A stretch of 64,000 bases of DNA from Subsaximicrobium wynnwilliamsii (lineage in GTDB: Bacteria > Bacteroidota > Bacteroidia > Flavobacteriales > Flavobacteriaceae), in contig NZ_VORM01000005.1 of assembly GCF_007997225.1 (NCBI RefSeq), positions 124,001 to 188,000 on the forward strand, read 5' to 3'. Each line of letters starts with the position of its first letter. Position 1 is the stretch's first letter. Below the pieces are notes generated by a model. It ran no database searches, had not been told where the DNA came from, and saw only the letters and a program-made list of their open reading frames with translations. The translations under genes were made by a program, and so were the position numbers. Below are positions 1-64,000 of this stretch, piece after piece.

Positions 1-257
1 AAAGTGCACATCAATTGCATCCCCAAACAAATGCCTAAAACTGGTTGTTTTAAAGTAGGGATTAGCTTGTCCAATTCTTTTGACGCTAGCATTTTCATGG
101 CCGAGCTTGCCTCCCCCACGCCCGGAAATATCACTTTATCTGCATTTTTGATAATTTCGGCATCATCGCTCAAAATAGCTTCCACGCCCAAACGTTTCAT
201 CGCAAATTGAACACTCTTGGTGTTTCCTGCGCCGTAATCGATTATTACAATTTTCAA
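1..257 (-). CDS. hisH: Imidazole glycerol phosphate synthase glutaminase subunit HisH (3' end beyond window)
   Basis: Glutamine amidotransferase subunit that supplies ammonia to HisF in histidine biosynthesis. About 85 codons are visible. The N-terminus reads KIVIIDYGAGNTKSV, followed by VIFPGVGEA (oxyanion region) and LGICLGMQ, which carries the nucleophilic cysteine of class I amidotransferases. There is no ATG. An in-frame TAA lies seven codons upstream of a TTG at 257, so TTG is the only conventional start that keeps the conserved N-terminus. It is the last visible gene of the minus-strand his operon, 114 bp after hisB. The C-terminal His/Glu of the catalytic triad lies outside the window. 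Confidence 0.93.
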   Translation of the reverse strand, partial: MKIVIIDYGAGNTKSVQFAMKRLGVEAILSDDAEIIKNADKVIFPGVGEASSAMKMLASKELDKLIPTLKQPVLGICLGMQLMCT

Positions 258-341
258 TTTTAGATATATTTTGTTTATGAAACTTCAGGCGATAACAACA
301 ATTGAGAACTACTTTCCCAAGGCTTAGAAATGCTTTAAAAC

Positions 342-363
342 CCACCTGCTTAAAACTAGGTGG
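342..363. terminator. Hairpin in the hisB-hisH junction
   Basis: CCACCT and AGGTGG form a 6-bp stem directly after the hisB stop codon. On the plus strand it is followed by ATTTTTTATT, and on the minus strand by GTTTT. It may reduce transcription into hisH, stabilise the upstream mRNA 3' end, or stop antisense transcription. Which strand uses it cannot be decided from sequence. Confidence 0.45.
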
Positions 364-371
364 ATTTTTTA

Positions 372-1505
372 TTATAACATCCCTTTAGTACTCGGTAAAA
401 TCATCTTTTCTACATCGCGTTTTACCGCCATCTTTATGGCTTTTGCGAAAGCCTTGAAAATCGCTTCTATTTTATGGTGTTCGTTATTGCCTTCTGCCTT
501 GATATTGAGATTGCATTTGGCACCGTCTGTAAAGGATTTGAAGAAATGGTAAAACATTTCCGTAGGCATTTTGCCAATCATCTCACGCTTAAAATCGGCT
601 TCCCAAACCAACCAGTTCCTGCCGCCAAAGTCTATGGCTGCCTGTGCGAAGCAATCGTCCATTGGTAAAGAAAATCCGTAACGCTCAATGCCCAATTTAT
701 TGCCTAAAGTGCTGGCAAAAACCTCGCCCAAAGCAATCGCGGTATCTTCAATGGTATGGTGCTCATCAACTTCCAGATCGCCTTTGACATCAACGTTTAA
801 ATCCAATTGGCCATGTCTCGCTATTTGGTCGAGCATGTGGTCAAAAAAAGCGATTCCCGTGTCAATGTTACTTTTTCCGGTGCCATCGAGATTTAAAACG
901 ATTTTGATTTTGGTTTCGTTGGTATTACGTATAATGCTTCCGGTTCTGGCATCTGTTTTCAAAAACTTATAGATGGACTCCCAATCGTTGGATTCCAACG
1001 CGATAAAGTCTTCTAAAGCATCCCGCTTTACCGTGATTTCATCGGTTCCTAAATGCGTATGGTCATTGATAAATATGCCTTTTGCACCCAAATTCTTGGC
1101 CAATTCAATATCCGTTAATCGATCGCCAATCACGAAGGAATTTGCCAAATCATAATCCGCCGTAAAATACTGTGTCAATAAACCAGTGTTGGGTTTGCGT
1201 GTGGCTGCGTTATCCTTGGCGAAGGTTCTATCAATAAATTGTTCTTTAAAAACAATGCCTTCCGCCTCAAAAGTCTGCAACATGAAATTGTGGACCGGCC
1301 AAAAGGTGTTTTCAGGATATACCGCTGTTCCCAAGCCATCCTGGTTAGTAATCATGACGATTTCAAAGTCTAATTCCTTGGCGATCCTACTTAAATATTG
1401 AAACACTTTGGGGTAAAATTCCAACTTTTCAAAACTATCGATTTGTTCGTCTGCTGGTTCTTTAATCAGTGTTCCGTCGCGGTCTATAAATAATATGCGT
1501 TTCAT
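372..1505 (-). CDS. hisB: Bifunctional histidinol-phosphatase / imidazoleglycerol-phosphate dehydratase
   Basis: Two-step histidine enzyme of 377 residues. The N-terminal HAD phosphatase shows the nucleophile motif IDRDGT (Asp8, Asp10), the ITNQDG motif and [12 protein letters not shown]. The C-terminal half is IGP dehydratase with [22 protein letters not shown] and [14 protein letters not shown], whose His and Glu residues bind the metals. The cysteine-rich zinc loop of the E. coli enzyme is absent: the segment before RKP reads [11 protein letters not shown]. The gene lies between hisC and hisH in the operon. Its ATG is 30 bp from the hisC stop, and that spacer holds part of a 33-bp palindrome. 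Confidence 0.97.
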
Positions 1506-1521
1506 GATTTTGATATTAATT

Positions 1522-1554
1522 AGACCTCACAGGTTTTAAAAACCTGTGAGGTCT
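1522..1554. repeat. 33-bp palindrome overlapping the hisC 3' end
   Basis: Near-perfect palindrome with arms AGACCTCACAGGTTTT and AAAACCTGTGAGGTCT around one base. Its right arm encodes the last residues of HisC (DLTGF), and the A/T centre supplies the hisC stop codon. Similar 33-bp elements occur at 2605-2637 and 52014-52046. Confidence 0.85.
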
Positions 1555-2591
1555 TGTAATGCTTTAATTAATTTTATGTTCTCCATTTGTGTACCCACCG
1601 TAAATCGCAGGCAATTTTCACAACCTACTTGATTGGTGCGGTTTCTAACCACAATCCCTTGTTTTATCAATTCGGAATAGCGTTTATTGGCATCATCCAC
1701 TTTAGCTAAAATAAAATTAGCGTCGGAAGGATATACGGTTCCAACAAAAGCAATCTGCTTTAATTCTGAAATCAACCATTCCCGCTGTTGCACTAATTTT
1801 TGAATTTCCTCAGAAACTTGAGCTGGATCATTCAAGCGTTCCAAAGCCTTTTGCTGAGTAAGTTCATTAATATTGTATGGTGGCTTGATGCGGTTTAAAA
1901 TTGCGATAATTTCCGCGGAAGCGTAACAAATCCCCAAACGAATACCTGCCAAGCCATAAGCTTTGGAAAGGGTTTGGGTCACGATAAGATTTGGAAACAC
2001 TGCCAATCGCGACACCCAACTTTCTACCTTTGAAAAATCGATATAAGCCTCGTCGATGACTACGAGTCCGTTGAAGTTTTTAATCAATTTTTCTATGCTT
2101 GCCGACTTAAAACTGTTCGCAGTAGGATTATTAGGCGAACATAGAAACAGTAGTTTTGAATGCGAATTTGAAGCTTTTAATATCGCCTCTACTTTAGGTT
2201 CAAAATGGGTGTCCAAAGCAATCTCGATGACTTCAATGGCATTGAGATTCGCCAAGACACTGTACATGCCATAAGTTGGTGGTAAGGTCAAAACATTATC
2301 CCGGTTGGGCTCACAAAAAGCCCTGAAGATCAAATCCAGCACTTCATCGCTGCCATTGCCAAGCAAAATTTGATTGCTAGGAATTCCCTTCAATTGAGAT
2401 AATCGCTGTTTGAGTTTTATTTGTTGCGGATCTGGATAACGGTTAACGCCATTCTCAAACGGATTTTCATTGGCATCTAAAAACACCAAATCGCTAGAAG
2501 CCGCTTGAAACTCATCTCTTGCTGAAGAATAGGATTTTAGGGATTTGATGTTGTCTCTAAGTAGGTTTTGTATGTTAAAATTTTTGGTCAT
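1536..2591 (-). CDS. hisC: Histidinol-phosphate aminotransferase
   Basis: PLP-dependent fold type I aminotransferase of 351 residues. It converts imidazole-acetol phosphate to histidinol phosphate. Visible motifs are DANENPFENG near residue 39, the SPNNPT motif, VIDEAYIDF with the PLP-ring Asp, and TLSKAYGLAGIRLG with the Schiff-base lysine, plus a C-terminal RFTVG arginine segment. Length is normal for the family. The five C-terminal residues come from a repeat element. The gene lies between hisD and hisB on the minus strand. Confidence 0.97.
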   Translation of the reverse strand: MTKNFNIQNLLRDNIKSLKSYSSARDEFQAASSDLVFLDANENPFENGVNRYPDPQQIKLKQRLSQLKGIPSNQILLGNGSDEVLDLIFRAFCEPNRDNVLTLPPTYGMYSVLANLNAIEVIEIALDTHFEPKVEAILKASNSHSKLLFLCSPNNPTANSFKSASIEKLIKNFNGLVVIDEAYIDFSKVESWVSRLAVFPNLIVTQTLSKAYGLAGIRLGICYASAEIIAILNRIKPPYNINELTQQKALERLNDPAQVSEEIQKLVQQREWLISELKQIAFVGTVYPSDANFILAKVDDANKRYSELIKQGIVVRNRTNQVGCENCLRFTVGTQMENIKLIKALQDLTGF

Positions 2592-2604
2592 GGTTATGTT
2601 AATT

Positions 2605-2637
2605 AGACCTAACAGGTTTTAAAAACCTGGTAGGTCT
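2605..2637. repeat. 33-bp palindrome between hisD and hisC
   Basis: Related to the element at 1522-1554, with arms AGACCTAACAGGTTTT and AAAACCTGGTAGGTCT (imperfect). It sits in the 66-bp hisD-hisC spacer. It is preceded on the plus strand by the same TTAATT as the 1522 copy, which points to insertion of a defined mobile or copied unit. Confidence 0.85.
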
Positions 2638-2657
2638 TTTCCGATTTGCTTGCACTA

Positions 2658-3950
2658 TTAAAATTCTTTTTCTAAATCCTTTAATCTTAAGCTTACCGCA
2701 TTTTTATGTGCCCGTAAACCTTCTGCTTCCGCCATGAGTTCAATGCTGTGGCCAATTGTTTTGATGCCTTCTTTTGTGATTTTCTGAAACGTGATGCTTT
2801 TGGTAAAACTATCCAGATTCACACCCGAATACGCTCTGCTAAAACCGTTGGTTGGCAAGGTGTGATTGGTGCCCGAGGCATAATCGCCAGCACTTTCTGG
2901 CGTGTAATTACCTATAAATACCGAACCAGCGTTGATGATATTTTCGGTGTAAAAAGCTTCATTTTCTGTGCAAATGATAAAATGTTCGGGGGCATAGGCA
3001 TTTATGAGTTCCAAAGCCATCTCATGTGATGCTACAAATATGAGTTTTGAGTTGTCGATCGCTTTTTGAGCCATGTCTTTTCTTGGGAGCTGCTGTAATT
3101 GTTGTGCTACAGCTTCAGAAACATCTTCAATCAATTGCTTGGAAGTAGAAACCAAAATCACTTGGCTGTCGGCACCATGCTCGGCTTGGCTCAACAAATC
3201 GGAAGCCACAAAACTTGCATTGGCCGAGTCATCTGCAACTACCAGCAGCTCACTTGGACCGGCAGGCATATCAATAGCAACCCCATGTTTGGTAGCCAAT
3301 TGTTTGGCGACCGTGACATATTGATTTCCTGGACCAAAAATTTTATAGACCTGTGGAATGTTTTCCGTACCAAAAGTCAAGCCTGCAATGGCTTGGATAC
3401 CTCCAACCTTAGCAATTTTGGTTACGCCACACAATTGCGCTGCATACAAAATCTCATTGGCAATCTTGCCTTGCTTGTTTGGTGGCGAACACAATACAAT
3501 CTCCTTACTGCCAACAATGTTTGCTGGTATTGCCAACATCAAAACTGTGGAAAACAAGGGCGCTGTGCCTCCTGGGATATAGAGTCCTACCTTTTGGATG
3601 GGGCGCTTTTCCTGCCAACACTGTACGCCTTTTGTGGTTTCCAGACTTATTCGTTCTGTTTTTTGGGCGGTATGAAACACTTCAATATTTTGTTTGGCGA
3701 CCTGAATGGCTTGCTTTAATGCTTCGGAAACTTTTGTCGAGGCCTCAATAATTTCTGCTTCGGAAACCAAAAGCGTCTCAACTTTGACGGCATCAAACAT
3801 TTCGGTGTATTTTGAAATGGCTGCCTCGCCATTGCGTTGTACGTCGCTGAAGATATCATTGACGGTTTGCTCAATATTTTCCAAACTTTGGGTAGGGCGT
3901 TTTAAAAGCGCTGACCACGTGGATTTATCTGGGTTGAATACTTTGTTCAT
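2658..3950 (-). CDS. hisD: Histidinol dehydrogenase
   Basis: Zinc and NAD-dependent enzyme for the last two steps of histidine synthesis, 430 residues. It carries the family signature around FGPGNQYVTVAKQ and DMPAGPSELLVVADDSA, QAEHGADSQVILV, the APEHF motif and the C-terminal SAGDYASGTNHTLPT. Start and length fit the family. It lies 407 bp downstream of hisG, an unusually long spacer for an operon, and 66 bp before hisC. Confidence 0.97.
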   Translation of the reverse strand: MNKVFNPDKSTWSALLKRPTQSLENIEQTVNDIFSDVQRNGEAAISKYTEMFDAVKVETLLVSEAEIIEASTKVSEALKQAIQVAKQNIEVFHTAQKTERISLETTKGVQCWQEKRPIQKVGLYIPGGTAPLFSTVLMLAIPANIVGSKEIVLCSPPNKQGKIANEILYAAQLCGVTKIAKVGGIQAIAGLTFGTENIPQVYKIFGPGNQYVTVAKQLATKHGVAIDMPAGPSELLVVADDSANASFVASDLLSQAEHGADSQVILVSTSKQLIEDVSEAVAQQLQQLPRKDMAQKAIDNSKLIFVASHEMALELINAYAPEHFIICTENEAFYTENIINAGSVFIGNYTPESAGDYASGTNHTLPTNGFSRAYSGVNLDSFTKSITFQKITKEGIKTIGHSIELMAEAEGLRAHKNAVSLRLKDLEKEF

Positions 3951-4357
3951 TATTAGATGCGAATTTTACGAATTAAAACGAATTGATATGAATTTTACGA
4001 AACATGCCTGCCGGCAGGTTCATAAGAATTCATTTTGTTTGGGCCTTGACCGCTCTGTTTGGTTACTAAAAGACTGGTATAAAATTCTATTTTAGATCAG
4101 TTTTCAAACCATGCCTCCTACACATCTTCCTTTGGTTACATTTATTGGGCACTGATCGCGCTGGTACTTAATTGCTTGATTTGAAATTTGTTTTTCAGTT
4201 CATGGAATTTCTGCGTGGGGTTTTTTCCTCAATTGTGTTAGACGCTGGACGCGCTTATCTCCTTCTTAACTGGACGTGTAATTGCTAGTTTCAAAATTTG
4301 CTTTTCAGTTCATAAGATTCCTGCCCCTACCTGTCGGTAGGTAAAATGAGCTGGAAT
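3951..4357. other. Long hisG-hisD spacer with palindromes and an imperfect direct repeat
   Basis: No credible gene is visible. It contains CCTGCCGGCAGG at 4007-4018 and CTACCTGTCGGTAGG at 4328-4342, both members of a palindrome family seen elsewhere in the window. There are short CGAATTTTACGAA-like repeats next to hisD. Two imperfect copies of an AATTGC...TTTTCAGTTCAT segment start near 4163 and 4271. The region is probably transcribed as part of the his mRNA. Confidence 0.6.
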
Positions 4358-5215
4358 TTAGAGTACCATGTTTTCGATTGGGCAAACTAGAATCCCCTCA
4401 GCTCCGTGCTTTTTGAGTCCGTCGATGACTTCCCAAAAATCATTTTTGTTGATCACAGAGTGCAAAGAACTCCAGCCTTCCCTTGCCAAAGGTAAGATGG
4501 TAGGACTATTCATACCCGGTAAAATCGCCATTATTTCCTCTAATTTTTCATTTGGTGCGTTAAGCAGAACATATTTGCTTTGCCTTCCGAGTAAAACGGA
4601 TTGTAACCTAAACTGAAGTTTATCCAGAGTTGCTTTATTTTTCGCAGAAATCATGGGAGACACCGCCAGCACTGCTTCCGATTTTAAAAGCACTTCCACT
4701 TCCTTTAATCCATTCTTGAATAAAGTGCTTCCGCTGGAAACAATATCAACGATGGCATCTGCCAAACCGATGTTCGGAGCAATTTCCACAGAACCATTAA
4801 TAATGTGCAAATGTGCGTTTATGTTGTGCTTTTCCAAGAATTGCTTAACCGTGTTTGGATAAGAGGTTGCGATGCGCTTCCCTTCCAAATCCTGAACGCC
4901 ACTATATTTTGCTGATTTGGGAACCGCAATAGAAACCTTGCAGCTTGAAAAACCCAATTTCTCGACAATGGAAATGGCGCCACCTTTCTCAATCAATACA
5001 TTTTCCCCAATAATGGCTGCATCAACCACACCATCTATTAAATACTGCGGGATGTCGCCATTGCGAAGGTAAAATACTTCCAAAGGAAAATTTTTGGCAG
5101 ACGCCTTGAGTTGGTCTTTGCCATTGTCTATAGAAATTCCGATTTCATTGAGGATTTTCATGGAATCATCGTGCAATCGTCCTGATTTTTGAACTGCAAT
5201 TCTTAGTTTAGTCAT
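4358..5215 (-). CDS. hisG: ATP phosphoribosyltransferase (long form)
   Basis: Catalyses the committed first step of histidine synthesis (ATP + PRPP), 285 residues from the ATG that begins MTKLRIAVQKSGRL. An upstream in-frame ATG at 5266 would add 17 residues, but it lies within a leader hairpin and is unlikely. The catalytic core includes LRNGDIPQYLIDG and the PRPP-binding segment VDIVSSGSTLFKNGL. The length and C-terminal segment (LPGMNSPTILPLA) indicate the long HisG class with its own regulatory domain, which does not need HisZ. It is the first structural gene after the attenuator. Confidence 0.96.
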   Translation of the reverse strand: MTKLRIAVQKSGRLHDDSMKILNEIGISIDNGKDQLKASAKNFPLEVFYLRNGDIPQYLIDGVVDAAIIGENVLIEKGGAISIVEKLGFSSCKVSIAVPKSAKYSGVQDLEGKRIATSYPNTVKQFLEKHNINAHLHIINGSVEIAPNIGLADAIVDIVSSGSTLFKNGLKEVEVLLKSEAVLAVSPMISAKNKATLDKLQFRLQSVLLGRQSKYVLLNAPNEKLEEIMAILPGMNSPTILPLAREGWSSLHSVINKNDFWEVIDGLKKHGAEGILVCPIENMVL

Positions 5216-5254
5216 TTTTAAATGTTCGTTTTTGAGGTATAGTATAAATGAAAA

Positions 5255-5270
5255 TCCTGTTTTCACAGGA
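5255..5270 (-). promoter_or_regulatory. Small GAAA-loop hairpin upstream of hisG
   Basis: On the minus strand TCCTGT and ACAGGA enclose a GAAA tetraloop, directly after the T-run of the leader terminator. It could shape the 5' end of read-through transcripts. Its role is inferred only from position. Confidence 0.35.
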
Positions 5271-5276
5271 ATAAAA

Positions 5277-5310
5277 TAAAAAAACCCGTTCGATTAGCTC
5301 AAACGGGTTT
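5277..5310 (-). terminator. Leader terminator (attenuator) of the his operon
   Basis: The minus strand reads AAACCCGTT, a TGAGCTAATCG loop, then AACGGGTTT followed by T-rich sequence: a rho-independent terminator between the His-rich leader peptide and hisG. It lies 31 bases after the leader stop codon, as expected for a ribosome-mediated attenuator. I could not identify a convincing antiterminator pairing by eye. Confidence 0.8.
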
Positions 5311-5341
5311 AAAATATAAATTGAAAGTATTCAATACATTT

Positions 5342-5395
5342 TCAGCTCGCTTGATGGCCAGTGTGAAAATGATGATGAAATTGAATAGTTGTCAT
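5342..5395 (-). CDS. His operon leader peptide MTTIQFHHHFHTGHQAS
   Basis: A 17-residue ORF with five histidines (HHH, then H at positions 11 and 14). It is located upstream of a rho-independent terminator and hisG on the same strand. This is the classical arrangement of a his attenuator: ribosome stalling at His codons when charged tRNA-His is scarce should favour read-through. A possible -7 box (GATCTTTG, one base off TAnnTTTG) lies at 5415-5422 on the minus strand. Function is inferred from composition and position. Confidence 0.8.
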   Translation of the reverse strand: MTTIQFHHHFHTGHQAS

Positions 5396-5474
5396 GTTTT
5401 ATCTTTTGGTGTTGCAAAGATCGCCAATTTATTTTTATAAACCCTAATGCGATGTTCATAAAATTATCTTAAGC

Positions 5475-6287
5475 TTATTGATTGCCCAAAATAATTGGAA
5501 GGCCAGAATCTCCAGAACCAATCACAATAACTTTGCTATTAGGCGATTCTGCTAACTTCATGGTCGCATCAATACCTTTATCCTGTAAAATCTTATCGGT
5601 CAAGGATGCACTCAAAATTTTATTGGCATCGGCTTTACCTTGGGCTTCGATACGTACTTTTTGAGCTTCTTTATCGGCAGTTACCAATCTAAACTCATAC
5701 TCCAAGGATTCTTGTTCTTGTTTCAATTTACGCTCAATCGCTTGTTTGATGGTTGGTGGTAAAGTCACGTCACGAATTAGGATATCATTTAATTGAATGT
5801 ATTGACTTGAGACGATTTTGTTTGTTTCTTCAAATATCTCATCCTGAATGGCGTCACGTTTGCTCGAGTACAATTGTTCTGGGGTGTAACGTCCAACCAC
5901 ACTTCTGGCGGCACTTCTGATAGCGGGCTGCAAGACTCTACTCACATATTCTTTACCCTTTTCTTTGTGCAATCTACTCAAATTCTCATAATCGGGCTGA
6001 AACAAGACAGTCGCATCTAACGCAATATCCAAACCGTTGGAGGATAGTGCAGACATTTTTTCAGACAAAGCTTGTTGTCTCACTTCGTAATCAATCACAC
6101 TGTTCCAAGGTGCCACGAAATTGAGGCCTTCTTGTAAAGGATCTTTTTCGGGGTCAACACCACCACTAAGTTGATAGAGCACACCTGCATGACCAGAGTC
6201 AATGGTAACCACAGATTTAAATATTATAATGACAAGCGCAATAATTAGGATAAGTGCAAATGCACCTCCTTTAGGTAATTTTTCCAT
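5475..6287 (-). CDS. Prohibitin-like SPFH domain membrane protein
   Basis: Protein of 270 residues with one N-terminal membrane anchor (about residues 10-28, ALILIIALVIIIFKSVV). An SPFH/band 7 domain follows, starting at VTIDSGHAGVLYQLSGG. A charged helical region (about 150-220) is followed by a hydrophobic C-terminal segment. The family forms large ring or cage assemblies on membranes and often modulates membrane proteases. The exact partner is unknown here. It starts 12 bp after the VWA membrane protein stop, so the two are probably co-transcribed. Confidence 0.88.
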   Translation of the reverse strand: MEKLPKGGAFALILIIALVIIIFKSVVTIDSGHAGVLYQLSGGVDPEKDPLQEGLNFVAPWNSVIDYEVRQQALSEKMSALSSNGLDIALDATVLFQPDYENLSRLHKEKGKEYVSRVLQPAIRSAARSVVGRYTPEQLYSSKRDAIQDEIFEETNKIVSSQYIQLNDILIRDVTLPPTIKQAIERKLKQEQESLEYEFRLVTADKEAQKVRIEAQGKADANKILSASLTDKILQDKGIDATMKLAESPNSKVIVIGSGDSGLPIILGNQ

Positions 6288-6299
6288 AAATATTCTTTC

Positions 6300-8333
6300 T
6301 TAAATTAATCCGTTATACTTTCTTATAAACCACTCTGCAAACAAGCAGAACATCATTAAGGCTAGAAGGTATTTGATATCTATCAAAGGTACGACATTTT
6401 TACTGCTTTTCTGCACGATAGCGAAACGAGAATCGTTCAATAAATCTGAAGTAAAGGCATTTGTTTGATCAATGAAATAGGACCTTCCATCAGTGTCCAT
6501 GGCAATCGTTTCCATCTTCGAAACATTGGCATTGAGAAATTGCTGTTCTACGTTGTAATCCAATATTTTAAGATCACCGGCTTTAGAAATATTTTCAGAA
6601 GCCACATTCACTTTAAAGCTGTAGTCGCCAGCCTCTAATCCACTCAAATCCACTTGATAATTAGTTGTGTTTAGCACAAAAGGGATTCTTGTGGTTTTAT
6701 CGGTATCCTTATTATCAAGCAAAATCTCTAAATTGGCATTGGCATCAAACTCGTAATTCTTGTTGAAAAATTGTGCACTTAGGATCACATTTTCATTGCC
6801 ATTATAGAAAGATTCATAGTTGACGTTCAATCTAGAACGTCTTTTGTTGCTGCTTAAATACTGCACCAATTTACCCACAAAATCATCAAAGTTGTTGAAG
6901 CTACCTTCGTCGAAATAAGTTTGGGCACGCCAGCGCCAAATCCCCTCGCCCAATATGAGTGCTTCTCTGCGCTCATTGACTTCAAAAGTGGCAATCATAG
7001 GTTCATCGATTTGAATGCCATTGATGGTTTTATACAGAATTGTTTCTGTTGGCACTAAAAAATTGGTTTCACCAAATTCTGATTTCAGTGGTGGAAAATC
7101 CTCGAAATTGAGATCATCAACAATGAAAGCCCCATAGTTTTGGTTGAGCGTAGGTTGAAATTCTTCAGTTTGATTTGTAATTTGTTGTTTATAATTGGTT
7201 TGTATCTTATTCAATTGTGACCAATTGGTATTTGTACCTGCAACCACAATTTTATTGAGTTTTAAACGATCAACTTCCTCAAAAAGCAACTTAAAGTCAT
7301 TTGTAGGTTGATATGCTATAACCAATTGAAAATCATTTGATTGTTTTAAAAATTCTTGAACATTTAAAATACTTGCTTGACGTTGCTCGTTACGCTCTAT
7401 GGCTTTTTTGAATGTGCCTAAATCGGGATGGATAATTTCTGAAACAATTGCCACATTTGTTTTTTGATCAATCACTTCGACAGCAAAATTCTTGACATTA
7501 TTTATGGTATTCTGTTCATTATCCATCGGAAGCAATTCCGCTTTATAAGTTCCAATACCCACCCGGTTTGCCGGCAAGTTAAAGTTGACGATTTGTGAGG
7601 TATTGTCCTTACTGAAACTTAAAGGTTTTGAGAACACGGTGGCAGTCCCCGACGAAACTTTCAATTGGGTGTTTATGGCGGAAGTGCCACTATAGTTGGC
7701 AATGATTTCTACAGGGAATTTGTTCTTGAGAAATGCGTAACGGTTTACGTTGAGCTGCTCGATCTTTAAATCGGCAAACCTTGTGGTATCTCCCAAAATC
7801 ACTGGAAAAATAGGATGTTTGTATTTTTTGGCCAGATACACATAATCGCTGCCGTAAGTCTGGTTTCCGTCGGAAATCAATACCGTTGGTGATACAGCAT
7901 TATTGAAAACCTCAGAAAAACGTTCAAAGACCTTGGCCAAATTGGACTGCTTCTCATTAAAGGCTAAAGTATCTAATGGAATGAGCTCTTTTCCGAAGCT
8001 ATAAAATTCGAGATCAAAGCGCTCGTTCAAAGCTTCATCCTGTCTAAGCGTCTCTAAAAGCGCTTTGGCTTTTGTGTCCTGCTTTAAATACGCAACCGAT
8101 TCAGAATTATCGACTGCGATTAATAAATTAGGTTTTTCATTGTAATAAGTGACGCTATCAAACTTAGGATTGATAAGCAGCAACAGAATCGATAATACGG
8201 TCATAAATCGTAATGCCGCTAAAAACCAATAGATTTTGCCTTGCTTTTTTGACTTATAGATATATTGAAAAAGCGCTAATGCTAGCGCTACTAAAATTGC
8301 TAAAATGATATATATCAGGGTTTGGGTTTGCAC
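6300..8333 (-). CDS. VWA-domain-containing membrane protein
   Basis: Protein of 677 residues with two N-terminal membrane segments (about 5-25 and 37-60), a von Willebrand A-like region, a long beta-rich periplasmic part and a C-terminal membrane helix (about 650-670). The VWA-like region has NLLIAVDNSESVAYL as a MIDAS-type DxSxS motif and TVLISDGNQTYGSDY. This architecture resembles Bacteroidota BatA/BatB-like and glutamine amidotransferase-like VWA proteins. It probably mediates metal-dependent protein contacts at the inner membrane. A specific function cannot be assigned. It is upstream of the prohibitin-like gene. Confidence 0.8.
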   Translation of the reverse strand: MQTQTLIYIILAILVALALALFQYIYKSKKQGKIYWFLAALRFMTVLSILLLLINPKFDSVTYYNEKPNLLIAVDNSESVAYLKQDTKAKALLETLRQDEALNERFDLEFYSFGKELIPLDTLAFNEKQSNLAKVFERFSEVFNNAVSPTVLISDGNQTYGSDYVYLAKKYKHPIFPVILGDTTRFADLKIEQLNVNRYAFLKNKFPVEIIANYSGTSAINTQLKVSSGTATVFSKPLSFSKDNTSQIVNFNLPANRVGIGTYKAELLPMDNEQNTINNVKNFAVEVIDQKTNVAIVSEIIHPDLGTFKKAIERNEQRQASILNVQEFLKQSNDFQLVIAYQPTNDFKLLFEEVDRLKLNKIVVAGTNTNWSQLNKIQTNYKQQITNQTEEFQPTLNQNYGAFIVDDLNFEDFPPLKSEFGETNFLVPTETILYKTINGIQIDEPMIATFEVNERREALILGEGIWRWRAQTYFDEGSFNNFDDFVGKLVQYLSSNKRRSRLNVNYESFYNGNENVILSAQFFNKNYEFDANANLEILLDNKDTDKTTRIPFVLNTTNYQVDLSGLEAGDYSFKVNVASENISKAGDLKILDYNVEQQFLNANVSKMETIAMDTDGRSYFIDQTNAFTSDLLNDSRFAIVQKSSKNVVPLIDIKYLLALMMFCLFAEWFIRKYNGLI

Positions 8334-8643
8334 TATATGCTTTTAATCAGGTTTTATGTTGGTCTGAACAAACCTAAGCATTAAATCTTAGGTTTCCTAC
8401 AATTAGCGGTAAGGGCAAATCCAATTCCCTAACCGAGTGAAATTCCGTATTTGAAATCTGTGATTCCATATTCGGGTAAAAATAAAGTTTGAGTTCTAAT
8501 AATACTGCGATGCGACCTAAGCTTCGTTTTACGTTCAAAAATCTCATGATTTGAAAATTTATTTTTATGTGCCAAATAGCAAGCATGACTCCATTCAACT
8601 ACACAAAACAATTACAGTACTATATAGTGAAACATTTGGAAAC
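8334..8643. other. Intergenic region with an 8-bp-stem hairpin
   Basis: No gene is visible. AACCTAAG and CTTAGGTT at 8371-8394 form a hairpin with an 8-base loop. It has no strong T-run, so a terminator role for the upstream minus-strand gene is uncertain. The short minus-strand ORFs here have no recognisable features. Confidence 0.5.
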
Positions 8644-9258
8644 CTATTCCGTATAGTCTCTCTCCAAGAGCGCGATTGCTTCAACTGAGCCCGGTTCTAC
8701 TTTTAATTCTGCCCTGCAATACGCAATGATCGCATCAATTTTGTCATTAATAATTTCAAGATCATTTAGTTCTTCTCCTTCAAACAGTATGCTCACATCT
8801 AAATTTTCTTTAAACTCAGAGCATATCCGTTTAACCAAATCGGCTCTTTTGGCTTCAGATCTCAAGGGTACGTAATCCATTAAAACCGAATCAAAAGGCG
8901 CATTTCCATCGTAATTGATTTGTTTTGGAATCAGCAAAAACCCTAGTTCATTATTGATGTTGCCCGGTTCATTTGGAATTCCAAAATAAGCATCGTCAAT
9001 CTGAGATAAGCCCAAGGATTTTAGTTGCTCGTACTGTTTATGTTCTGGTGGGAAATCAGGGTCTTCAGCACCAGTCATCAAAAACAAATCGCCGTGGGTA
9101 GGTTTATTTCTATCAAAAATGAACTCAATCGTAATCCCTTCCATCGCCATATCCCTTAATTCCTTAGGTGGGGTTTGTGAAGTTTGATTAGTGGATCTGT
9201 GATTTTCTTGACACGTCAAACAAATTAGAGCCAATGCAATAAAGCATAAGGGCTTCAT
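8644..9258 (-). CDS. Probable secreted or lipid-anchored protein of unknown function
   Basis: Protein of 204 residues starting MKPLCFIALALICLTCQEN. This is a short signal peptide ending in LTC, an imperfect lipobox, so lipidation is possible. In-frame ATGs at 9276 and 9309 would lengthen the N-terminus; the chosen start gives the cleanest signal peptide. The mature part has no motif I recognise and is rich in acidic and Pro residues (GAEDPDFPPEHKQ). It follows fabG by a 67-bp gap on the same strand. Confidence 0.7.
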   Translation of the reverse strand: MKPLCFIALALICLTCQENHRSTNQTSQTPPKELRDMAMEGITIEFIFDRNKPTHGDLFLMTGAEDPDFPPEHKQYEQLKSLGLSQIDDAYFGIPNEPGNINNELGFLLIPKQINYDGNAPFDSVLMDYVPLRSEAKRADLVKRICSEFKENLDVSILFEGEELNDLEIINDKIDAIIAYCRAELKVEPGSVEAIALLERDYTE

Positions 9259-9325
9259 CTTTTCTTTCTTTATCATTTTCGATTGGAATACATCAATGAT
9301 CATCATCAATATTCAAAATTAGTAC

Positions 9326-10072
9326 CTAAGTCAACATCCCACCATCCACATTCAAGGTCTGTCCTGTGATGTAAGCAGATAGGTCACTGGCCAAAAACAC
9401 ACAGGCATTGGCGATGTCCTCTGGCGTGCCACCTCGTTTCAAAGGAATGGCATTTCTCCAACCCTTTACGGTTTCCTCATCTAATTTTGCGGTCATTTCG
9501 GTCTCTATAAATCCTGGCGCGATCACGTTGCTCCTGATGTTTCTGGAGCCCAATTCTAAAGCAACAGACTTTGAAAACCCAATAATCCCTGCCTTAGAGG
9601 CTGCATAATTGGTTTGGCCGGCATTCCCTTTAACGCCCACAACAGAACTCATATTGATGATGGATCCTTTACGCTGCTTGAGCATGCTGCGCTGTACCGC
9701 TTTAGTCATATTAAAAACCGATTTTAAATTGACCTCAATGACCTTATCGAAATCGTCCTCGCTCATTCTCATGAGTAGATTGTCTTTCGTGATCCCAGCG
9801 TTATTGACCAAAATATCAATGCTGCCGAATTCTGCCAAGACGTCTTCCGCTAGTTTTTGGGATTCATCAAAACTGGAGGCATCACTTTTGTAGCCTTTGG
9901 CTTTGATGCCTTCCGTATTTAATTCTTTTTCCAATGCATTGGCAGCCTCTACCGAGGAGCTGTACGTAAATGCCACATTGGCGCCGTGTTTGGCAAATAC
10001 TTCAGCAATACCCTTGCCTATGCCTCTACTGGCACCTGTAATGATGGCGGTTTTTCCTTCTAATAGTTTCAT
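9326..10072 (-). CDS. fabG: 3-oxoacyl-[acyl-carrier-protein] reductase
   Basis: Short-chain dehydrogenase/reductase of 248 residues for the NADPH-dependent reduction step of fatty acid elongation. Visible motifs are the Rossmann motif TGASRGIG (residues 14-21), NNAG, NMSSVVG with the catalytic Ser, YAASKAG with Tyr and Lys, and the C-terminal YITGQTLNVDGGM. Length and ends are typical of FabG. It lies downstream of sucD on the same strand, with a terminator between them, so it probably has its own promoter in the 257-bp spacer. Confidence 0.95.
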   Translation of the reverse strand: MKLLEGKTAIITGASRGIGKGIAEVFAKHGANVAFTYSSSVEAANALEKELNTEGIKAKGYKSDASSFDESQKLAEDVLAEFGSIDILVNNAGITKDNLLMRMSEDDFDKVIEVNLKSVFNMTKAVQRSMLKQRKGSIINMSSVVGVKGNAGQTNYAASKAGIIGFSKSVALELGSRNIRSNVIAPGFIETEMTAKLDEETVKGWRNAIPLKRGGTPEDIANACVFLASDLSAYITGQTLNVDGGMLT

Positions 10073-10246
10073 GTGATGTAATTATAACTTATTAAATATA
10101 ATGCGTTTGGTCTTTTGTGAATTGTTTTCGAAATCCATAAAATTTTAAACTTGCTTTAGTCGTCAAAAGATCCTTGAATTTTCAATACGGATCCATTTAT
10201 AAACTTGCAACCAAATATAATAATTAGATGCTGTTTTAATACTAAA

Positions 10247-10281
10247 AAACCTCACAAATTCAAAAGGAATTGTGAGGTTTT
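10247..10281. terminator. Terminator after sucD
   Basis: AAAACCTCACAAATTC and GAATTGTGAGGTTTT make a long stem around AAAAG, with T-runs on both sides. On the minus strand it lies about 50 bases after the sucD stop. Its outer CCTCACA...TGTGAGG arms resemble the 33-bp palindromes at 1522 and 52014, with a different interior. Confidence 0.85.
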
Positions 10282-10329
10282 ATAAATGGTGAACCTTAGA
10301 AAAGTTCTATTTTGATGTGCTTTAGAAGC

Positions 10330-11208
10330 TTATTTTTTATTCAATACTTCTGCTACTTTTTTACCTATTTCAGCAGGAGATTCCACAACGTGGATGCCAC
10401 ATTCTTTTAAGATCGCTTTTTTAGCTTGTGCGGTATCATCACTACCGCCAACAATAGCGCCAGCGTGTCCCATAGTTCTTCCGGCAGGTGCCGTCACACC
10501 AGCAATAAAACCAATTACTGGCTTTTTGCTGCCACTGTTTTGGTACCATTTTGCTGCGTCAGATTCTAATTGACCTCCAATTTCGCCAATCATGACCACA
10601 CATTCCGTTTCTTCATCGTTGATCAACATCTCAACCGCCTCCTTAGTTGTAGTGCCAATTATGGGATCACCACCAATACCTATGGCAGTAGTAATACCCA
10701 AACCTTGTTTTACCACTTGGTCTGCAGCTTCATAGGTTAATGTCCCAGATTTGGAAACAATACCTACAGTGCCTTTTTTGAACACGAAACCTGGCATGAT
10801 GCCAACCTTAGCCTCACCTGGCGTGATGACTCCTGGACAGTTAGGGCCAATTAATCTACACGCTTTATGTTTAATGTATTCGGCAGCTTTGATCATATCG
10901 GCAACAGGAATTCCCTCAGTTATCGTGATGATGACCTTGATGCCAGCGTCGGCAGCTTCCATAATGGCGTCTGCAGCAAAAGCTGGTGGTACAAAAATAA
11001 TTGTTGTATCTGCTCCAACTTCTTTAACCGCTTCTGCCACGGTATTGAAAACTGGTTTATCTAAATGTTTTTGTCCGCCCTTTCCTGGAGTTACACCACC
11101 AACTACATTGGTGCCGTAATCTATCATTTGGCCGGCGTGAAAAGTACCTTCACTGCCTGTAAATCCTTGTACAATTATTTTTGAATCCTTATTTACTAAT
11201 ACGCTCAT
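10330..11208 (-). CDS. sucD: Succinate-CoA ligase (ADP-forming) alpha subunit
   Basis: TCA-cycle enzyme subunit of 292 residues. The CoA-binding N-terminal domain reads IIVQGFTGSEGTFHAGQMIDYGT. The ligase domain includes IGIGGDPIIGTT and IGEIGGQLESDAA. GRTMGHAGAIVGG holds the histidine that is phosphorylated during catalysis. The beta subunit (sucC) is not in the window. It is followed by a clear terminator. Confidence 0.97.
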   Translation of the reverse strand: MSVLVNKDSKIIVQGFTGSEGTFHAGQMIDYGTNVVGGVTPGKGGQKHLDKPVFNTVAEAVKEVGADTTIIFVPPAFAADAIMEAADAGIKVIITITEGIPVADMIKAAEYIKHKACRLIGPNCPGVITPGEAKVGIMPGFVFKKGTVGIVSKSGTLTYEAADQVVKQGLGITTAIGIGGDPIIGTTTKEAVEMLINDEETECVVMIGEIGGQLESDAAKWYQNSGSKKPVIGFIAGVTAPAGRTMGHAGAIVGGSDDTAQAKKAILKECGIHVVESPAEIGKKVAEVLNKK

Positions 11209-11314
11209 GAGTGCTTATTTGATTTATATATTTTTTAAATAATGAAGTCTTTTGCAACTGCTATCGACCTTAAAAGCAAAAGTAAAGTTTTAAGAAGTAT
11301 TTATAAAGTCTTTC

Positions 11315-11719
11315 CTAGACTTTTATTTCGGCAAAAGAATTTAAACTGCTTGAACCACTATCTGCCAATTGACTTATTTCATAACCTTTGTACAATTTGC
11401 CATCTTTAACTTCCCATATAGAGATGAAATGGGCCAAAGCATCTTCCTTTTCCCGACGCTCAATGGAGGTTACGTAAATCGTACTTCGCGATGTGACAAA
11501 GTGGCCATCTTGCAAAATATGGCTATAGCTATATGTAAAAGACTCATAAGATTTTTGAATTGCCTTTAACTTACTGGCAATACCGTTATAGTCTATCTCG
11601 GTAAAGCCTTTGCTGCTGTGCCAATTTAGTTTACAATCCTTGTGAAATAAATCGATTGTTTCTTGATCTTTGGCCAAATCTGAATCTAAAAATTTTTGGA
11701 CTACTGATTTTGCTGACAT
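11315..11719 (-). CDS. NTF2-like (SnoaL-type) small protein
   Basis: Protein of 134 residues without signal peptide or membrane segment. The pattern VQKFLDSDLAKDQETIDLFHKDCKLNWHSSKGF, a central YNGIASKLKAIQKSYESFTYS, and a C-terminal ALAHFISIWEVKDGKLYKGYEISQ strand pair is typical of the NTF2/SnoaL alpha+beta cone fold. Ligand and reaction are unknown. Its ATG abuts the stop codon of the upstream lpxD-like gene (TAAATG), so translation is probably coupled. Confidence 0.75.
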   Translation of the reverse strand: MSAKSVVQKFLDSDLAKDQETIDLFHKDCKLNWHSSKGFTEIDYNGIASKLKAIQKSYESFTYSYSHILQDGHFVTSRSTIYVTSIERREKEDALAHFISIWEVKDGKLYKGYEISQLADSGSSSLNSFAEIKV

Positions 11720-12655
11720 TTATTGTTGATTTAATTTTTTAATTAGTTCTGGAATTTGCTTGATATAAGCCATTTCCCTGTATTCATCACGAGCCAATTT
11801 GGCGGGTGATCCAAAATAACTCTTGCCTTCTTGAGTGTCGTGACCTAGGCCTGATTGTGCGAGGATTACGCTTCCTTTTGCGAGTCTTAAACCGCTAGCA
11901 ATGCCTACTTGTCCCCAGATGGTCACTTCATCCTCAATGACGACGCAACCTGCAATGCCAACCTGCGCTGCAATCAAGCATTTTTTTCCGATAATGGTAT
12001 CGTGGCCAACCTGGATTTGGTTATCCAATTTAGAGCCCTCGCCAATTGTAGTGTCGCCAGTGACTCCTTTATCAATGGTACAAAGCGCGCCAATATCAAC
12101 GTGATCATGGATGACTACGCGACCACCTGACTTCAGTTGGTCAAAACCTTCTGGACGCTTTTTATAATAAAATCCATTGGCGCCTAAAACGCTACCTGCA
12201 TGAATGGTTACATGATTGCCAATAATAGTATCATCATAGATGCTCACGTTAGAATGGATCACACAATCGTTGCCAATTTTCACATTGTTGCCAATAAAAC
12301 AATTGGGTTGCACAATGGTGTTTTTTCCAATTTTGGCAGATTCGGCCTTTGCGGATTTAGAAGCTTGAAACGGTTTGAAATGCTGAGTTAGCTTATTGAA
12401 GTCCCTAAATGGATCATCACTTATCAAGAGCGCCTTTCCTTCGGGACAATCCACTTGCTTATTGATAAGCACAATTGTCGCTGCAGATAAGAGCGCTTTG
12501 TCATAATATTTTGGATGATCTACAAAAACAATATCGCCAGGTTCCACAACATGGATCTCATTCATACCAAGCACTGGAAAATCTTCGGCACCAACATATT
12601 CCGAATGAATCAATTCGGCAATCTCTTTTAGGGTATGTGGTTTTGGGAATTTCAT
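11720..12655 (-). CDS. Second LpxD-like left-handed beta-helix acyltransferase
   Basis: Protein of 311 residues from the ATG giving MKFPKPHTLKEIAELIH. It has an N-terminal LpxD-type uridine-binding region (HVVEPGDIVFVDHPKYY). Hexapeptide repeats of the left-handed beta helix follow (IGKNTIVQPNCFIGNNVKIGNDC and onward), with HVTIHAGSVLGANGF including a catalytic-type His, and QVGHDTIIGKKCLIAAQVG. It is a paralogue of the lpxD at 15899 and is separated from the lipid A genes by efp. It may acylate a different UDP-sugar. The frame stays open upstream to an ATG at 12949 through a repeat array, and I treat that part as non-coding. Confidence 0.85.
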   Translation of the reverse strand: MKFPKPHTLKEIAELIHSEYVGAEDFPVLGMNEIHVVEPGDIVFVDHPKYYDKALLSAATIVLINKQVDCPEGKALLISDDPFRDFNKLTQHFKPFQASKSAKAESAKIGKNTIVQPNCFIGNNVKIGNDCVIHSNVSIYDDTIIGNHVTIHAGSVLGANGFYYKKRPEGFDQLKSGGRVVIHDHVDIGALCTIDKGVTGDTTIGEGSKLDNQIQVGHDTIIGKKCLIAAQVGIAGCVVIEDEVTIWGQVGIASGLRLAKGSVILAQSGLGHDTQEGKSYFGSPAKLARDEYREMAYIKQIPELIKKLNQQ

Positions 12656-12689
12656 TTTATGGGCGTTTGGTTGATGATGCGAATCGTTA

Positions 12690-12966
12690 TTGGGGTTTGA
12701 TGCGATGAATCGCGTTGTTGTACCGATTCCGTTTGACGCGATGAATCGCGTTGTTGTTCTGTTTTTGTTCGACGCGATGAATCTCGTCGCTACGGGATAA
12801 CATTGTTCGATGTGATGAATCGCGTTGTTGGTCCGATTCTGTTCGACGCGATGAATCGCGTTGTTGGTCTGCTTCTGTTCGACGCGATGAATCGCGTTGT
12901 TGGTCTGCTTCTGTTCGACGCGATGAATCGCGTCGCTACGGGATAACATTGCGATACATCGCGTTG
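12690..12966. repeat. 36-38-bp tandem repeat array between efp and the lpxD-like gene
   Basis: About eight imperfect units around GACGCGATGAATCGCG, itself palindromic. Units have two alternative tails: GTTGTTGGTCTGCTTCTG, or a variant with CGTCGCTACGGGATAAC. Most units are 36 bp, so the minus-strand frame stays open (12-residue period, AIHRVEQKQTNN). The array fills nearly all of the spacer between the two genes. Confidence 0.9.
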
Positions 12967-13533
12967 TTATTCCTTGACGCGTTCTTTGTAGGTGCCTTTT
13001 TCGGTTTCAATTCTAATTTTGTCACCTTCATTGATAAACAGCGGTACGTTAACCTCTGCCCCTGTTTCCACCGTTGCGGGTTTTGTGGCGTTGGTTGCGG
13101 TATTGCCTTTCACTCCTGGATCGGCATGAGTCACTTCGAGCACAACGCTTGCTGGCATATCTACCGATAATGGCATATTGTCTTCGGTATTGATCAAAAC
13201 AGTTACGACTTCACCTTCCTTTAATAAATCGGGACGATCAAGGGCTGCTTCGGTCAAACGGATTTGCGTGTAATCTTCCTGATTCATAAAATGAAAAAAC
13301 TCGCCATCGTGATATAGATACTGAAATTTATGAGTCTCCACCCGCACGTCCTCAATTTTATGTCCTGCGGAAAATGTGTTGTCCAAAACTTTACCAGTTG
13401 TTACGCTTTTCATTTTGGTGCGCACAAATGCTGGCCCTTTTCCAGGTTTAACATGTAAAAATTCTGTGATTTTATAGATGTCGTGATTATACCTAATGCA
13501 CAATCCGTTTCTGATGTCTGATGTTGATGCCAT
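12967..13533 (-). CDS. efp: Elongation factor P
   Basis: Translation factor of 188 residues that relieves ribosome stalling at polyproline. The N-terminal KOW-like domain includes FLHVKPGKGPAFVRTKMKS, where the Lys in PGKG is the residue modified in other bacteria. The central OB domain runs through DFFHFMNQEDYTQI-like sequence (here GEFFHFMNQEDYTQI). The C-terminal OB domain ends GDKIRIETEKGTYKERVKE. It is embedded in the lipid A gene cluster downstream of lpxA. Its stop lies at the edge of the 36-bp repeat array. Confidence 0.97.
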   Translation of the reverse strand: MASTSDIRNGLCIRYNHDIYKITEFLHVKPGKGPAFVRTKMKSVTTGKVLDNTFSAGHKIEDVRVETHKFQYLYHDGEFFHFMNQEDYTQIRLTEAALDRPDLLKEGEVVTVLINTEDNMPLSVDMPASVVLEVTHADPGVKGNTATNATKPATVETGAEVNVPLFINEGDKIRIETEKGTYKERVKE

Positions 13534-13621
13534 ATCTTGTGAAGTTGTTTGTTGTTAATTTGTTTAGTGTTGCACAGCTTTTGCGCTTCCGCGGAAGATT
13601 TGCTACTTATGGATAAGCCTT

Positions 13622-14410
13622 TTAAGAACTCGATTTGAAATACCCCTTCATGATGCCACGATGGGAATTTTTTATGAACTGAAGGATCTCGTCACGTTCG
13701 GGAGTGGCTTCCATTTCAGCTTCAATCAAATCTGAAGCCTGTGTGTTATTGTAATTTTTCTGATAGAGAATACGATAAATATTCTGTACTTCACGGATTT
13801 TTTCCGCAGAAAAACCGCGACGTCTCAACCCTACGGAATTGATTCCGACGTAAGATAATGGTTCTCTGGCAGCTTTCACATAAGGCGGAACGTCTTTTCG
13901 CACCAAAGATCCACCGGTCACAAAAGCATGGTTGCCAATGGAACAGAATTGGTGTACCGCGGTCATACCCGCCAAAACCACATAATCACCTACTGTAATA
14001 TGACCTGCGAGTGTACTGCTATTTGAGAAAATACAATTGTTGCCCACAATACAATCGTGCGCAATATGGCAATAGGCCATGATCAAACAATTATCGCCAA
14101 TGACGGTTTTCATTTTATCGGTTGTACCTCTATTAATGGTCACGCATTCTCTTATGGTTACATTGTCTCCAATAACAGTCAAAGTATCCTCATCATTATA
14201 TTTAAGGTCTTGCGGAATCGCAGAAATTACCGAACCCGGGAAAATACTGCAGTTCTTACCAATACGAGCGCCCTCCATAATTGTGACATTGCTGCCAATC
14301 CAGGTGCCCTCTCCAATGGTAACATTACTGTAAATAGTTGTAAATGGTTCTATAACCACATTCTTTGCGATTTTTGCGCCAGGATGTACGTATGCTAAAG
14401 GTTGGTTCAT
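13622..14410 (-). CDS. lpxA: Acyl-ACP-UDP-N-acetylglucosamine O-acyltransferase
   Basis: First step of lipid A synthesis, 262 residues from the ATG giving MNQPLAYVHPGAKIAKNVV, which matches the usual LpxA length. An upstream in-frame ATG at 14488 would add 26 Lys/Gln-rich residues and is unlikely. It has left-handed beta-helix hexapeptides throughout, a catalytic-type His in AYCHIAHDCIVGNN, LAGMTAVHQFCSIG, and the C-terminal helical domain (GLRRRGFSAEKIREVQNIYRIL). It lies 95 bp downstream of lpxC-fabZ. Confidence 0.95.
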   Translation of the reverse strand: MNQPLAYVHPGAKIAKNVVIEPFTTIYSNVTIGEGTWIGSNVTIMEGARIGKNCSIFPGSVISAIPQDLKYNDEDTLTVIGDNVTIRECVTINRGTTDKMKTVIGDNCLIMAYCHIAHDCIVGNNCIFSNSSTLAGHITVGDYVVLAGMTAVHQFCSIGNHAFVTGGSLVRKDVPPYVKAAREPLSYVGINSVGLRRRGFSAEKIREVQNIYRILYQKNYNNTQASDLIEAEMEATPERDEILQFIKNSHRGIMKGYFKSSS

Positions 14411-14505
14411 TTTTAGTTTTTTATGGGATTTGGCATTGGTTTCAGGTTTGCTTTGTTTATCGGCTTTATTTTGCTGAAACTTAAACACAATATTAAGGTC
14501 TTTTA

Positions 14506-15912
14506 TTATTTTACTTTAGAGATTTGAGCCATCAATTCTGCTTCAGCACACAGTTTTCCGTTGGCATAAGCATAGCCTTGCATGTGACAGATGCCACGCC
14601 GAATTGGCGTAATCAAATCGCACTTAAATATCAATGTATCTCCAGGCACGACTTTCTGCTTGAATTTCACTTTGTCTATCTTCATGAAAAAGGTCAAGTA
14701 ATTTTCTGGATCTGGCACGGTGCTAAGCACTAAAATACCACCAGTTTGCGCCATGGCTTCAATGATCAAAACACCAGGCATTACAGGTGCCCCAGGAAAG
14801 TGCCCTTTGAAGAACTCTTCGTTCATGGTCACGTTTTTCATGCCAATAACACCAGTATCTGTCAACTCGAAAACCTTATCCAAAAGTAAAAACGGTTGTC
14901 TGTGTGGCAACATCTCCATGATTTTGTTGACATCCATCAAAGGCTCTTGATTTAGATCAACGTATGGTACGTTGTTGCGTTTTTCGTTTTTTATGATCTT
15001 GGATAGTTTTTTTGCAAACAAGGTGTTGATGTTATGCCCTGGTTTGTTGGCAATCACTTTCCCCTTTATACGTGTGCCCACCAAAGCAAGATCACCCACA
15101 ACATCCAATAATTTATGACGTGCTGCTTCGTTGGGATAATGCAAGGTGAGATTATCCAAAATACCGTTGGGTTTTATAGCAATGGAATCTTTTTTGAAGG
15201 CTATCTTGAGCTTTTCCATTGTTTTTGGGGATAATTCCTTATCCACATAAACAATGGCGTTGTTAAGGTCCCCGCCTTTTATCAATCCGTGCTCCAAAAG
15301 GGTTTCCAACTCATGTAGGAAACTGAAGGTTCTGGAATCTGATATTTCAGTCTTAAATTCTGAAATATGGTTCATTGTTGCATTTTGAGTGCCCAAGACC
15401 TTGGTGCCAAAATCGACCATGGTGGTCACTTGGTAGTTTTTTGCTGGCATCACAATGATTTCACTTCCAGATACTTCATCACAGAAGGAAATCACTTCAG
15501 TAACCACATATTCTTCCCGAAACTCATCCTGATTCTCCAAACCTGCTTTTTCAAGCGCTTCAATAAAGAATTTTGCCGAGCCATCCATAATAGGCGGTTC
15601 TGAGGCATCGAGTTCAACAATGATGTTGTCGAGGTCCATACCTACCAATGCAGCCAAAACGTGCTCTGAGGTTTGAATGGTCACACCATTTTTTTCTAAA
15701 CAAGTCCCTCTTTCTGTATTGGTCACATAATTGGCATCTGCCTCAATCACTGGAGAACCTTCAAGATCTGTACGTTTAAAGCAAAAACCCGTATTTGATG
15801 GCGCCGGGCAAAAAGTTAGCGTTACATTTTTGCCTGTATGCAATCCAACACCAGTCAAGGAGATTTTTTCCTTGATGGTTTTTTGTTTAACGTCTGTTTT
15901 AATTATCGCCAT
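14506..15912 (-). CDS. lpxC-fabZ: Bifunctional UDP-3-O-acyl-N-acetylglucosamine deacetylase / 3-hydroxyacyl-ACP dehydratase
   Basis: A 468-residue fusion typical of Bacteroidota. The N-terminal LpxC part (about 1-300) has [19 protein letters not shown], a zinc His in SEHVLAAL, and a C-terminal [25 protein letters not shown] zinc/catalytic His region. The C-terminal FabZ part (about 320-468) has the hotdog motif [14 protein letters not shown] and [20 protein letters not shown]. It couples lipid A commitment to fatty acid dehydration. Its start overlaps the lpxD 3' end by 14 bp. Confidence 0.97.
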
Positions 15913-16927
15913 TTAATTTCTTTTCTAAATCGTTGATTCGTTTCATGATCTTAGGTAAATTCTTAAAATGCACATAAGATTTATTGAAATCCCCATAGCC
16001 TAAAGCTGGAGATCCTTGTATGATTTCATTATCCTGTATGTTTCTACCAATACCTGACTGGGCTTGGATTTTCACATTATTGCCTATTGTAATGTGACCA
16101 ACAATACCAACTTGTCCACCAATTTGACAATTTTCGCCAATTTTGGTAGAGCCTGCCACACCAGTTTGGGCGGCAATGACCGTATTTCTTCCAATATCCA
16201 CATTATGGGCGATTTGGATTTGATTATCCAATTTAGCACCTCTTCTTATAATTGTTGAACCTAGAGTGGCTCTGTCAATGGTTGTCGCTGCTCCAATGTC
16301 CACAAAATCTTCTAAAATAACATTTCCGGTTTGCGGCACTTTGATGTATTCACCATCCCCATTTGGCGCAAAGCCAAAACCATCGGCCCCTATGATAGCA
16401 CCAGAATTAATGACGCAATTGTTGCCAATCACACATGCCGCATAAATCTTTACACCCGCAAAAATTATAGTATTGTCTCCTATTTTCACATTGTCACCAA
16501 TATAGGTATTAGGGAAAATTTTCACATTCTTACCAATCCTTACATGCTCGCCAATATAACTAAAAGCGCCCACATAGTGTTCCTTACCTAAGATTGCAGA
16601 ATCGGCAATAACCACAGGTTGCTCAATGCCTTCCTTGTTCAGTTTGATTTGATTGTAAAATTCCAATAGCTTTGAAAACGCTTTATAGGCATCATCTACC
16701 TTTATTAAGGTAGTTGAAATCTCGCTCTCTGGCTCAAAAGTTCTATTGACGATTATAATCGATGCTTTTGTAGAATACATGTAAGACTTATACCTAGGAT
16801 TCGCCATGAAGGTCAAAGATCCTTCTGTGCCCTCTTCAATTTTGGAAAGTCTAGAAACTTCAACATCGGGATTGCCCACGATATCTCCTTCCAAAATTCC
16901 AGCGATTTGTTGTGCTGTAAAGTTCAT
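15899..16927 (-). CDS. lpxD: UDP-3-O-acylglucosamine N-acyltransferase
   Basis: Third step of lipid A synthesis, 342 residues. The N-terminal domain reads [36 protein letters not shown] in segments, ending [12 protein letters not shown] left-handed beta helix follows, including [21 protein letters not shown] and the catalytic-type His in [14 protein letters not shown]-terminal helix follows ([15 protein letters not shown]). It is the first gene of the lipid A cluster, overlapping lpxC-fabZ. T-rich sequence including TATTTTTG, a possible -7 box, lies just upstream at 16933-16940 on the minus strand. Confidence 0.96.
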
Positions 16928-17464
16928 CCTCGCAAAAATAGCAAAAATGTATCAAAAACGTTCTATTTGCAATAAAGTGTGTCTCGGTTTATTTTTAAGC
17001 CCTACTGCGGAAACCGTTTTTGATGCGACTATTTTTTTTATGAATTGTTGATTTTACAGCCTATCATTTTATAAGCTTTTGGGTTATGGTTTTTTGAATC
17101 ATTGGGTTATGGATGTCGTAGTTCAATGAAATGCATCAAAACTGAAGCTTTTTAAATACTTGATATATAACGATAGCCACGAATCCATCTTGGTTTTAAT
17201 TGGACTGTATCCCGTTAATAATTTTTCGAATGTTCGCAATCAATCATAATTGTCTGATATCGTTTTTTTTATTGCTGAATACCTCTTGGTTTCTATCTTT
17301 CGTGGCGGGTGGCTTATTCTAAAATTATTTGTTTATTAGAGCCTGTTTGCGCCCTAGTGCGGGGGCAAACAAAAATTAGGATGGACTGACGAAATTTTTA
17401 ATCATTATGTCTAGAAGCAGATCTCGACTAATTTTAAAGGCTACGGAAAATCGTTACCAAAGTC
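16928..17464. other. Intergenic region of about 540 bp
   Basis: No gene is recognised. It holds a GTTTGC(G)CCC...GGG(G)GCAAAC hairpin near 17347-17372 without a T-run, a short direct repeat ATTGGGTTATGG near 17090-17112, and AT-rich sequence. It separates the lpx cluster from the HD-domain gene, both on the minus strand. Confidence 0.5.
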
Positions 17465-18697
17465 TTATTTCTTCGGATAACAGATATAAAATTTAGTGAC
17501 AGGTTTAGAGAGCGCCACAATGTTGAATTGATCTGAAGCCTTTGAGATGTCAACCACTTTCCCGTTTTTCTGAAGGATTTGAATTTGCTCAATATCTGAT
17601 TGATAAGCCTGATTATATACTTCTCCTGTAAAGACAAAATAATCTGCCTCTGCTTCGGAAATTGGATACCGCAGCATCAAGGTTTTGATTTTCTGGTGCA
17701 GCACTGTTGGCTTAATTGGATTATTCTTCAGTTTAATTTTGAGCAGATCCCTATTGATGATCATGCTGCAGAGATGACGCAGCACAAAATCATCGTGATA
17801 TTGCCAAGCTTTCATGGCTGCAAGAATATCGGTATCATCCAATTGGGAAAACGTATCTAAAATAGAATCGTCAAAGTTTTCCGAAGAAATTTTGGTGGAT
17901 AAAAAGAATTGAAGTGGTGCACTGGCAGAAAGAGCCACTCCGTTTTCTGTCAATTCCTTGGCGCGTTTTAAAACCCGAGTCAACAATTGCTCTGCAACTA
18001 CGCTGGTTTTATGCAGGTATACTTGCCAGTACATAAAACGCCTTGCGACCAAAAACTTCTCTACACTATAAATGCCCTTTTCCTCAACCACGATGCGGTC
18101 ATTCTTGACGTTAAGCATTGTAATAAGCCGTTCGCTATTGATATTGCCTTCGGCGACACCGGTATAAAAACTGTCGCGCTTGAGGTAATCGGCCCGGTCC
18201 ATATCGAACTGGCTGGAGATGAGCTGGCATAAAAAAGGCCGATGAAAATTGCCCTTGAAAATTTGGATGGCCAGCGTTAATCTTCCGTTAAATTCACGAT
18301 TGAGATTTTCCATGAATAGCGTTGAAATATACTCATGTGAAACACCACTTACGATACTGTTTTCCATCGCGTGTGAAAATGGACCATGACCAATATCGTG
18401 CAATAAAATGGCAATGTAAAGGGCGTTTTCTTCATCTTCGGAAATGTCAACCCCTTTAAAACGAAGCACATTCACAGCTTTCTGCATTAAATGCATACAT
18501 CCAATGGCGTGATGAAACCTGGTATGATGTGCACCTGGATAGACCAAATAAGACAAGCCCATTTGTGAGATGCGACGTAAGCGCTGGAAGTATTTATGCT
18601 CTATTAAATCAAAGATCAACGAATTGGGTATGGTAATAAATCCGTAAATTGGATCGTTAAAGATCTTGAGTTTGTTACTTAACTTCAAACTTTGCAT
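17465..18697 (-). CDS. HD-domain phosphohydrolase (dNTPase-like)
   Basis: Protein of 410 residues from the ATG giving MQSLKLSNKLKIFNDPIYGF. The frame is open further upstream, but that part runs into the divergent porX gene. The HD signature is visible: TRFHHAIGCMHLM near residue 60 and LLHDIGHGPFSHAME near 98-111, with the His-Asp pair binding metal. It resembles the YwfO/dGTPase-like group that cleaves dNTPs or other nucleotides; the substrate is not certain. It is divergent from porX with a 46-bp shared spacer. Confidence 0.88.
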   Translation of the reverse strand: MQSLKLSNKLKIFNDPIYGFITIPNSLIFDLIEHKYFQRLRRISQMGLSYLVYPGAHHTRFHHAIGCMHLMQKAVNVLRFKGVDISEDEENALYIAILLHDIGHGPFSHAMENSIVSGVSHEYISTLFMENLNREFNGRLTLAIQIFKGNFHRPFLCQLISSQFDMDRADYLKRDSFYTGVAEGNINSERLITMLNVKNDRIVVEEKGIYSVEKFLVARRFMYWQVYLHKTSVVAEQLLTRVLKRAKELTENGVALSASAPLQFFLSTKISSENFDDSILDTFSQLDDTDILAAMKAWQYHDDFVLRHLCSMIINRDLLKIKLKNNPIKPTVLHQKIKTLMLRYPISEAEADYFVFTGEVYNQAYQSDIEQIQILQKNGKVVDISKASDQFNIVALSKPVTKFYICYPKK

Positions 18698-18743
18698 TTT
18701 TACACCATATATACATGGTCTTATTAATTCTAAACAAATATAC

Positions 18744-20297
18744 ATGAACACTATAAATATTCTTTGGGTTGACGACGAAATTGACCTATTAAAACCACAT
18801 ATTCTTTTTCTTGAAAAAAAACAATACAAGGTGACCACTTGCCAAAGTGGCACAGAAGCTTTAGAGATTATTGACGACACCAATTTTGACATCGTCTTTT
18901 TGGATGAAAACATGCCAGGCCTCACGGGATTGGAAACATTGAATGAGATCAAGTCAAGACGCGCCAACCTTCCTGTTGTGATGATCACCAAAAGTGAAGA
19001 AGAATATATCATGGAAGAAGCAATTGGCAATAAGATCGCCGATTATTTGATCAAGCCAGTAAACCCAAATCAGATCCTGTTGAGCTTAAAGAAGAACTTG
19101 GACCACTCCCGATTGGTTTCAGAAAAAACGACTTCCAATTATCAGCAAGAATTCAGAAAAATCGCCATGGACCTATCTATGGTCAACAGTTATAAGGAAT
19201 GGATAGACCTTTATCAAAAATTGATCTATTGGGAATTGCAATTGGAAGACATTGAAGATGTTGGGATGACTGAAATTTTGGAATCCCAAAAAACCGAAGC
19301 AAATACACAATTTGGAAAGTTCATAGAAAAGAATTATCCCCATTGGTTTGATAAGGATAGCGATGCGCCCATCTTGTCACATACCCTTTTTAAGGAGAAA
19401 GTTGTGCCAGAACTTAGCGATGACCAACCCACACTTCTAGTGGTTATAGACAATCTACGTTACGATCAATGGCGTGCTTTTGAGCCCATTGTGAGCAATT
19501 ACTACAAGAAGACCGATGAGACCCCTTTTTTTAGCATCTTACCAACCGCCACGCAATACGCAAGAAATGCCATATTTTCTGGATTGATGCCAAGCGATAT
19601 GGAAAAACAACATCCAGAATTCTGGAAAAATGATACCGATGATGGCGGGAAAAACATGCATGAAGCCGATTTTTTACAAGCCCAGCTCAAGCGACTCGGA
19701 CTTCAAAACCTAAAAACCGAATATCATAAAATCACCAACCTAAAAGCGGGTAAAAAGCTGGTTGAAAACTTCAAAACCTTGAAGAGCAATGACCTGTCGG
19801 TGATTGTTTACAATTTTGTGGATATGCTCTCACACTCCAAAACCGAAATGGACGTCGTCAAGGAATTGGCATCCAATGACAAGGCCTATAGATCCTTAAC
19901 TCAAAGCTGGTTTAAAAACTCGCCACTTTTGGAAATGATACAACAAGCACAACACTTGGGTTTCAAATTGATTCTTACCACAGACCATGGTACCATTAAC
20001 GTGAAGAACCCCTCTAAAGTAATTGGTGACCGCGATACCAGTTTGAACTTACGCTACAAAACCGGTCGTAGTTTGACTTATGAGGGCAAAGATGTGTTGG
20101 TGGCCAAGGATCCTAAAAGCATTAAGTTACCATCCCTGACCATGAGCAGCTCCTTTATTTTTGCCAAGGGTGATTATTTTTTGGCCTATCCCAACAACTA
20201 CAATCATTATGTGGGCTATTTCCGCAACACCTATCAGCATGGCGGTGTTTCTTTGGAAGAGATGATCATCCCTTTTGTGGTAATGAGTCCAAAATAG
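18744..20297 (+). CDS. porX: PorX-type response regulator with PglZ/alkaline-phosphatase domain
   Basis: Protein of 517 residues. The N-terminal receiver domain has Asp10/Asp11, phosphoacceptor Asp54 in VFLDENMPG, and Lys104 in LIKP. The C-terminal domain is an alkaline-phosphatase superfamily PglZ domain with LLVVIDNLRYDQW, TDHGTI and a late HGGVSLEEMIIP. Porphyromonas PorX has this architecture; with the PorY kinase it controls T9SS genes, and its C-terminal domain hydrolyses cyclic oligonucleotides or phosphodiesters. The start at 18744 gives the receiver domain directly; an earlier ATG would overlap the divergent HD gene. Confidence 0.93.
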   Translation: MNTINILWVDDEIDLLKPHILFLEKKQYKVTTCQSGTEALEIIDDTNFDIVFLDENMPGLTGLETLNEIKSRRANLPVVMITKSEEEYIMEEAIGNKIADYLIKPVNPNQILLSLKKNLDHSRLVSEKTTSNYQQEFRKIAMDLSMVNSYKEWIDLYQKLIYWELQLEDIEDVGMTEILESQKTEANTQFGKFIEKNYPHWFDKDSDAPILSHTLFKEKVVPELSDDQPTLLVVIDNLRYDQWRAFEPIVSNYYKKTDETPFFSILPTATQYARNAIFSGLMPSDMEKQHPEFWKNDTDDGGKNMHEADFLQAQLKRLGLQNLKTEYHKITNLKAGKKLVENFKTLKSNDLSVIVYNFVDMLSHSKTEMDVVKELASNDKAYRSLTQSWFKNSPLLEMIQQAQHLGFKLILTTDHGTINVKNPSKVIGDRDTSLNLRYKTGRSLTYEGKDVLVAKDPKSIKLPSLTMSSSFIFAKGDYFLAYPNNYNHYVGYFRNTYQHGGVSLEEMIIPFVVMSPK

Positions 20298-20568
20298 ACA
20301 TGCTCTGTTTTGATATAAGCAGCACAAGGTTTGTCTACTTAATTGCATGTTAAATAGTTGCTATTGAATTTCTTGGTTTATTTATCTTTGTTTGACGAAT
20401 GCCATCTAAAACACAAAATTTATGTTTTGTTGGAGCTTGTGCTTTATTGGAATTACTGTAGTGCTTTTTCCGTGTAATGCAAATAAAGCCGTTGAAATAC
20501 ATTTTTTCTAGTTTTTTACAGAAATATTACTTATCATTGTAAGTTGAAAATGGAATGTAATACGAACA

Positions 20569-21021
20569 ATGGGCACATCTTATCCTAATCAAGTTAACAT
20601 GAGTTATGATTTGTCACAAGTTGATGCCATTGCCAAACAAGTTTTGGAGCAGTGTAACTGTAAAGTCATCCTATTTCAAGGCGAAATAGGTGCTGGCAAA
20701 ACCACACTCGTAAAAGCTTTGGTAGGTCGATTGGGTAGTGTTGATGAGGTAAGCAGTCCAACATTTTCAATAGTGAACGAGTATCTTTTAGAAGACGGCG
20801 CGGTATTTCATTTTGATCTCTACCGTATTAATTCTGAAGATGAGCTTTTAGATTTAGGTTTTGAAGATTACATCAACACCAACAATTGGATATTTATAGA
20901 ATGGCCAGAAAAGGCTTTCAATTTGCTGCCTGAATCTTGGGAGAGCATATTGATAAAACATATAAATCAAGACGAACGGGCTCTAATAATGAGCCATAAC
21001 CTACTAAAAACCCAAATCTGA
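20569..21021 (+). CDS. tsaE: tRNA threonylcarbamoyladenosine biosynthesis ATPase
   Basis: Protein of 150 residues with the TsaE P-loop GEIGAGKTTLVKAL, a VSSPTFSIVNEY switch and FHFDLYRI, and IEWPEK near the C-terminus. It works with TsaB and TsaD to make t6A37 in ANN-decoding tRNAs. The start could instead be the Met at 20599 (MSYDLSQVDAIAKQ), which matches the usual family start better. It follows porX, with a 271-bp spacer that holds a possible TATCTTTG -7 box near 20383. Confidence 0.93.
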   Translation: MGTSYPNQVNMSYDLSQVDAIAKQVLEQCNCKVILFQGEIGAGKTTLVKALVGRLGSVDEVSSPTFSIVNEYLLEDGAVFHFDLYRINSEDELLDLGFEDYINTNNWIFIEWPEKAFNLLPESWESILIKHINQDERALIMSHNLLKTQI

Positions 21022-21084
21022 CTGAAAAAGAGCAGCAAAAACCGAAAATAATTTCCCTCGGGAGAGCAGGACATACTTATAGAG

Positions 21085-21099
21085 TACGGTAAAACCGTA
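21085..21099. other. Small hairpin upstream of the peptide gene
   Basis: TACGGT-AAA-ACCGTA forms a 6-bp stem in the spacer between tsaE and the short peptide ORF. There is no T-run. The role is unknown. Confidence 0.3.
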
Positions 21100-21212
21100 A
21101 TTGAAGGGTCGTTTTAGGACGAATTTTAACATTCGTTTTAACAGTTTAATTAATGTGCGTCAATTATATTTGACTCAAATAAATAATTAATTAATCTAAA
21201 TCCCTTAAAATT

Positions 21213-21356
21213 ATGAAAACTAAAAAGTATTTAATTGCATTAGCAATTTTCGGTGGCGCTTTGTTCACAGCTCAGGCAACTGATCTAATTGACCTAAATG
21301 GACAAACTACTACACAAATTGACAAGAGACTCGTTAGAATCCCAACTCACGGTTAA
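21213..21356 (+). CDS. 47-residue secreted peptide ending RIPTHG
   Basis: The ORF begins MKTKKYLIALAIFGGALFTA, a good signal peptide with a QA cleavage region. A short polar tail follows (TDLIDLNGQTTTQIDKRLV) and the ORF ends RIPTHG. The start is preceded by an A-rich region, as usual in Flavobacteria. Its last 59 bases overlap the next gene in another frame, which suggests translational coupling. I do not recognise a characterised family. It may be a secreted or processed peptide. Confidence 0.65.
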   Translation: MKTKKYLIALAIFGGALFTAQATDLIDLNGQTTTQIDKRLVRIPTHG

Positions 21357-21858
21357 TCAAAAAAAACAACAGTATAAAGCTATTGTTATAGGGAGTCTTA
21401 TTGGCGTTTTAATTGCCTTGACTCCCTTTTTGTTTTATTCTTATATTTATATTCCTGAGGAAAGTCATTGGGATGCATTCTTATTTACATATCATAGTGG
21501 TTTTTACAATAACGCTAGGACGGGAATGTGGTCTATTCTAGGCAAATTCGTGCCCTTATTTTTGCTATTTATTTGGTTTTTCACTTGTCGTCATTGGTGG
21601 TTTCATGCAATATTAGTTCCCATTTCAATGTTTACCTATCAAATTATTGGTGTGATTAATGACGATATCATCTTCTTCGATAATTTTGATCTCATCTATA
21701 TGGTTCCGATAATGGCTGTCATTATTCCTTCCATCTATCTCATAAGAGCCAAAATGTTTGACAAAATTAATAATGCAGACAAAAGCATGAAAGAAATTGA
21801 GGAAGAATTCATGATCAAACCCAAAGGCCTTATGAATACCTTAAAACAGTATTTTTGA
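21298..21858 (+). CDS. Membrane protein of unknown function
   Basis: Protein of 186 residues with a basic N-terminus and about four hydrophobic segments (near 30-50, 78-95, 98-120, 135-152). The C-terminal tail is cytoplasmic-looking and charged (NADKSMKEIEEEFMIKPKG). Features include conserved-looking aromatic and Trp residues (FTCRHWWFHAI). Function is unknown. It starts inside the 47-residue peptide gene and lies just upstream of ald. Confidence 0.8.
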   Translation: MDKLLHKLTRDSLESQLTVNQKKQQYKAIVIGSLIGVLIALTPFLFYSYIYIPEESHWDAFLFTYHSGFYNNARTGMWSILGKFVPLFLLFIWFFTCRHWWFHAILVPISMFTYQIIGVINDDIIFFDNFDLIYMVPIMAVIIPSIYLIRAKMFDKINNADKSMKEIEEEFMIKPKGLMNTLKQYF

Positions 21859-21924
21859 GAACCTTCCCACTTCACTTTATTAATCCAATTTTTTTTGTAT
21901 TTTGAGTCTTCAATCTAAAAAGCA

Positions 21925-23124
21925 ATGAGCGAAGCTTTATCTCCATTTACCAAGGCACAATTAATGCCTCAAGAAGAAATGCTTGAGGTCTATAAAAAGA
22001 AGGGTGACTTATTTATTGGTATCCCAAAAGAAACTTACTTTCAAGAAAAACGAGTCTGTTTAACTCCAGATGCGGTGTCGGCTTTAGTGGCCAACGGGCA
22101 CCGAGTGATGCTGGAAGCTGGTGCAGGCAAAGGCGCCAATTTCAAGGACAAAACCTACAGCGATGCCGGTGCGGAAGTAACACGAGACACCGCAAAAGTG
22201 TACTCCTGCCCTATCATTCTTAAAGTGGAACCTCCTTCTTTGGAGGAAATCAAAATGATCAATCCACAAACCCTATTGATCTCTGCGCTTCAATTAAAAA
22301 CTCAAAAAAAATCTTATTTTGAAGCCTTGGCTTCCAAACGTATCACAGCGATTGCATTCGAATATATTAAGGATGAAGAGGGCGCCTATCCTGCGGTAAG
22401 ATCTTTAAGCGAGATTGCTGGGACTGCCTCGGTCTTGATCGCTTCAGAATTGCTGTCTAACGTTAACGGTGGTAACGGACTCCTATTTGGCAATATACCT
22501 GGTGTGCCACCTCTTGAAGTAGTGATAATCGGTGCTGGCACGGTGGGTACGTTTGCAGCAAGATCTGCCATGGGCCTTGGCGCCAATGTCAAGGTTTTTG
22601 ATAATAGCATTAGCCGTTTGAGACGCATTCAAAGTGAATTGAAACAAACCATCTATACATCAACACTACAACCCAAAAATCTGCTTAAGGCGCTAAAACG
22701 CTGCGATGTGGTTATTGGTGCGGTCAAAGGCAAGAACAGGGCACCAATCGTGGTGTCTGAATCTATGGTAAGTTCCATGAAAGCTGGGGCTGTAGTGATA
22801 GATGTGAGCATTGATACTGGTGGTTGTTTCGAGACCAGTGAAATGACTTCCCACGACAAGCCCACTTTTGAATATAACAATGTGGTGCATTATTGTGTGC
22901 CTAACATTCCGGCGCGATATTCGAGATCGGCATCGGTATCTATCAGTAATATTTTCACACCTTATTTGCTCAAAATTGCAGAAGACGGCGGAATTGAAAA
23001 TGCCATCCGTTTTGATCGCGGTTTAAAAAATGGGTTGTACTTTTACCACGGAGTTTTAACCAACAAAACCGTTGCCAATTGGTTTGATTTAGACTGTAGC
23101 GACGTTAATTTGTTGATTTTCTAA
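21925..23124 (+). CDS. ald: Alanine dehydrogenase
   Basis: Protein of 399 residues that interconverts L-alanine and pyruvate with NAD. The N-terminal catalytic half has FIGIPKETYFQEKRVCLTPDAV and ILKVEPPS. The Rossmann motif is VVIIGAGTVGTFAARSAMGLGANVKVFD. DVSIDTGGCFETSEMTSHDKP and YCVPNIPARYSRSASVSIS are typical of the alanine dehydrogenase/PNT N-terminal family. It is slightly longer at the N-terminus than the usual 370 residues, as in Bacteroidota forms. It is co-oriented with porX and tsaE. Confidence 0.93.
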   Translation: MSEALSPFTKAQLMPQEEMLEVYKKKGDLFIGIPKETYFQEKRVCLTPDAVSALVANGHRVMLEAGAGKGANFKDKTYSDAGAEVTRDTAKVYSCPIILKVEPPSLEEIKMINPQTLLISALQLKTQKKSYFEALASKRITAIAFEYIKDEEGAYPAVRSLSEIAGTASVLIASELLSNVNGGNGLLFGNIPGVPPLEVVIIGAGTVGTFAARSAMGLGANVKVFDNSISRLRRIQSELKQTIYTSTLQPKNLLKALKRCDVVIGAVKGKNRAPIVVSESMVSSMKAGAVVIDVSIDTGGCFETSEMTSHDKPTFEYNNVVHYCVPNIPARYSRSASVSISNIFTPYLLKIAEDGGIENAIRFDRGLKNGLYFYHGVLTNKTVANWFDLDCSDVNLLIF

Positions 23125-23191
23125 AAATCTTTAAGCATTCCCTTTCCAGGTCTCAATAATTGCCATTATAGATTGAGATCATATTATTTTC

Positions 23192-23239
23192 ATGGAAAAA
23201 CTCCAAGTGCTCAAACAACAAAGTGAAGAACTAAAATGA
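23192..23239 (+). CDS. 15-codon ORF coupled to the next gene by ATGA
   Basis: MEKLQVLKQQSEELK, ending in TGA that overlaps the ATG of the following gene (ATGA at 23236-23239). The arrangement suggests translational coupling or a leader peptide. Chance is not excluded at this length. Confidence 0.3.
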   Translation: MEKLQVLKQQSEELK

Positions 23240-23616
23240 GATTTATTCATAGATTAGGTTACTATCTAGGCGGTTTTGCCATTGGTTTGCTATTGCTCGC
23301 CTTTTTTTTAAGCGGAAAGCGTACCTCGTGCTCCTATGGTCCCGATGCAAGAACCATTAAGAACATTAATTTAAAGAAACGCCTATATTCTGAAGAAGCA
23401 CGTTTGAACATGAGCCAATTCCAATTGGACACCTTGCAGGTTTCGGAGCTTATAAATTCTGGTGATGTCAATTTTTCAGAAAGTGATACCAAAGGTGATG
23501 CTTGCCATACCTATCTCATAGAAAATGAATTTGAAAATCAAGATATGGAATTGTGGATTGAAAATTGTGACTCCGTCGCAACGGTACAGTCTATAGTTTT
23601 GAGGAAAGAAGATTGA
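23236..23616 (+). CDS. DUF4258-like small membrane-anchored protein
   Basis: Protein of 126 residues with one N-terminal membrane helix (about 8-26, YYLGGFAIGLLLLAFFLSG). A short soluble domain follows with CSYGPDARTIKN and a conserved-looking HTYLIENEFENQDMELWIEN. I recall similar flavobacterial proteins annotated as DUF4258, which I cannot check here. It lies between ald and an aminotransferase gene. Function is unknown. Confidence 0.75.
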   Translation: MRFIHRLGYYLGGFAIGLLLLAFFLSGKRTSCSYGPDARTIKNINLKKRLYSEEARLNMSQFQLDTLQVSELINSGDVNFSESDTKGDACHTYLIENEFENQDMELWIENCDSVATVQSIVLRKED

Positions 23617-23691
23617 AGTATTTTTAGTTTTTTTGAACCTTGAACTTTGAACTTTAAACCTTAAACCCTAAACCCCGAAGCAGACCTAGCA

Positions 23692-24816
23692 ATGGATTCA
23701 AAAATATGGTTATCCTCCCCACATTTGGGTACTAAGGAACGCGCATTCATCAACGAGGCCTTTCAATCTAATTGGATTGCTCCCTCTGGGAAATTGGTGG
23801 ATGGTTTTGAATCTGATATTTCTAATTATTTAGGTAACGAGCAACACGTAGCAGCCTTAAACTCAGGGACTGCTGCCATTCATTTGGCGCTTGTTTTATT
23901 AAACGTGGCTGCTGGTGATGAAGTGCTCTGTCAAAGTCACACCTTTGCCGCATCGGCAAATCCCATCATATACCAAGGTGCAACCCCCATATTTATTGAC
24001 AGTGAAGCCTTGAGCTGGAATTTATGTCCGGAACTACTGGAACAGGCCATCAAGGATCGCATTAAAAAAGGTAAAACCCCTAAGGCTATTATTGCAGTGC
24101 ATCTTTACGGCATGCCTTATCAGGTAGATGAAATTCAAGCAATCGCTGCGCATTACAACATTCCCATCATAGAAGACAGTGCCGAAGCTTTTGGCAGCCG
24201 ATTTGAAAACAAAATGTGTGGTACTTTTGGGAGTATGGCTATTCTATCCTTTAACGGAAACAAAATCATCACCACCTCTGCTGGTGGTGCTTTAATCACT
24301 AAAGATAAATTTTTGCGCGATAAAGCGGTCTTCTTGGCGACTCAGGCTAAGGATGATCATGCAGCCTACACGCATTCAAATATTGGCTATAATTACAGAA
24401 TGTCAAATGTATTGGCAGGAATTGGTCGCGCCCAAATGGAAGTTCTGGATAGTCGCGTCACTGCACGTCGCAACAATTTTAAAGTTTATTCGGAAGCATT
24501 GGCACATTTAAGTGAACTTAAGTTTCAGCAAGAACCCAAGAATTGTGTTTCAAACCGTTGGCTGACTTGTGTATTGACGCCTTCCGAAGAAGTAAGAGAA
24601 GGCTTAAGAAAACATCTCGAATCTTTGAACATCGAGTCCAGACCCTTTTGGAGACCCATGCACCTTCAACCAGTTTTTAAAGATGCCCCGGCTTATGTGA
24701 ATGGTGTTTCTAAAAACCTTTTCAAGAAGGGATTGTGTTTGCCAAGCGGTTCAAATCTTAGTGAAGCCGATTTGAATCGTGTCATAAATGGCATAAAGGA
24801 TTTCTTTCGTGTTTAG
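23692..24816 (+). CDS. DegT/DnrJ/EryC1/StrS-family aminotransferase
   Basis: PLP-dependent sugar aminotransferase of 374 residues. Visible motifs include SPHLGTKERAFINEAF, AALNSGTAAIHLAL, EDSAEAFGS, and SFNGNKIITTSAGGAL with the PLP lysine. NIGYNYRMSNVLAGIGRAQ and a C-terminal RPFWRPMHLQP follow. Such enzymes make amino sugars for surface polysaccharides, for example UDP-4-amino sugars as in PglE. The substrate cannot be read from sequence, and no sugar dehydratase gene is adjacent. Confidence 0.92.
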   Translation: MDSKIWLSSPHLGTKERAFINEAFQSNWIAPSGKLVDGFESDISNYLGNEQHVAALNSGTAAIHLALVLLNVAAGDEVLCQSHTFAASANPIIYQGATPIFIDSEALSWNLCPELLEQAIKDRIKKGKTPKAIIAVHLYGMPYQVDEIQAIAAHYNIPIIEDSAEAFGSRFENKMCGTFGSMAILSFNGNKIITTSAGGALITKDKFLRDKAVFLATQAKDDHAAYTHSNIGYNYRMSNVLAGIGRAQMEVLDSRVTARRNNFKVYSEALAHLSELKFQQEPKNCVSNRWLTCVLTPSEEVREGLRKHLESLNIESRPFWRPMHLQPVFKDAPAYVNGVSKNLFKKGLCLPSGSNLSEADLNRVINGIKDFFRV

Positions 24817-25257
24817 AGAAACAAAGCCAACTGCAAAGAATAGTATAGGTCAGTAATTCTGAAGTAAAAGTGAACTGCTGCAAGATCAGCCTTCTTCAAA
24901 CGTGAGCAACCATTACAAATCGTTGCATCGAAATTGAAAATTTCAAAATCTAGGATTATCAAGAAGTAGAATTTTTCAGAGTCTGATTCAGGAAAAAAAA
25001 ATTTTACGACCTGAGAGCGAACAAACTAAACCACTATGGCCTAGAGTACCATAGATTTTTTGAAACAGACTGAAAGTATGTTGAATTCGTGAAATGAAAA
25101 GTATTTCATTGCGTGCGCTCTAAGGAGAACAACAGATTTCGTGAAAACCTGCCTACCGGACAGGCGGATTCGTGTAATTTTTGGCTAAGATATTGTAGAA
25201 GCTAAAGCGAGATGCACTAAAGTACATAGTTTTGACTTTCTTTAAGACCAATAAAAT
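24817..25257. other. Intergenic region of 440 bp with a palindrome
   Basis: No gene is visible. It contains CCTGCCTACCGGACAGGCGG near 25148-25167, a member of the CCTGCCGGCAGG palindrome family, flanked by TTCGTG(T/A)AA-like repeats similar to those next to hisD. It lies between convergent genes, so transcription ends are expected here, but no clear T-run terminator is seen. Confidence 0.55.
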
Positions 25258-26439
25258 TCATTTATTTTCAGACTTTCTTCTGGCTTGCTCTGTGGTTATC
25301 AAATTGAGCTCTCTACTGGTTTGACCTGCGACTGAGGTATTTTCTTCAGCACGTCTTATCAAATACGGCATGACTTCTCTTACGGGTCCAAAAGGCACAT
25401 ATTTGGCGACGTTGTAACCTTCCTTGGCAAGATTGAAACTTATGTGGTCGCTCATACCATACAATTGGCCAAACCATACATTATTATCTTTTTTATCGAT
25501 ATTGAGCGTTCTCATCATATCCATTGCGATGTAGCAGCTAAATTCGTTGTGGGTTCCAATGAAGATCGAAATCTCTTCAAGGTGCTCCAAAATATATTGC
25601 ACACAGGCATTAAAATTGTCGTCTGTGGCTTTTTTATTTTCGCAAATTGGCGACGCATACCCCTTCTCCTCTGCCCTTTCGCGTTCTTTTTCCATATAGG
25701 CACCACGCACCACTTTAAATCCAGGTTTGAAATTGTGCTGTTTGGCGCGTTGGTGCACCTTTTTTAGATAATCCAAGCGGTCCCAAAGATAGGTTTGTAG
25801 GGTATTGTAAACCACAGGAACCTTAGTATTATACCGTCGCATCATCTCCTCACAAATTTCATCGGCCGCATCCTGCATCCAACTTTCCTCTGCATCTATC
25901 AATACTTCCACATCACGTTCCTCTGCCAGTTTGCATACGCGATCATAACGATCTATAACACGCTCCCATTCTAATTGTTCTTCTGTAGTGAAGGTTTTGC
26001 CCTCACCCTTTTTTTGATACAGATAAAAACGACCAAAGCCTGTAGGTTTAAACACCGAAATTGGCATGGCCTCCTTCTCATCGGCAAATTTTATTATTTT
26101 CATGATTTTTTCCGCAGCAGCATCAAAATGAGATTCTATCGCTTTGCCTTCCACAGAATAATCCAGTACCGAGCTCACACCTTTGGTATACATAGCATCG
26201 ATGACATCATTACAATCTTCTTCATTGATGCCACCGCAAAAATGGTCAAATACTGTATATCTAATCAGGCCTTCCACAGGGAGATGTAACTTTAAGGCAA
26301 AATGTGTGACCATAGTGCCTATTTTTACCAAAGGTGCGTATCCAATCATTTTAAAAAGCAAGTAAGCTCGCTGTAATTCGGAGTCTCTTTTTAAACTGAA
26401 AGCGGTTTTGGTGTTTTCGAAAAGATGATGTTCTGTCAT
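25258..26439 (-). CDS. Proline dehydrogenase
   Basis: FAD-dependent PRODH of 393 residues from the ATG giving MTEHHLFENTKTAFSLKRD. It oxidises proline to pyrroline-5-carboxylate. The TIM-barrel motifs include KPTGFGRFYLYQKKG, EVLIDAEESWMQDA, KVVRGAYMEKERERA, GTHNEFSCYIAM and the FAD/substrate arginine segment YLIRRAEENTSV near the end. It is the monofunctional form and carries no P5C dehydrogenase domain. It is divergent from aroB. Confidence 0.95.
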   Translation of the reverse strand: MTEHHLFENTKTAFSLKRDSELQRAYLLFKMIGYAPLVKIGTMVTHFALKLHLPVEGLIRYTVFDHFCGGINEEDCNDVIDAMYTKGVSSVLDYSVEGKAIESHFDAAAEKIMKIIKFADEKEAMPISVFKPTGFGRFYLYQKKGEGKTFTTEEQLEWERVIDRYDRVCKLAEERDVEVLIDAEESWMQDAADEICEEMMRRYNTKVPVVYNTLQTYLWDRLDYLKKVHQRAKQHNFKPGFKVVRGAYMEKERERAEEKGYASPICENKKATDDNFNACVQYILEHLEEISIFIGTHNEFSCYIAMDMMRTLNIDKKDNNVWFGQLYGMSDHISFNLAKEGYNVAKYVPFGPVREVMPYLIRRAEENTSVAGQTSRELNLITTEQARRKSENK

Positions 26440-26532
26440 AAAAAAAATATATTGCAAAAATAATTATTCACAGACGATTATTTTGTTAAAAACCGCTAAT
26501 TTTCCAACTTCCTTAAAACAAGACCAATCCTT

Positions 26533-27618
26533 ATGAATTCTATTGAAACTAAAGATTACACAGTGCACTTTAATTCAGTTGCTTACGAAGCCATAAGCTC
26601 TTATTTGAAACAAAATAATTTCTCAAAAATATTCGTACTTGTTGATCAAAATACCCATGAACATTGTTTGTCTCACTTCTTATCGCATTTAGAAACGGAT
26701 CTTGAAATCGAAATCATCGAGATTGAAGCTGGAGAAGCGCACAAAACCATTGACACTTGCGTTGGCGTTTGGGAATCCTTATCCAGTTTGGGGGCAGATC
26801 GCAAAAGCATCCTGCTCAATCTTGGTGGTGGTGTTGTTACCGATCTTGGAGGCTTTGTCGCCTGTACGTTTAAGCGTGGCATAAAATACATCAATATTCC
26901 AACCTCATTGCTGGCGATGGTAGATGCATCGGTTGGCGGGAAAACTGGCGTTGATCTTGGTAGTATAAAAAATCAGGTTGGTGTTATCAGTTCTGGTGAT
27001 CTGGTTTTGATCGATACCAGTTTCTTGGATACACTTCCTCAAAATCAATTGAAATCTGGCTTGGCAGAAATGTTGAAGCACGGCCTCATTGCCGATCGCA
27101 GTTATTTTGAGAGCTTGACCAATTTGTCTCAACTCACTTTAAATGATCTTGACCAGCTCATATACGATTCGGTATTGATTAAAAATGATATTGTCACTAA
27201 AGATCCTTTAGAACATGGCATCAGAAAACACCTAAATTTTGGCCATACCTTAGGGCATGCCATCGAATCTTATTTTTTGGAGCATTTAGAGAAGAAAGCG
27301 CTTTTGCATGGGGAGGCCATTGTCATCGGGATGATTCTAGAGACTTTTATCTCTGGGAAGCTTCTTGGTTTTCCTGAAAATGACTTAGACTACATAACGC
27401 GAAGTTTCAATAAAATCTACCCACCTGTGAGTATCGATGTAACTGACTACGGAAAAATCATCGATTTACTGAAATTTGACAAAAAGAATGAACACGGAAA
27501 CATCAATTTCGTACTATTGGAAGCCATTGGAAAACCAAAAATCGATTGCTTGGTAGACAATGAGCTCATTTTGGAAAGCTTTGAGTTCTACAAGAACAGT
27601 TCTCGTTTGAAGGCTTAA
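26533..27618 (+). CDS. aroB: 3-dehydroquinate synthase
   Basis: Second step of the shikimate pathway, NAD- and metal-dependent, 361 residues. Motifs are LGGGVVTDLGGFVACTFKRGI, IPTSLLAMVDASVGGKTGVD, and the metal ligands Glu in KSGLAEMLKHGLI and His in NFGHTLGHAIES and LLHGEAIVIGM. It is followed after 30 bp by a strong terminator, so it is probably monocistronic. Confidence 0.97.
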   Translation: MNSIETKDYTVHFNSVAYEAISSYLKQNNFSKIFVLVDQNTHEHCLSHFLSHLETDLEIEIIEIEAGEAHKTIDTCVGVWESLSSLGADRKSILLNLGGGVVTDLGGFVACTFKRGIKYINIPTSLLAMVDASVGGKTGVDLGSIKNQVGVISSGDLVLIDTSFLDTLPQNQLKSGLAEMLKHGLIADRSYFESLTNLSQLTLNDLDQLIYDSVLIKNDIVTKDPLEHGIRKHLNFGHTLGHAIESYFLEHLEKKALLHGEAIVIGMILETFISGKLLGFPENDLDYITRSFNKIYPPVSIDVTDYGKIIDLLKFDKKNEHGNINFVLLEAIGKPKIDCLVDNELILESFEFYKNSSRLKA

Positions 27619-27648
27619 CTTAAAACTGGGTTTGTGTCTCAAACACCA

Positions 27649-27684
27649 AAAACCCTAAAGACTTGGGGGCATCTTTAGGGTTTT
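27649..27684 (+). terminator. Terminator after aroB
   Basis: AAAACCCTAAAG and CTTTAGGGTTTT form a 12-bp stem around a 12-base loop, followed by ATTTGG. It lies about 30 bases after the aroB stop. Confidence 0.9.
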
Positions 27685-27975
27685 ATTTGGCCACTTTTAA
27701 AAAAGTGAACACTCAATCAAATTAAATGCTTATGTTTTCTAGATTTTTAAAAAGTGCTTGCCGTTTAGAAATCCATTTGCATTAAGAGTGATGCAAGATG
27801 CGTGCCAGAACCAAGCTTGCCAATCAAAAATGACGGTTTTAAGCTAGTATTAATAGGAATTGCATTTGATTTTTAGATGTTCACCCTTTTTTACTGAATT
27901 TCTACTGAAGACTCTATCCACCATATCCGTGCGTGTAAATTTTTAGTAAATTTAGCACATCAACCAATCAATACT

Positions 27976-29037
27976 ATGGATCAAGACTTGCAACAATGTC
28001 AAAACTGTGATTACCAATTAAAAGCCGATTTTGAGTTTTGCCCAAATTGCGGACAAAAAGTAAACGAAAAGTTGACCTTGAAGGTGTTGTTTTACAATAC
28101 GGTAAGCAATTATTTTTCTGTAGATGCCCGATTTCTAAAGTCGTTTCTTCCCTTAGTTTTCAAGCCAGGTTTTTTGCCCACAAAATTTATTGAAGGCAAA
28201 CGATCACGGTACTTGCATCCTGCGCAGTTATATCTTTTTATTTCGGTGGTTTTCTTTTTTATATTATCGCTTTCCACCAATTCCCAACCCGAAAAAATCA
28301 ATCAGGAATTATTACGCACAAAATCATCCGAAAAAGCCTCGGTGCTACAAGATTCAATAGAGGCAAAACAACTAGATTCTGTTGACAGGGCGGAAGCAAA
28401 AGCATTTTTGAAAAACAATAAATGGCTTGGTAGTGTGCCAGAACAGAAGATTGATTCGATTCTTGCCGATCCTAATGTTAATAAAAACGATATTTCTTTT
28501 GGGTTTGATGAATTAAAATTGGATTCACTAATTGCGGCTAATGCCAGTGATAAAGAAATTTTTAAAGCCATGGAAATGAATGACGACGCTGGCTGGCTAA
28601 AACGAAAATTTTATGGACAGATTTTAAAGTTCTATAAATCTCGAGATGGCGGAAGTATATTGAAGGTGATTTATGATAAGATACCCATTGCTCTGTTTTT
28701 TCTATTGCCCCTATTTGCTCTGCTCTTAAAATTATTCTATTCCAAAAAGGGCAATTACACTCACCATTTGGTATTCAGTTTCTATTATTTTTCCTTTTTG
28801 TTTTTGATATTTAGTATCATTTTTGGCATAAATCTAATTTGGAACGTATCAGGCTGGCTTGATTTCTTGTTGCTTTTTTCCGCCTTCGTATATTTTCTTA
28901 TTGCACTTAAACGGTTTTATCATCAAGGCTGGTTTGTTAGTTTCTTTAAGGCCAATGTGATCTCATTTTTGTTCTTAGTATTTATACTCCCGGCAACAGC
29001 AACCATACTTTTTGTTTATGCGTTCTTGTTTTACTAA
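27976..29037 (+). CDS. DUF3667 zinc-ribbon membrane protein
   Basis: Protein of 353 residues. The N-terminal zinc ribbon is formed by CQNCDYQ and CPNCGQK. A conserved block follows (SVDARFLKSFLPLVFKPGF, FIEGKRSRYLHPAQLYLF), then a membrane helix, a charged loop rich in Lys, Asp and Ser (about 100-215), and four to five C-terminal helices. The layout matches what I know of the DUF3667 family in Bacteroidota. Function is unknown. A 290-bp spacer with no visible gene precedes it. Confidence 0.85.
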   Translation: MDQDLQQCQNCDYQLKADFEFCPNCGQKVNEKLTLKVLFYNTVSNYFSVDARFLKSFLPLVFKPGFLPTKFIEGKRSRYLHPAQLYLFISVVFFFILSLSTNSQPEKINQELLRTKSSEKASVLQDSIEAKQLDSVDRAEAKAFLKNNKWLGSVPEQKIDSILADPNVNKNDISFGFDELKLDSLIAANASDKEIFKAMEMNDDAGWLKRKFYGQILKFYKSRDGGSILKVIYDKIPIALFFLLPLFALLLKLFYSKKGNYTHHLVFSFYYFSFLFLIFSIIFGINLIWNVSGWLDFLLLFSAFVYFLIALKRFYHQGWFVSFFKANVISFLFLVFILPATATILFVYAFLFY

Positions 29038-29042
29038 GTTAT

Positions 29043-29630
29043 TCAGGGTTTTTCGGCAGTCCAAATGGATGCGTTTAAAAAGTGACTCAAGGTCTCGTTA
29101 TCTGCAATGATGCCTTGAGGTTTCCGTGGTCTATGACCTTGAGTCTATTGGCGTCGTCCACGACTAAATTGAGCTCAAAACCATTGTATTTGTTTTTATC
29201 TCCCCTGATGATCTCACCAATGATTTGAATCGCGATAATTCTTGAAAGTTCGATGTTACACTTGGCATCCTTAGTTTTAGTACTGAAAAACCCTTTGTAA
29301 AAACGATTCAATAATTTATCAACGGCACTAAGCCTAAAAAAATTATGCATCAAAAACGCACCACCTGTCGAAAAAATAAGGGTCTATAAGGACATGAATT
29401 AATAATTCATTAAAAAGGCCAAACTTACGCTATCTATAAGCATTTTGATCCCTAACGCTATAAAAACGGAAGGCATCAATACAAATAACCTGCTAAAAAT
29501 AGCGTGGCCAAGTGATGGTTAAATTCATATTTAAAATCAGAGCTTTTAAGTAGTATTTGGGCTTCAAAATTGACTCCACCCGTCACAAAAGGCTTAATGG
29601 GCGTTTTTTCTTGACTTGAGCAACACCCAA
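29043..29630 (-). pseudogene. Decayed membrane-protein gene with several frameshifts
   Basis: Fragments in three frames line up as one protein. Upstream lies TPIKPFVTGGVNFEAQILL, then PSVFIALGIKMLIDSVSLAFLM. A longer piece at 29087-29353 ends IRGDKNKYNGFELNLVVDDA...VIDHGNLKAS. After a one-base frame change near 29100 comes ADNETLSHFLNASIWTAEKP and a stop at 29043. I recall intact proteins with this order (membrane helices, then an xGYELNLV...VVDHG core, then a FLxxPxW end) in Flavobacteria. It follows uvrA on the same strand. Confidence 0.65.
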
Positions 29631-29642
29631 CATTGGCGATTC

Positions 29643-32426
29643 TTAAAGTTTAGCCTTCAAATACCTTCCCGTTATGGATTTCTTGTTCTTGATAATTTCT
29701 TCTGGAGTGCCATGTGCGACTAGTTCTCCGCCACGGCTGCCACCTTCAGGGCCTAAATCGATCACATAATCGGCACACTTGATCAATTCCAAGTTATGTT
29801 CAATAACAATGATGGAGTGGCCCTTCTCGATCAATGCCTGAAAGGATTTCAACAATTTTTTGATGTCGTGAAAATGCAAGCCTGTGGTAGGTTCATCAAA
29901 AATAAACAAGGCTTTATCGCTCTTTGTTCCTTTGCCCAAAAAGGAAGCCAATTTAATACGCTGCGCCTCACCACCAGATAAGGTTGATGAGCTTTGGCCC
30001 AAGGTCACGTATCCCAGACCTACGTCCTGAAGCGGTTGCAGTTTGCCTTGGATTTTAGTTTGGCCCTGTGCCGCAAAGAAGGAAATGGCATCATCAATGG
30101 TCATGCTTAGCACATCGTCAATATTCTTGCCTTCAAAAGCTACCTCCAACACTTCCTTTTTAAAACGTTTGCCATTACAGGTTTCACAAGTTAAATGCAC
30201 ATCGGCCATGAATTGCATTTCAATGGTCACTTCACCCTCTCCCTTGCAGGTCTCACATCGGCCGCCATCAACGTTAAAACTAAAATGTTTGGCTTTGAAA
30301 TGACGAATGTGACTCAATTTTTGATCGGCAAACAAAGCCCTAATATCGTCATAAGCCTTTATATAGGTTACCGGATTGGAACGTGAGGATCGCCCAATGG
30401 GATTTTGATCTACAAACTCAATGTGTTTTATGTTTTTATAGTTTCCTTTTAATTCTGAAAACTGGCCTGCTTTATCGCCAAATCCAGTAAGTTCTTTCTG
30501 AATGGCAGGAAACAGGATTTTTTTGACCAAAGTACTCTTGCCGCTGCCTGAAACGCCTGTGATTACCGTGAGCATATTCAGAGGAAAAACCACATCTATA
30601 TTTTTCAAGTTATTTGCTCTTGCGCCTAAGACCTCAATTTGATATTTTGAAGTTCTCCTTTTTTTAGGCAGCTCAATTTCCATGGTTCCATTAAGATATT
30701 GTGCTGTTAGCGAACTCGATTTGAGGATGTCCTCAAAAGTTCCCACTGCAACAACCTCTCCTCCCAATGTGCCAGCTTCTGGACCAATATCAATGATTTC
30801 ATCTGCAGCTTGCATGATATCCTCATCATGTTCAACCACGATAACTGTATTGCCCAAGTCCCGTAAGGCCTTCAAGACATCTATTAACTTTTCAGTGTCT
30901 TTGGGATGCAATCCAATACTTGGCTCATCCAGAATATACATAGAGCCCACCAAACTACTTCCAAGCGAAGTCGCTAAATTGATTCGCTGACTCTCGCCGC
31001 CAGAAAGCGTATTTGATTTTCGGTTTAAAGTAAGGTAATCGAGACCCACATTACTTAAAAAAGCCAATCTATTATTGATTTCCTGCAGTAAACGCTCTGC
31101 GATTTGAAGGTCATACTCATTAAGCTCCAATTCCTTGAAGAATTGACTGAGCTTATCCAAAGGCATTTCAACCAAATCGGTAATGGTTACGTTGGTTATC
31201 TTAACGTAATTGGCCTCTTGGCGCAAACGTTTCCCTTTGCAAAGGCTGCATTTTGTTTTTCCACGGTAACGCGATAACATGACCCGATTTTGGATCTTGT
31301 AAGCCTTTGATTCCAATTCAGCAAAAAAAGCATGGAGCCCCTCAAAATATTTATTTCCATCCCAAATGAGTTGCTTTTGCGCATCGGTCAATTGAAAAAA
31401 TGGCTTGTGAATAGGGAAATCAAACTTATGTGAATTATTGACCAATTGATCACGGTACCAACTCATGCTCTCACCTCGCCAAGGAAAGATGGCATTTTCA
31501 TACACCGACAGCGCGGTATTTGGAATTACCAGCTCATCATCAATCCCAATCACATCGCCGTAACCTTCGCACTTGGGACAGGCGCCATAAGGGTTGTTGA
31601 AGCTAAACAAATGCGGGTTTGGTTCTAAAAACTGCATCCCATCCAATTCAAACTTGTTATTGAATTCCCTGCGTTTCTTAGTGCCGAGTGATTCAATGAT
31701 ACTGGTTCCCTTGCCTTCAAAAAAAGCCGTCTCAATGGCATCTGCCAAGCGGTTGAAGAAATCATCCTCGTGTTTGACGATGATTCTATCCACCACCAGA
31801 AACACCTCTGATTCGATGTTCTTTTCAATCGCATCATCAATTCTCAAGACCTCTTCCTTGTATTGTATTCTGGCATAACCCTGTTGTTTCAAAGCCTTTA
31901 GCTTGTCTTCCATGCTGCGACCTTCCTCCAAAACAATCGGTGCGAGCAACAACAATTTCTCACGTTCTTCAAAAGATTTCACATGGTCCAAGACATCTTT
32001 GGTGCGATGTTTTTTGACTGGATCGCCAGAAATAGGCGAATAGGTTTTGCCTATTCTCGCAAAAAGCAATTTGAGGTAATCATAAATCTCGGTGGTTGTG
32101 CCTACGGTAGATCTTGGATTGGTGGAGTTCACTTTTTGCTCAATGGCGATTGCGGGTGCAATTCCTTTGATATAATCTACTTTAGGTTTGTTCAAACGGC
32201 CTAAAAATTGTCTCGCGTAACTGGAAAGGCTTTCAACGTAACGTCTTTGACCTTCAGCATAAAGCGTATCAAATGCCAAACTGGATTTTCCTGAGCCCGA
32301 AAGCCCTGTAATTACCACCAGCTTGTTTCTTGGGATAACCACATCTATGTTTTTGAGGTTGTGCAGTTTAGCACCCTTTATAATGATGTTTTGTTTTGGA
32401 TTTACGTCTAATAGAGTATTGTTCAT
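29643..32426 (-). CDS. uvrA: Excinuclease ABC subunit A
   Basis: Nucleotide excision repair damage sensor, 927 residues from the ATG giving [20 protein letters not shown]. It has two ABC ATPase modules: Walker [10 protein letters not shown] and GVSGSGKST, signatures LSGGESQRI and LSGGEAQRI, and Walker [12 protein letters not shown] and [11 protein letters not shown]. Zinc modules are visible as CPKC...[10 protein letters not shown] and [10 protein letters not shown] with CETCNGKRF. The length fits UvrA. An upstream in-frame start at 32465 is unlikely because the conserved N-terminus begins later. Confidence 0.97.
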
Positions 32427-32522
32427 AGGAGATTGAGCGAATTGGAATGTGCAAAGGTAACACATCTACATCAGCCTTTAAAATGGTTTATTGTGTGTTA
32501 AATAGTTAAAGTTTGTTATTTA

Positions 32523-32557
32523 TTTTTGTTTTTTAGGAATGATTGTTGTTATATTTG
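32523..32557 (+). promoter_or_regulatory. Putative sigma-A-type promoter of the sigma-factor gene
   Basis: TTTTTG at 32523-32528, a 21-bp spacer and TATATTTG at 32550-32557 match the flavobacterial consensus (TTG, then TAnnTTTG). The expected start is near 32564, giving a leader of roughly 90 bases. Confidence 0.45.
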
Positions 32558-32652
32558 GGCAGTTAACCCATTAAACCATAGTTGCCTATTTCATAATTTT
32601 ACTTTAGAACATTTAACCCCTAGCCAAGATTTAACTCTTTGCCCTAAAAGTA

Positions 32653-33243
32653 ATGATTATGAAACATAAGGACATCTCAGACGCTGTTTTAGTGAACCGG
32701 TATATTAATGGTGACGAACAATCGCTTTCCATTTTAATTTACCGCCATAAACAGAAAATTTACAGTTTTATCTATTCTAAAGTATTTGACAAGGATATTA
32801 CTGAAGATATCTTCCAAGATGCTTTTATCAAGGTAATCAAAAACCTCAAACTTGGTAAATATAATGAAGAAGGTAAATTTTTACCATGGGTCATGCGTAT
32901 CTCCCACAACTTGGTCATAGACCATTTTAGAAAAAGCAATCGCATGCCTAAATTTGACAATTCTGGCGACTTCAATATTTTTACGGTGTTGGGCGATCCA
33001 GCGATGAATGCAGAAAAGCGACTCATTAAAGAACAAGTGGACTGTGACCTTAGGCGACTTATTGAAGAGTTGCCCGAGGACCAAAAAGATGTGTTGATCA
33101 TGCGAATGTACAAAGAGATGAGTTTCAAGGAAATATCCCAGCAAACCGATGTTAGTATCAATACTGCTCTGGGCCGCATGCGCTACGCACTTATTAACCT
33201 GAGAAAGATTATCGAGGAAAAAAATATCGTTTTGAGCAATTGA
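32653..33243 (+). CDS. ECF-type RNA polymerase sigma factor
   Basis: Protein of 196 residues, or 194 if the second Met at 32659 is used (MKHKDISDAVLVNRYINGD). Sigma region 2 includes ILIYRHKQKIYSFIYSK and DITEDIFQDAFIKVIKNL, followed by LPWVMRISHNLVIDHFRK. Region 4 includes LPEDQKDVLIMRMYKEM and FKEISQQTDVSINTALGRMRYAL. No anti-sigma gene is adjacent. A conserved-looking 48-codon gene follows, with a terminator after it, so the two form a small operon. Confidence 0.92.
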   Translation: MIMKHKDISDAVLVNRYINGDEQSLSILIYRHKQKIYSFIYSKVFDKDITEDIFQDAFIKVIKNLKLGKYNEEGKFLPWVMRISHNLVIDHFRKSNRMPKFDNSGDFNIFTVLGDPAMNAEKRLIKEQVDCDLRRLIEELPEDQKDVLIMRMYKEMSFKEISQQTDVSINTALGRMRYALINLRKIIEEKNIVLSN

Positions 33244-33305
33244 AACAATAACTTTAGTTTTCTTGCGTTTACACTATACTCATAATTAACCAAAAAAAAC
33301 GCAAC

Positions 33306-33452
33306 ATGGCAAAACTATACTCTGAATGTCCTAGCAAAAAGGATGCATTATTAAATCCAAAAGAAGCAACCATTGATTTTCTTTTGAATTACTCTAAGGC
33401 TTTAAGTGTTATTAAGTGTAATGATTTGAAGTTTGAAGTCCTTCAAAATTAA
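33306..33452 (+). CDS. 48-residue small protein downstream of the sigma factor
   Basis: MAKLYSECPSKKDALLNPKE leads into ATIDFLLNYSKALSVIKCND and a short KFEVLQN end. No signal peptide or membrane helix. It lies 62 bp after the sigma-factor stop and is closed by a strong terminator, which supports it as a real transcribed gene. I recall similar small proteins in Flavobacteria, with an LNPSKET-like and FLLNYSKAL-like core, but cannot verify this here. Function is unknown; a regulator of the neighbouring sigma factor is possible. Confidence 0.75.
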   Translation: MAKLYSECPSKKDALLNPKEATIDFLLNYSKALSVIKCNDLKFEVLQN

Positions 33453-33456
33453 ATGG

Positions 33457-33490
33457 AAAAGTCCTGAAGCGTTATTCGGGACTTTTTTTT
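33457..33490 (+). terminator. Terminator after the 48-residue gene
   Basis: AAAAGTCCTGAA and TTCGGGACTTTT pair over 12 positions (one G-T) around GCGTTA, followed by a run of T. Strong rho-independent terminator. Confidence 0.92.
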
Positions 33491-33852
33491 ATGTGTTCTC
33501 CACTTGTCAATAGCTCCAACTTTTTATTAAGGGAAAGGGATTCTTTCGTGGAACGACTTGTAATATTCAGATGAAGCATTTTATAGCGCTTCTAGATCTT
33601 CTAATTTGTAGAAAAAGGATATTATTTTTCAGGTTTCAAACTTAATTTAGAGTCTAGGAATTACCGCGATATGAAATTATTTTACTTTCATCAAAAATTG
33701 GAATAGTCATTGGTTTTTTCATGAATGAAACCAAAAAATTCGATTAAGTTTCGAATCCTTCCGAAAAAACGCCATCTAATTTGATATCCATCTTACTGAT
33801 TGCATTCGTATTCGAAGACTTTTAGTCCTTCGGAAGGCTTTTCGCAGCTAAA
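33491..33852. other. Intergenic region of 360 bp
   Basis: AT-rich sequence between convergent transcription units. No gene, repeat family member or clear terminator for the minus-strand lipoprotein gene was recognised. Confidence 0.5.
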
Positions 33853-34395
33853 TCACTTCGTCTCAAAAAGCGTTTCCATATAATTTGAAGTTTGCAGGTA
33901 TTCTGTTTTCATTTCATTAAGGTAAGCGAGTATTTTTTGATGGTCTGGATGTTTTTTCAACAGGCAATTTCTAATGTCCTCATCGTAAACTGTGAGCACC
34001 AAATACCAATTCCCCACGCGTCTCATATGATTGTTTTCAAATAAAGTAGGATAACCTTCTTTCTCAAGAGCCGCATCGGCCACTATCAAAGGAAGGTTTA
34101 AAGTTTTGTTTGGGATTTCGGTTTCGTGATAAGTTAGATAGTAGGTTTTATCACCAATTTTGATAGGTGAGTTATAGCCCACATCAAGGTCCTGGAGTTT
34201 AAATTTGGTGTTGATATAATTATAAAATTCGTTGGCGTCTTTAGGATCGCTAAAAATATAAGCAGTTTCACGCGGTAAGCTTCGCTTGAATTTCTTAGCG
34301 ACCATCAATTTGTGATCCTTTATTTTTGGCGCAATCCTAATCGGAATACAAGCACTAAATATGAGCAGCAAGCAAAAGATGGTAATGTTTTTCAT
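33853..34395 (-). CDS. Lipoprotein of unknown function
   Basis: Protein of 180 residues with a signal peptide and lipobox MKNITIFCLLLIFSAC, so the mature protein starts at Cys16. The mature domain is mixed alpha/beta with no motif I recognise (IKIGDKTYYLTYHETEIPNKT, YPTLFENNHMRRVGNWYLVLTVYDEDI). It is probably anchored in the outer membrane facing the periplasm. Its start is 57 bp after the nth stop on the same strand. Confidence 0.8.
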   Translation of the reverse strand: MKNITIFCLLLIFSACIPIRIAPKIKDHKLMVAKKFKRSLPRETAYIFSDPKDANEFYNYINTKFKLQDLDVGYNSPIKIGDKTYYLTYHETEIPNKTLNLPLIVADAALEKEGYPTLFENNHMRRVGNWYLVLTVYDEDIRNCLLKKHPDHQKILAYLNEMKTEYLQTSNYMETLFETK

Positions 34396-34451
34396 AAGTT
34401 GAAAATTTTGTTCTTATCCACAATTATTATTCCGTATTGAGAAATTGGGTT

Positions 34452-35108
34452 TCAGCGCTTCGATTTATAATACGTATCCAGAACCGATTTTCGCCCTACA
34501 GTCTTCGTGATGATGTCCTTTTCCAAATCCCATGCGCGTGCTGGTGAATATTGCCTGCCATACCAAATGATCTGCAAATGAAGATCATTCCAAATAGCTT
34601 CAGGGAAAAGACGTTTGGCATCCTTTTCAGTCTGGACCACGTTTTTACCATTGGTCAAATTCCAACGGTACATTAAGCGATGAATATGTGTATCTACAGG
34701 AAATGCCGGGATACCAAAAGCCTGCGACATGACAACCGCAGCCGTTTTATGACCCACTGCGGGCAAGGCCTCCAAGTCTTCGTAGGATTGTGGCACTTGA
34801 CCGTCGTGTTTATCAATTAGAATGTGCGAGAGTCCATAAATCCCTTTGCTCTTCATGGGGGACAAACCCACAGGCCTTATGATGTCCCTTATTTCTTCAG
34901 CAGAAAGTTTGATCATATCATAAGGATTATCTGCCTTTTGAAATAGCAGCGGCGTAATTTGATTGACCCTAACATCTGTACTTTGGGCAGACAACAACAC
35001 CGCGATCAACAACGTATAAGGATCTTTATGGTCTAAAGGCACGGGAATCGTGGGGTAGAGTTCTTTTAACGTATTAATAACAAATTCCACCTTTTCTGGC
35101 TTGGTCAT
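34452..35108 (-). CDS. nth: Endonuclease III-type DNA glycosylase
   Basis: Base excision repair enzyme, 218 residues from the ATG giving MTKPEKVEFVINTLKEL. The helix-hairpin-helix reads LEALPAVGHKTAAVVMSQAFG and carries the catalytic Lys; FPVDTHIHRLMYR carries the catalytic Asp. The C-terminus has no cysteines, so the [4Fe-4S] cluster of E. coli Nth is absent; the end reads WYGRQYSPARAWDLEKDI. A TAACTTTG -7 box lies just upstream at 35130-35137 on the minus strand. It is divergent from bcp with a 35-bp gap. Confidence 0.94.
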   Translation of the reverse strand: MTKPEKVEFVINTLKELYPTIPVPLDHKDPYTLLIAVLLSAQSTDVRVNQITPLLFQKADNPYDMIKLSAEEIRDIIRPVGLSPMKSKGIYGLSHILIDKHDGQVPQSYEDLEALPAVGHKTAAVVMSQAFGIPAFPVDTHIHRLMYRWNLTNGKNVVQTEKDAKRLFPEAIWNDLHLQIIWYGRQYSPARAWDLEKDIITKTVGRKSVLDTYYKSKR

Positions 35109-35143
35109 AAATTGTATTTTTACTTCAAACAAAGTTACACATT

Positions 35144-35599
35144 ATGACAGAATTAAAAGTAGGAGATAAAGCTCCAGATTTTTCAGCAAAAGACGAACAA
35201 GGTAATACCATAACACTCCAAGATTTTAAAGAAAAAAAGCTGGTGCTGTTTTTTTACCCAAAAGCGAGTACCCCAGGTTGTACAGCAGAAGCTTGCAATC
35301 TAAACGATAATTTTGAACGTTATAAAAATCAAGGTTATGCGATTTTGGGTGTAAGTGCAGATAGTGAGAAACGCCAAAGCAGTTTTAAGAATAAATACGA
35401 TTTTCAATATCCGTTGTTGGCAGATGAAGATAAGAAAGTCATCGAGGCTTACGGCGTTTGGGGTCCCAAAAAATTCATGGGGAAGGAATATGATGGCATC
35501 CACCGCACTACCTTCATTATTGATGAGAAAGGCTTGATTGAAGATGTGATTTCCAAAGTGAAGACTAAAGATCATACGGCTCAAATCCTTTCTGAATAG
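35144..35599 (+). CDS. bcp: Thiol peroxidase (peroxiredoxin Q / BCP)
   Basis: Thioredoxin-dependent peroxiredoxin of 151 residues. KVGDKAPDFSAKDEQGNTI is followed by the active site YPKASTPGCTAEACNLND, with the peroxidatic Cys and a resolving Cys five residues later. The later motifs are GVSADSEKRQSSF and HRTTFIIDEKGLI. It detoxifies peroxides in the cytoplasm. It is divergent from nth, and both serve oxidative damage defence. Confidence 0.96.
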   Translation: MTELKVGDKAPDFSAKDEQGNTITLQDFKEKKLVLFFYPKASTPGCTAEACNLNDNFERYKNQGYAILGVSADSEKRQSSFKNKYDFQYPLLADEDKKVIEAYGVWGPKKFMGKEYDGIHRTTFIIDEKGLIEDVISKVKTKDHTAQILSE

Positions 35600-35835
35600 A
35601 TTTATTACTTTTGAATGCTCAATTCTAAAGCTAACTTTTTGACCGCTTAATTTTTCGGATTCATATAGCTTTCAGAGAAAAAACCATTGGATACAGGAAC
35701 GGTAAAACCACAACGTTTTTTATGAATTCATAAAAAACAAATCTCATAACACAAATTTCGCGTAATTTTGCTTTGGCAATTGGTTTTATGCCAAGCATTT
35801 AATTACCTTTAAAAAAAGAACAAGTACATCATATC

Positions 35836-36387
35836 ATGATACGGAATTATTATAAAGAAGAATGGAAAGTCATTCAATTTGACGAGAAGATCGCAGAGAA
35901 TCAAAAATTCAAGATTTCAAACTACGGAAGATTACTCAAATGTAGTGGCCCAGAAGAAATTTTGGTAAAACAATATTACATCAACGGTTACCAGAACTTG
36001 CCAATAAAGCAAAAATTAAACGGTAAACAAACCAGTCGCTATGTTCACAAATTGGTAGCGCAGCATTTTTTGGATAAGAATGATGGCGTGTGCGTGATTC
36101 ATCGTGATTACGACAAAACCAACAACCACATTGACAATCTCAAATGGGCCACCAAACGTGAGAAAGAGATTCACCAATTTACCAATCCGGAATATAAAAA
36201 TAGGAAGCGTAGAATCCCATACAATGCTAAATTGACCGAAACAAAGGTCAAATTGATAAAACGGAAACTCAACGACCCAAATAGAAGAACCCGCTTAAAG
36301 ATGATCGCCAAACAGTTTGGTATTTCTGAAATGCAACTACACCGCATCAAGACTGGTGAGAATTGGGGCTATGTGGATGCCTATTGA
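35836..36387 (+). CDS. NUMOD4/HNH-type DNA-binding protein
   Basis: Protein of 183 residues with a NUMOD4-like N-terminus (EEWKVIQFDEKIAENQKFKIS, then NYGRLL). A degenerate HNH core follows (VIHRDYDKTNNHIDNLKWAT), then a basic linker and a C-terminal helix-turn-helix-like part (RLKMIAKQFGISEMQLHRIKTGENW). The position before the HNH His is Ile rather than His/Asn/Asp, so nuclease activity may be weak or lost. Such proteins are homing-endonuclease relatives. There is no intron, intein or phage gene nearby, so a domesticated regulatory role is possible. Confidence 0.8.
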   Translation: MIRNYYKEEWKVIQFDEKIAENQKFKISNYGRLLKCSGPEEILVKQYYINGYQNLPIKQKLNGKQTSRYVHKLVAQHFLDKNDGVCVIHRDYDKTNNHIDNLKWATKREKEIHQFTNPEYKNRKRRIPYNAKLTETKVKLIKRKLNDPNRRTRLKMIAKQFGISEMQLHRIKTGENWGYVDAY

Positions 36388-36410
36388 TGGAATTGCTTAT
36401 TAAGAGGATT

Positions 36411-36492
36411 TTATTCCCCAAGGCTTGCCTCGAATACAAAGAACATCTTTCGATTCATACCTCGTGGGCTTGCCCCGAGGTTATTGATTTAT
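36411..36492. repeat. Dispersed 80-bp repeat, copy 1
   Basis: The unit contains GGCTTGCCTCGAATACAAAG, AACATCTTTCGATTCATACC and the hairpin CCTCGTGGGC-TT-GCCCCGAGG. It shares about 90% with the copy at 46347-46430 by eye. It encodes the last residues (TSGQAHEV) of the minus-strand pseudogene frame that ends at 36455. Confidence 0.85.
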
Positions 36493-37042
36493 AGGAAAAT
36501 GAGTGAAAACCGAACTCTTTTCGCATCTCTGCTTCATATAGCTTGCTAAGTTCTACATGAAGGCATTCCAATAGATTTTTATTGATAAGTATTGACGTTT
36601 CAAACAGATGCTCAGGCAAATTGTTTTGGGCATTGCTGGTTTCAAAAATAAGTTGTCCATATTCCGAAGCATCTTTAATGCAGATGCACTCAAAACCCAA
36701 ATTGAGCTGATTGTGAAGTTTCGTTTTTAAATTCGTCTTTATAATTCCATAGTCATGTTAATAGCTCAAAAACTTCTTATTGATCATCACATGCTCCTAC
36801 CCATAAAAGTGCCTCAATAAATAGCGTACCGGAAAGGCGAAAATCAACAACGCAAATAAGACTATTGGAAAAATGTAGGTTGAGATTTCCTCTTTCGGAA
36901 TAAGACTAGGCGCATAGAATAATAGTCCAAATAACACGCAAATCACAAGACTTAATAAAAATTTGCCAATACTATGTGATTTTACAGCCAGTGTTAGGTA
37001 AATCGTTGTACCATCATTTTTAATATCAAATTCATTATTCAT
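36455..37042 (-). pseudogene. Membrane-protein gene interrupted by two in-frame stops
   Basis: The first part (36797-37042, 81 residues) has two membrane helices and ends VRYLLRHFYG at a TAG (36797-36799). Reading on in the same frame gives EHVMINKKFLSY, then a TAA (36758-36760). The frame then stays open for 101 codons: HDYGIIKTNLKTKLHNQLN, GFECICIKDASEYGQLIFET and so on. The composition is continuous and protein-like, with no frameshift. This is most simply a recently inactivated gene of about 195 codons, with two Lys-like codons turned to stops. Alternatively the 81-residue part is a functional short protein. Confidence 0.7.
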
Positions 37043-37238
37043 TTAAATCAGGACAAGGGCCGACTCACAATTACGCTTATTTGTCTATTTATGTAGTTCT
37101 AGTTTCATAAAGTGATTTCTTCATCTCGGGAATTTAAAGTTCCAGTATTTCTTTTAAAATGGTCTTCTTAACATGGGCTGCGGATGCTATTGAGCAAATT
37201 CCAAAATCTGCCGCCATTGAAAACACCATGTATTAAGC

Positions 37239-37889
37239 TTAAGCCAAGCTCTTGATCAAGTCTACATTCACTTCATGCTTACCTTCAAATTGAATCATCT
37301 TTACCTGATTTCCAAACAATGAATTGGCTTTTTCGGTTTCAATTTCGAGACGTTTCGGGTTAATGTATTGGTCCTGATCGCCATAAATAAAAGTGACCTT
37401 GCCTTTAAAGAATGCAAGGTCGCTTCGAAGCAATTCACTTGGGATGCCTCCAGAATGTAAAATCAATTGCGAACACTGCAGTTGCCGTTTTGCCACATAG
37501 CGCATCGCCACACTCACCCCTTGAGAATAACCAAATACATTTAGCTTTATAGTCGTTGTAGACAGATGCTTTAGAATTGCTTCTTCAGCAAAAATGGCAT
37601 CGAAATAAGCCATGACGTTTTCGGTTTCGGCTCCTGTATTCTCTTTGGTTAACCAGCTGGCACCAACATGTTCGAATTTTGAGGATTGATAATATTTACT
37701 TTGGGCTTGTGGTGCGATGATGTAATTTTCGTCTGGATTGAGTCCTTTAAAATATTTAAGAAAGAACCGACTCAAATACCCCAATCCGTGGCATACAAAC
37801 CAAATGTTTTTAGTGTGCTCTGTGAGGGTATTTAGCGTGGAATAACTGTTGTTAATGGTATAATAAATGTCCTTTTCTGTAGAATTCAT
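37239..37889 (-). CDS. Alpha/beta hydrolase (phospholipase/carboxylesterase type)
   Basis: Protein of 216 residues with a serine hydrolase fold: FVCHGLGYLSRFF oxyanion region, the nucleophile elbow GYSQGVSVAMRYVAKR, TFIYGDQDQYINPKR with the acid Asp, and a late GKHEVNVD with the catalytic His. It resembles the small carboxylesterase group. It has no signal peptide. It is divergent from the menaquinone genes, sharing a 39-bp spacer. A link to menaquinone synthesis is possible but not shown by sequence. Confidence 0.85.
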   Translation of the reverse strand: MNSTEKDIYYTINNSYSTLNTLTEHTKNIWFVCHGLGYLSRFFLKYFKGLNPDENYIIAPQAQSKYYQSSKFEHVGASWLTKENTGAETENVMAYFDAIFAEEAILKHLSTTTIKLNVFGYSQGVSVAMRYVAKRQLQCSQLILHSGGIPSELLRSDLAFFKGKVTFIYGDQDQYINPKRLEIETEKANSLFGNQVKMIQFEGKHEVNVDLIKSLA

Positions 37890-37893
37890 TTTG

Positions 37894-37901
37894 TACTTTT
37901 G
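37894..37901 (+). promoter_or_regulatory. Putative -7 box for the menaquinone genes
   Basis: TACTTTTG matches TAnnTTTG, 27 bp before the thioesterase ATG. A TTTTCTG at 37873-37879 may be the -33 element, though the 14-bp spacing is short. Confidence 0.35.
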
Positions 37902-37928
37902 TTTGAGAATCTAAAAATACAGTTTTCT

Positions 37929-38354
37929 ATGCAAAGAACTAAAGAAGATGTGCTCGCAGAAGCGAATGCAGCCAGTAAAAATACCTTAATGGAAACCTTG
38001 GATATAGAAATTGTAGACTATGGTCCAGATTTTTTAGTGGCCAGAATGCCAGTCACACCAAAAGTCCATCAACCAGATGGTGTATTGCACGGTGGTGCCA
38101 CGGCTGCATTGGCAGAGAGTGTGGGCAGTTTTGCCAGCCATATCTTTTTGGATATAGACAATAAATTTGTTCGCGGTCTTGAGATTAGCGCCAACCATTT
38201 GAAAAGCGTTAGTGAAGGTCATGTGTATGCCAAAGCTACATTTTTACACAAAGGTAGAACCACGCAATTATTGGATATAAGAATCACCGACGACAATGAT
38301 ACCTTGATTTCGGTTTGTAGGCTATCGACCATCTCGCTGCCTAAAAAACGTTAA
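37929..38354 (+). CDS. menI: Hotdog-fold acyl-CoA thioesterase, probable DHNA-CoA hydrolase
   Basis: Protein of 141 residues from ATG 37929 (MQRTKEDVLAEANAAS). A TTG 30 bp upstream is not needed. The PaaI-type hotdog motif reads HQPDGVLHGGATAALAESVGS, with the conserved HGG and catalytic acid. The C-terminal strand is RTTQLLDIRITDDNDTLI. It ends 2 bp before menF and leads a menaquinone operon, which supports hydrolysis of 1,4-dihydroxy-2-naphthoyl-CoA. This assignment is from context; other PaaI-type thioesterases look alike. Confidence 0.8.
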   Translation: MQRTKEDVLAEANAASKNTLMETLDIEIVDYGPDFLVARMPVTPKVHQPDGVLHGGATAALAESVGSFASHIFLDIDNKFVRGLEISANHLKSVSEGHVYAKATFLHKGRTTQLLDIRITDDNDTLISVCRLSTISLPKKR

Positions 38355-38356
38355 GC

Positions 38357-39490
38357 ATGACAAAGGATGAGCTCTTAAAATCGGTTCAGGCACATTGGAT
38401 TTCCAACCTGCCTTTTGTGGCCTATTCAAAACCCGACACCGCTTTGGTCAATGCTGTTTTGCAAAAATCAGATCAAATTCACTACACTTTAGATTTTGAA
38501 GAAAGTGGTTTTGTATTTGCACCCTTCAACAATCAAGAAGAAACGATTATTTTTCCTTCGGAAAACTCTAAGCTGCTCAAAGCAGATTTCGTGGTTGAAG
38601 CTATTGCCGAAAACACAAAAGCAGATTCAACTTTGGGCGATGAAACAGAAACATCCGCTCAAAAGCAACATAAGGTACTGGTGGAAAAAGCCATTAGTGC
38701 AATTGCCGACAATAAATTCAAAAAAGTAGTCATCTCACGCGAGGAAGTGCTGCCTATTGACGAACAAAGTCCATTCACCTTGTTTGAGAACTTATTGCAA
38801 TGCTATCCTTCGGCCATGGTTTACATTTGGTTTCACCCCAAAGTGGGGCTTTGGCTTGGTGCAACGCCAGAAACGCTTTTACAAGTTGAAGGTTTGCGTT
38901 TCAAAACCATGGCTTTGGCAGGTACACAAGCTTATATTGATACGGAAGCCGTTGTTTGGGATGCAAAAAATATTATGGAACAACAATTGGTGACAAATTT
39001 CATTGAAGACCAATTGCAACCTGTGGTAGCAACACTTAACATTATGGATGCTGAGACCATTAAAGCAGGGCGTTTGCTGCATTTGAGGTCGCATATTTCG
39101 GGTATACTGAAATCTGATGGAAATAAACTCAAACACCTCTTGCAAGCATTGCATCCCACGCCTGCGGTTTGCGGCTTACCAAAATCTGAAGCCAAGGCGT
39201 TTATCCTGAAAAACGAAAATTACAATCGCGAATTCTACGCAGGATTCTTGGGCGAGCTCAACCTGAGCAAAACCACATCTCGAAACCCCAATCGACGTAA
39301 TGTGGAAAATAATGCCTATGCCAGCATAACCAAGCTAAGCCATCTCTATGTGAATTTGCGCTGTATGCAAATCAAGCAGCAAAATGCCCATCTTTATGTT
39401 GGAGGCGGCATTACCCAAAGCTCCAACCCTGAAGCAGAATGGGAAGAAACCGTGAATAAGCTCCAGACCATGAAACGTGTTTTAGGCTAA
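38357..39490 (+). CDS. menF: Isochorismate synthase
   Basis: Chorismate-utilising enzyme of 377 residues. KVVISREEVLPI, WLGATPETLLQVEG, HLRSHISGILK, LHPTPAVCGLPK, NREFYAGFLGE and YVGGGITQSSNPEAEWEET are the family's substrate and Mg2+-binding motifs. It makes isochorismate for MenD. It is 2 bp downstream of the thioesterase gene. An isochorismate synthase for siderophores is less likely given menD downstream. Confidence 0.94.
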   Translation: MTKDELLKSVQAHWISNLPFVAYSKPDTALVNAVLQKSDQIHYTLDFEESGFVFAPFNNQEETIIFPSENSKLLKADFVVEAIAENTKADSTLGDETETSAQKQHKVLVEKAISAIADNKFKKVVISREEVLPIDEQSPFTLFENLLQCYPSAMVYIWFHPKVGLWLGATPETLLQVEGLRFKTMALAGTQAYIDTEAVVWDAKNIMEQQLVTNFIEDQLQPVVATLNIMDAETIKAGRLLHLRSHISGILKSDGNKLKHLLQALHPTPAVCGLPKSEAKAFILKNENYNREFYAGFLGELNLSKTTSRNPNRRNVENNAYASITKLSHLYVNLRCMQIKQQNAHLYVGGGITQSSNPEAEWEETVNKLQTMKRVLG

Positions 39491-39623
39491 GTGAGTTGTT
39501 GCTAACTTAACCTTTGACAGCTGCTCCTTAAGGTTTTTATAGATCATCTGTGTTCTTTTGTCGAGTCTATTTTGATGTTGGATATATTCAGCATCTAATG
39601 TTTATAGAGTTCCTAAAAAGCAA

Positions 39624-39631
39624 TAACTTTG
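39624..39631 (+). promoter_or_regulatory. Putative -7 box close to the menD start
   Basis: TAACTTTG matches TAnnTTTG exactly and lies only 7 bp before the menD ATG, so the transcript would start almost at the start codon (near-leaderless). The -33 element is weak (TTTATAG). Confidence 0.4.
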
Positions 39632-39638
39632 CAAGTCT

Positions 39639-41405
39639 ATGATACACCCTAAAATACCGCTTGCACAAACTGTGGTACAGTTGTGTAAACTCAAGAATAT
39701 AAAACACATCGTCATCTCGCCAGGCAGTAGAAATGCGCCATTAACCATTGGTTTTACAAATGACGATTTTTTTACCTGTTATAGTATTGTTGATGAACGC
39801 TCGGCTGCTTTCTTTGCTTTAGGCATTGCGCAACAAATCCATAAACCTGTTGTTTTGATCTGCACCTCTGGTAGTGCATTGCTCAACTATTATCCAGCGG
39901 TGGCAGAGGCGTTTTATAGTGATATCCCTTTAATAGTGCTTTCCGCAGATCGTCCTAAACATTTAATTGGCATTGGTGACGGGCAAACTATCAACCAAAA
40001 AAATGTGTTTGAAAACCATATCTTGTATTCTGCCGATTTAAAGCTGGACTTAAAAGATGAGAACCGCCTTTCAGAAAAAGAGGATTTACCAATTTTTAAA
40101 AGTCTTGAAAACAGACTGGAACGTATCTTGGGGCTTCAGCAAGGCATTCAAAATGACAATGAGCAAGACATTAACGAGGCTTTCGATTTGGCACGTTTAA
40201 AAAAAGGCCCTGTGCATATCAACATCCCTTTTGATGAACCACTTTATGAAACTGTTGAGGTGCTTTCAGTACGACCTAAAGTAAAAACCCTAGATTTGAA
40301 ATCGCCAAAAATTGATGACGTTGAAATCAAGGATTGCGTAGATGAGTGGTATGCTGCTAACCGGAAAATAATCTTGGTTGGCGTGTTGCCACCCAATCAA
40401 ATCGAACAAAAATGGCTGAATGAATTGGCCAATGACGACAGTGTTTTGGTTTTTACCGAAACCACTTCCAATCTGCACCATCCTGATTTTTTCCCCAACA
40501 TTGATAAAATGATTGGTGACTTAACCGAGGCCGATTTCAAAGCCTTACGACCCGATATTTTACTCACTTTTGGTGGGATGGTGGTATCTAAGAAAATCAA
40601 GAAATTTTTGCGTGATTACCAACCAAAGCACCATTGGCATGTAGATATGAAATCGGCAAATGACACCTTCTTTTGTTTGGACAAACATATTGTAGCCGCG
40701 CCTAATGCCTTTTTCTCTGAGTTTTTGCCAAAAATCACCCACACCGCAAAAAGCAACTATCTGCCCTATTGGTTAGAGATAAAAAAACAAAGACATAAGC
40801 GACATTTGGATTATATAAAACAGATTCCGTTTTCTGATTTCAAGGTCTTTGCAGCCATATTAAAATCAATTCCTTTTAAAAGTATTTTGCAGCTGGGCAA
40901 CAGTTCAACCGTACGATACGCCCAGCTGTTCAATCTCAATAAATCCTTAGAGGTGTTTTGCAATCGTGGCACCAGTGGCATTGATGGTAGTACTTCAACA
41001 GCTGTGGGATGTGCGGCGGCCACTCCCACTAAGCAAACTACCTTTATTACTGGCGATTTGAGTTTCTTTTATGATAGTAATGCGCTCTGGAACAATTACA
41101 TCCCTAAAAATTTTAGAATCATTTTAGTCAATAACTCTGGAGGAGGTATTTTTAGAATATTACCCGGACACAAAAACACGCCGAATTTTGATTACTTTTT
41201 CGAAACCACTCACAACCTAACTGCCAAGCACTTGTGCGAGATGTTCAAATTTGAATATCATCAAGCAAGAGATCAAGAGCAATTGAATGCATCATTGAAG
41301 ACCTTTTACAATAAATCCAAAACACCAAAGCTCTTAGAGATTTTTACACCTAGAACTGAAAATGATGACATCTTATTGGATTATTTCGAATTTTTAAACT
41401 CCTAA
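39639..41405 (+). CDS. menD: SEPHCHC synthase
   Basis: Thiamine-diphosphate enzyme of 588 residues that condenses isochorismate with 2-oxoglutarate in menaquinone synthesis. The N-terminal motifs are ISPGSRNAPLTIGF and VDERSAAFFALGIA with the ThDP-activating Glu, then CTSGSALLNYYPAVAEAF and LSADRPKHLIGIGDGQTI. The C-terminal motifs are CNRGTSGIDGSTSTAVG, FITGDLSFFYDSNALW and the ThDP-Mg site LVNNSGGGIFRILPG. It has normal family length and is co-oriented with menF. Confidence 0.97.
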   Translation: MIHPKIPLAQTVVQLCKLKNIKHIVISPGSRNAPLTIGFTNDDFFTCYSIVDERSAAFFALGIAQQIHKPVVLICTSGSALLNYYPAVAEAFYSDIPLIVLSADRPKHLIGIGDGQTINQKNVFENHILYSADLKLDLKDENRLSEKEDLPIFKSLENRLERILGLQQGIQNDNEQDINEAFDLARLKKGPVHINIPFDEPLYETVEVLSVRPKVKTLDLKSPKIDDVEIKDCVDEWYAANRKIILVGVLPPNQIEQKWLNELANDDSVLVFTETTSNLHHPDFFPNIDKMIGDLTEADFKALRPDILLTFGGMVVSKKIKKFLRDYQPKHHWHVDMKSANDTFFCLDKHIVAAPNAFFSEFLPKITHTAKSNYLPYWLEIKKQRHKRHLDYIKQIPFSDFKVFAAILKSIPFKSILQLGNSSTVRYAQLFNLNKSLEVFCNRGTSGIDGSTSTAVGCAAATPTKQTTFITGDLSFFYDSNALWNNYIPKNFRIILVNNSGGGIFRILPGHKNTPNFDYFFETTHNLTAKHLCEMFKFEYHQARDQEQLNASLKTFYNKSKTPKLLEIFTPRTENDDILLDYFEFLNS

Positions 41406-41491
41406 TGGCTCTGGCCAGTTTTTGAATTTAATAATATTTAATTATCTTTAAACGAATTAAATTTACAATAACCCAAAATCCCAACAAGATT

Positions 41492-41833
41492 ATGAGTAAA
41501 AGAGATGATTTAATAGCGAAGTATGCTGAAGATTTAAAAGATAAATGTGGTGTGAATCCAGATATGGATTTATTGAAAAAGGTAACTATTGGTTGCGGAC
41601 CTTCCATTTACAATGCAGATGCTGCAGTGGTTTCTGGCACTACCGAGTCTGAATTGGCTACCGTAAAAAACAATTTTCTAATTAAAAAATTAGGTTTAAA
41701 GGATGGTCCAGAACTAGACAAAGCCATTAGCGCCGTCATTGAAAAGTATGGTCAAAGCAATCGCAATAAGTACAGAGTTGTGGTTTATTATTTATTGGCA
41801 ACACACTTCAAGAAAGAATCCGTTTACAACTAA
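41492..41833 (+). CDS. DUF2853 family protein
   Basis: Soluble 113-residue protein: MSKRDDLIAKYAEDLKDKCG, then LLKKVTIGCGPSIYNADAAVVSG, and a basic C-terminal helix NRNKYRVVVYYLLATHF. I recognise the pattern as DUF2853, an all-helical family of unknown function. It lies 86 bp after menD and could be co-transcribed. Confidence 0.85.
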   Translation: MSKRDDLIAKYAEDLKDKCGVNPDMDLLKKVTIGCGPSIYNADAAVVSGTTESELATVKNNFLIKKLGLKDGPELDKAISAVIEKYGQSNRNKYRVVVYYLLATHFKKESVYN

Positions 41834-42037
41834 AATTCAAAGCCTTTTTACAATAGGCATTTATATAAGAAAGCAGGTAGAGTCAATCTAAAACATTGAT
41901 TTTTATCTGCTTTTTATTTGGAAACCAATCTTGTGGCGGTATTCTATCCATCATAATACATACGACCAATTGATAGTCTTCCTAAATTGTTACTTTTACC
42001 CATAGTATTTCAAATAAAGCAACTAAGCAAAACAGGT

Positions 42038-43324
42038 ATGGAAAAAGTCTTGATCATCACGTATTATTGGCCACCGGCAGGTGGTCCAGGTGTACAGCGT
42101 TGGTTGAAATTTGTCAAATATTTACCTGAATTTGATCTGGAGCCCGTTGTTTTTTGTCCGTTAAACCCCAGTTATCCCATTACCGATGAGAGTTTGTTGA
42201 AAGAGGTTTCAGAAGCCGTTACGGTAATCAAGCAGCCCATAAAGGAACCCTACCGTTTTGCTGAATTATTTTCCAAGAAGCGCTCTAAATCCATTAGCTC
42301 CGGAATGATTCCGAAGGAAAAAAAGCAAAGTCTCGTTGAAAAACTGTTGCTGTTTGTACGTGGTAATTTCTTTATACCCGATGCCCGGAAAAATTGGGTA
42401 AAACCTTCCGTAGCATTTTTAAAAAATTATCTCCAAGAACATCAGATTGATATCGTGATCACCACAGGGCCACCACACAGTCTTCATCTCATAGGGCGAA
42501 AACTAAAGCAAGACCTCGGGGTCACTTGGCTGGCCGATTTCAGGGATCCGTGGACCACGATTGGGTATCACAAAAAGCTGAAATTGACGTCCTCTGCAAA
42601 GGAAAAGCATTTAAAAATGGAAGCATCAATCCTTCATGACGCCGATCAAATCATAGTGACCAGTGAAAATACAAAAGAAGAGTTTCAGCAGAAAACCGAA
42701 ACGCCAATCGCGGTAATTACCAATGGTTATGACACTCAACATTCCATTTCCATTGAAAAAGACAAAACCTTCAGTTTAGCACACATTGGATCATTGCTTT
42801 CTGGGCGCAATCCTATAGTGTTATGGGAGGCGCTGAGCGAACTTATAGAAGAAATTCCAAATTTTAAATCCGTCTTTGAACTCAAACTTATAGGTTTGGT
42901 AAGTGAAGAAGTGTTGCAAACCCTTACTGATTTTGGTTTGGAGCCTTATGTTCATGATTTAGGTTATGTGCCTCATGACCAAGCCCAGAAAGCCCAACGC
43001 GAATCACAGATTTTATTGCTCATTGAAATTGATTCTGAAGACACCAAAGTCATTGTTCCCGGCAAGTTATTTGAATATATGGCAGCTAACACGCCCATTT
43101 TGGCAATTGGTCCAACCGACTCCGATGTGGAACAGATCCTTAAAAAAACAAATACAGGCCATTATTTTTATTATGCTGAAAAACAAAAAATCAAGTATCA
43201 AATTCAGCAGTATTTTGAAGCCTATCAAGCCAATGATTTGAGCGTAAATGCCATTGGATTGCAGCAATACAGCCGAAAATCACTCACACAACAATTGGCT
43301 GTGCTGGTCAAAAATCAATCTTAA
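42038..43324 (+). CDS. Glycosyltransferase, GT4-like
   Basis: Protein of 428 residues from ATG 42038 (MEKVLIITYYWPPAGGPGVQ). It shows the GT-B fold: the N-terminal glycine-rich nucleotide region, the middle TGPPHSLHLIGRKLKQDLGV and LADFRDPWTTIGYHKK, and a C-terminal donor domain with LAHIGSLLSGRNPIVLWEAL and VPGKLFEYMAANTPILAIGP. It probably transfers a sugar in surface polysaccharide or LPS synthesis; donor and acceptor are unknown. It is followed 52 bp later by a flippase gene. Confidence 0.9.
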   Translation: MEKVLIITYYWPPAGGPGVQRWLKFVKYLPEFDLEPVVFCPLNPSYPITDESLLKEVSEAVTVIKQPIKEPYRFAELFSKKRSKSISSGMIPKEKKQSLVEKLLLFVRGNFFIPDARKNWVKPSVAFLKNYLQEHQIDIVITTGPPHSLHLIGRKLKQDLGVTWLADFRDPWTTIGYHKKLKLTSSAKEKHLKMEASILHDADQIIVTSENTKEEFQQKTETPIAVITNGYDTQHSISIEKDKTFSLAHIGSLLSGRNPIVLWEALSELIEEIPNFKSVFELKLIGLVSEEVLQTLTDFGLEPYVHDLGYVPHDQAQKAQRESQILLLIEIDSEDTKVIVPGKLFEYMAANTPILAIGPTDSDVEQILKKTNTGHYFYYAEKQKIKYQIQQYFEAYQANDLSVNAIGLQQYSRKSLTQQLAVLVKNQS

Positions 43325-43376
43325 ATCCGAAATTTTGATCCTTAAATTATAAACTCGGAATCCTAAACCGACCAGC

Positions 43377-44843
43377 ATGGGCATCGTTATCAATCAATCC
43401 TTAAAAAACACCATTACCACCTATGCTGGTTTTGGCTTGGGTGCCGTCAATGTGCTATTTTTATACACAAATTTTATAAGTGACCAGTATTATGGTTTGG
43501 TTGCCTATATTCTTTCCGCCTCAAATATCATGATGCCTTTGATGGCATTTGGAGCGCATAATACCTTGGTTAAATTCTTTACGAGTTTTAAGACTGAACA
43601 TTCAGCAAATAGCTTTCTCACTTTGATGCTCTTCCTACCTTTAGTATTAACGATTCCTGTTGGTATCGTTGGCTACTTTGCGCACGATCTCATTGCAGCA
43701 GCTTTGAGTTCAAAAAACGAAATTGTTGGCGCTTATCTTTGGTATATTTTTATTACTGCCTTTGCCATGGCCTATTTTGAAGTGTTCTATGCTTGGGTCA
43801 AAGTACAAATGAAAACCGTATTTGGTAATTTCATGAAGGAGGTATTCCATCGTGTGGTTGCCATGGTTTTATTATTCATGGTTTATTTTGAGATCATTGA
43901 TGTACATGGTTTTTTAATGGGTCTTGTTGCTACTTATGTCCTACGCAGCTTGCTCATGATGCTGTTTGCCTTTCGTCAAAGATTACCGGTTTTTAGATTT
44001 GACCGACTTTCAAATCTCAGTGCGATTATCAAATATGCGGTTTTGATTATCGTCGCAGGTTCCATTGCCACACTCATTCTGGATGTTGACAAAGTCATGC
44101 TCAACAATTACATTGCCATAGAGAAAGTGGCCTATTACAGTGTTGCGGTCTTTATTGCCACTGTGATTGCGGTTCCCCAACGTGCCATGCATCAAATTTT
44201 GTTGCCTTTGACCGCCCAATTTTTAAACGCCAAAGATAAAGTTGCGCTAGAAGACCTTTACAAACGCAGTTCGCTTACCTTATGTATCACTAGCGGCTTG
44301 ATTTTTTTATTGATTATTTTGAATATCAATCAACTCTATGAGATCATTCCGCCTGAGTTTGGCGGCGGACTTTTGGTCGTGTTTCTCATTAGCGCCGCCA
44401 AGCTGTATGACAATCTTTTGGGAAACAACAACGCTATTCTATTCAATAGCGACTACTACCGTATGGTCATCGTATTTGGCGTCATGCTGGCGGTTTTGGC
44501 TGTGTTGCTGAATATGGTTTTTATACCCTTATACGGCATCAATGGATCTGCCATGGCCACTTTTATTTCGGTTTTTGTGTATAATACCGCCAAGCTGCTA
44601 TTTGTAAAACGAAAGTTCAAAATGTGGCCCTTTACTGCTGAAACTTTTAAATGGGGACTCTTGCTAGCACTGCTTTTGATGGTCTTTTATTTTTGGGACT
44701 TTCCGTTTCACCCGCTTGCGAATATTGTTTTAAAATCTGTTCTTATTAGCATTGTATACTTAATCCTGATACTGAGACTGGAACTTTCCGAAGATATTTC
44801 TAGCATGCTCGGCAAAATACTACGGAAGAATTTCAAAAAATAA
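43377..44843 (+). CDS. Polysaccharide flippase (Wzx-like, MOP superfamily)
   Basis: Protein of 488 residues with about 12-14 membrane helices along the whole length. The N-terminal NTITTYAGFGLGAVNVLFLY and QYYGLVAYILSASNIMMPLM resemble the polysaccharide biosynthesis family. MQILLPLTAQFLNAKDK-like sequence (here HQILLPLTAQFLNAKDK) and GINGSAMATFISVFVYNTAKL follow. It likely flips lipid-linked sugars across the inner membrane and pairs with the upstream glycosyltransferase. Confidence 0.9.
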   Translation: MGIVINQSLKNTITTYAGFGLGAVNVLFLYTNFISDQYYGLVAYILSASNIMMPLMAFGAHNTLVKFFTSFKTEHSANSFLTLMLFLPLVLTIPVGIVGYFAHDLIAAALSSKNEIVGAYLWYIFITAFAMAYFEVFYAWVKVQMKTVFGNFMKEVFHRVVAMVLLFMVYFEIIDVHGFLMGLVATYVLRSLLMMLFAFRQRLPVFRFDRLSNLSAIIKYAVLIIVAGSIATLILDVDKVMLNNYIAIEKVAYYSVAVFIATVIAVPQRAMHQILLPLTAQFLNAKDKVALEDLYKRSSLTLCITSGLIFLLIILNINQLYEIIPPEFGGGLLVVFLISAAKLYDNLLGNNNAILFNSDYYRMVIVFGVMLAVLAVLLNMVFIPLYGINGSAMATFISVFVYNTAKLLFVKRKFKMWPFTAETFKWGLLLALLLMVFYFWDFPFHPLANIVLKSVLISIVYLILILRLELSEDISSMLGKILRKNFKK

Positions 44844-44896
44844 ATAGGCTCACAAACAAGAACGAAGTTATATAGTTCATGCGGTCCAATCAAAAC

Positions 44897-44940
44897 TCAA
44901 AACTTTGAATTCTGAATTCTGAATTCTGAATTTTGAATCT
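44897..44940. repeat. GAATTCT heptamer repeat
   Basis: Short tandem array of TGAATTC/TGAATTT heptamers after the flippase gene. Related low-complexity tracts lie at 23635-23685 and 54960-55035. Confidence 0.8.
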
Positions 44941-44950
44941 AAACGAGAAA

Positions 44951-44986
44951 GTCCCGTAAGTTGCAAAAGTGCAGTTCTTACGGGAC
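44951..44986. terminator. Hairpin between convergent genes
   Basis: GTCCCGTAAG and CTTACGGGAC form a 10-bp stem. On the minus strand it is followed by TTTCTCGTTT, so it should terminate the Arg/Ser-rich protein gene, and it may serve the flippase gene in the other direction. Confidence 0.75.
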
Positions 44987-45025
44987 AATCATCAACCAAC
45001 CAAAAATTTGTTAATATTCTTCTTA

Positions 45026-46177
45026 TTATGAGCGCGAGCGTGAACCCGATGTGCTTTGTGTTCTAGCTGAAGCCGAACGTGAACTGGCAGAAGGGTTTGC
45101 AACAGCATTTGAAGACCTTATGTTTCTGCTTTCAGTAGCTATACGAGAATTTGCACTGCTTGGTTTTCTAAGCCTTTGGCTAGTACGCACATCGTTTGAC
45201 TGGTTATTTAAACGGCTTTTTTTAACGATACTCCTTGACGCTCTGGCCGTAGTATTGGTACTCCTATTATCAGTACGACTGGTATTTCTAACTTCAGTAT
45301 TTACAGCACTTTTTCTTGTTGAAGCCCTCTGAGCCCGATCATTGGAACTTCTTGATGTGCTTAAATTTGAATTGCTTCTTCTAGAATTATTTTGAGATTC
45401 AACCGCTCGATTTTGAACAGCGGCTCGTCTTGAACGAGTTGCATTGGCATTAGCTCTTCTAGGCGTAGCTTCTTGATTATAACGGTTACTAATGCTACTT
45501 GTTCTTCGTCCTGCAGTTGCCACCGCTCCTCGCCTACTATTTACAGGTACCGGTTGTCTATAATTATTGTTATAAGGTCTGTAAAACGTATATCTTGTTG
45601 GAACATAATGACGTCTATAAGGTCTCCTATTTACAATACAGTAACTGGCAGCAGGCACTGTATAATAGTGATGCCATGGTCTATACACATAACTTCTATT
45701 GTAAACATTGATATAACCCGTGTAATGGGAAAAATGGCGGTAAGAATTGTAGTGTACGTATAGTCCGCCAAGACGACTAATGTTTCCGTACCTGTTGTAA
45801 TTAATGTTCACATCGCCAGCTCTAACGATCCTACCATAATGGTCATAATAGATGGGCACATTTTCAATTTGGATGATGGCGCCGTAATCATCATACTGTA
45901 CATAAGGATTATAGTCATATCCTGAATTGAAACTGATGGAAACATTTTGATTTCTAAACCCCGCATTCACATTTGGTCCATAATTGGGCATGTAAAAATC
46001 GAATTGCCCATCGGCAAAGATCGAGAATTCAACGCCTCCTTCAACAAAAATGAAAGACTTGCCATAAGCTCTCACAAACGTGTTGGATGTATTTGAATTG
46101 GAGCTATTTGTTGTAGTTGCGTTTACTGATGTCCCCATTAGGAACATGGCAGTAATAAGAAGTGCTAGGTTTTTCAT
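45026..46177 (-). CDS. Secreted Tyr-rich protein with a long Arg/Ser-rich tail
   Basis: Protein of 383 residues with a signal peptide (about residues 1-20, ending SVNA). A beta-rich domain follows (about 35-170) with repeated Y/N/D blocks such as PIYYDHYGRIVRAGDVNINY and NRYGNISRLGGLYVHYNS. Residues about 205-383 are a low-complexity disordered tail rich in Arg, Ser, Asn and Thr, ending SGSRSRS. The tail is strongly basic. It may bind nucleic acid or polyanionic polysaccharide outside the cell. I do not recognise a named family. An inverted repeat abuts its start codon. Confidence 0.8.
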   Translation of the reverse strand: MKNLALLITAMFLMGTSVNATTTNSSNSNTSNTFVRAYGKSFIFVEGGVEFSIFADGQFDFYMPNYGPNVNAGFRNQNVSISFNSGYDYNPYVQYDDYGAIIQIENVPIYYDHYGRIVRAGDVNINYNRYGNISRLGGLYVHYNSYRHFSHYTGYINVYNRSYVYRPWHHYYTVPAASYCIVNRRPYRRHYVPTRYTFYRPYNNNYRQPVPVNSRRGAVATAGRRTSSISNRYNQEATPRRANANATRSRRAAVQNRAVESQNNSRRSNSNLSTSRSSNDRAQRASTRKSAVNTEVRNTSRTDNRSTNTTARASRSIVKKSRLNNQSNDVRTSQRLRKPSSANSRIATESRNIRSSNAVANPSASSRSASARTQSTSGSRSRS

Positions 46178-46203
46178 AATCGTAAGGTTTTAGGGTTACG
46201 ATT
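46178..46203 (-). promoter_or_regulatory. 8-bp inverted repeat at the start codon of the Arg/Ser-rich gene
   Basis: AATCGTAA and TTACGATT flank a 10-base loop directly upstream of the ATG at 46177. As RNA this hairpin would sit in the ribosome landing zone, and as DNA it could be an operator. Either could control this secreted protein. Confidence 0.5.
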
Positions 46204-46346
46204 AGAATTATTCAATTAACGTGCCAAAAACCATGGCTAATACATAACACACTGTATATTATGTAATTATATATTCAATAAGAAGGGCTTTTTTATTTTG
46301 AGAAAACTAAAATCAAACCAGTTTCATTAAATTCCTCCAGATGGTT

Positions 46347-46430
46347 TTATTCACCTGGGCTTGCCTCGAAATACAAAGAACATCTTTCAATTCATACCTT
46401 GTGGGCTTGCCCCGAGGGTATTGATTTTTA
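46347..46430. repeat. Dispersed 80-bp repeat, copy 2
   Basis: Second copy of the unit at 36411-36492, with GGGCTTGCCTCGAAATACAA, AACATCTTTCAATTCATACC and GTGGGCTTGCCCCGAGG. It lies just downstream of a minus-strand gene, outside its coding region. Confidence 0.85.
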
Positions 46431-46465
46431 GATTTAAATGCAATCCATTCCGAAGTAAAAAAATA

Positions 46466-46969
46466 TCATTTTGCGTACAAAACCGAATCCAAGACCTTAA
46501 ATTTAAGCTCCTTTCGATCTGTGATATCATACTGCAAAAGCATTTCGCCCCAATAGCTGCCATCTGTAAAACTGGCAATGATCCATTTGTGGTTGAGCAA
46601 TTTGATCTCATCGATGAGCATTTTGTTTTCGGTCATTGATGCGAAGGGCACCAAAGGATGTTCTGCGCCCTCATAGATGTTGAGACTCATCAACTGATCT
46701 TTGATAAAGGGGATGAATTCAGAAATCACATAACCTTCATTTTCAATATAGGTCATGGCATCATCGTTGGTATCAAAATTGAAACTGTAGATGTTTGGCT
46801 GTTCGCGATCATTCATATTACGAATGGAATCCTTATAAACTTCATTGGTGTCCATAAACCGGTTGAGGCGTTGGTCATAATCCTCTAAAACCTTCTTGGA
46901 ATTCACATATTGAAAAACAACCAATAAAAGAGTAAAAATAAAAAGGTACATGAAAAGACGTTGTTTCAT
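46466..46969 (-). CDS. Membrane-anchored protein of unknown function
   Basis: Protein of 167 residues with one N-terminal helix (about 6-22, FMYLFIFTLLLVVFQYV). A coiled-coil-prone charged stretch follows (SKKVLEDYDQRLNRFMD), then a soluble alpha/beta domain (NIYSFNFDTNDDAMTYIENEG; KWIIASFTDGSYWGEMLLQY). No catalytic motif is obvious. It lies 3 bp after the MBL-fold hydrolase stop, so the two are very probably one operon. Confidence 0.8.
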   Translation of the reverse strand: MKQRLFMYLFIFTLLLVVFQYVNSKKVLEDYDQRLNRFMDTNEVYKDSIRNMNDREQPNIYSFNFDTNDDAMTYIENEGYVISEFIPFIKDQLMSLNIYEGAEHPLVPFASMTENKMLIDEIKLLNHKWIIASFTDGSYWGEMLLQYDITDRKELKFKVLDSVLYAK

Positions 46970-46972
46970 AAT

Positions 46973-47734
46973 CTAAAGTGCTATTTGTAAGTTATCGTAT
47001 GCTAAAAATACATTTTTGGGCAGCTTTTTCTGAACGTCCTCATGAAAACCGAGAAAATGGCTAATATGTGTAAGGTAGGCGCGTTCTGGGTTTACATCTT
47101 CAATGAACTCCAAAGCCTCTTGCAAATTAAAATGGGAGATGTGCTCAGTTTCACGTAAGGCATTTATTACCAAAACCTTAACGCCTTTTAATTTTTCACG
47201 TTCTTCAGTTGCTACGGTCTTCATATCTGTGAGGTATGCAAATTCAGCAAATCGAAACCCGAAAACCTGCAACTTATGATGGTAGCCATTTATGGGCATT
47301 ACCTCAATATTACCAAGGGTAAAGGGTTCATTTTTTATCTCATGCTGTATCACACTCGGCACCCCGGGATATTTGTCTTTGCTGGTAAAAATGTAATCAA
47401 AACGTTTGGTCAATTCACCAAGTACGCGTTTGTGCGCATAGAATGGGATATCGCCCTGCCGGAAGTAAAAAGGTCTAATGTCATCTAAACCTGCGGTATG
47501 GTCGGCATGCTCATGGGTAAAGACAATACCATTGATTTTTGTGCAATTGGCGCGTAACATTTGTTGTCTAAAATCGGGACCACAATCAATCACATATTTG
47601 AATTCGTCCCATTCCACCAATACAGAAACCCGTAAACGTTTGTCTTTTGTATCGTTACTCAGGCAAACGGGATGTTCACTTCCAATTACAGGTATGCCTT
47701 GTGATGTGCCTGTTCCTAAAAATCTAATTTTCAA
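46973..47734 (-). CDS. MBL-fold metallohydrolase (PhnP-like phosphodiesterase)
   Basis: Protein of 253 residues with the metallo-beta-lactamase motif FTHEHADHTAGLDDIRPF, an N-terminal FLGTGTSQGIPVIG, DCGPDFRQQML, and later metal ligands in INGYHHKLQVFGF and YLTHISHFLGFHED. The layout matches the PhnP/cyclic phosphodiesterase branch. It is followed by a membrane-anchored gene and is divergent from the 47859 gene. Confidence 0.9.
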   Translation of the reverse strand: MKIRFLGTGTSQGIPVIGSEHPVCLSNDTKDKRLRVSVLVEWDEFKYVIDCGPDFRQQMLRANCTKINGIVFTHEHADHTAGLDDIRPFYFRQGDIPFYAHKRVLGELTKRFDYIFTSKDKYPGVPSVIQHEIKNEPFTLGNIEVMPINGYHHKLQVFGFRFAEFAYLTDMKTVATEEREKLKGVKVLVINALRETEHISHFNLQEALEFIEDVNPERAYLTHISHFLGFHEDVQKKLPKNVFLAYDNLQIAL

Positions 47735-47800
47735 AATAAATATGTTTATGCGCTAAGGAAATTTTCTGCGTATTTTAAGATAGAACAAAAATAAACTTAT

Positions 47801-47833
47801 TTTTTTGTTTCCCCTGTCAAATTGATATCTTTG
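47801..47833 (+). promoter_or_regulatory. Promoter of the 47859 gene
   Basis: TTTTTTG at 47801-47807, 18 bp, then TATCTTTG at 47826-47833: a very good match to the flavobacterial TTG / TAnnTTTG consensus. The expected start is near 47840, about 20 bases before the ATG. Confidence 0.6.
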
Positions 47834-47858
47834 TTGTACTTACAAACCCAAGCTAGAA

Positions 47859-49310
47859 ATGGAAATAACCTTAAAGGGAGACAAAGAATTTGATGAGATT
47901 CCCTCATTAAAAACCAAATGTCTTCGCATTAACCTGAACGAGAATATTTACGGTACTTTTGCCGAAATTGGGGCAGGTCAAGAAACTGTAAGGCAGTTCT
48001 TTAGGGCTGGTGGAGGTTCTGGAACCATTGCCAAGGCAATGTCTGCCTATGATAAGGCCTTTAGTGATGCCATTTATGGTATTGAGGATGATAAGCGTTA
48101 CGTTACCGAGGCACGACTTAGAAAAATGCTGAATCACGAAATCAATCTCATGGAACAACGTTTATCGCGTGAGGAACATCCCAACAAAATGTTCTTTTCC
48201 TATGCCAATACCGTTGCCACCATCGATTTTGCAAAGAAATACAAAGGCCATGGCTGGGTTGGCATCAAATACCAAGTGGATGCGGAGGAAGCTTATAATG
48301 AGATCGTGCTCCATTTGAGGTTCAAGGAAAATGATGCGCGATTGCAACAAGAAACCTTGGGGGTCTTGGGCACTAATCTAATTTATGGTGCTTACTATAA
48401 ATACAATGAACCCAAAAAATTACTGCGTTACCTTTATGATCATTTGGACAAGGATCAAGTCGAAATTGACACCATTAATTTTGCAGGACCGGTTTTTGAA
48501 AATGTAGATAACCGTTTAATGAGCTTGCAATTGGTTAAAAACGGGATGACCGATGCCGTTATGTTCGCTCCAGATGGCAATAATGTATTACCAGCAAAAG
48601 TACTTTACAAAAAGAATATCTTGGCACTACGCGGTAGCTTTAGACCGGTGACGAAGGTCAATATGGACATGTATAAGAAATCCTATGATATGTTCATCAA
48701 CGAAAATAAAGTTGATCTTGATAAAACCCAAGTGATTTTTGAAATAACCCTCTCCAACCTGCGTGCGGAAGGCGAGATCGATGAGCAGGATTTCATGGAT
48801 AGAGCCAAACTGTTGTGTTCTTTAGGGCAAACGGTACTGATTTCCAATTTTCAGGAATATTATAAATTGGTCGAATATTTTTCACAATACACCAAAAGCC
48901 GAATGGGTCTTGCCATGGGCGTCAATAACCTAGTTGATATCTTTGACGAGAAATATTATCGCCATTTGAGCGGTGGTATTTTGGAAGCCTTCGGAAAACT
49001 CTTCTTCAAGGACCTTCGTGTCTACCTCTACCCAATGAAAAACGACGATGGCACCATTACCGACAGTGAAAATCTGAAGGTTCACCCACGTATGAAAGAG
49101 CTCTACAAATTCTTCAAGTATAACGGAAAAGTAGTGGATATTACAGATTATGATGAATCCATTCTAACTATTTTCTCAAGAAATGTGCTCAAAGCCATTG
49201 CCGATGGCAAAGACGACTGGGACCACATGTTGCCTCCAGGCGTTTCAAAATTAATCAAGGAAAAGAGTCTGTTTGGCTGTGAAACCGAGCAGGTGTATTT
49301 GGATGAATAG
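47859..49310 (+). CDS. Conserved protein of unknown function (483 residues)
   Basis: Soluble protein with a glycine-rich early segment (EIGAGQETVRQFFRAGGGSGTIAK, read as two parts around FFRAGG), acidic and Lys-rich surfaces, and no signal peptide or membrane helix. Other blocks are NFAGPVFENVDNRLMSLQLV, MFAPDGNNVLPAKVLYKK and VLISNFQEYYKLVEYFSQ. I recall similar proteins in Bacteroidota carrying inconsistent labels (TonB receptor, NMN adenylyltransferase), neither of which the sequence supports. It has a strong promoter. Function is unknown. Confidence 0.88.
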   Translation: MEITLKGDKEFDEIPSLKTKCLRINLNENIYGTFAEIGAGQETVRQFFRAGGGSGTIAKAMSAYDKAFSDAIYGIEDDKRYVTEARLRKMLNHEINLMEQRLSREEHPNKMFFSYANTVATIDFAKKYKGHGWVGIKYQVDAEEAYNEIVLHLRFKENDARLQQETLGVLGTNLIYGAYYKYNEPKKLLRYLYDHLDKDQVEIDTINFAGPVFENVDNRLMSLQLVKNGMTDAVMFAPDGNNVLPAKVLYKKNILALRGSFRPVTKVNMDMYKKSYDMFINENKVDLDKTQVIFEITLSNLRAEGEIDEQDFMDRAKLLCSLGQTVLISNFQEYYKLVEYFSQYTKSRMGLAMGVNNLVDIFDEKYYRHLSGGILEAFGKLFFKDLRVYLYPMKNDDGTITDSENLKVHPRMKELYKFFKYNGKVVDITDYDESILTIFSRNVLKAIADGKDDWDHMLPPGVSKLIKEKSLFGCETEQVYLDE

Positions 49311-49473
49311 GATTCAATCATAGATACTTTACGCCGTTTAAATTATGTGTAGCATTCTTAAATAGTGCTGGGTATTTCCTTCATTTCGATAACGTTAATT
49401 ATTATATGAATTCGAGTTATGGCTCGTTTGTTTTTTGTCTACTTTCGCCCTCAAATTAAAAACCGAACATAAA

Positions 49474-49983
49474 ATGAAAAAAGTATTCTTATTATTAATG
49501 GCAACTGTAATGTTGTCTGTAAGTTGTGAAGATAACAGTAAGAAAAAAGATCTTGCTGAGCAGCGCAACAGCCTAATGGTCGAAAATGACAGCATCAATG
49601 CTCATCAGGACAAAATCATGGCAGCCCACAAAGAGATGATGGCAGCCCACCAAATGTTTTCTGAAAAACTGAAAGGCATGGAAGTGAAAGATTCTTCTAT
49701 GTTGGAAGTTATTGCAAAGCATGATGTGATGCTCAAAAGACATGAAGCTGAAGCGAAAGGAAACGAGACCATGTTGGCAGGCCATAAAGAGCTGACTTCA
49801 GATTTCGATCAAATGAGCGAAGCTGAAATGGAAACGCAAATCACTCAAATGAAAGAAGATCATAATAAGGTCAAGAGTAGCCAATCTGAAATTATGGACC
49901 AGCAACAAACCATGATGGACGACCATCAAAAGCTGAAAGATAACATGGCTAATGAAATGAATAAGGATAAGGTAAAATCCTAA
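49474..49983 (+). CDS. Met/His-rich coiled-coil lipoprotein
   Basis: Protein of 169 residues from ATG 49474 with a lipoprotein signal MKKVFLLLMATVMLSVSC. The mature part is almost entirely helical and coiled-coil-like. It is rich in Met, His, Lys and Glu, with recurring patterns such as AAHKEMMAAHQMF, AKHDVMLKRHEAE and QTMMDDHQKLKDN. A metal-binding or envelope-tether role is possible. A T-rich element (TACTTTCG at 49439-49446) is near a TAnnTTTG -7 box. It is followed by a terminator. Confidence 0.82.
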   Translation: MKKVFLLLMATVMLSVSCEDNSKKKDLAEQRNSLMVENDSINAHQDKIMAAHKEMMAAHQMFSEKLKGMEVKDSSMLEVIAKHDVMLKRHEAEAKGNETMLAGHKELTSDFDQMSEAEMETQITQMKEDHNKVKSSQSEIMDQQQTMMDDHQKLKDNMANEMNKDKVKS

Positions 49984-50014
49984 CATTAGGCGATTAAAAT
50001 CTGAACAAAAAGAT

Positions 50015-50048
50015 CCAAATTTCGAAACTCGGAATTTGGGTTTTTTTG
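50015..50048 (+). terminator. Terminator after the Met/His-rich lipoprotein gene
   Basis: CCAAATT and AATTTGG form the stem around an 11-base loop, followed by GTTTTTTTG. Confidence 0.85.
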
Positions 50049-50132
50049 TTTTTATAATGTTCACTTCGCTTCAGAATTCTAGATTTTATATTGGTAATTA
50101 AGATCAATGGTAATTCCACTTTTTTTAGCAGA

Positions 50133-52001
50133 AGATAATGGTGAAAAATACCAACATCGGCACTTCAACAACAAACAATAACAGCACGCAGGTTTACGGT
50201 TTAAATTATATCGTTTTTTTTAATAATTACAGAGATCTCAAATCGAGATTTTCATTTGAGCGAAGCCATCGTTGGTGTTTTCCACCAACAATCCCAACCG
50301 AGTGAGATAAAAGCAAAATAAAAAACGAAATCCCATCACAAGCGCGAAGCCATTGTTGGTGTTTTGCACTGACAATCACAACCGAGTGAGATAAAAACCA
50401 ATTAAAAAACGAAATCCCATCACAAGCGCGAAGCCATTGTTGGTGTTTTCCACCAACAATCCCAATCGAGTGAGCCCACCGTCAAAATCAAAACTACAGA
50501 TACTTTTTTTTACAAAATTATAAACCTAATTGACGGAAGCTAAATATGACAGATTTAAATGAGCCTCTGCAATTCAAATGGTTTATAGAAAGGGACATCT
50601 CTATTTTTTTGGATGAACCAAAATCCAAGACAATGAGAAGATGTTGGTGGAAAACACCAACATCGGCACTTCAACAACAAACAATAGCAGCACGCAGGTT
50701 TAGGGTTTGAAATAAATCGTTTTTGATGTTTAGTAAACCCTCAGACATTAAACTGAAATTTTCACAAGCGTGAAGCCATCGTTGGTGTTTTCCACCAACA
50801 ATCACAACCGCGTGAGTCCACCGCCAATATAAAAACTACAGATACTTTTTTTTACAAAATTATGAACCTAATTGACGGAAGCCAAATATGTCAGATTTAA
50901 ATGAGCCTCTGCAATTCAAATGGTTTTCAGAAAGGGACATCTCTGTTTTTTGAATGAACCAAAATCCAAGACAATGAGAAGATGTTGGTGGAAAACACCA
51001 ACATCGGCACTTCAACAACAAACAATAACAGCACGCAGGTTTACTGTTTAAATTATATCGTTTTTTTTAATAATTACAGAGATCTCAAATCGAGATTTTC
51101 ATTTGAGCGAAGCCATCGTTGGTGTTTTCCACCAACAATCCCAATCGAGTGAGATAAAAGCAAAATAAAAAACGAAATCCCATCACAAGCGTGAAGCCAT
51201 TGTTGGTGTTTTTCACAGACAATCACAACCGAGTGAGATAAAAGCAAAATAAAAAACGAAATCCCATCACAAGCGTGAAGCCATTGTTGGTGTTTTCCAC
51301 CAACAATCCCAACCGAGTGAGATAAAAGCAAAATAAAAAACGAAATCCCATCACAAGCGCGAAGCCATTGTTGGTGTTTTCCACCAACAATCCCAATCGA
51401 GTGAGATAAAAACCAATTAAAAAACGAAATCCCATCACAAACGCGAAGCCATTGTTGGTGTTTTCCACCAACAATCCCAATCGAGTGAGCCCACCGTCAA
51501 AATCAAAACTACAGATACTTTTTTTTACAAAATTATAAACCTAATTGACGGAAGCTAAATATGACAGATTTAAATGAGCCTCTGCAATTCAAATGGTTTA
51601 CAGAAAGGGACATCTCTGTTTTTTGGATGAACCAAAATCCAAGACAATGAGAAGATGTTGGTGGAAAACACCAACATCGGCACTTCAACAACAAACAATA
51701 ACAGCACGCAGGTTTAGGGTTTAAATTATATCGTTTTTTTTTAATAATTACAGAGATCTTAAATCGAGATTTCCATCTGAGCGAAGCCATTGTTGGTGTT
51801 TTCCACCAACAATCCCAATCGAGTGAGCCCACTGCCAATATCAAAACTACAGATACTCTTTTTTACAAAATTAAAAACCTAATTGACGGAAGCCAAATAT
51901 GTCAGATTTAAATGAGCCTCTGCAATTCAAATGGTTTACAGAAAGGGACATCTCTGTTTTTTGAATGAACCAAAATTCCCATTAGCGAGAAGATGTTGGT
52001 G
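50133..52001. repeat. Composite repeat array of modules A, B and C
   Basis: Module A (about 174 bp) starts with hairpin GTTGGTGGAAAACACCAAC and ends with its reverse complement GTTGGTGTTTTCCACCAAC and CGAGTGAG. Module B (84 bp) ends with the same hairpin and GAGTGAG. Module C (about 164 bp) contains GACGGAAGC(T/C)AAATATG and GAGCCTCTGCAATTCAAATG. Order: A 50133-50306, B 50307-50390, B 50391-50474, C 50475-50639, A 50640-50816, C 50817-50980, A 50981-51153, four B 51154-51489, C 51490-51653, A 51654-51827, C 51828-51991, then a truncated A. No gene of recognised family lies inside; short minus-strand ORFs are a by-product of the 84-bp period. Confidence 0.92.
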
Positions 52002-52013
52002 TCTGAAAAGATT

Positions 52014-52052
52014 AGACCTCACAGGTTATCAAAACCTGTGAGGTCTTTTTTT
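52014..52052 (+). terminator. 33-bp palindrome acting as a terminator at the array end
   Basis: AGACCTCACAGGTT and AACCTGTGAGGTCT around ATCAA, followed by seven T. It is the third copy of the palindrome family at 1522 and 2605. Here the T-run makes it a good terminator for plus-strand transcription out of the array. Confidence 0.8.
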
Positions 52053-52247
52053 AGTACTGACAACGCAGCTGGAACTCCCCTCCAATACTATTGACCAAGT
52101 AAAATGAGTGCTGATTTGAATATTGAAAGATTGGATTCTATTTCTCAAAACTGTACTAAAACACTTAACGCATGTCAAGATGAAAAACAGCACTGAAAAA
52201 CACCAAACTCAGCATTAGGAAACTTGCAAACTACTTGCTAATTGACA

Positions 52248-53528
52248 TTAGTTGCGATTGCAATCAAAACATTTTAGCAGTTTTGGGTTGAGTTTATTGT
52301 CTTCTGAGCCTTTTAGCGCTTCCGTGACTATACCTTGCCTATCGATCTCTGCTTTGAATTCCTTAGCATATTTTACCAAATCGTCCCGGCGTTGTTTGAT
52401 TTTACGGGTAATTTCGCTTCCGTTTAACTTAGCAATTGACTTTGGCCAGACGTTTAAGGAGGCATCTATGGTTTCATTGGTCATTAACTTTTGAAGTGCT
52501 TTGGCTTCCGCAGTAAATATGCTTTCTGGCGTATCAATCAAGAAATAGCGATCAAACGGATAAACCAGGCCTTCCATGAAATCAATTTTATCATCAAAAG
52601 AACGCAGGGTTGGAATAATCATGGGATGGCCTAAAATGGAGGGAATAATCCCTTCAGCATTGAAAAAAGCATTGTCGCGATCTCCTGGAATGGGAATGGC
52701 CAGATAATTACTATCAATTTTTTTAATCGCCCAGCCCCATTGTTTGGTGTGCCTGTCCCAATCTCCAATCAAAAAATCGAACAGTCGTGCTTTTATCAAC
52801 GCTCTCTTATCAATACTTAAATGGCTGCCTTGCTCCATTTTCAGTTTCTGAAGGTCTTCAGTATCCCGAATTTCAGTAATACTATCGAACTTGGTCCAAT
52901 CCACCCAGCTATCGGACTCATATTCCAATAGAAAAAGCCGATTGCCATATTTCTCATTATAATCCTTTAAAAAATCTTGCTTCGGAAGAAATACCATTTT
53001 TGGATGGGTATGGGGTATGTTGGCCGCTTCTGCCAATTGGGAGGCCAAAAGTGCGCCAAAAGGATGTTGGGCAGCAATTCCATCTACCACTATATTTTTC
53101 AAACCTAAGGTATAGGCAATATCAGGAATCAATGGTGTGGGATCTTTATTGACGCTTCGTAAACTATATTCAATGCCGTTAGGGCCTTCCAATTTTAGAG
53201 AGTGGGTTTGATTGCCTCCACCCTCTTCAAGTATCTTTACGCCACCACCAAATAAAGTATCTAAAAACAGGATTTGAACTGCAACCGGCTCAGACCACGC
53301 TTTGCGATACTGTTCCCCTTGCATTAGGTTTTTCACGAGATTGCTGTTGTAATTGGTGCTCGCAGCAATCAAGACAGAGTCGTATAATTTAAAATTGACC
53401 GTTTCACTATTTTTCGGACTTAAAATCTTGCTTCTGCCGAAGGTTTTGCTCGTACTGGAAACCGACCAATACAGCAATGCCACGAAAAGTAAAATTAAAA
53501 CGATTAGAGCTTTAAAAACGGTTTTCAA
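52248..53528 (-). CDS. Secreted or membrane-anchored protein with Fam20C/HipA-like kinase motifs
   Basis: Protein of 426 residues with an N-terminal hydrophobic segment (about 6-24). A glycine-rich strand (EGGGNQTHSLKL, 102-113) precedes a Lys strand (YSLRSVNKDP, 121-130). LFDFLIGDWDRHTKQWGW (about 249-266) resembles the DFLxGxxDRH catalytic loop of Fam20C-type secretory kinases. PIPGDRDNAFF (about 279-289) resembles the metal-binding Asp segment. The C-terminus has KCFDCNRN. I infer an envelope kinase-like fold; activity and substrate are not known. Bacteroidota proteins fused to BamA-type barrels carry a similar domain. Confidence 0.7.
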   Translation of the reverse strand: MKTVFKALIVLILLFVALLYWSVSSTSKTFGRSKILSPKNSETVNFKLYDSVLIAASTNYNSNLVKNLMQGEQYRKAWSEPVAVQILFLDTLFGGGVKILEEGGGNQTHSLKLEGPNGIEYSLRSVNKDPTPLIPDIAYTLGLKNIVVDGIAAQHPFGALLASQLAEAANIPHTHPKMVFLPKQDFLKDYNEKYGNRLFLLEYESDSWVDWTKFDSITEIRDTEDLQKLKMEQGSHLSIDKRALIKARLFDFLIGDWDRHTKQWGWAIKKIDSNYLAIPIPGDRDNAFFNAEGIIPSILGHPMIIPTLRSFDDKIDFMEGLVYPFDRYFLIDTPESIFTAEAKALQKLMTNETIDASLNVWPKSIAKLNGSEITRKIKQRRDDLVKYAKEFKAEIDRQGIVTEALKGSEDNKLNPKLLKCFDCNRN

Positions 53529-53737
53529 AATACAAATGGATTGGTTGATAATAGCTGAATTAAGATCTTAGCAACAACCCAAAATCAAAGATTCGAAATC
53601 AAATTAGTAATGATTTCAGTAAATGCGATGAATATAAGGCTGTTGCATATTTGCACGAAACAAAATTCAGATTGAAAGTTATTATAAAAATAAGACGCAA
53701 TGCAATAGATACGCAACATTTTTTAGCGCATTTGATT

Positions 53738-54685
53738 TTAAACCGTCAAATTCTTAACGATTTCCTTGACCGGTAAAATAGCATTGGTATGGGAGATGCT
53801 AGGCCCCGCGACCCAAACGGTTTTGTAGGTGGCTTGTGTTGCAGCTTTTTCGGTTGCTCGCATCCCAATGGCGAAACGAATCATCTTGACCCATTTTTTT
53901 AAGGTCTTGCTCTTATTGAGTAAAGTTTCCAACCAGGTGGCCTTGGTTCCAATTTTCTGAACATAAGGCGTATTGATCACTGTGCACGGCGTACCCGAAA
54001 TGCGTTGTGTCATCACAATATCTTCAGCGCCATAATCCACGCAGGCCTGCTTATACTCTTTGGTCACTTCAGCCTCTTCGGAAGCGATAAAGGGGCTCCC
54101 TATTGAGACACCTTCCGCACCATAACTCAGCATCAAATCAAGATCTGCTTTAGTGCCGACACCTCCCGCAGAAATCACCGGAATTGAAATGTTTGCCGTG
54201 AGCTGTTGAATCAGATCCTTGGGAGAGAGATTGCCTCTATGGCCGCCAGCCTCGTTATTCACAGCTATGGCTGCATCTGCCCCCAGACTTTCCACTTTTT
54301 TGGCGAAGTGCAAATCGGTAACATCGCAAAATACTTTGATGCCAGCAGCGTGAGCTTTTTTGATGGTCTCTTCCGGACTTCCCAATGAGGTAATTATAAA
54401 ATCACAACCTTCCTCACAAATTACGGTTAACTGATCTTTATATTTTAGGTTTGATTTGTTCACAATTAAATTGAAGCCGAAGGCACCCTGCCCCACTTTA
54501 TTGGCTTTCAGGGATTTTGCGGCCGCTCTCAGTTCTTCCAAAGTACGGTAATTCAATGCCGGAATACAGCCAGCGATCCCACTATTCATGGCTTCTGTGA
54601 CCATGGCCACGTTGGAAACCAAAAACATAGGGGCTTGGATGATTGGATATTTGATTTGAAGGAGTTGGGTCAATTTTGTGCTCAT
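53738..54685 (-). CDS. Nitronate monooxygenase family flavoprotein
   Basis: FMN-dependent TIM-barrel protein of 315 residues in the NMO/2-nitropropane dioxygenase family. YPIIQAPMFLVSNVAMVTEA, GAFGFNLIVNKSN, AVNNEAGGHRGN with the catalytic-type His, ISAGGVGTKADLDLMLSYGAEGVSIGSPF (FMN phosphate site, split here after LMLS) and MTQRISGTPCTVINTP are visible. It may oxidise alkyl nitronates. Related reductases such as FabK look similar, so the substrate is uncertain. Confidence 0.9.
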   Translation of the reverse strand: MSTKLTQLLQIKYPIIQAPMFLVSNVAMVTEAMNSGIAGCIPALNYRTLEELRAAAKSLKANKVGQGAFGFNLIVNKSNLKYKDQLTVICEEGCDFIITSLGSPEETIKKAHAAGIKVFCDVTDLHFAKKVESLGADAAIAVNNEAGGHRGNLSPKDLIQQLTANISIPVISAGGVGTKADLDLMLSYGAEGVSIGSPFIASEEAEVTKEYKQACVDYGAEDIVMTQRISGTPCTVINTPYVQKIGTKATWLETLLNKSKTLKKWVKMIRFAIGMRATEKAATQATYKTVWVAGPSISHTNAILPVKEIVKNLTV

Positions 54686-55040
54686 GAACGTCGTTTTTCT
54701 AAAAACAAATATAGTTTTTTTTATTATGCGTGCATAGGAAGACGAAGATGAAGATGAAGATGAAGATGAAGGTGAAGATGAAGACGAAGATGAAAGTGAA
54801 CTTGAACTTGAACTTGAACTTGAACTTGAACTTGAATTTGAATTTGAATACTGAGAACTCTTCTATCTCGCAAACCTGCCTGCCGGTAGGCTGGGGCGCA
54901 GAGCTCACTCTAATTTCAAGGTCTTTATTTGGTGTTTGATATTTTCTGAATCTTTTATTAGTAATTCTGAATACTGGGACTGGGACTGGGACTGCAGACT
55001 GAAAACTGCCAACTGAAGACTGAAAACTGAGATCTGAGAA
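54686..55040. other. Low-complexity spacer with two hexamer microsatellites and a palindrome
   Basis: GAAGAT-type hexamers run from about 54738 to 54795, then CTTGAA hexamers to about 54849. A TCTCGCAAACCTGCCTGCCG palindrome-family element follows at about 54867-54895, and GGGACT and GACTGAAAACT repeats lie at 54975-55035. ORFs through the hexamers give Lys-Phe alternation and are not genes. Confidence 0.8.
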
Positions 55041-56270
55041 CTAAAACCGATAATACCCACATTTCAAATACGCGCCTTCTTCAAAACCGATGGGGTGATC
55101 GACGTCATGTTGCGTTTTTTGTTCTACTTTAAATGGGCGATCCGCTTTTTTTAAGGTCTGCTCATTGATATCGTAAAAGGCTTTTGTTGACATTCTTGAG
55201 GAACAGGAAGCCAGCACCAGCAATCCGTTTTGGGCGGTAAGCTTTGCTCCCAACGCCGCCAATTGCGCATATTTTTTTTTAGCAAGTTGGATCTCACTTT
55301 GTTGCTTGGCAAAACTTGGCGGATCTATGATTACCACATCAAAAGTTTGGTGGTCCTTAATGAGCTGTTCTAAAATCTTGAAGGCATCGCCAGCAAGGAT
55401 GTGGTGTTGACCAGAATAATCATTGAGACTTCCATTATGAAGTGCTATTTCCAGCGCTTGGGCACTGATATCGACACTAGTCACGTCAGTCGCTCCGTTG
55501 GCAAGTGCATGTACTGAAAATCCGCCAGCGTATGAAAACACATCTAAGACCGTTTTGCCTTTACTCAACTCGCCCACTTGCCTCCTATTCTCACGATGGT
55601 CTAAAAAATACCCGGTCTTATGCCCTTTGATCACGTTTGCTGAAAAATTCACCCCATGCTCTACAAATTGCACAACCTCAGCTTTCAAATTTCCATAAAC
55701 CACATCGCCGTCTTTAAAATGGTGCGAATCTGATTGTTGCAGACTTCTACTCAAACGCAGCACAACGGTTTCAGTATTGGAAACCTGAATCAGGCTTTCC
55801 AGAATGGTTTCCAGGTACGGCAGCCAGATTTCAGAGTACAGTTTCAGCACCAAGACCTGTTCGTATACATCGGCAATAAGTGATGGAAATCCGTCGTTTT
55901 CGCCAAAAATGAGTCTGTAACTTGTCGTATTTGTTTTTAAAAGCGGCTCCCGTTTTTGATAGGCGCTATTAATTTTCTGAAGAAAGAAATCGGAATTGAT
56001 CTGAATTGGTTTCGATGCATTATAAATCATTTTAATGCGAATCGGGGAATCGGCATCATAAAGTCCAATCCCAATCATGGCATTTTTGCGCTTTCCGAAG
56101 ATAATCGCCAAATCACCGGTTTTTGCGTCATCGTTGATTTTTACAATACTATCGGAAAACACCCAGGGATGCCCTTGCTGCACGTAGTTTTCGCCTTTGG
56201 CAGTGAGTTTTGTGGCTAAGGTTTTGGCATTAGCACTTTCAGATTGAGCTTTGGGAAATTTAAGGTTCAT
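55041..56270 (-). CDS. rlmI: 23S rRNA cytosine-C5 methyltransferase, RlmI-like
   Basis: Protein of 409 residues with an N-terminal PUA domain (GHPWVFSDSIVKINDDAKTGD) and a class I SAM methyltransferase domain. The SAM site is VLDVFSYAGGFSVHALANGA, with TSVDISAQALEIA. The catalytic region has DVVIIDPPSFAKQ and LLVLASCSSRMS, whose Cys is consistent with m5C formation. GHKTGYFLDHRENRR is typical of the RlmI/YccW group. The exact target base is inferred from similarity. Confidence 0.88.
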   Translation of the reverse strand: MNLKFPKAQSESANAKTLATKLTAKGENYVQQGHPWVFSDSIVKINDDAKTGDLAIIFGKRKNAMIGIGLYDADSPIRIKMIYNASKPIQINSDFFLQKINSAYQKREPLLKTNTTSYRLIFGENDGFPSLIADVYEQVLVLKLYSEIWLPYLETILESLIQVSNTETVVLRLSRSLQQSDSHHFKDGDVVYGNLKAEVVQFVEHGVNFSANVIKGHKTGYFLDHRENRRQVGELSKGKTVLDVFSYAGGFSVHALANGATDVTSVDISAQALEIALHNGSLNDYSGQHHILAGDAFKILEQLIKDHQTFDVVIIDPPSFAKQQSEIQLAKKKYAQLAALGAKLTAQNGLLVLASCSSRMSTKAFYDINEQTLKKADRPFKVEQKTQHDVDHPIGFEEGAYLKCGYYRF

Positions 56271-56334
56271 GTGCGTAACTCAGAATAAGGATGAAATGCG
56301 TCTAAATTATTTTTCTAGAGTTTACAAACTTAAA

Positions 56335-56376
56335 AATAAAAAACGTGACCCCCTTTAAAAGGAGATCACGCTTTTT
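56335..56376 (-). terminator. Terminator after the proteorhodopsin gene
   Basis: On the minus strand CGTGATCTCCTTT and a GGGGGTCACG arm pair around TAAA, followed by TTTTTTATTTTT. It lies about 25 bases after the rhodopsin stop. Confidence 0.85.
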
Positions 56377-56398
56377 CAATTTAGAGCAAATTTAAAAG

Positions 56399-57139
56399 TT
56401 AAGCATTGTGTGTTTGTGTTACCTGCATTTTAGTTGCCAAAGCATAGATAACCAATCCAAATCCAATCTTGTTGATGGCATCTGCAATGTTATACACCAC
56501 ATCCACACTTCCAGTACCTATAAGGCTAGTGTACCATCCGTCGGTGCCAAGCATGTATCCTAATGGATAAATGGCCCAACCTACGAGCACGAACCAGCAT
56601 AGTATTTTGTGAGCGGTAAGGATATTGCCTCCAGCGGCAACAGCCAATTTTTTAGCACTCCCAAGCCATATTTCATAAACAATGTAGAAATAAGCTAATC
56701 CGGAGACACCACCCCAAAATGCTGCTTGATCCATGTAAACTGCTTCACCAAAATACCCAGTGACCAACATAACTACCGATGCGGCAATCAATTTCCACAT
56801 CAACGATGTTTTCGCACCAGCTACTTTGAGTATCAAGTAAAACTCAACACACATCAATGGTACAGTCAAGAGCCAATCTACGTACCTGAAAAAGGTTGGT
56901 GATTCGACATTGGCAAACCAGTAATCTCTCATGTAAAAATAATGTACTGCTGCAATAAAAGTGATTAGGCCAGATACCAAAATGGAAGTTCTCCACTTGC
57001 GATCAAATTGGCTAAGCGATAGAAAGAAAAAAGCAGAAGCAGCCATCATAGCCATACTGCCCACGAAAAAGGTAAATCCTACATAATCTGTTGGATCTAG
57101 TTTTGTGCTGACTTCAGCAAATAAAAACATTGTTTTCAT
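56399..57139 (-). CDS. Proteorhodopsin (green-tuned proton pump type)
   Basis: Seven-helix retinal protein of 246 residues. Helix C reads RYVDWLLTVPLMCVEFYL: Asp88 (counter-ion/acceptor), Thr92 and Glu99 (donor) form the DTE motif of outward proton pumps. Met96 at the spectral tuning site (position 105 of the reference proteorhodopsin) predicts green absorption. Helix G carries the retinal Lys224 in DAINKIGFGL, and His66 matches the conserved His75. The gene is divergent from the retinal-forming blh gene. A TAGTTTTG box lies at 57191-57198. Confidence 0.97.
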   Translation of the reverse strand: MKTMFLFAEVSTKLDPTDYVGFTFFVGSMAMMAASAFFFLSLSQFDRKWRTSILVSGLITFIAAVHYFYMRDYWFANVESPTFFRYVDWLLTVPLMCVEFYLILKVAGAKTSLMWKLIAASVVMLVTGYFGEAVYMDQAAFWGGVSGLAYFYIVYEIWLGSAKKLAVAAGGNILTAHKILCWFVLVGWAIYPLGYMLGTDGWYTSLIGTGSVDVVYNIADAINKIGFGLVIYALATKMQVTQTHNA

Positions 57140-57190
57140 AAGATTTGTTTTAATTAATAGATTGTTTAGTTAATTTTCAATAAAGTTAAA

Positions 57191-57198
57191 CAAAACTA
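57191..57198 (-). promoter_or_regulatory. Putative -7 box of the proteorhodopsin gene
   Basis: On the minus strand TAGTTTTG matches TAnnTTTG; a T-rich stretch about 19 bp upstream (57217-57225) could be the -33 element. The expected transcript start is near 57184, about 45 bases before the ATG. Confidence 0.4.
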
Positions 57199-57247
57199 AT
57201 CATATATTACCATAAAAAATATTCTATTTTTACAAAAAACTTAATCT

Positions 57248-58150
57248 ATGACCGTTAAGACTAGGAATATCTCAATTGTATCCAGTTTTGTATGTTTATG
57301 GCTGGCCTCATTGTTAGCGAGTGATTTGGAGACGGTGTGCGGATTCATACTGATATTTTCCTTCGGAATCCTGCATGGAGCAAATGATTTGTTGCTTTTT
57401 GACAAAATGGCCTTGCGCAAAGGAAAAAGCACGCATTTTATAATTCTGGCCATTTATATAGGTTTGGTAATCTTGGTATTCTCACTGTTTTTAGTGATTC
57501 CCTTGTGGGCACTTAGTGTATTTATTGTTTTTAGTGCCTATCATTTTGGTGAACAACATTGGGAGCGTTCCACTCTAAACAGCCCTGTATGGATTAAGAA
57601 ACTGTTCTTCGGAATTTACGGCCTATTTGTACTGGCTTTGTTATTTGTATTGAATGCTACGGAAGTGCTCCAAATTGTTTACAGCATTTCAAGCTACCAA
57701 TTCTCGCCGAAAATTTTGGAATATGGCTTTATAATCATAAGTCTGATGTTTTTGGCCATTACCGGCTATCTAGCGTTTAAGCAGAAGAATTTTCGTAAAA
57801 ACGGAATTGAAGAACTACTCTATCTACTTGTGTTTTCGATCATTTTTAAGATCTCATCGCTAATTTGGGGTTTTGCCATCTATTTTATTTTTTGGCACAG
57901 CCTCCCTTCACTTTACGATCAAATTACTTTTGTTTATAAGGATTTCAATACAAAGAATGCACTGGCTTATACAAAAGCAGCGTTCCCCTATTGGTTGATT
58001 TCGGTCGTTGCCATGGTGGCTTTCTATTTTGTATTTAAATCCATGGATATTTTTTATGCCTTGTTCTTTTCGTTTTTAGCAGCGGTTACTTTTCCACATA
58101 CTTTTGCGATTCACACGATGTTTAAACGTATCCGGAAAGGCAATTCTTAA
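57248..58150 (+). CDS. blh: Brp/Blh-family beta-carotene 15,15'-dioxygenase
   Basis: Polytopic membrane protein of 300 residues that cleaves beta-carotene to two retinals. Family histidines are visible in FGILHGANDLLLFDK, FSAYHFGEQHWERS, YFIFWHSLPSLYDQ and FPHTFAIHTMFKRI; these are the likely iron ligands. About eight hydrophobic helices. It is divergent from proteorhodopsin and supplies its chromophore; the carotenoid genes are not in this window. Confidence 0.92.
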   Translation: MTVKTRNISIVSSFVCLWLASLLASDLETVCGFILIFSFGILHGANDLLLFDKMALRKGKSTHFIILAIYIGLVILVFSLFLVIPLWALSVFIVFSAYHFGEQHWERSTLNSPVWIKKLFFGIYGLFVLALLFVLNATEVLQIVYSISSYQFSPKILEYGFIIISLMFLAITGYLAFKQKNFRKNGIEELLYLLVFSIIFKISSLIWGFAIYFIFWHSLPSLYDQITFVYKDFNTKNALAYTKAAFPYWLISVVAMVAFYFVFKSMDIFYALFFSFLAAVTFPHTFAIHTMFKRIRKGNS

Positions 58151-58220
58151 AGCCAAACATCAAAAGATTTCCACGAGATTACCTTAGACTAGCCTGAACA
58201 CTTTGAAGTGGTAAACAAAA

Positions 58221-58253
58221 AAAACGCAACCATTTTTTTAAAATGATTGCGTT
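58221..58253. terminator. Terminator after blh
   Basis: AACGCAACCATTTT and AAAATGATTGCGTT pair around TTT, with an A-run before and TCTTT after. It lies about 70 bases after the blh stop and can act on both strands. Confidence 0.8.
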
Positions 58254-58285
58254 CTTTAAAAATTAGTTGCGAAGCGTTTGCTTTT

Positions 58286-58484
58286 ATGCCCACCTGCGCA
58301 GGCCTAAGCGATTCGCACAATTTTCGCTTTTGGCGAAAATTGGCTCTCTGGGATGCCCACCTGCGTGGGCATAAGCGATTCGCACAATTTTCACTTTTGG
58401 CGAAAATTGGCTCTCTGGGATGCCCACCTGCGTGGGCATAAGCGATTCGCACAATTTTCGCTTTTGGCGAAAATTGGCTCTCTG
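58286..58484. repeat. Three tandem 67-bp units abutting the dnaK 3' end
   Basis: Units at 58286-58352, 58353-58419 and 58420-58483. Each carries two hairpins: GCCCA-CCTGCG-TGGGC, and AATTTTCGC-TTTTG-GCGAAAATT. Copies differ at few bases (the first has CCTGCGCAGG; the second has CAC for CGC). The array ends 2 bp before the dnaK stop codon. Confidence 0.92.
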
Positions 58485-58485
58485 C

Positions 58486-60396
58486 TTACTTCACTTCTTC
58501 AAAATCAACGTCTTCCACGTCGCTATCTGCTTTTCCGTCTTCGTTTGCACCTGCATCATCTGCTGGCTCATCTCCGCCGTTTTGGGCATCACTTGCTTGT
58601 GCTTTGTACATTTCTTCTGAAGCTACTTTCCATGCTTCGTTGATTTTCTCCAAGGCTGGATCAATCACTGCAATGTCTTTAGTTGCATAAGCTTCCTTCA
58701 ACTCTTTGAGCGCTTCTTCAATTGGCGTTTTCTTATCGTCTGATAATTTATCACCAAATTCCTTCAGCTGACTTTCGGTTTGGAAAATCATGGCATCGGC
58801 TTGGTTCAATTTATCTGCGGTTTCCTTCGCTTTGGCATCGGCATCAGCATTTGCTTCTGCATCTTGCTTCATCTTATTGATTTCCTCTTCAGTTAAACCA
58901 GAAGACGCTTCAATTCTAATATCCTGTGTTTTATTAGTCGCTTTATCCGTAGCCGACACTTTAATGATCCCATTGGCATCAATATCAAAGGTCACTTCAA
59001 TTTGAGGTGTGCCTCTTTGTGCTGGTGGCAATCCGTCTAAATGGAAACGACCAATTGTTTTATTGTCTGCTGCCATTGGACGCTCGCCTTGCAAAACGTG
59101 GATTTCCACGGAAGGCTGATTGTCGGCTGCTGTTGAGAATACTTGTGATTTCTTGGTAGGAATCGTTGTATTTGCCTCAATCAATTTGGTCATTACATTA
59201 CCCATGGTTTCAATACCTAAAGACAATGGCGTCACGTCTAATAAAAGAACGTCTTTCACATCACCTGTCAATACACCACCTTGGATCCCTGCACCTAGAG
59301 ATACCACTTCATCTGGATTAACCCCTTTACTTGGTGCTTTTCCGAAGAATTTCTCTACTGCTTGCTGTACTGCTGGAATACGTGTAGATCCACCCACCAA
59401 GATCACTTGGTCAATATCACTTTTAGTAAGACCTGCAGCTTTCAATGCTTTTTGGCAAGGCTCAATGGTTCTTTTTACCAAATCATCAATCAATTGCTCA
59501 AATTTTGAACGGGTCAAGGTACGCACCAAGTGTTTTGGTCCGCTCGCCGTTGCAGTGACATAAGGCAGGTTGATTTCGGTTTGTGCGGAAGATGATAATT
59601 CAATCTTCGCTTTTTCTGAAGCTTCTTTTAAACGTTGCAATGCCATTGGGTCTTTACGCAAATCAATATCTTCATCTGCTTTAAACTCATCGGCCAACCA
59701 GTCAATGATTTTCTCATCCACATCATCACCACCCAAATGGGTATCACCATCTGTAGCTAATACTTCAAATACACCATCGCCCAATTCTAATATGGATACA
59801 TCATGTGTACCACCACCAAAATCAAATACTGCGATTTTTTGATCGATTCCTTTTTTGTCCATCCCGTAAGCCAAAGCTGCTGCTGTAGGCTCGTTGATGA
59901 TACGACGTACTTTTAATCCTGCGATCTCACCAGCTTCTTTTGTGGCTTGACGTTGAGAATCATTGAAGTAAGCCGGTACGGTAATTACCGCTTCAGTCAC
60001 TTCATGTCCCAAATAATCTTCAGCAGTTTTCTTCATTTTCTGAAGAATCATGGCCGATAATTCCTGAGGTGTGTACAAACGACCGTCAATATCAACTCTT
60101 GGCGTATCATTATCACCTTTCACTACTTTGTAAGGTACGCGTTCTGCTTCTTTTTTGGATTCAGAATATTTGTTACCCATAAAACGCTTGATCGAATAGA
60201 CCGTGTTTATGGGATTGGTTACCGCTTGACGTTTTGCTGGATCACCCACTTTGATTTCACCGCCTTCAACAAAAGCGATTACTGATGGCGTGGTGCGCTT
60301 ACCTTCTGCATTGGGAATTACAACCGGCTCATTACCTTCCATTACGGAAACACATGAGTTGGTTGTCCCTAAATCAATTCCAATTATTTTACTCAT
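58486..60396 (-). CDS. dnaK: Molecular chaperone DnaK (Hsp70)
   Basis: Protein of 636 residues. The nucleotide-binding domain has [55 protein letters not shown] and [13 protein letters not shown]. The substrate-binding domain has [13 protein letters not shown] and a disordered acidic tail ending [12 protein letters not shown] 9-bp-arm palindrome lies about 100 bp upstream. No grpE or dnaJ gene is adjacent. Confidence 0.98.
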
Positions 60397-60496
60397 AATT
60401 TTATGTTTAATTATTATCTGTCTCCGATTTCTACGGAAACGTGATGTTCATGATTAATTTCGGTTAGCTTATGTCAATCTTTGTGCCAGTCAAAAC

Positions 60497-60517
60497 AATC
60501 TGACACCTTGTCAGATT
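60497..60517. promoter_or_regulatory. Perfect palindrome between dnaK and the 60596 gene
   Basis: Arms AATCTGACA and TGTCAGATT flank CCT: nine perfect base pairs in a 199-bp divergent promoter region. Its size and symmetry fit a dimeric repressor or activator site that could control dnaK, the lipoprotein gene, or both. The binding protein is unknown. Confidence 0.6.
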
Positions 60518-60595
60518 CATCTGAAAAACTTCGGCATGATTATGGCTGTTCTTGAAAACGAATCGTAATTTTACCCTAAACAAAAAAAAATCATC

Positions 60596-61126
60596 ATGAA
60601 GAAGATCTTATCCTTAGTAGCTATTACTGCTCTTTTATTTACAGCCTGTGAAGGCGATCAAGGCCCTCCAGGACCTCCAGGTTTTAATGGAATAAATGCA
60701 GATGAATATGCTGCTTTATCATTTGAAACACCACCTATTAATTTTCAGTACTTCAATGATTCTGGTTTACAAGAAGTTGAAGTTTCTCTACCTTATGACA
60801 TACTTGACAGTGATGTTGTATTAGTATATCGATTAGATGAAGTTGTTACTATTGACGGACAAGCTACTGATGCTTGGTCACCATTACCCCAAAACTTTTT
60901 TCTTAATGATAACGATGTTATTCAATATGTTTTTAACCATACTTTTGCCGATGTTAAATTATTGATAGATGGCAATTTTGATCTTTCAACTTTGGATGCT
61001 GACTTTACTCAAAATCAAATTTTTAGAATAGTGATATTACCAGCAGATGCTATTAATGGTCTAGACACCTCAAATATTGATAATGTTATGGAAGCTGTGA
61101 ATATTACAGAATTTAAAACGCTCTAA
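60596..61126 (+). CDS. Lipoprotein with a collagen-like motif
   Basis: Protein of 176 residues. The signal peptide and lipobox read MKKILSLVAITALLFTAC. A short collagen-like GDQGPPGPPGFNG segment follows the Cys, then a beta-rich domain (VEVSLPYDILDSDVVLVYRLDE; DVKLLIDGNFDLSTLDADF). I recall similar Bacteroidota lipoproteins with this layout but no known function. It is closed by a strong terminator, so it is monocistronic. Confidence 0.85.
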   Translation: MKKILSLVAITALLFTACEGDQGPPGPPGFNGINADEYAALSFETPPINFQYFNDSGLQEVEVSLPYDILDSDVVLVYRLDEVVTIDGQATDAWSPLPQNFFLNDNDVIQYVFNHTFADVKLLIDGNFDLSTLDADFTQNQIFRIVILPADAINGLDTSNIDNVMEAVNITEFKTL

Positions 61127-61147
61127 AAAAAATTAAATAATACACGC

Positions 61148-61181
61148 AAAAGTCCGAAAAAGTTAATTTTCGGACTTTTTT
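61148..61181 (+). terminator. Terminator after the collagen-motif lipoprotein gene
   Basis: AAAAGTCCGAAAA and a TTTTCGGACTTTT arm pair around AGTTAA, followed by more T. Strong rho-independent terminator, 22 bp after the stop. Confidence 0.92.
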
Positions 61182-61452
61182 CATTTAAACCATGGCCGAA
61201 AATTTCTTCGGTTTAATCGATCCATAATTGGAGCTCTGTCGTCAAACCAAATTTTAATGCAGGAAGGCTATTTTGAAATTTTGCACTAATAAAGCATCTA
61301 ATAAAACTTGATGCACTCAAATTGAATCTGAAAAATTTCAGACCAGAATTTTTATTTCTGCTAGTCCATGCAATACACTTAAAAACATTTTTTCTGCTGA
61401 TTTTTTTTCGCTAACTTAAATCGCTATTAATCAGTTTTTTAATTTATAAATT

Positions 61453-62427
61453 ATGGGGAAAGACGTTTTTAAATCCGTTATGACTTTAGTGTGTCTGGTG
61501 TTTATGAGTTTAAGTTATGCTCAAGAATTTACCGCAGAAAATAATGCAATCGCTTGTGCTGATGGCATTGATAATGATGGCGATGGGCGCATTGATTGCA
61601 TTGATGAGGATTGCTTGGGATTCTCAGGTCAAGCCTGCCAAATATGCACCGAAGGCATCACGTTTGCCGATGAGCTTATCGAATTTCAATCTGGCTGTGC
61701 TTTTGTGGATCCAGAACCAGAAGGCGCCTTAGGTATGAGTGATTACGATGGCAGTACCAATGATTCTCCTACTTTTGTCGCTTTGGGTCAAGGGGGATTT
61801 ATAAAATTGGGCTTCACAAATAACCTATTGGCCAACTCTGGCAATAGTGGTATTGATGTTTGGGTCTTTGAAGTGGGGCCTTCGGTTGAAGCCAGCGATA
61901 TTGCATTGAGACCTGCAGACGATTATACCGAAACCCAATTGATCAACAGTGGTGTTCCCGATGTTGATTCAGACGGGTTTTATGAATTCGGTGCTATAGG
62001 TGGCGCAACAAATGGCATTGACATAGACGATGTGTTGATGGGTTTTGAAGCAGGCACTTTGCGATTTGATGCCATTGAGATTAAAGATATACCAGACGGA
62101 TCTTGCGGTGGCACCACGCCTGGAGCAGATATTGACGCGGTTTGTGCCTTATCTTCAGTGACATTATCAACTGGCAATAAGGATTTGAACACCTCTTCAA
62201 TCACGGTTTATCCTAATCCATTTTCCAGCAAAATCAAACTGCAACACAATCGATCTTCAAATACGCCAATGGCATACAAGATCTATAACATGCAAGGCCA
62301 ACTGCTATTGAATGGATTGGTAAACAACAATCAAGAACTGGCACTAAATAATTTACAGTCGGGCTTGTATTACTTAACATTAAACATCGATTCTAAAACA
62401 GTTTCCAAGAAGATCTTGAAAATATAA
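61453..62427 (+). CDS. T9SS type A sorting domain-containing secreted protein
   Basis: Protein of 324 residues with a signal peptide (about 1-23, ending SYAQ). A Cys-flanked Ca2+-binding-like motif follows (CADGIDNDGDGRIDCIDEDC), then a beta-rich middle domain. The C-terminal sorting domain (about 250-324) starts ITVYPNPFSSKIKL, continues YKIYNMQGQLLLNG and LQSGLYYLTLNID, and ends KKILKI. The C-terminal domain directs T9SS export, which PorX regulates in other species. The role of the middle domain is unknown. Confidence 0.88.
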   Translation: MGKDVFKSVMTLVCLVFMSLSYAQEFTAENNAIACADGIDNDGDGRIDCIDEDCLGFSGQACQICTEGITFADELIEFQSGCAFVDPEPEGALGMSDYDGSTNDSPTFVALGQGGFIKLGFTNNLLANSGNSGIDVWVFEVGPSVEASDIALRPADDYTETQLINSGVPDVDSDGFYEFGAIGGATNGIDIDDVLMGFEAGTLRFDAIEIKDIPDGSCGGTTPGADIDAVCALSSVTLSTGNKDLNTSSITVYPNPFSSKIKLQHNRSSNTPMAYKIYNMQGQLLLNGLVNNNQELALNNLQSGLYYLTLNIDSKTVSKKILKI

Positions 62428-62522
62428 TTTCAATTTCAGCAAAGATTTGGCAAAGACGGCGAATGGCTTTTTTCTTAAGGTCTAAACTGTATCTTTGTTG
62501 GCTCACTTAAACGATTGCGCAA

Positions 62523-63950
62523 ATGGAATGTATTTCGGTTTTTGATATGCTTAAAATTGGAGTTGGTCCGTCCAGCTCACATACACTCGGTCCTTGGCGG
62601 GCTGCAGAACGTTGGATCAAGAAACTTAAAGAGACCAAACGTTTTGATAAGTTGGAACACATCCAGGTCGATCTTTACGGTTCCCTGTCCCTTACCGGGA
62701 AAGGGCATGCCACCGATCTTGCGGTCATGCTGGGCCTTAGTGGTGCCGATCCCGAACACATTCCTGTAGATACCATTGATGTCATTATTTCTTCCATAAA
62801 GAACAGTAACTCGCTAATGCTCAATAATGAGCGGAAGGTCGCCTTCGACGCCAAAGCCGATATTGTTTTCAATAAAAAATTCCTCCCCTTTCATTCTAAT
62901 GGAATGATTTTTACCGCAACCATTAATGGACGACACTACAAGGAAACCTATTATTCCATTGGGGGCGGCTTCGTAGTGCAGGAAGAGCGGAAGATCTCTA
63001 AAATGAATAAAATCATTTTCTATTGCACCTTCCCCTACCCTGTTGAAAATGGCGTGAAATTGTTGGAGTTCTGCAAGCAGTTGAACTTGCCCGTTTCGGG
63101 TGTGGTTTTGGAAAACGAGAAATCCATTCGGGATGAAGCGACTATTGATTTTGAACTTGAGCGCATCTGGAACACCATGTTGGAATGTATGTACGTGGGC
63201 TGCCATACCGAAGGCCATCTTCCTGGCGGACTTAATGTGCGTCGTCGTGCTTTTGATATGCATAAGAATTTAATAAACAACGATGTCCCTTATGAAACGC
63301 CTTTGGAATGGTTGGAAAGCATCAGAAACAATGAAGTCAAATTCAGACAAATCCTAAAATGGGTTAGCTGTTTTGCTTTGTCGGTCAACGAAGTGAACGC
63401 CTCTTTGGGTCGCGTGGTCACAGCCCCCACCAACGGAAGTGCCGGTGTGATTCCTGCGGTATTGATGTATTATATGACCATTGAAAACCATGAAGCCACT
63501 TTTGAGCATGTCAAAAAATTCCTATTGGTGGCTGGCGAGATTGGGAGCATCTTTAAAAAAGGGGCTACGATTTCGGCGGCCATGGGTGGTTGTCAAGCTG
63601 AAATTGGCGTTTCCTCTGCCATGGCTGCTGCTGCGCTTACCGAATTGCTGGGCGGTACGCCAGAACAGGTTTTGGTCGCTGCAGAAATTGCTATGGAACA
63701 CCACCTTGGCCTTACCTGCGACCCCATTGGTGGCCTAGTGCAAATCCCGTGTATTGAACGCAACTCCATGGGCGCCATCAAAGCCATAAATGCTGCCGAA
63801 TTGGCGTTAGACACCGACCCAAAAAACGTAAAAGTGCCTTTGGACAAAGTGGTGCAAACCATGTGGGAAACCGCAAAAGACATGAGCTCTAAATATAAGG
63901 AAACCAGTGAAGGTGGCTTGGCCGTTGGGGTGCATTTATCCGATTGTTAA
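62523..63950 (+). CDS. sdaA: L-serine ammonia-lyase (iron-sulfur type, single chain)
   Basis: [4Fe-4S] L-serine dehydratase of 475 residues that makes pyruvate and ammonia. The N-terminal beta domain has [20 protein letters not shown]. The catalytic alpha domain has [30 protein letters not shown] and [18 protein letters not shown], with the cluster cysteines. The final residue is Cys (VHLSDC), matching the tail-in-mouth Cys that caps the cluster in Legionella L-SDH. The gene has its own upstream spacer of 95 bp. Confidence 0.95.
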
Positions 63951-63971
63951 TTTTAAGTCAAAGCGTTGAAT

Positions 63972-64000
63972 TCTCGCAAACCTGCCGGCAGGCAGGGGCG
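63972..64000. repeat. CCTGCCGGCAGG palindrome-family element at the window edge
   Basis: TCTCGCAAACCTGCCGGCAG followed by GCAGGGGCG, cut by the window end. The same leading TCTCGCAAACCTGCC occurs at about 54867, so it is a longer dispersed element rather than a bare palindrome. Confidence 0.8.

Follow-up and report, generated by a model that had tools for sequence, protein, structure and literature searches.

An intergenic array in Subsaximicrobium wynnwilliamsii with features of a BIME built from GCC-footed REPs

Layout of the array

The array occupies approximately positions 50130-51998 of the window (the entire 64,000-nt stretch of S. wynnwilliamsii DNA analyzed here); it is flanked by an ORF on the plus strand that ends at 49983 and by one on the minus strand that ends at 52248. 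Neither ORF matched a Pfam family above a cut-off. Elsewhere in the window, at 56399-58150, a rhodopsin gene (PF01036, E = 1e-39) adjoins a beta-carotene dioxygenase-like gene (PF15461, E = 6e-37). Four A modules (starting at 50130, 50636, 50977, and 51650, the first with a degenerate hairpin) are each followed by a run of B units, and one C module comes after each run. Thus, the order A-B(n)-C with n = 2, 0, 4, 0 that was read in an earlier note on this DNA holds, provided that n counts the B units beyond the first after each A, and the 84-bp B unit described there reappears as the spacing of the minus-strand hairpins inside the B runs. Exact hairpin cores number 11, or 13 if up to 3 mismatches are allowed; ten hairpins are on the minus strand (B-type), two of them with 3 mismatches. 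The terminators that the same note placed on either side of the array correspond to terminator-like stems in the following list.

50005..50049, plus strand: terminator-like stem before the array (stem search)
50130..50221, plus strand: A module 1, degenerate A hairpin with ATCGGC foot (repeat family D4 and sequence)
50271..50457, minus strand: B run of three hairpins, cores starting at 50271, 50355 (3 mismatches), and 50439, 84-bp period
50475..50635, plus strand: C module 1, linker from the last B to the next A, frame not conserved, limits by eye
50636..50727, plus strand: A module 2, hairpin core 50643-50661, GGC foot 3' of the stem
50781..50799, minus strand: single B hairpin of unit 2 (hairpin pattern search)
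50817..50976, plus strand: C module 2, limits by eye
50977..51068, plus strand: A module 3, hairpin core 50984-51002
51118..51472, minus strand: B run of five hairpins, cores starting at 51118, 51202 (3 mismatches), 51286, 51370, and 51454, 84-bp period
51490..51649, plus strand: C module 3, limits by eye
51650..51741, plus strand: A module 4, hairpin core 51657-51675
51792..51810, minus strand: single B hairpin of unit 4 (hairpin pattern search)
51828..51998, plus strand: C module 4 and the truncated start of a further A hairpin, limits by eye
52014..52046, both strands match: terminator-like stem after the array (stem search)

The C module had been credited with a short ORF in each copy. As a conserved protein this ORF did not stand up: the window copies are 54, 21, 29, and 21 aa long, and among the C modules with a matching start motif in a second array, located next to lptB (see below), 16 of 18 stop after 8 codons. 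The C module was therefore rejected as a gene, given that the frame is not kept and that the ORF also runs antisense to a fragment of a REP-associated tyrosine transposase (RAYT; REP, repetitive extragenic palindrome) gene at that second site. The alternation of hairpins with short ORF-like segments could also bring to mind an integron-like cassette array in which the hairpins serve as recombination sites. However, the segments are copies of one sequence rather than different cassettes with intact frames, and the stem motif GTTGGTG, judged by eye, misfits the attC core, GTTRRRY, so we consider this reading exceedingly improbable.

A dispersed hairpin with a GCC foot

Searching the 4.9-Mb genome with the 19-bp hairpin core (up to 2 mismatches) returned 152 places, 71 on the plus and 81 on the minus strand, as opposed to 0 and 1, respectively, for the reversed control; hence, the copy number of the hairpin is far above chance. 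The copies occur as singles (for instance, on contig C20 and at 66.8 kb of C88), as inverted pairs, and in arrays with differing linkers, the periods of which are ~310 bp on C96, C66, and C52, 371 bp on C25, 240 bp on C47, and 118 bp (alternating) and 68 bp on C44. The start of C25 (L016, 1500-3200) holds a different tandem family, with units of approximately GACGCAGATTTTGCTGATACCCGCAGATT alternating with A-type REP hairpins. The genome search for the modules, which had been proposed as a check, accordingly found them elsewhere in the genome, and because they recur, the array is better viewed as part of an element family than as a passive local duplication. The overall pattern, a dispersed short palindrome that forms inverted pairs and arrays with locus-specific linkers, is that of REPs and BIMEs.

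A broader version of the passive reading holds that the hairpins were placed long ago and that the arrays grew through replication slippage and unequal recombination, with no transposase active now. The local 84-, 68-, 50-, and 34-bp periods do look like tandem duplication, and the data do not bear out the earlier note's use of the regular order and variable copy number as evidence against slippage, nor do they show that recombination was uninvolved. Against this reading, the same hairpin is found at many unlinked places, in both orientations and with unrelated linkers.

The REP unit has the form GCC-NNTGTTGGTG-loop-CACCAACANN, and two inverted units, with the GCC/GGC feet outermost, bound a linker. 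In one orientation, the hairpin consists of GCC, three variable bases, GTTGGTG, a 5-nt loop, CACCAAC, and three bases. Several of the arrays share two contexts, A (AGAAGAT-hairpin-ATCGGC) and B (CTCACTCG...GATT-hairpin-AATGGC). The foot was scored in those copies of the fetched loci that deviate from the core by no more than 1 mismatch, and the figures count copies rather than independent events. GCC was seen in 127 of 138 such copies in this genome, 33 of 36 in the relative G017, 50 of 54 in other family genomes, and 66 of 73 at named RAYT loci, of which three repeat G132, G362, and G182 as separate records. The second and third basal pairs are complementary in 125 and 131 of the 138 own copies, compared with shuffle means of 59.9 (maximum 75) and 63.7 (maximum 81). 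The foot itself behaves differently: the two positions beside the stem seldom pair (8/138 and 7/138 own copies), and the outermost position is complementary in 117/138 own copies, no more than in shuffles (mean 115.7), and in 4/36 in G017. The hairpins thus carry a near-constant GCC foot together with covarying basal pairs. With GCC at the hairpin end in 127 of the 138 own copies, neither a GTAG nor a CGTC tag was found there, and we therefore do not file the hairpins under the superfamilies so tagged.

The hairpin is sparsely distributed. With at most 1 core mismatch, it was detected in 5 of 57 genomes of relatives, a set that includes 22 other genomes of the genus (141 copies in S. wynnwilliamsii, 39 in G017, 2 in G009, and 1 each in G015 and G024), and the footed hairpin was found in 8 of 397 family genomes (135 in S. 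wynnwilliamsii, 27 in G058, 25 in G182, 6 in G212, 4 in G362, 2 in G132, and 1 each in G069 and G098). None of nine sampled sister genomes from the same genera as the hairpin bearers has it. The array was without a match in a phage collection, and its best score in an Rfam search, 32 bits, is far below the gathering score.

RAYT genes and the lptB-DUF808 site

In G362 and G132, inverted hairpins flank a 175- or 179-aa ORF with an HxH motif. The G132 and G362 products match the NCBIfam REP_Tyr_transpos profile (NF047646) at 71 and 66.8 bits (E = 9e-20 and 2e-18; cut-off 80) and Pfam Y1_Tnp (PF01797) at 16.4 and 15.8 bits (cut-off 23; E = 0.011), with a weak match to a solved TnpA-REP structure as well (4er8, E = 0.006). 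Because both NF047646 matches are highly significant, we read the scores below cut-off as divergence. The RAYTs of the relatives are ~170-180 aa long, with an HUH motif and a single tyrosine. Motif measurement was tried on 20 proteins and covered 18 (L175 and L189 were left out): HxH or a close variant, W, and Y are present, the HuH-Tyr distance is 76 in 18/18, NH[LIV]H occurs in 15/18, and YIH[QN]NP in 8/18.

A scan of a genome collection yielded 34 RAYT loci, in records titled Flavobacteriaceae, Chitinophagaceae, Cytophagales, Sphingobacteriales, and, in one case, "Chlorobiota"; 29 were examined, five partial matches being left out. At 22 of the loci, the sequence extends 130 bp or more to either side of the RAYT. 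Within 500 bp of the gene, 14 of these have a GCC-footed palindrome upstream, 11 have one downstream, 11 have them on both sides, and 8 have none, as opposed to 13 of 693 windows drawn at random from the same loci. The core at these loci is mostly TGTTGGTG; the exceptions (L182, L183, L192, and L198) keep the pairing. By exact pattern, 18 of 20 RAYT-bearing genomes traced from these loci contain footed hairpins (1-19 copies) and two contain none, and the reversed pattern scored 0 in all 31 genomes searched, among which the genome of L174 was absent; the nine hairpin-free genomes in this set were mostly chosen as known negatives and are therefore no independent control. The arrangement of the same REPs inverted around a RAYT is thus present in relatives, and S. 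wynnwilliamsii contributes a C-terminal RAYT fragment only.

A profile built from three RAYTs recovered close members in 3 of the 397 family genomes (G132, G182, and G362; E ~1e-108), all of which fall among the eight with footed hairpins; the chance of such an overlap is ~5 in a million, a figure that ignores kinship and the hairpin-first route of discovery. Among 38 chosen genomes, a close RAYT was likewise limited to G132, G362, and G182, and to S. wynnwilliamsii as a fragment. More distant RAYTs (E ~1e-31) have other palindromes beside four of five, with none found beside that of G366; those flanking the distant RAYT of G416 (L166, G416:C1) bear GTAG one base from the stem, not GCC.

Five of the eight hairpin-bearing family genomes have no intact close RAYT: that of S. 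wynnwilliamsii, whose assembly contains a fragment and no intact member of the GCC-hairpin subfamily, and G058, G212, G069, and G098, in which none was found. A close RAYT was not found in G017 either, despite 39 hairpins, but an assembly gap may account for this, as a stretch of N lies within the lptB array there (L062, 4739-4920; G017:C2). Widely spaced inverted hairpins in G212 were considered as an autonomous element and rejected, as two other ORFs lie between them and the genome has no RAYT match. The hairpin-rich G017, G058, and G212, in which no close RAYT was found, fit passive amplification; the association of the hairpins with a RAYT elsewhere opposes it.

The inverted hairpins around a Y1-type gene could alternatively be the ends of a miniature element of IS200/IS605 type, that is, of an ordinary, still moving insertion sequence rather than domesticated REPs, and the RAYT of G132 is indeed placed differently from those of the genomes in which it sits at lptB. 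This explanation appears very improbable to us. The S. wynnwilliamsii genome has six PF01797 matches, none with a hairpin (up to 3 mismatches) within 1.5 kb, on which account a Pfam Y1_Tnp gene was also rejected as the driver; the closest RAYTs occur about once per genome, whereas the hairpins are many; and four named records share one gene order. PF01797 had no matches in G017, G009, or G015. The missing Y1_Tnp link spoke against a RAYT altogether until the divergent RAYT, below the PF01797 cut-off, was found. In S. wynnwilliamsii itself (G000), one Y1_Tnp domain lies inside a long ORF resembling a DNA methylase (L023, C88:318159-321359), beside many in-frame repeats that read REHAPLAEE(E)G and may stem from the in-frame insertion of a further REP family; a Y1_Tnp-like domain forms the N-terminal part of a 528-aa frame (L027, C25:40673-43948), the C-terminal part of which resembles, by eye, coproporphyrinogen oxidase (HemF).

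The four named records are those of Gelidibacter salicanalis, Winogradskyella undariae, W. pacifica, and UBA5534; in each, the RAYT is located between two genes that we take to be lptB and DUF808, labels that do not come from annotation. The RAYT of W. pacifica R3187 (L179) at this site is interrupted in frame and the hairpins remain, a possible case of enzyme loss. In S. wynnwilliamsii, contig C66 runs from lptB into an array at its end, C52 opens with an array that precedes DUF808, and C96 consists almost wholly of array. The same RAYT C-terminus (E = 2e-6 each) stands at the end of both C66 and C96 and is 60-85% identical over 20-39 aa to L172, L174, and L175. C66 and C96 have exactly 127 bp in common at their ends, as do C96 and C52 at their starts, which is the pattern that overlapping contigs around a collapsed repeat should give. 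A single lptB-DUF808 array thus probably contains the RAYT twice, in nearly identical copies whose gene body the assembly lacks, and the genome presumably encodes a working RAYT. The start of C96 was tried as the RAYT N-terminus and gave no convincing match. Accordingly, the check for a REP-type transposase elsewhere in the genome that the earlier note had called for turned up the C-terminal fragment of a matching RAYT; the observation that no transposase is adjacent remains correct for the window array, next to which there is none, but does not extend to the genome. The lptB-DUF808 gap of G058 has hairpins and no RAYT. Within the genus (23 lptB loci in 22 genomes; hairpins with up to 5 mismatches within 1.5 kb), hairpins follow lptB in G000, G017, G009, and G015; the remaining 18 genomes have none there. 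A single intact hairpin in G009 and in G015 takes the place of the array of G017 at this site, a further observation that suits passive amplification.

The units of C96, C66, and C52 match the window units over A-linker-B at 76-80%, and the grammar A-B(n)-C is present in C96 and C66 too. The C-module variant of one C52 unit looks, by eye, closer to the window C, and one C25 unit has only hairpins and short motifs in common with the window units. Judged from these comparisons, the array in the window is related to the home array at lptB-DUF808, with linkers common to both, and this sharing of linkers by two distant loci is again at odds with passive amplification, which we regard as unlikely as a general explanation; still, it may account for the copy number inside each array. 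Nine orthologues of the gene at 52248 within the genus have no exact hairpin within 1.5 kb downstream, so the array looks specific to the S. wynnwilliamsii genome; the upstream neighbor is kept in 8 of the 9, and the genes on the other side of the array were not found at these nine loci. The direction of spread was presumably from the home array to the window array.

Proposed origin and known systems

Taken together, we interpret the array as a BIME of GCC-footed REPs that were dispersed by an atypical Bacteroidota RAYT whose home is the lptB-DUF808 gap, a reading to which we assign a probability of about 0.8. In such a BIME, REPs are clustered locally, some direct and some inverted, and their linkers are amplified. 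The most likely agent of hairpin dispersal is a small single-strand transposase whose gene lies elsewhere. The TnpA-REP enzymes that have been studied, as presented in passages of PMC8266576, recognize a footed single-stranded hairpin, cleave nearby, and transfer the strand, and BIMEs have been proposed, in passages of PMC2817692, to be non-autonomous elements mobilized by RAYTs. By analogy with the RAYTs studied, the home RAYT would bind the GCC-footed hairpin on single-stranded DNA, cut beside it, and transfer the strand, carrying REP-bounded units to further intergenic sites, where they would then multiply locally through RAYT action or recombination. Cleavage and transposition of the hairpin units by this RAYT are suggested by that analogy, and the local expansion may be due to either the enzyme or ordinary recombination. 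An empty site with precise ends did not turn up.

A wider proposal, which we hold to be evenly balanced, is that a class of GCC-footed REPs with its own RAYT subfamily extends through Bacteroidota, with a near-constant core (TGTTGGTG/CACCAACA) from Flavobacteriaceae to Chitinophagaceae, variable loop and basal pairs, an ancestral lptB-DUF808 home in several flavobacterial genera, and A-B(n)-C units that seed satellite arrays. If it is true, such a class would contrast with the fast-changing, species-specific REPs. The BIME reading itself makes an unexplained array part of a REP-RAYT system that is open to testing, in a phylum for which REPs have been described as atypical. It comes with a recognition hypothesis (GCC foot plus TGTTGGTG stem) for an enzyme below the usual Pfam cut-off and with a home locus at which gain, loss, and daughter arrays can be traced across genera. 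The case further suggests that such arrays may break short-read assemblies and hide the transposase gene.

The 17-base core, in four spellings, did not turn up in a search of the main text of a set of open-licence PMC papers. REPINs consist of an inverted REP doublet as the unit, and the present hairpins share this organization; unlike in REPINs, long arrays are prominent in the GCC-footed system. Palindromic repeats tagged with CGTC have been reported in Bacteroidetes among other phyla (PMC3733652, in part); the GTAG and CGTC repeats treated there are likewise footed or tagged palindromes, both dispersed and clustered, but the foot here is GCC and neither tag. Portions of Nunvar et al. 2010 (PMC2817692) describe REP/BIME systems with alternating palindromes, non-homologous linkers, variable module number, a RAYT between inverted REPs, and arrays beside the RAYT. 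All five features recur in the GCC-footed system, and the array, which had been put forward as an undescribed element, thus belongs with features already on record, the differences being a foot of GCC instead of GTAG, a host in Bacteroidota, and a stem core kept across families.

A further close counterpart is RAYT subclass 2.6, or Bertels group 5, which main-text passages of a 2018 survey (PMC6006769) place in Bacteroidetes, with a length of ~179 aa, NHxH and YIHxNP motifs, and atypical flanking structures that lack GT[AG]G and are recurrent in the genome. The GCC foot, the shared core, the lptB-DUF808 home, and the composite arrays were not found in those passages, and the HuH-Tyr distance of 76 differs from the subclass median of 82 published there. 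The Bacteroidetes host, the protein length, and the recurrent non-GT[AG]G flanking structures agree, and the motifs do so in part of the 18 proteins measured; the present system resembles the published subclass 2.6 and fits its description in part.
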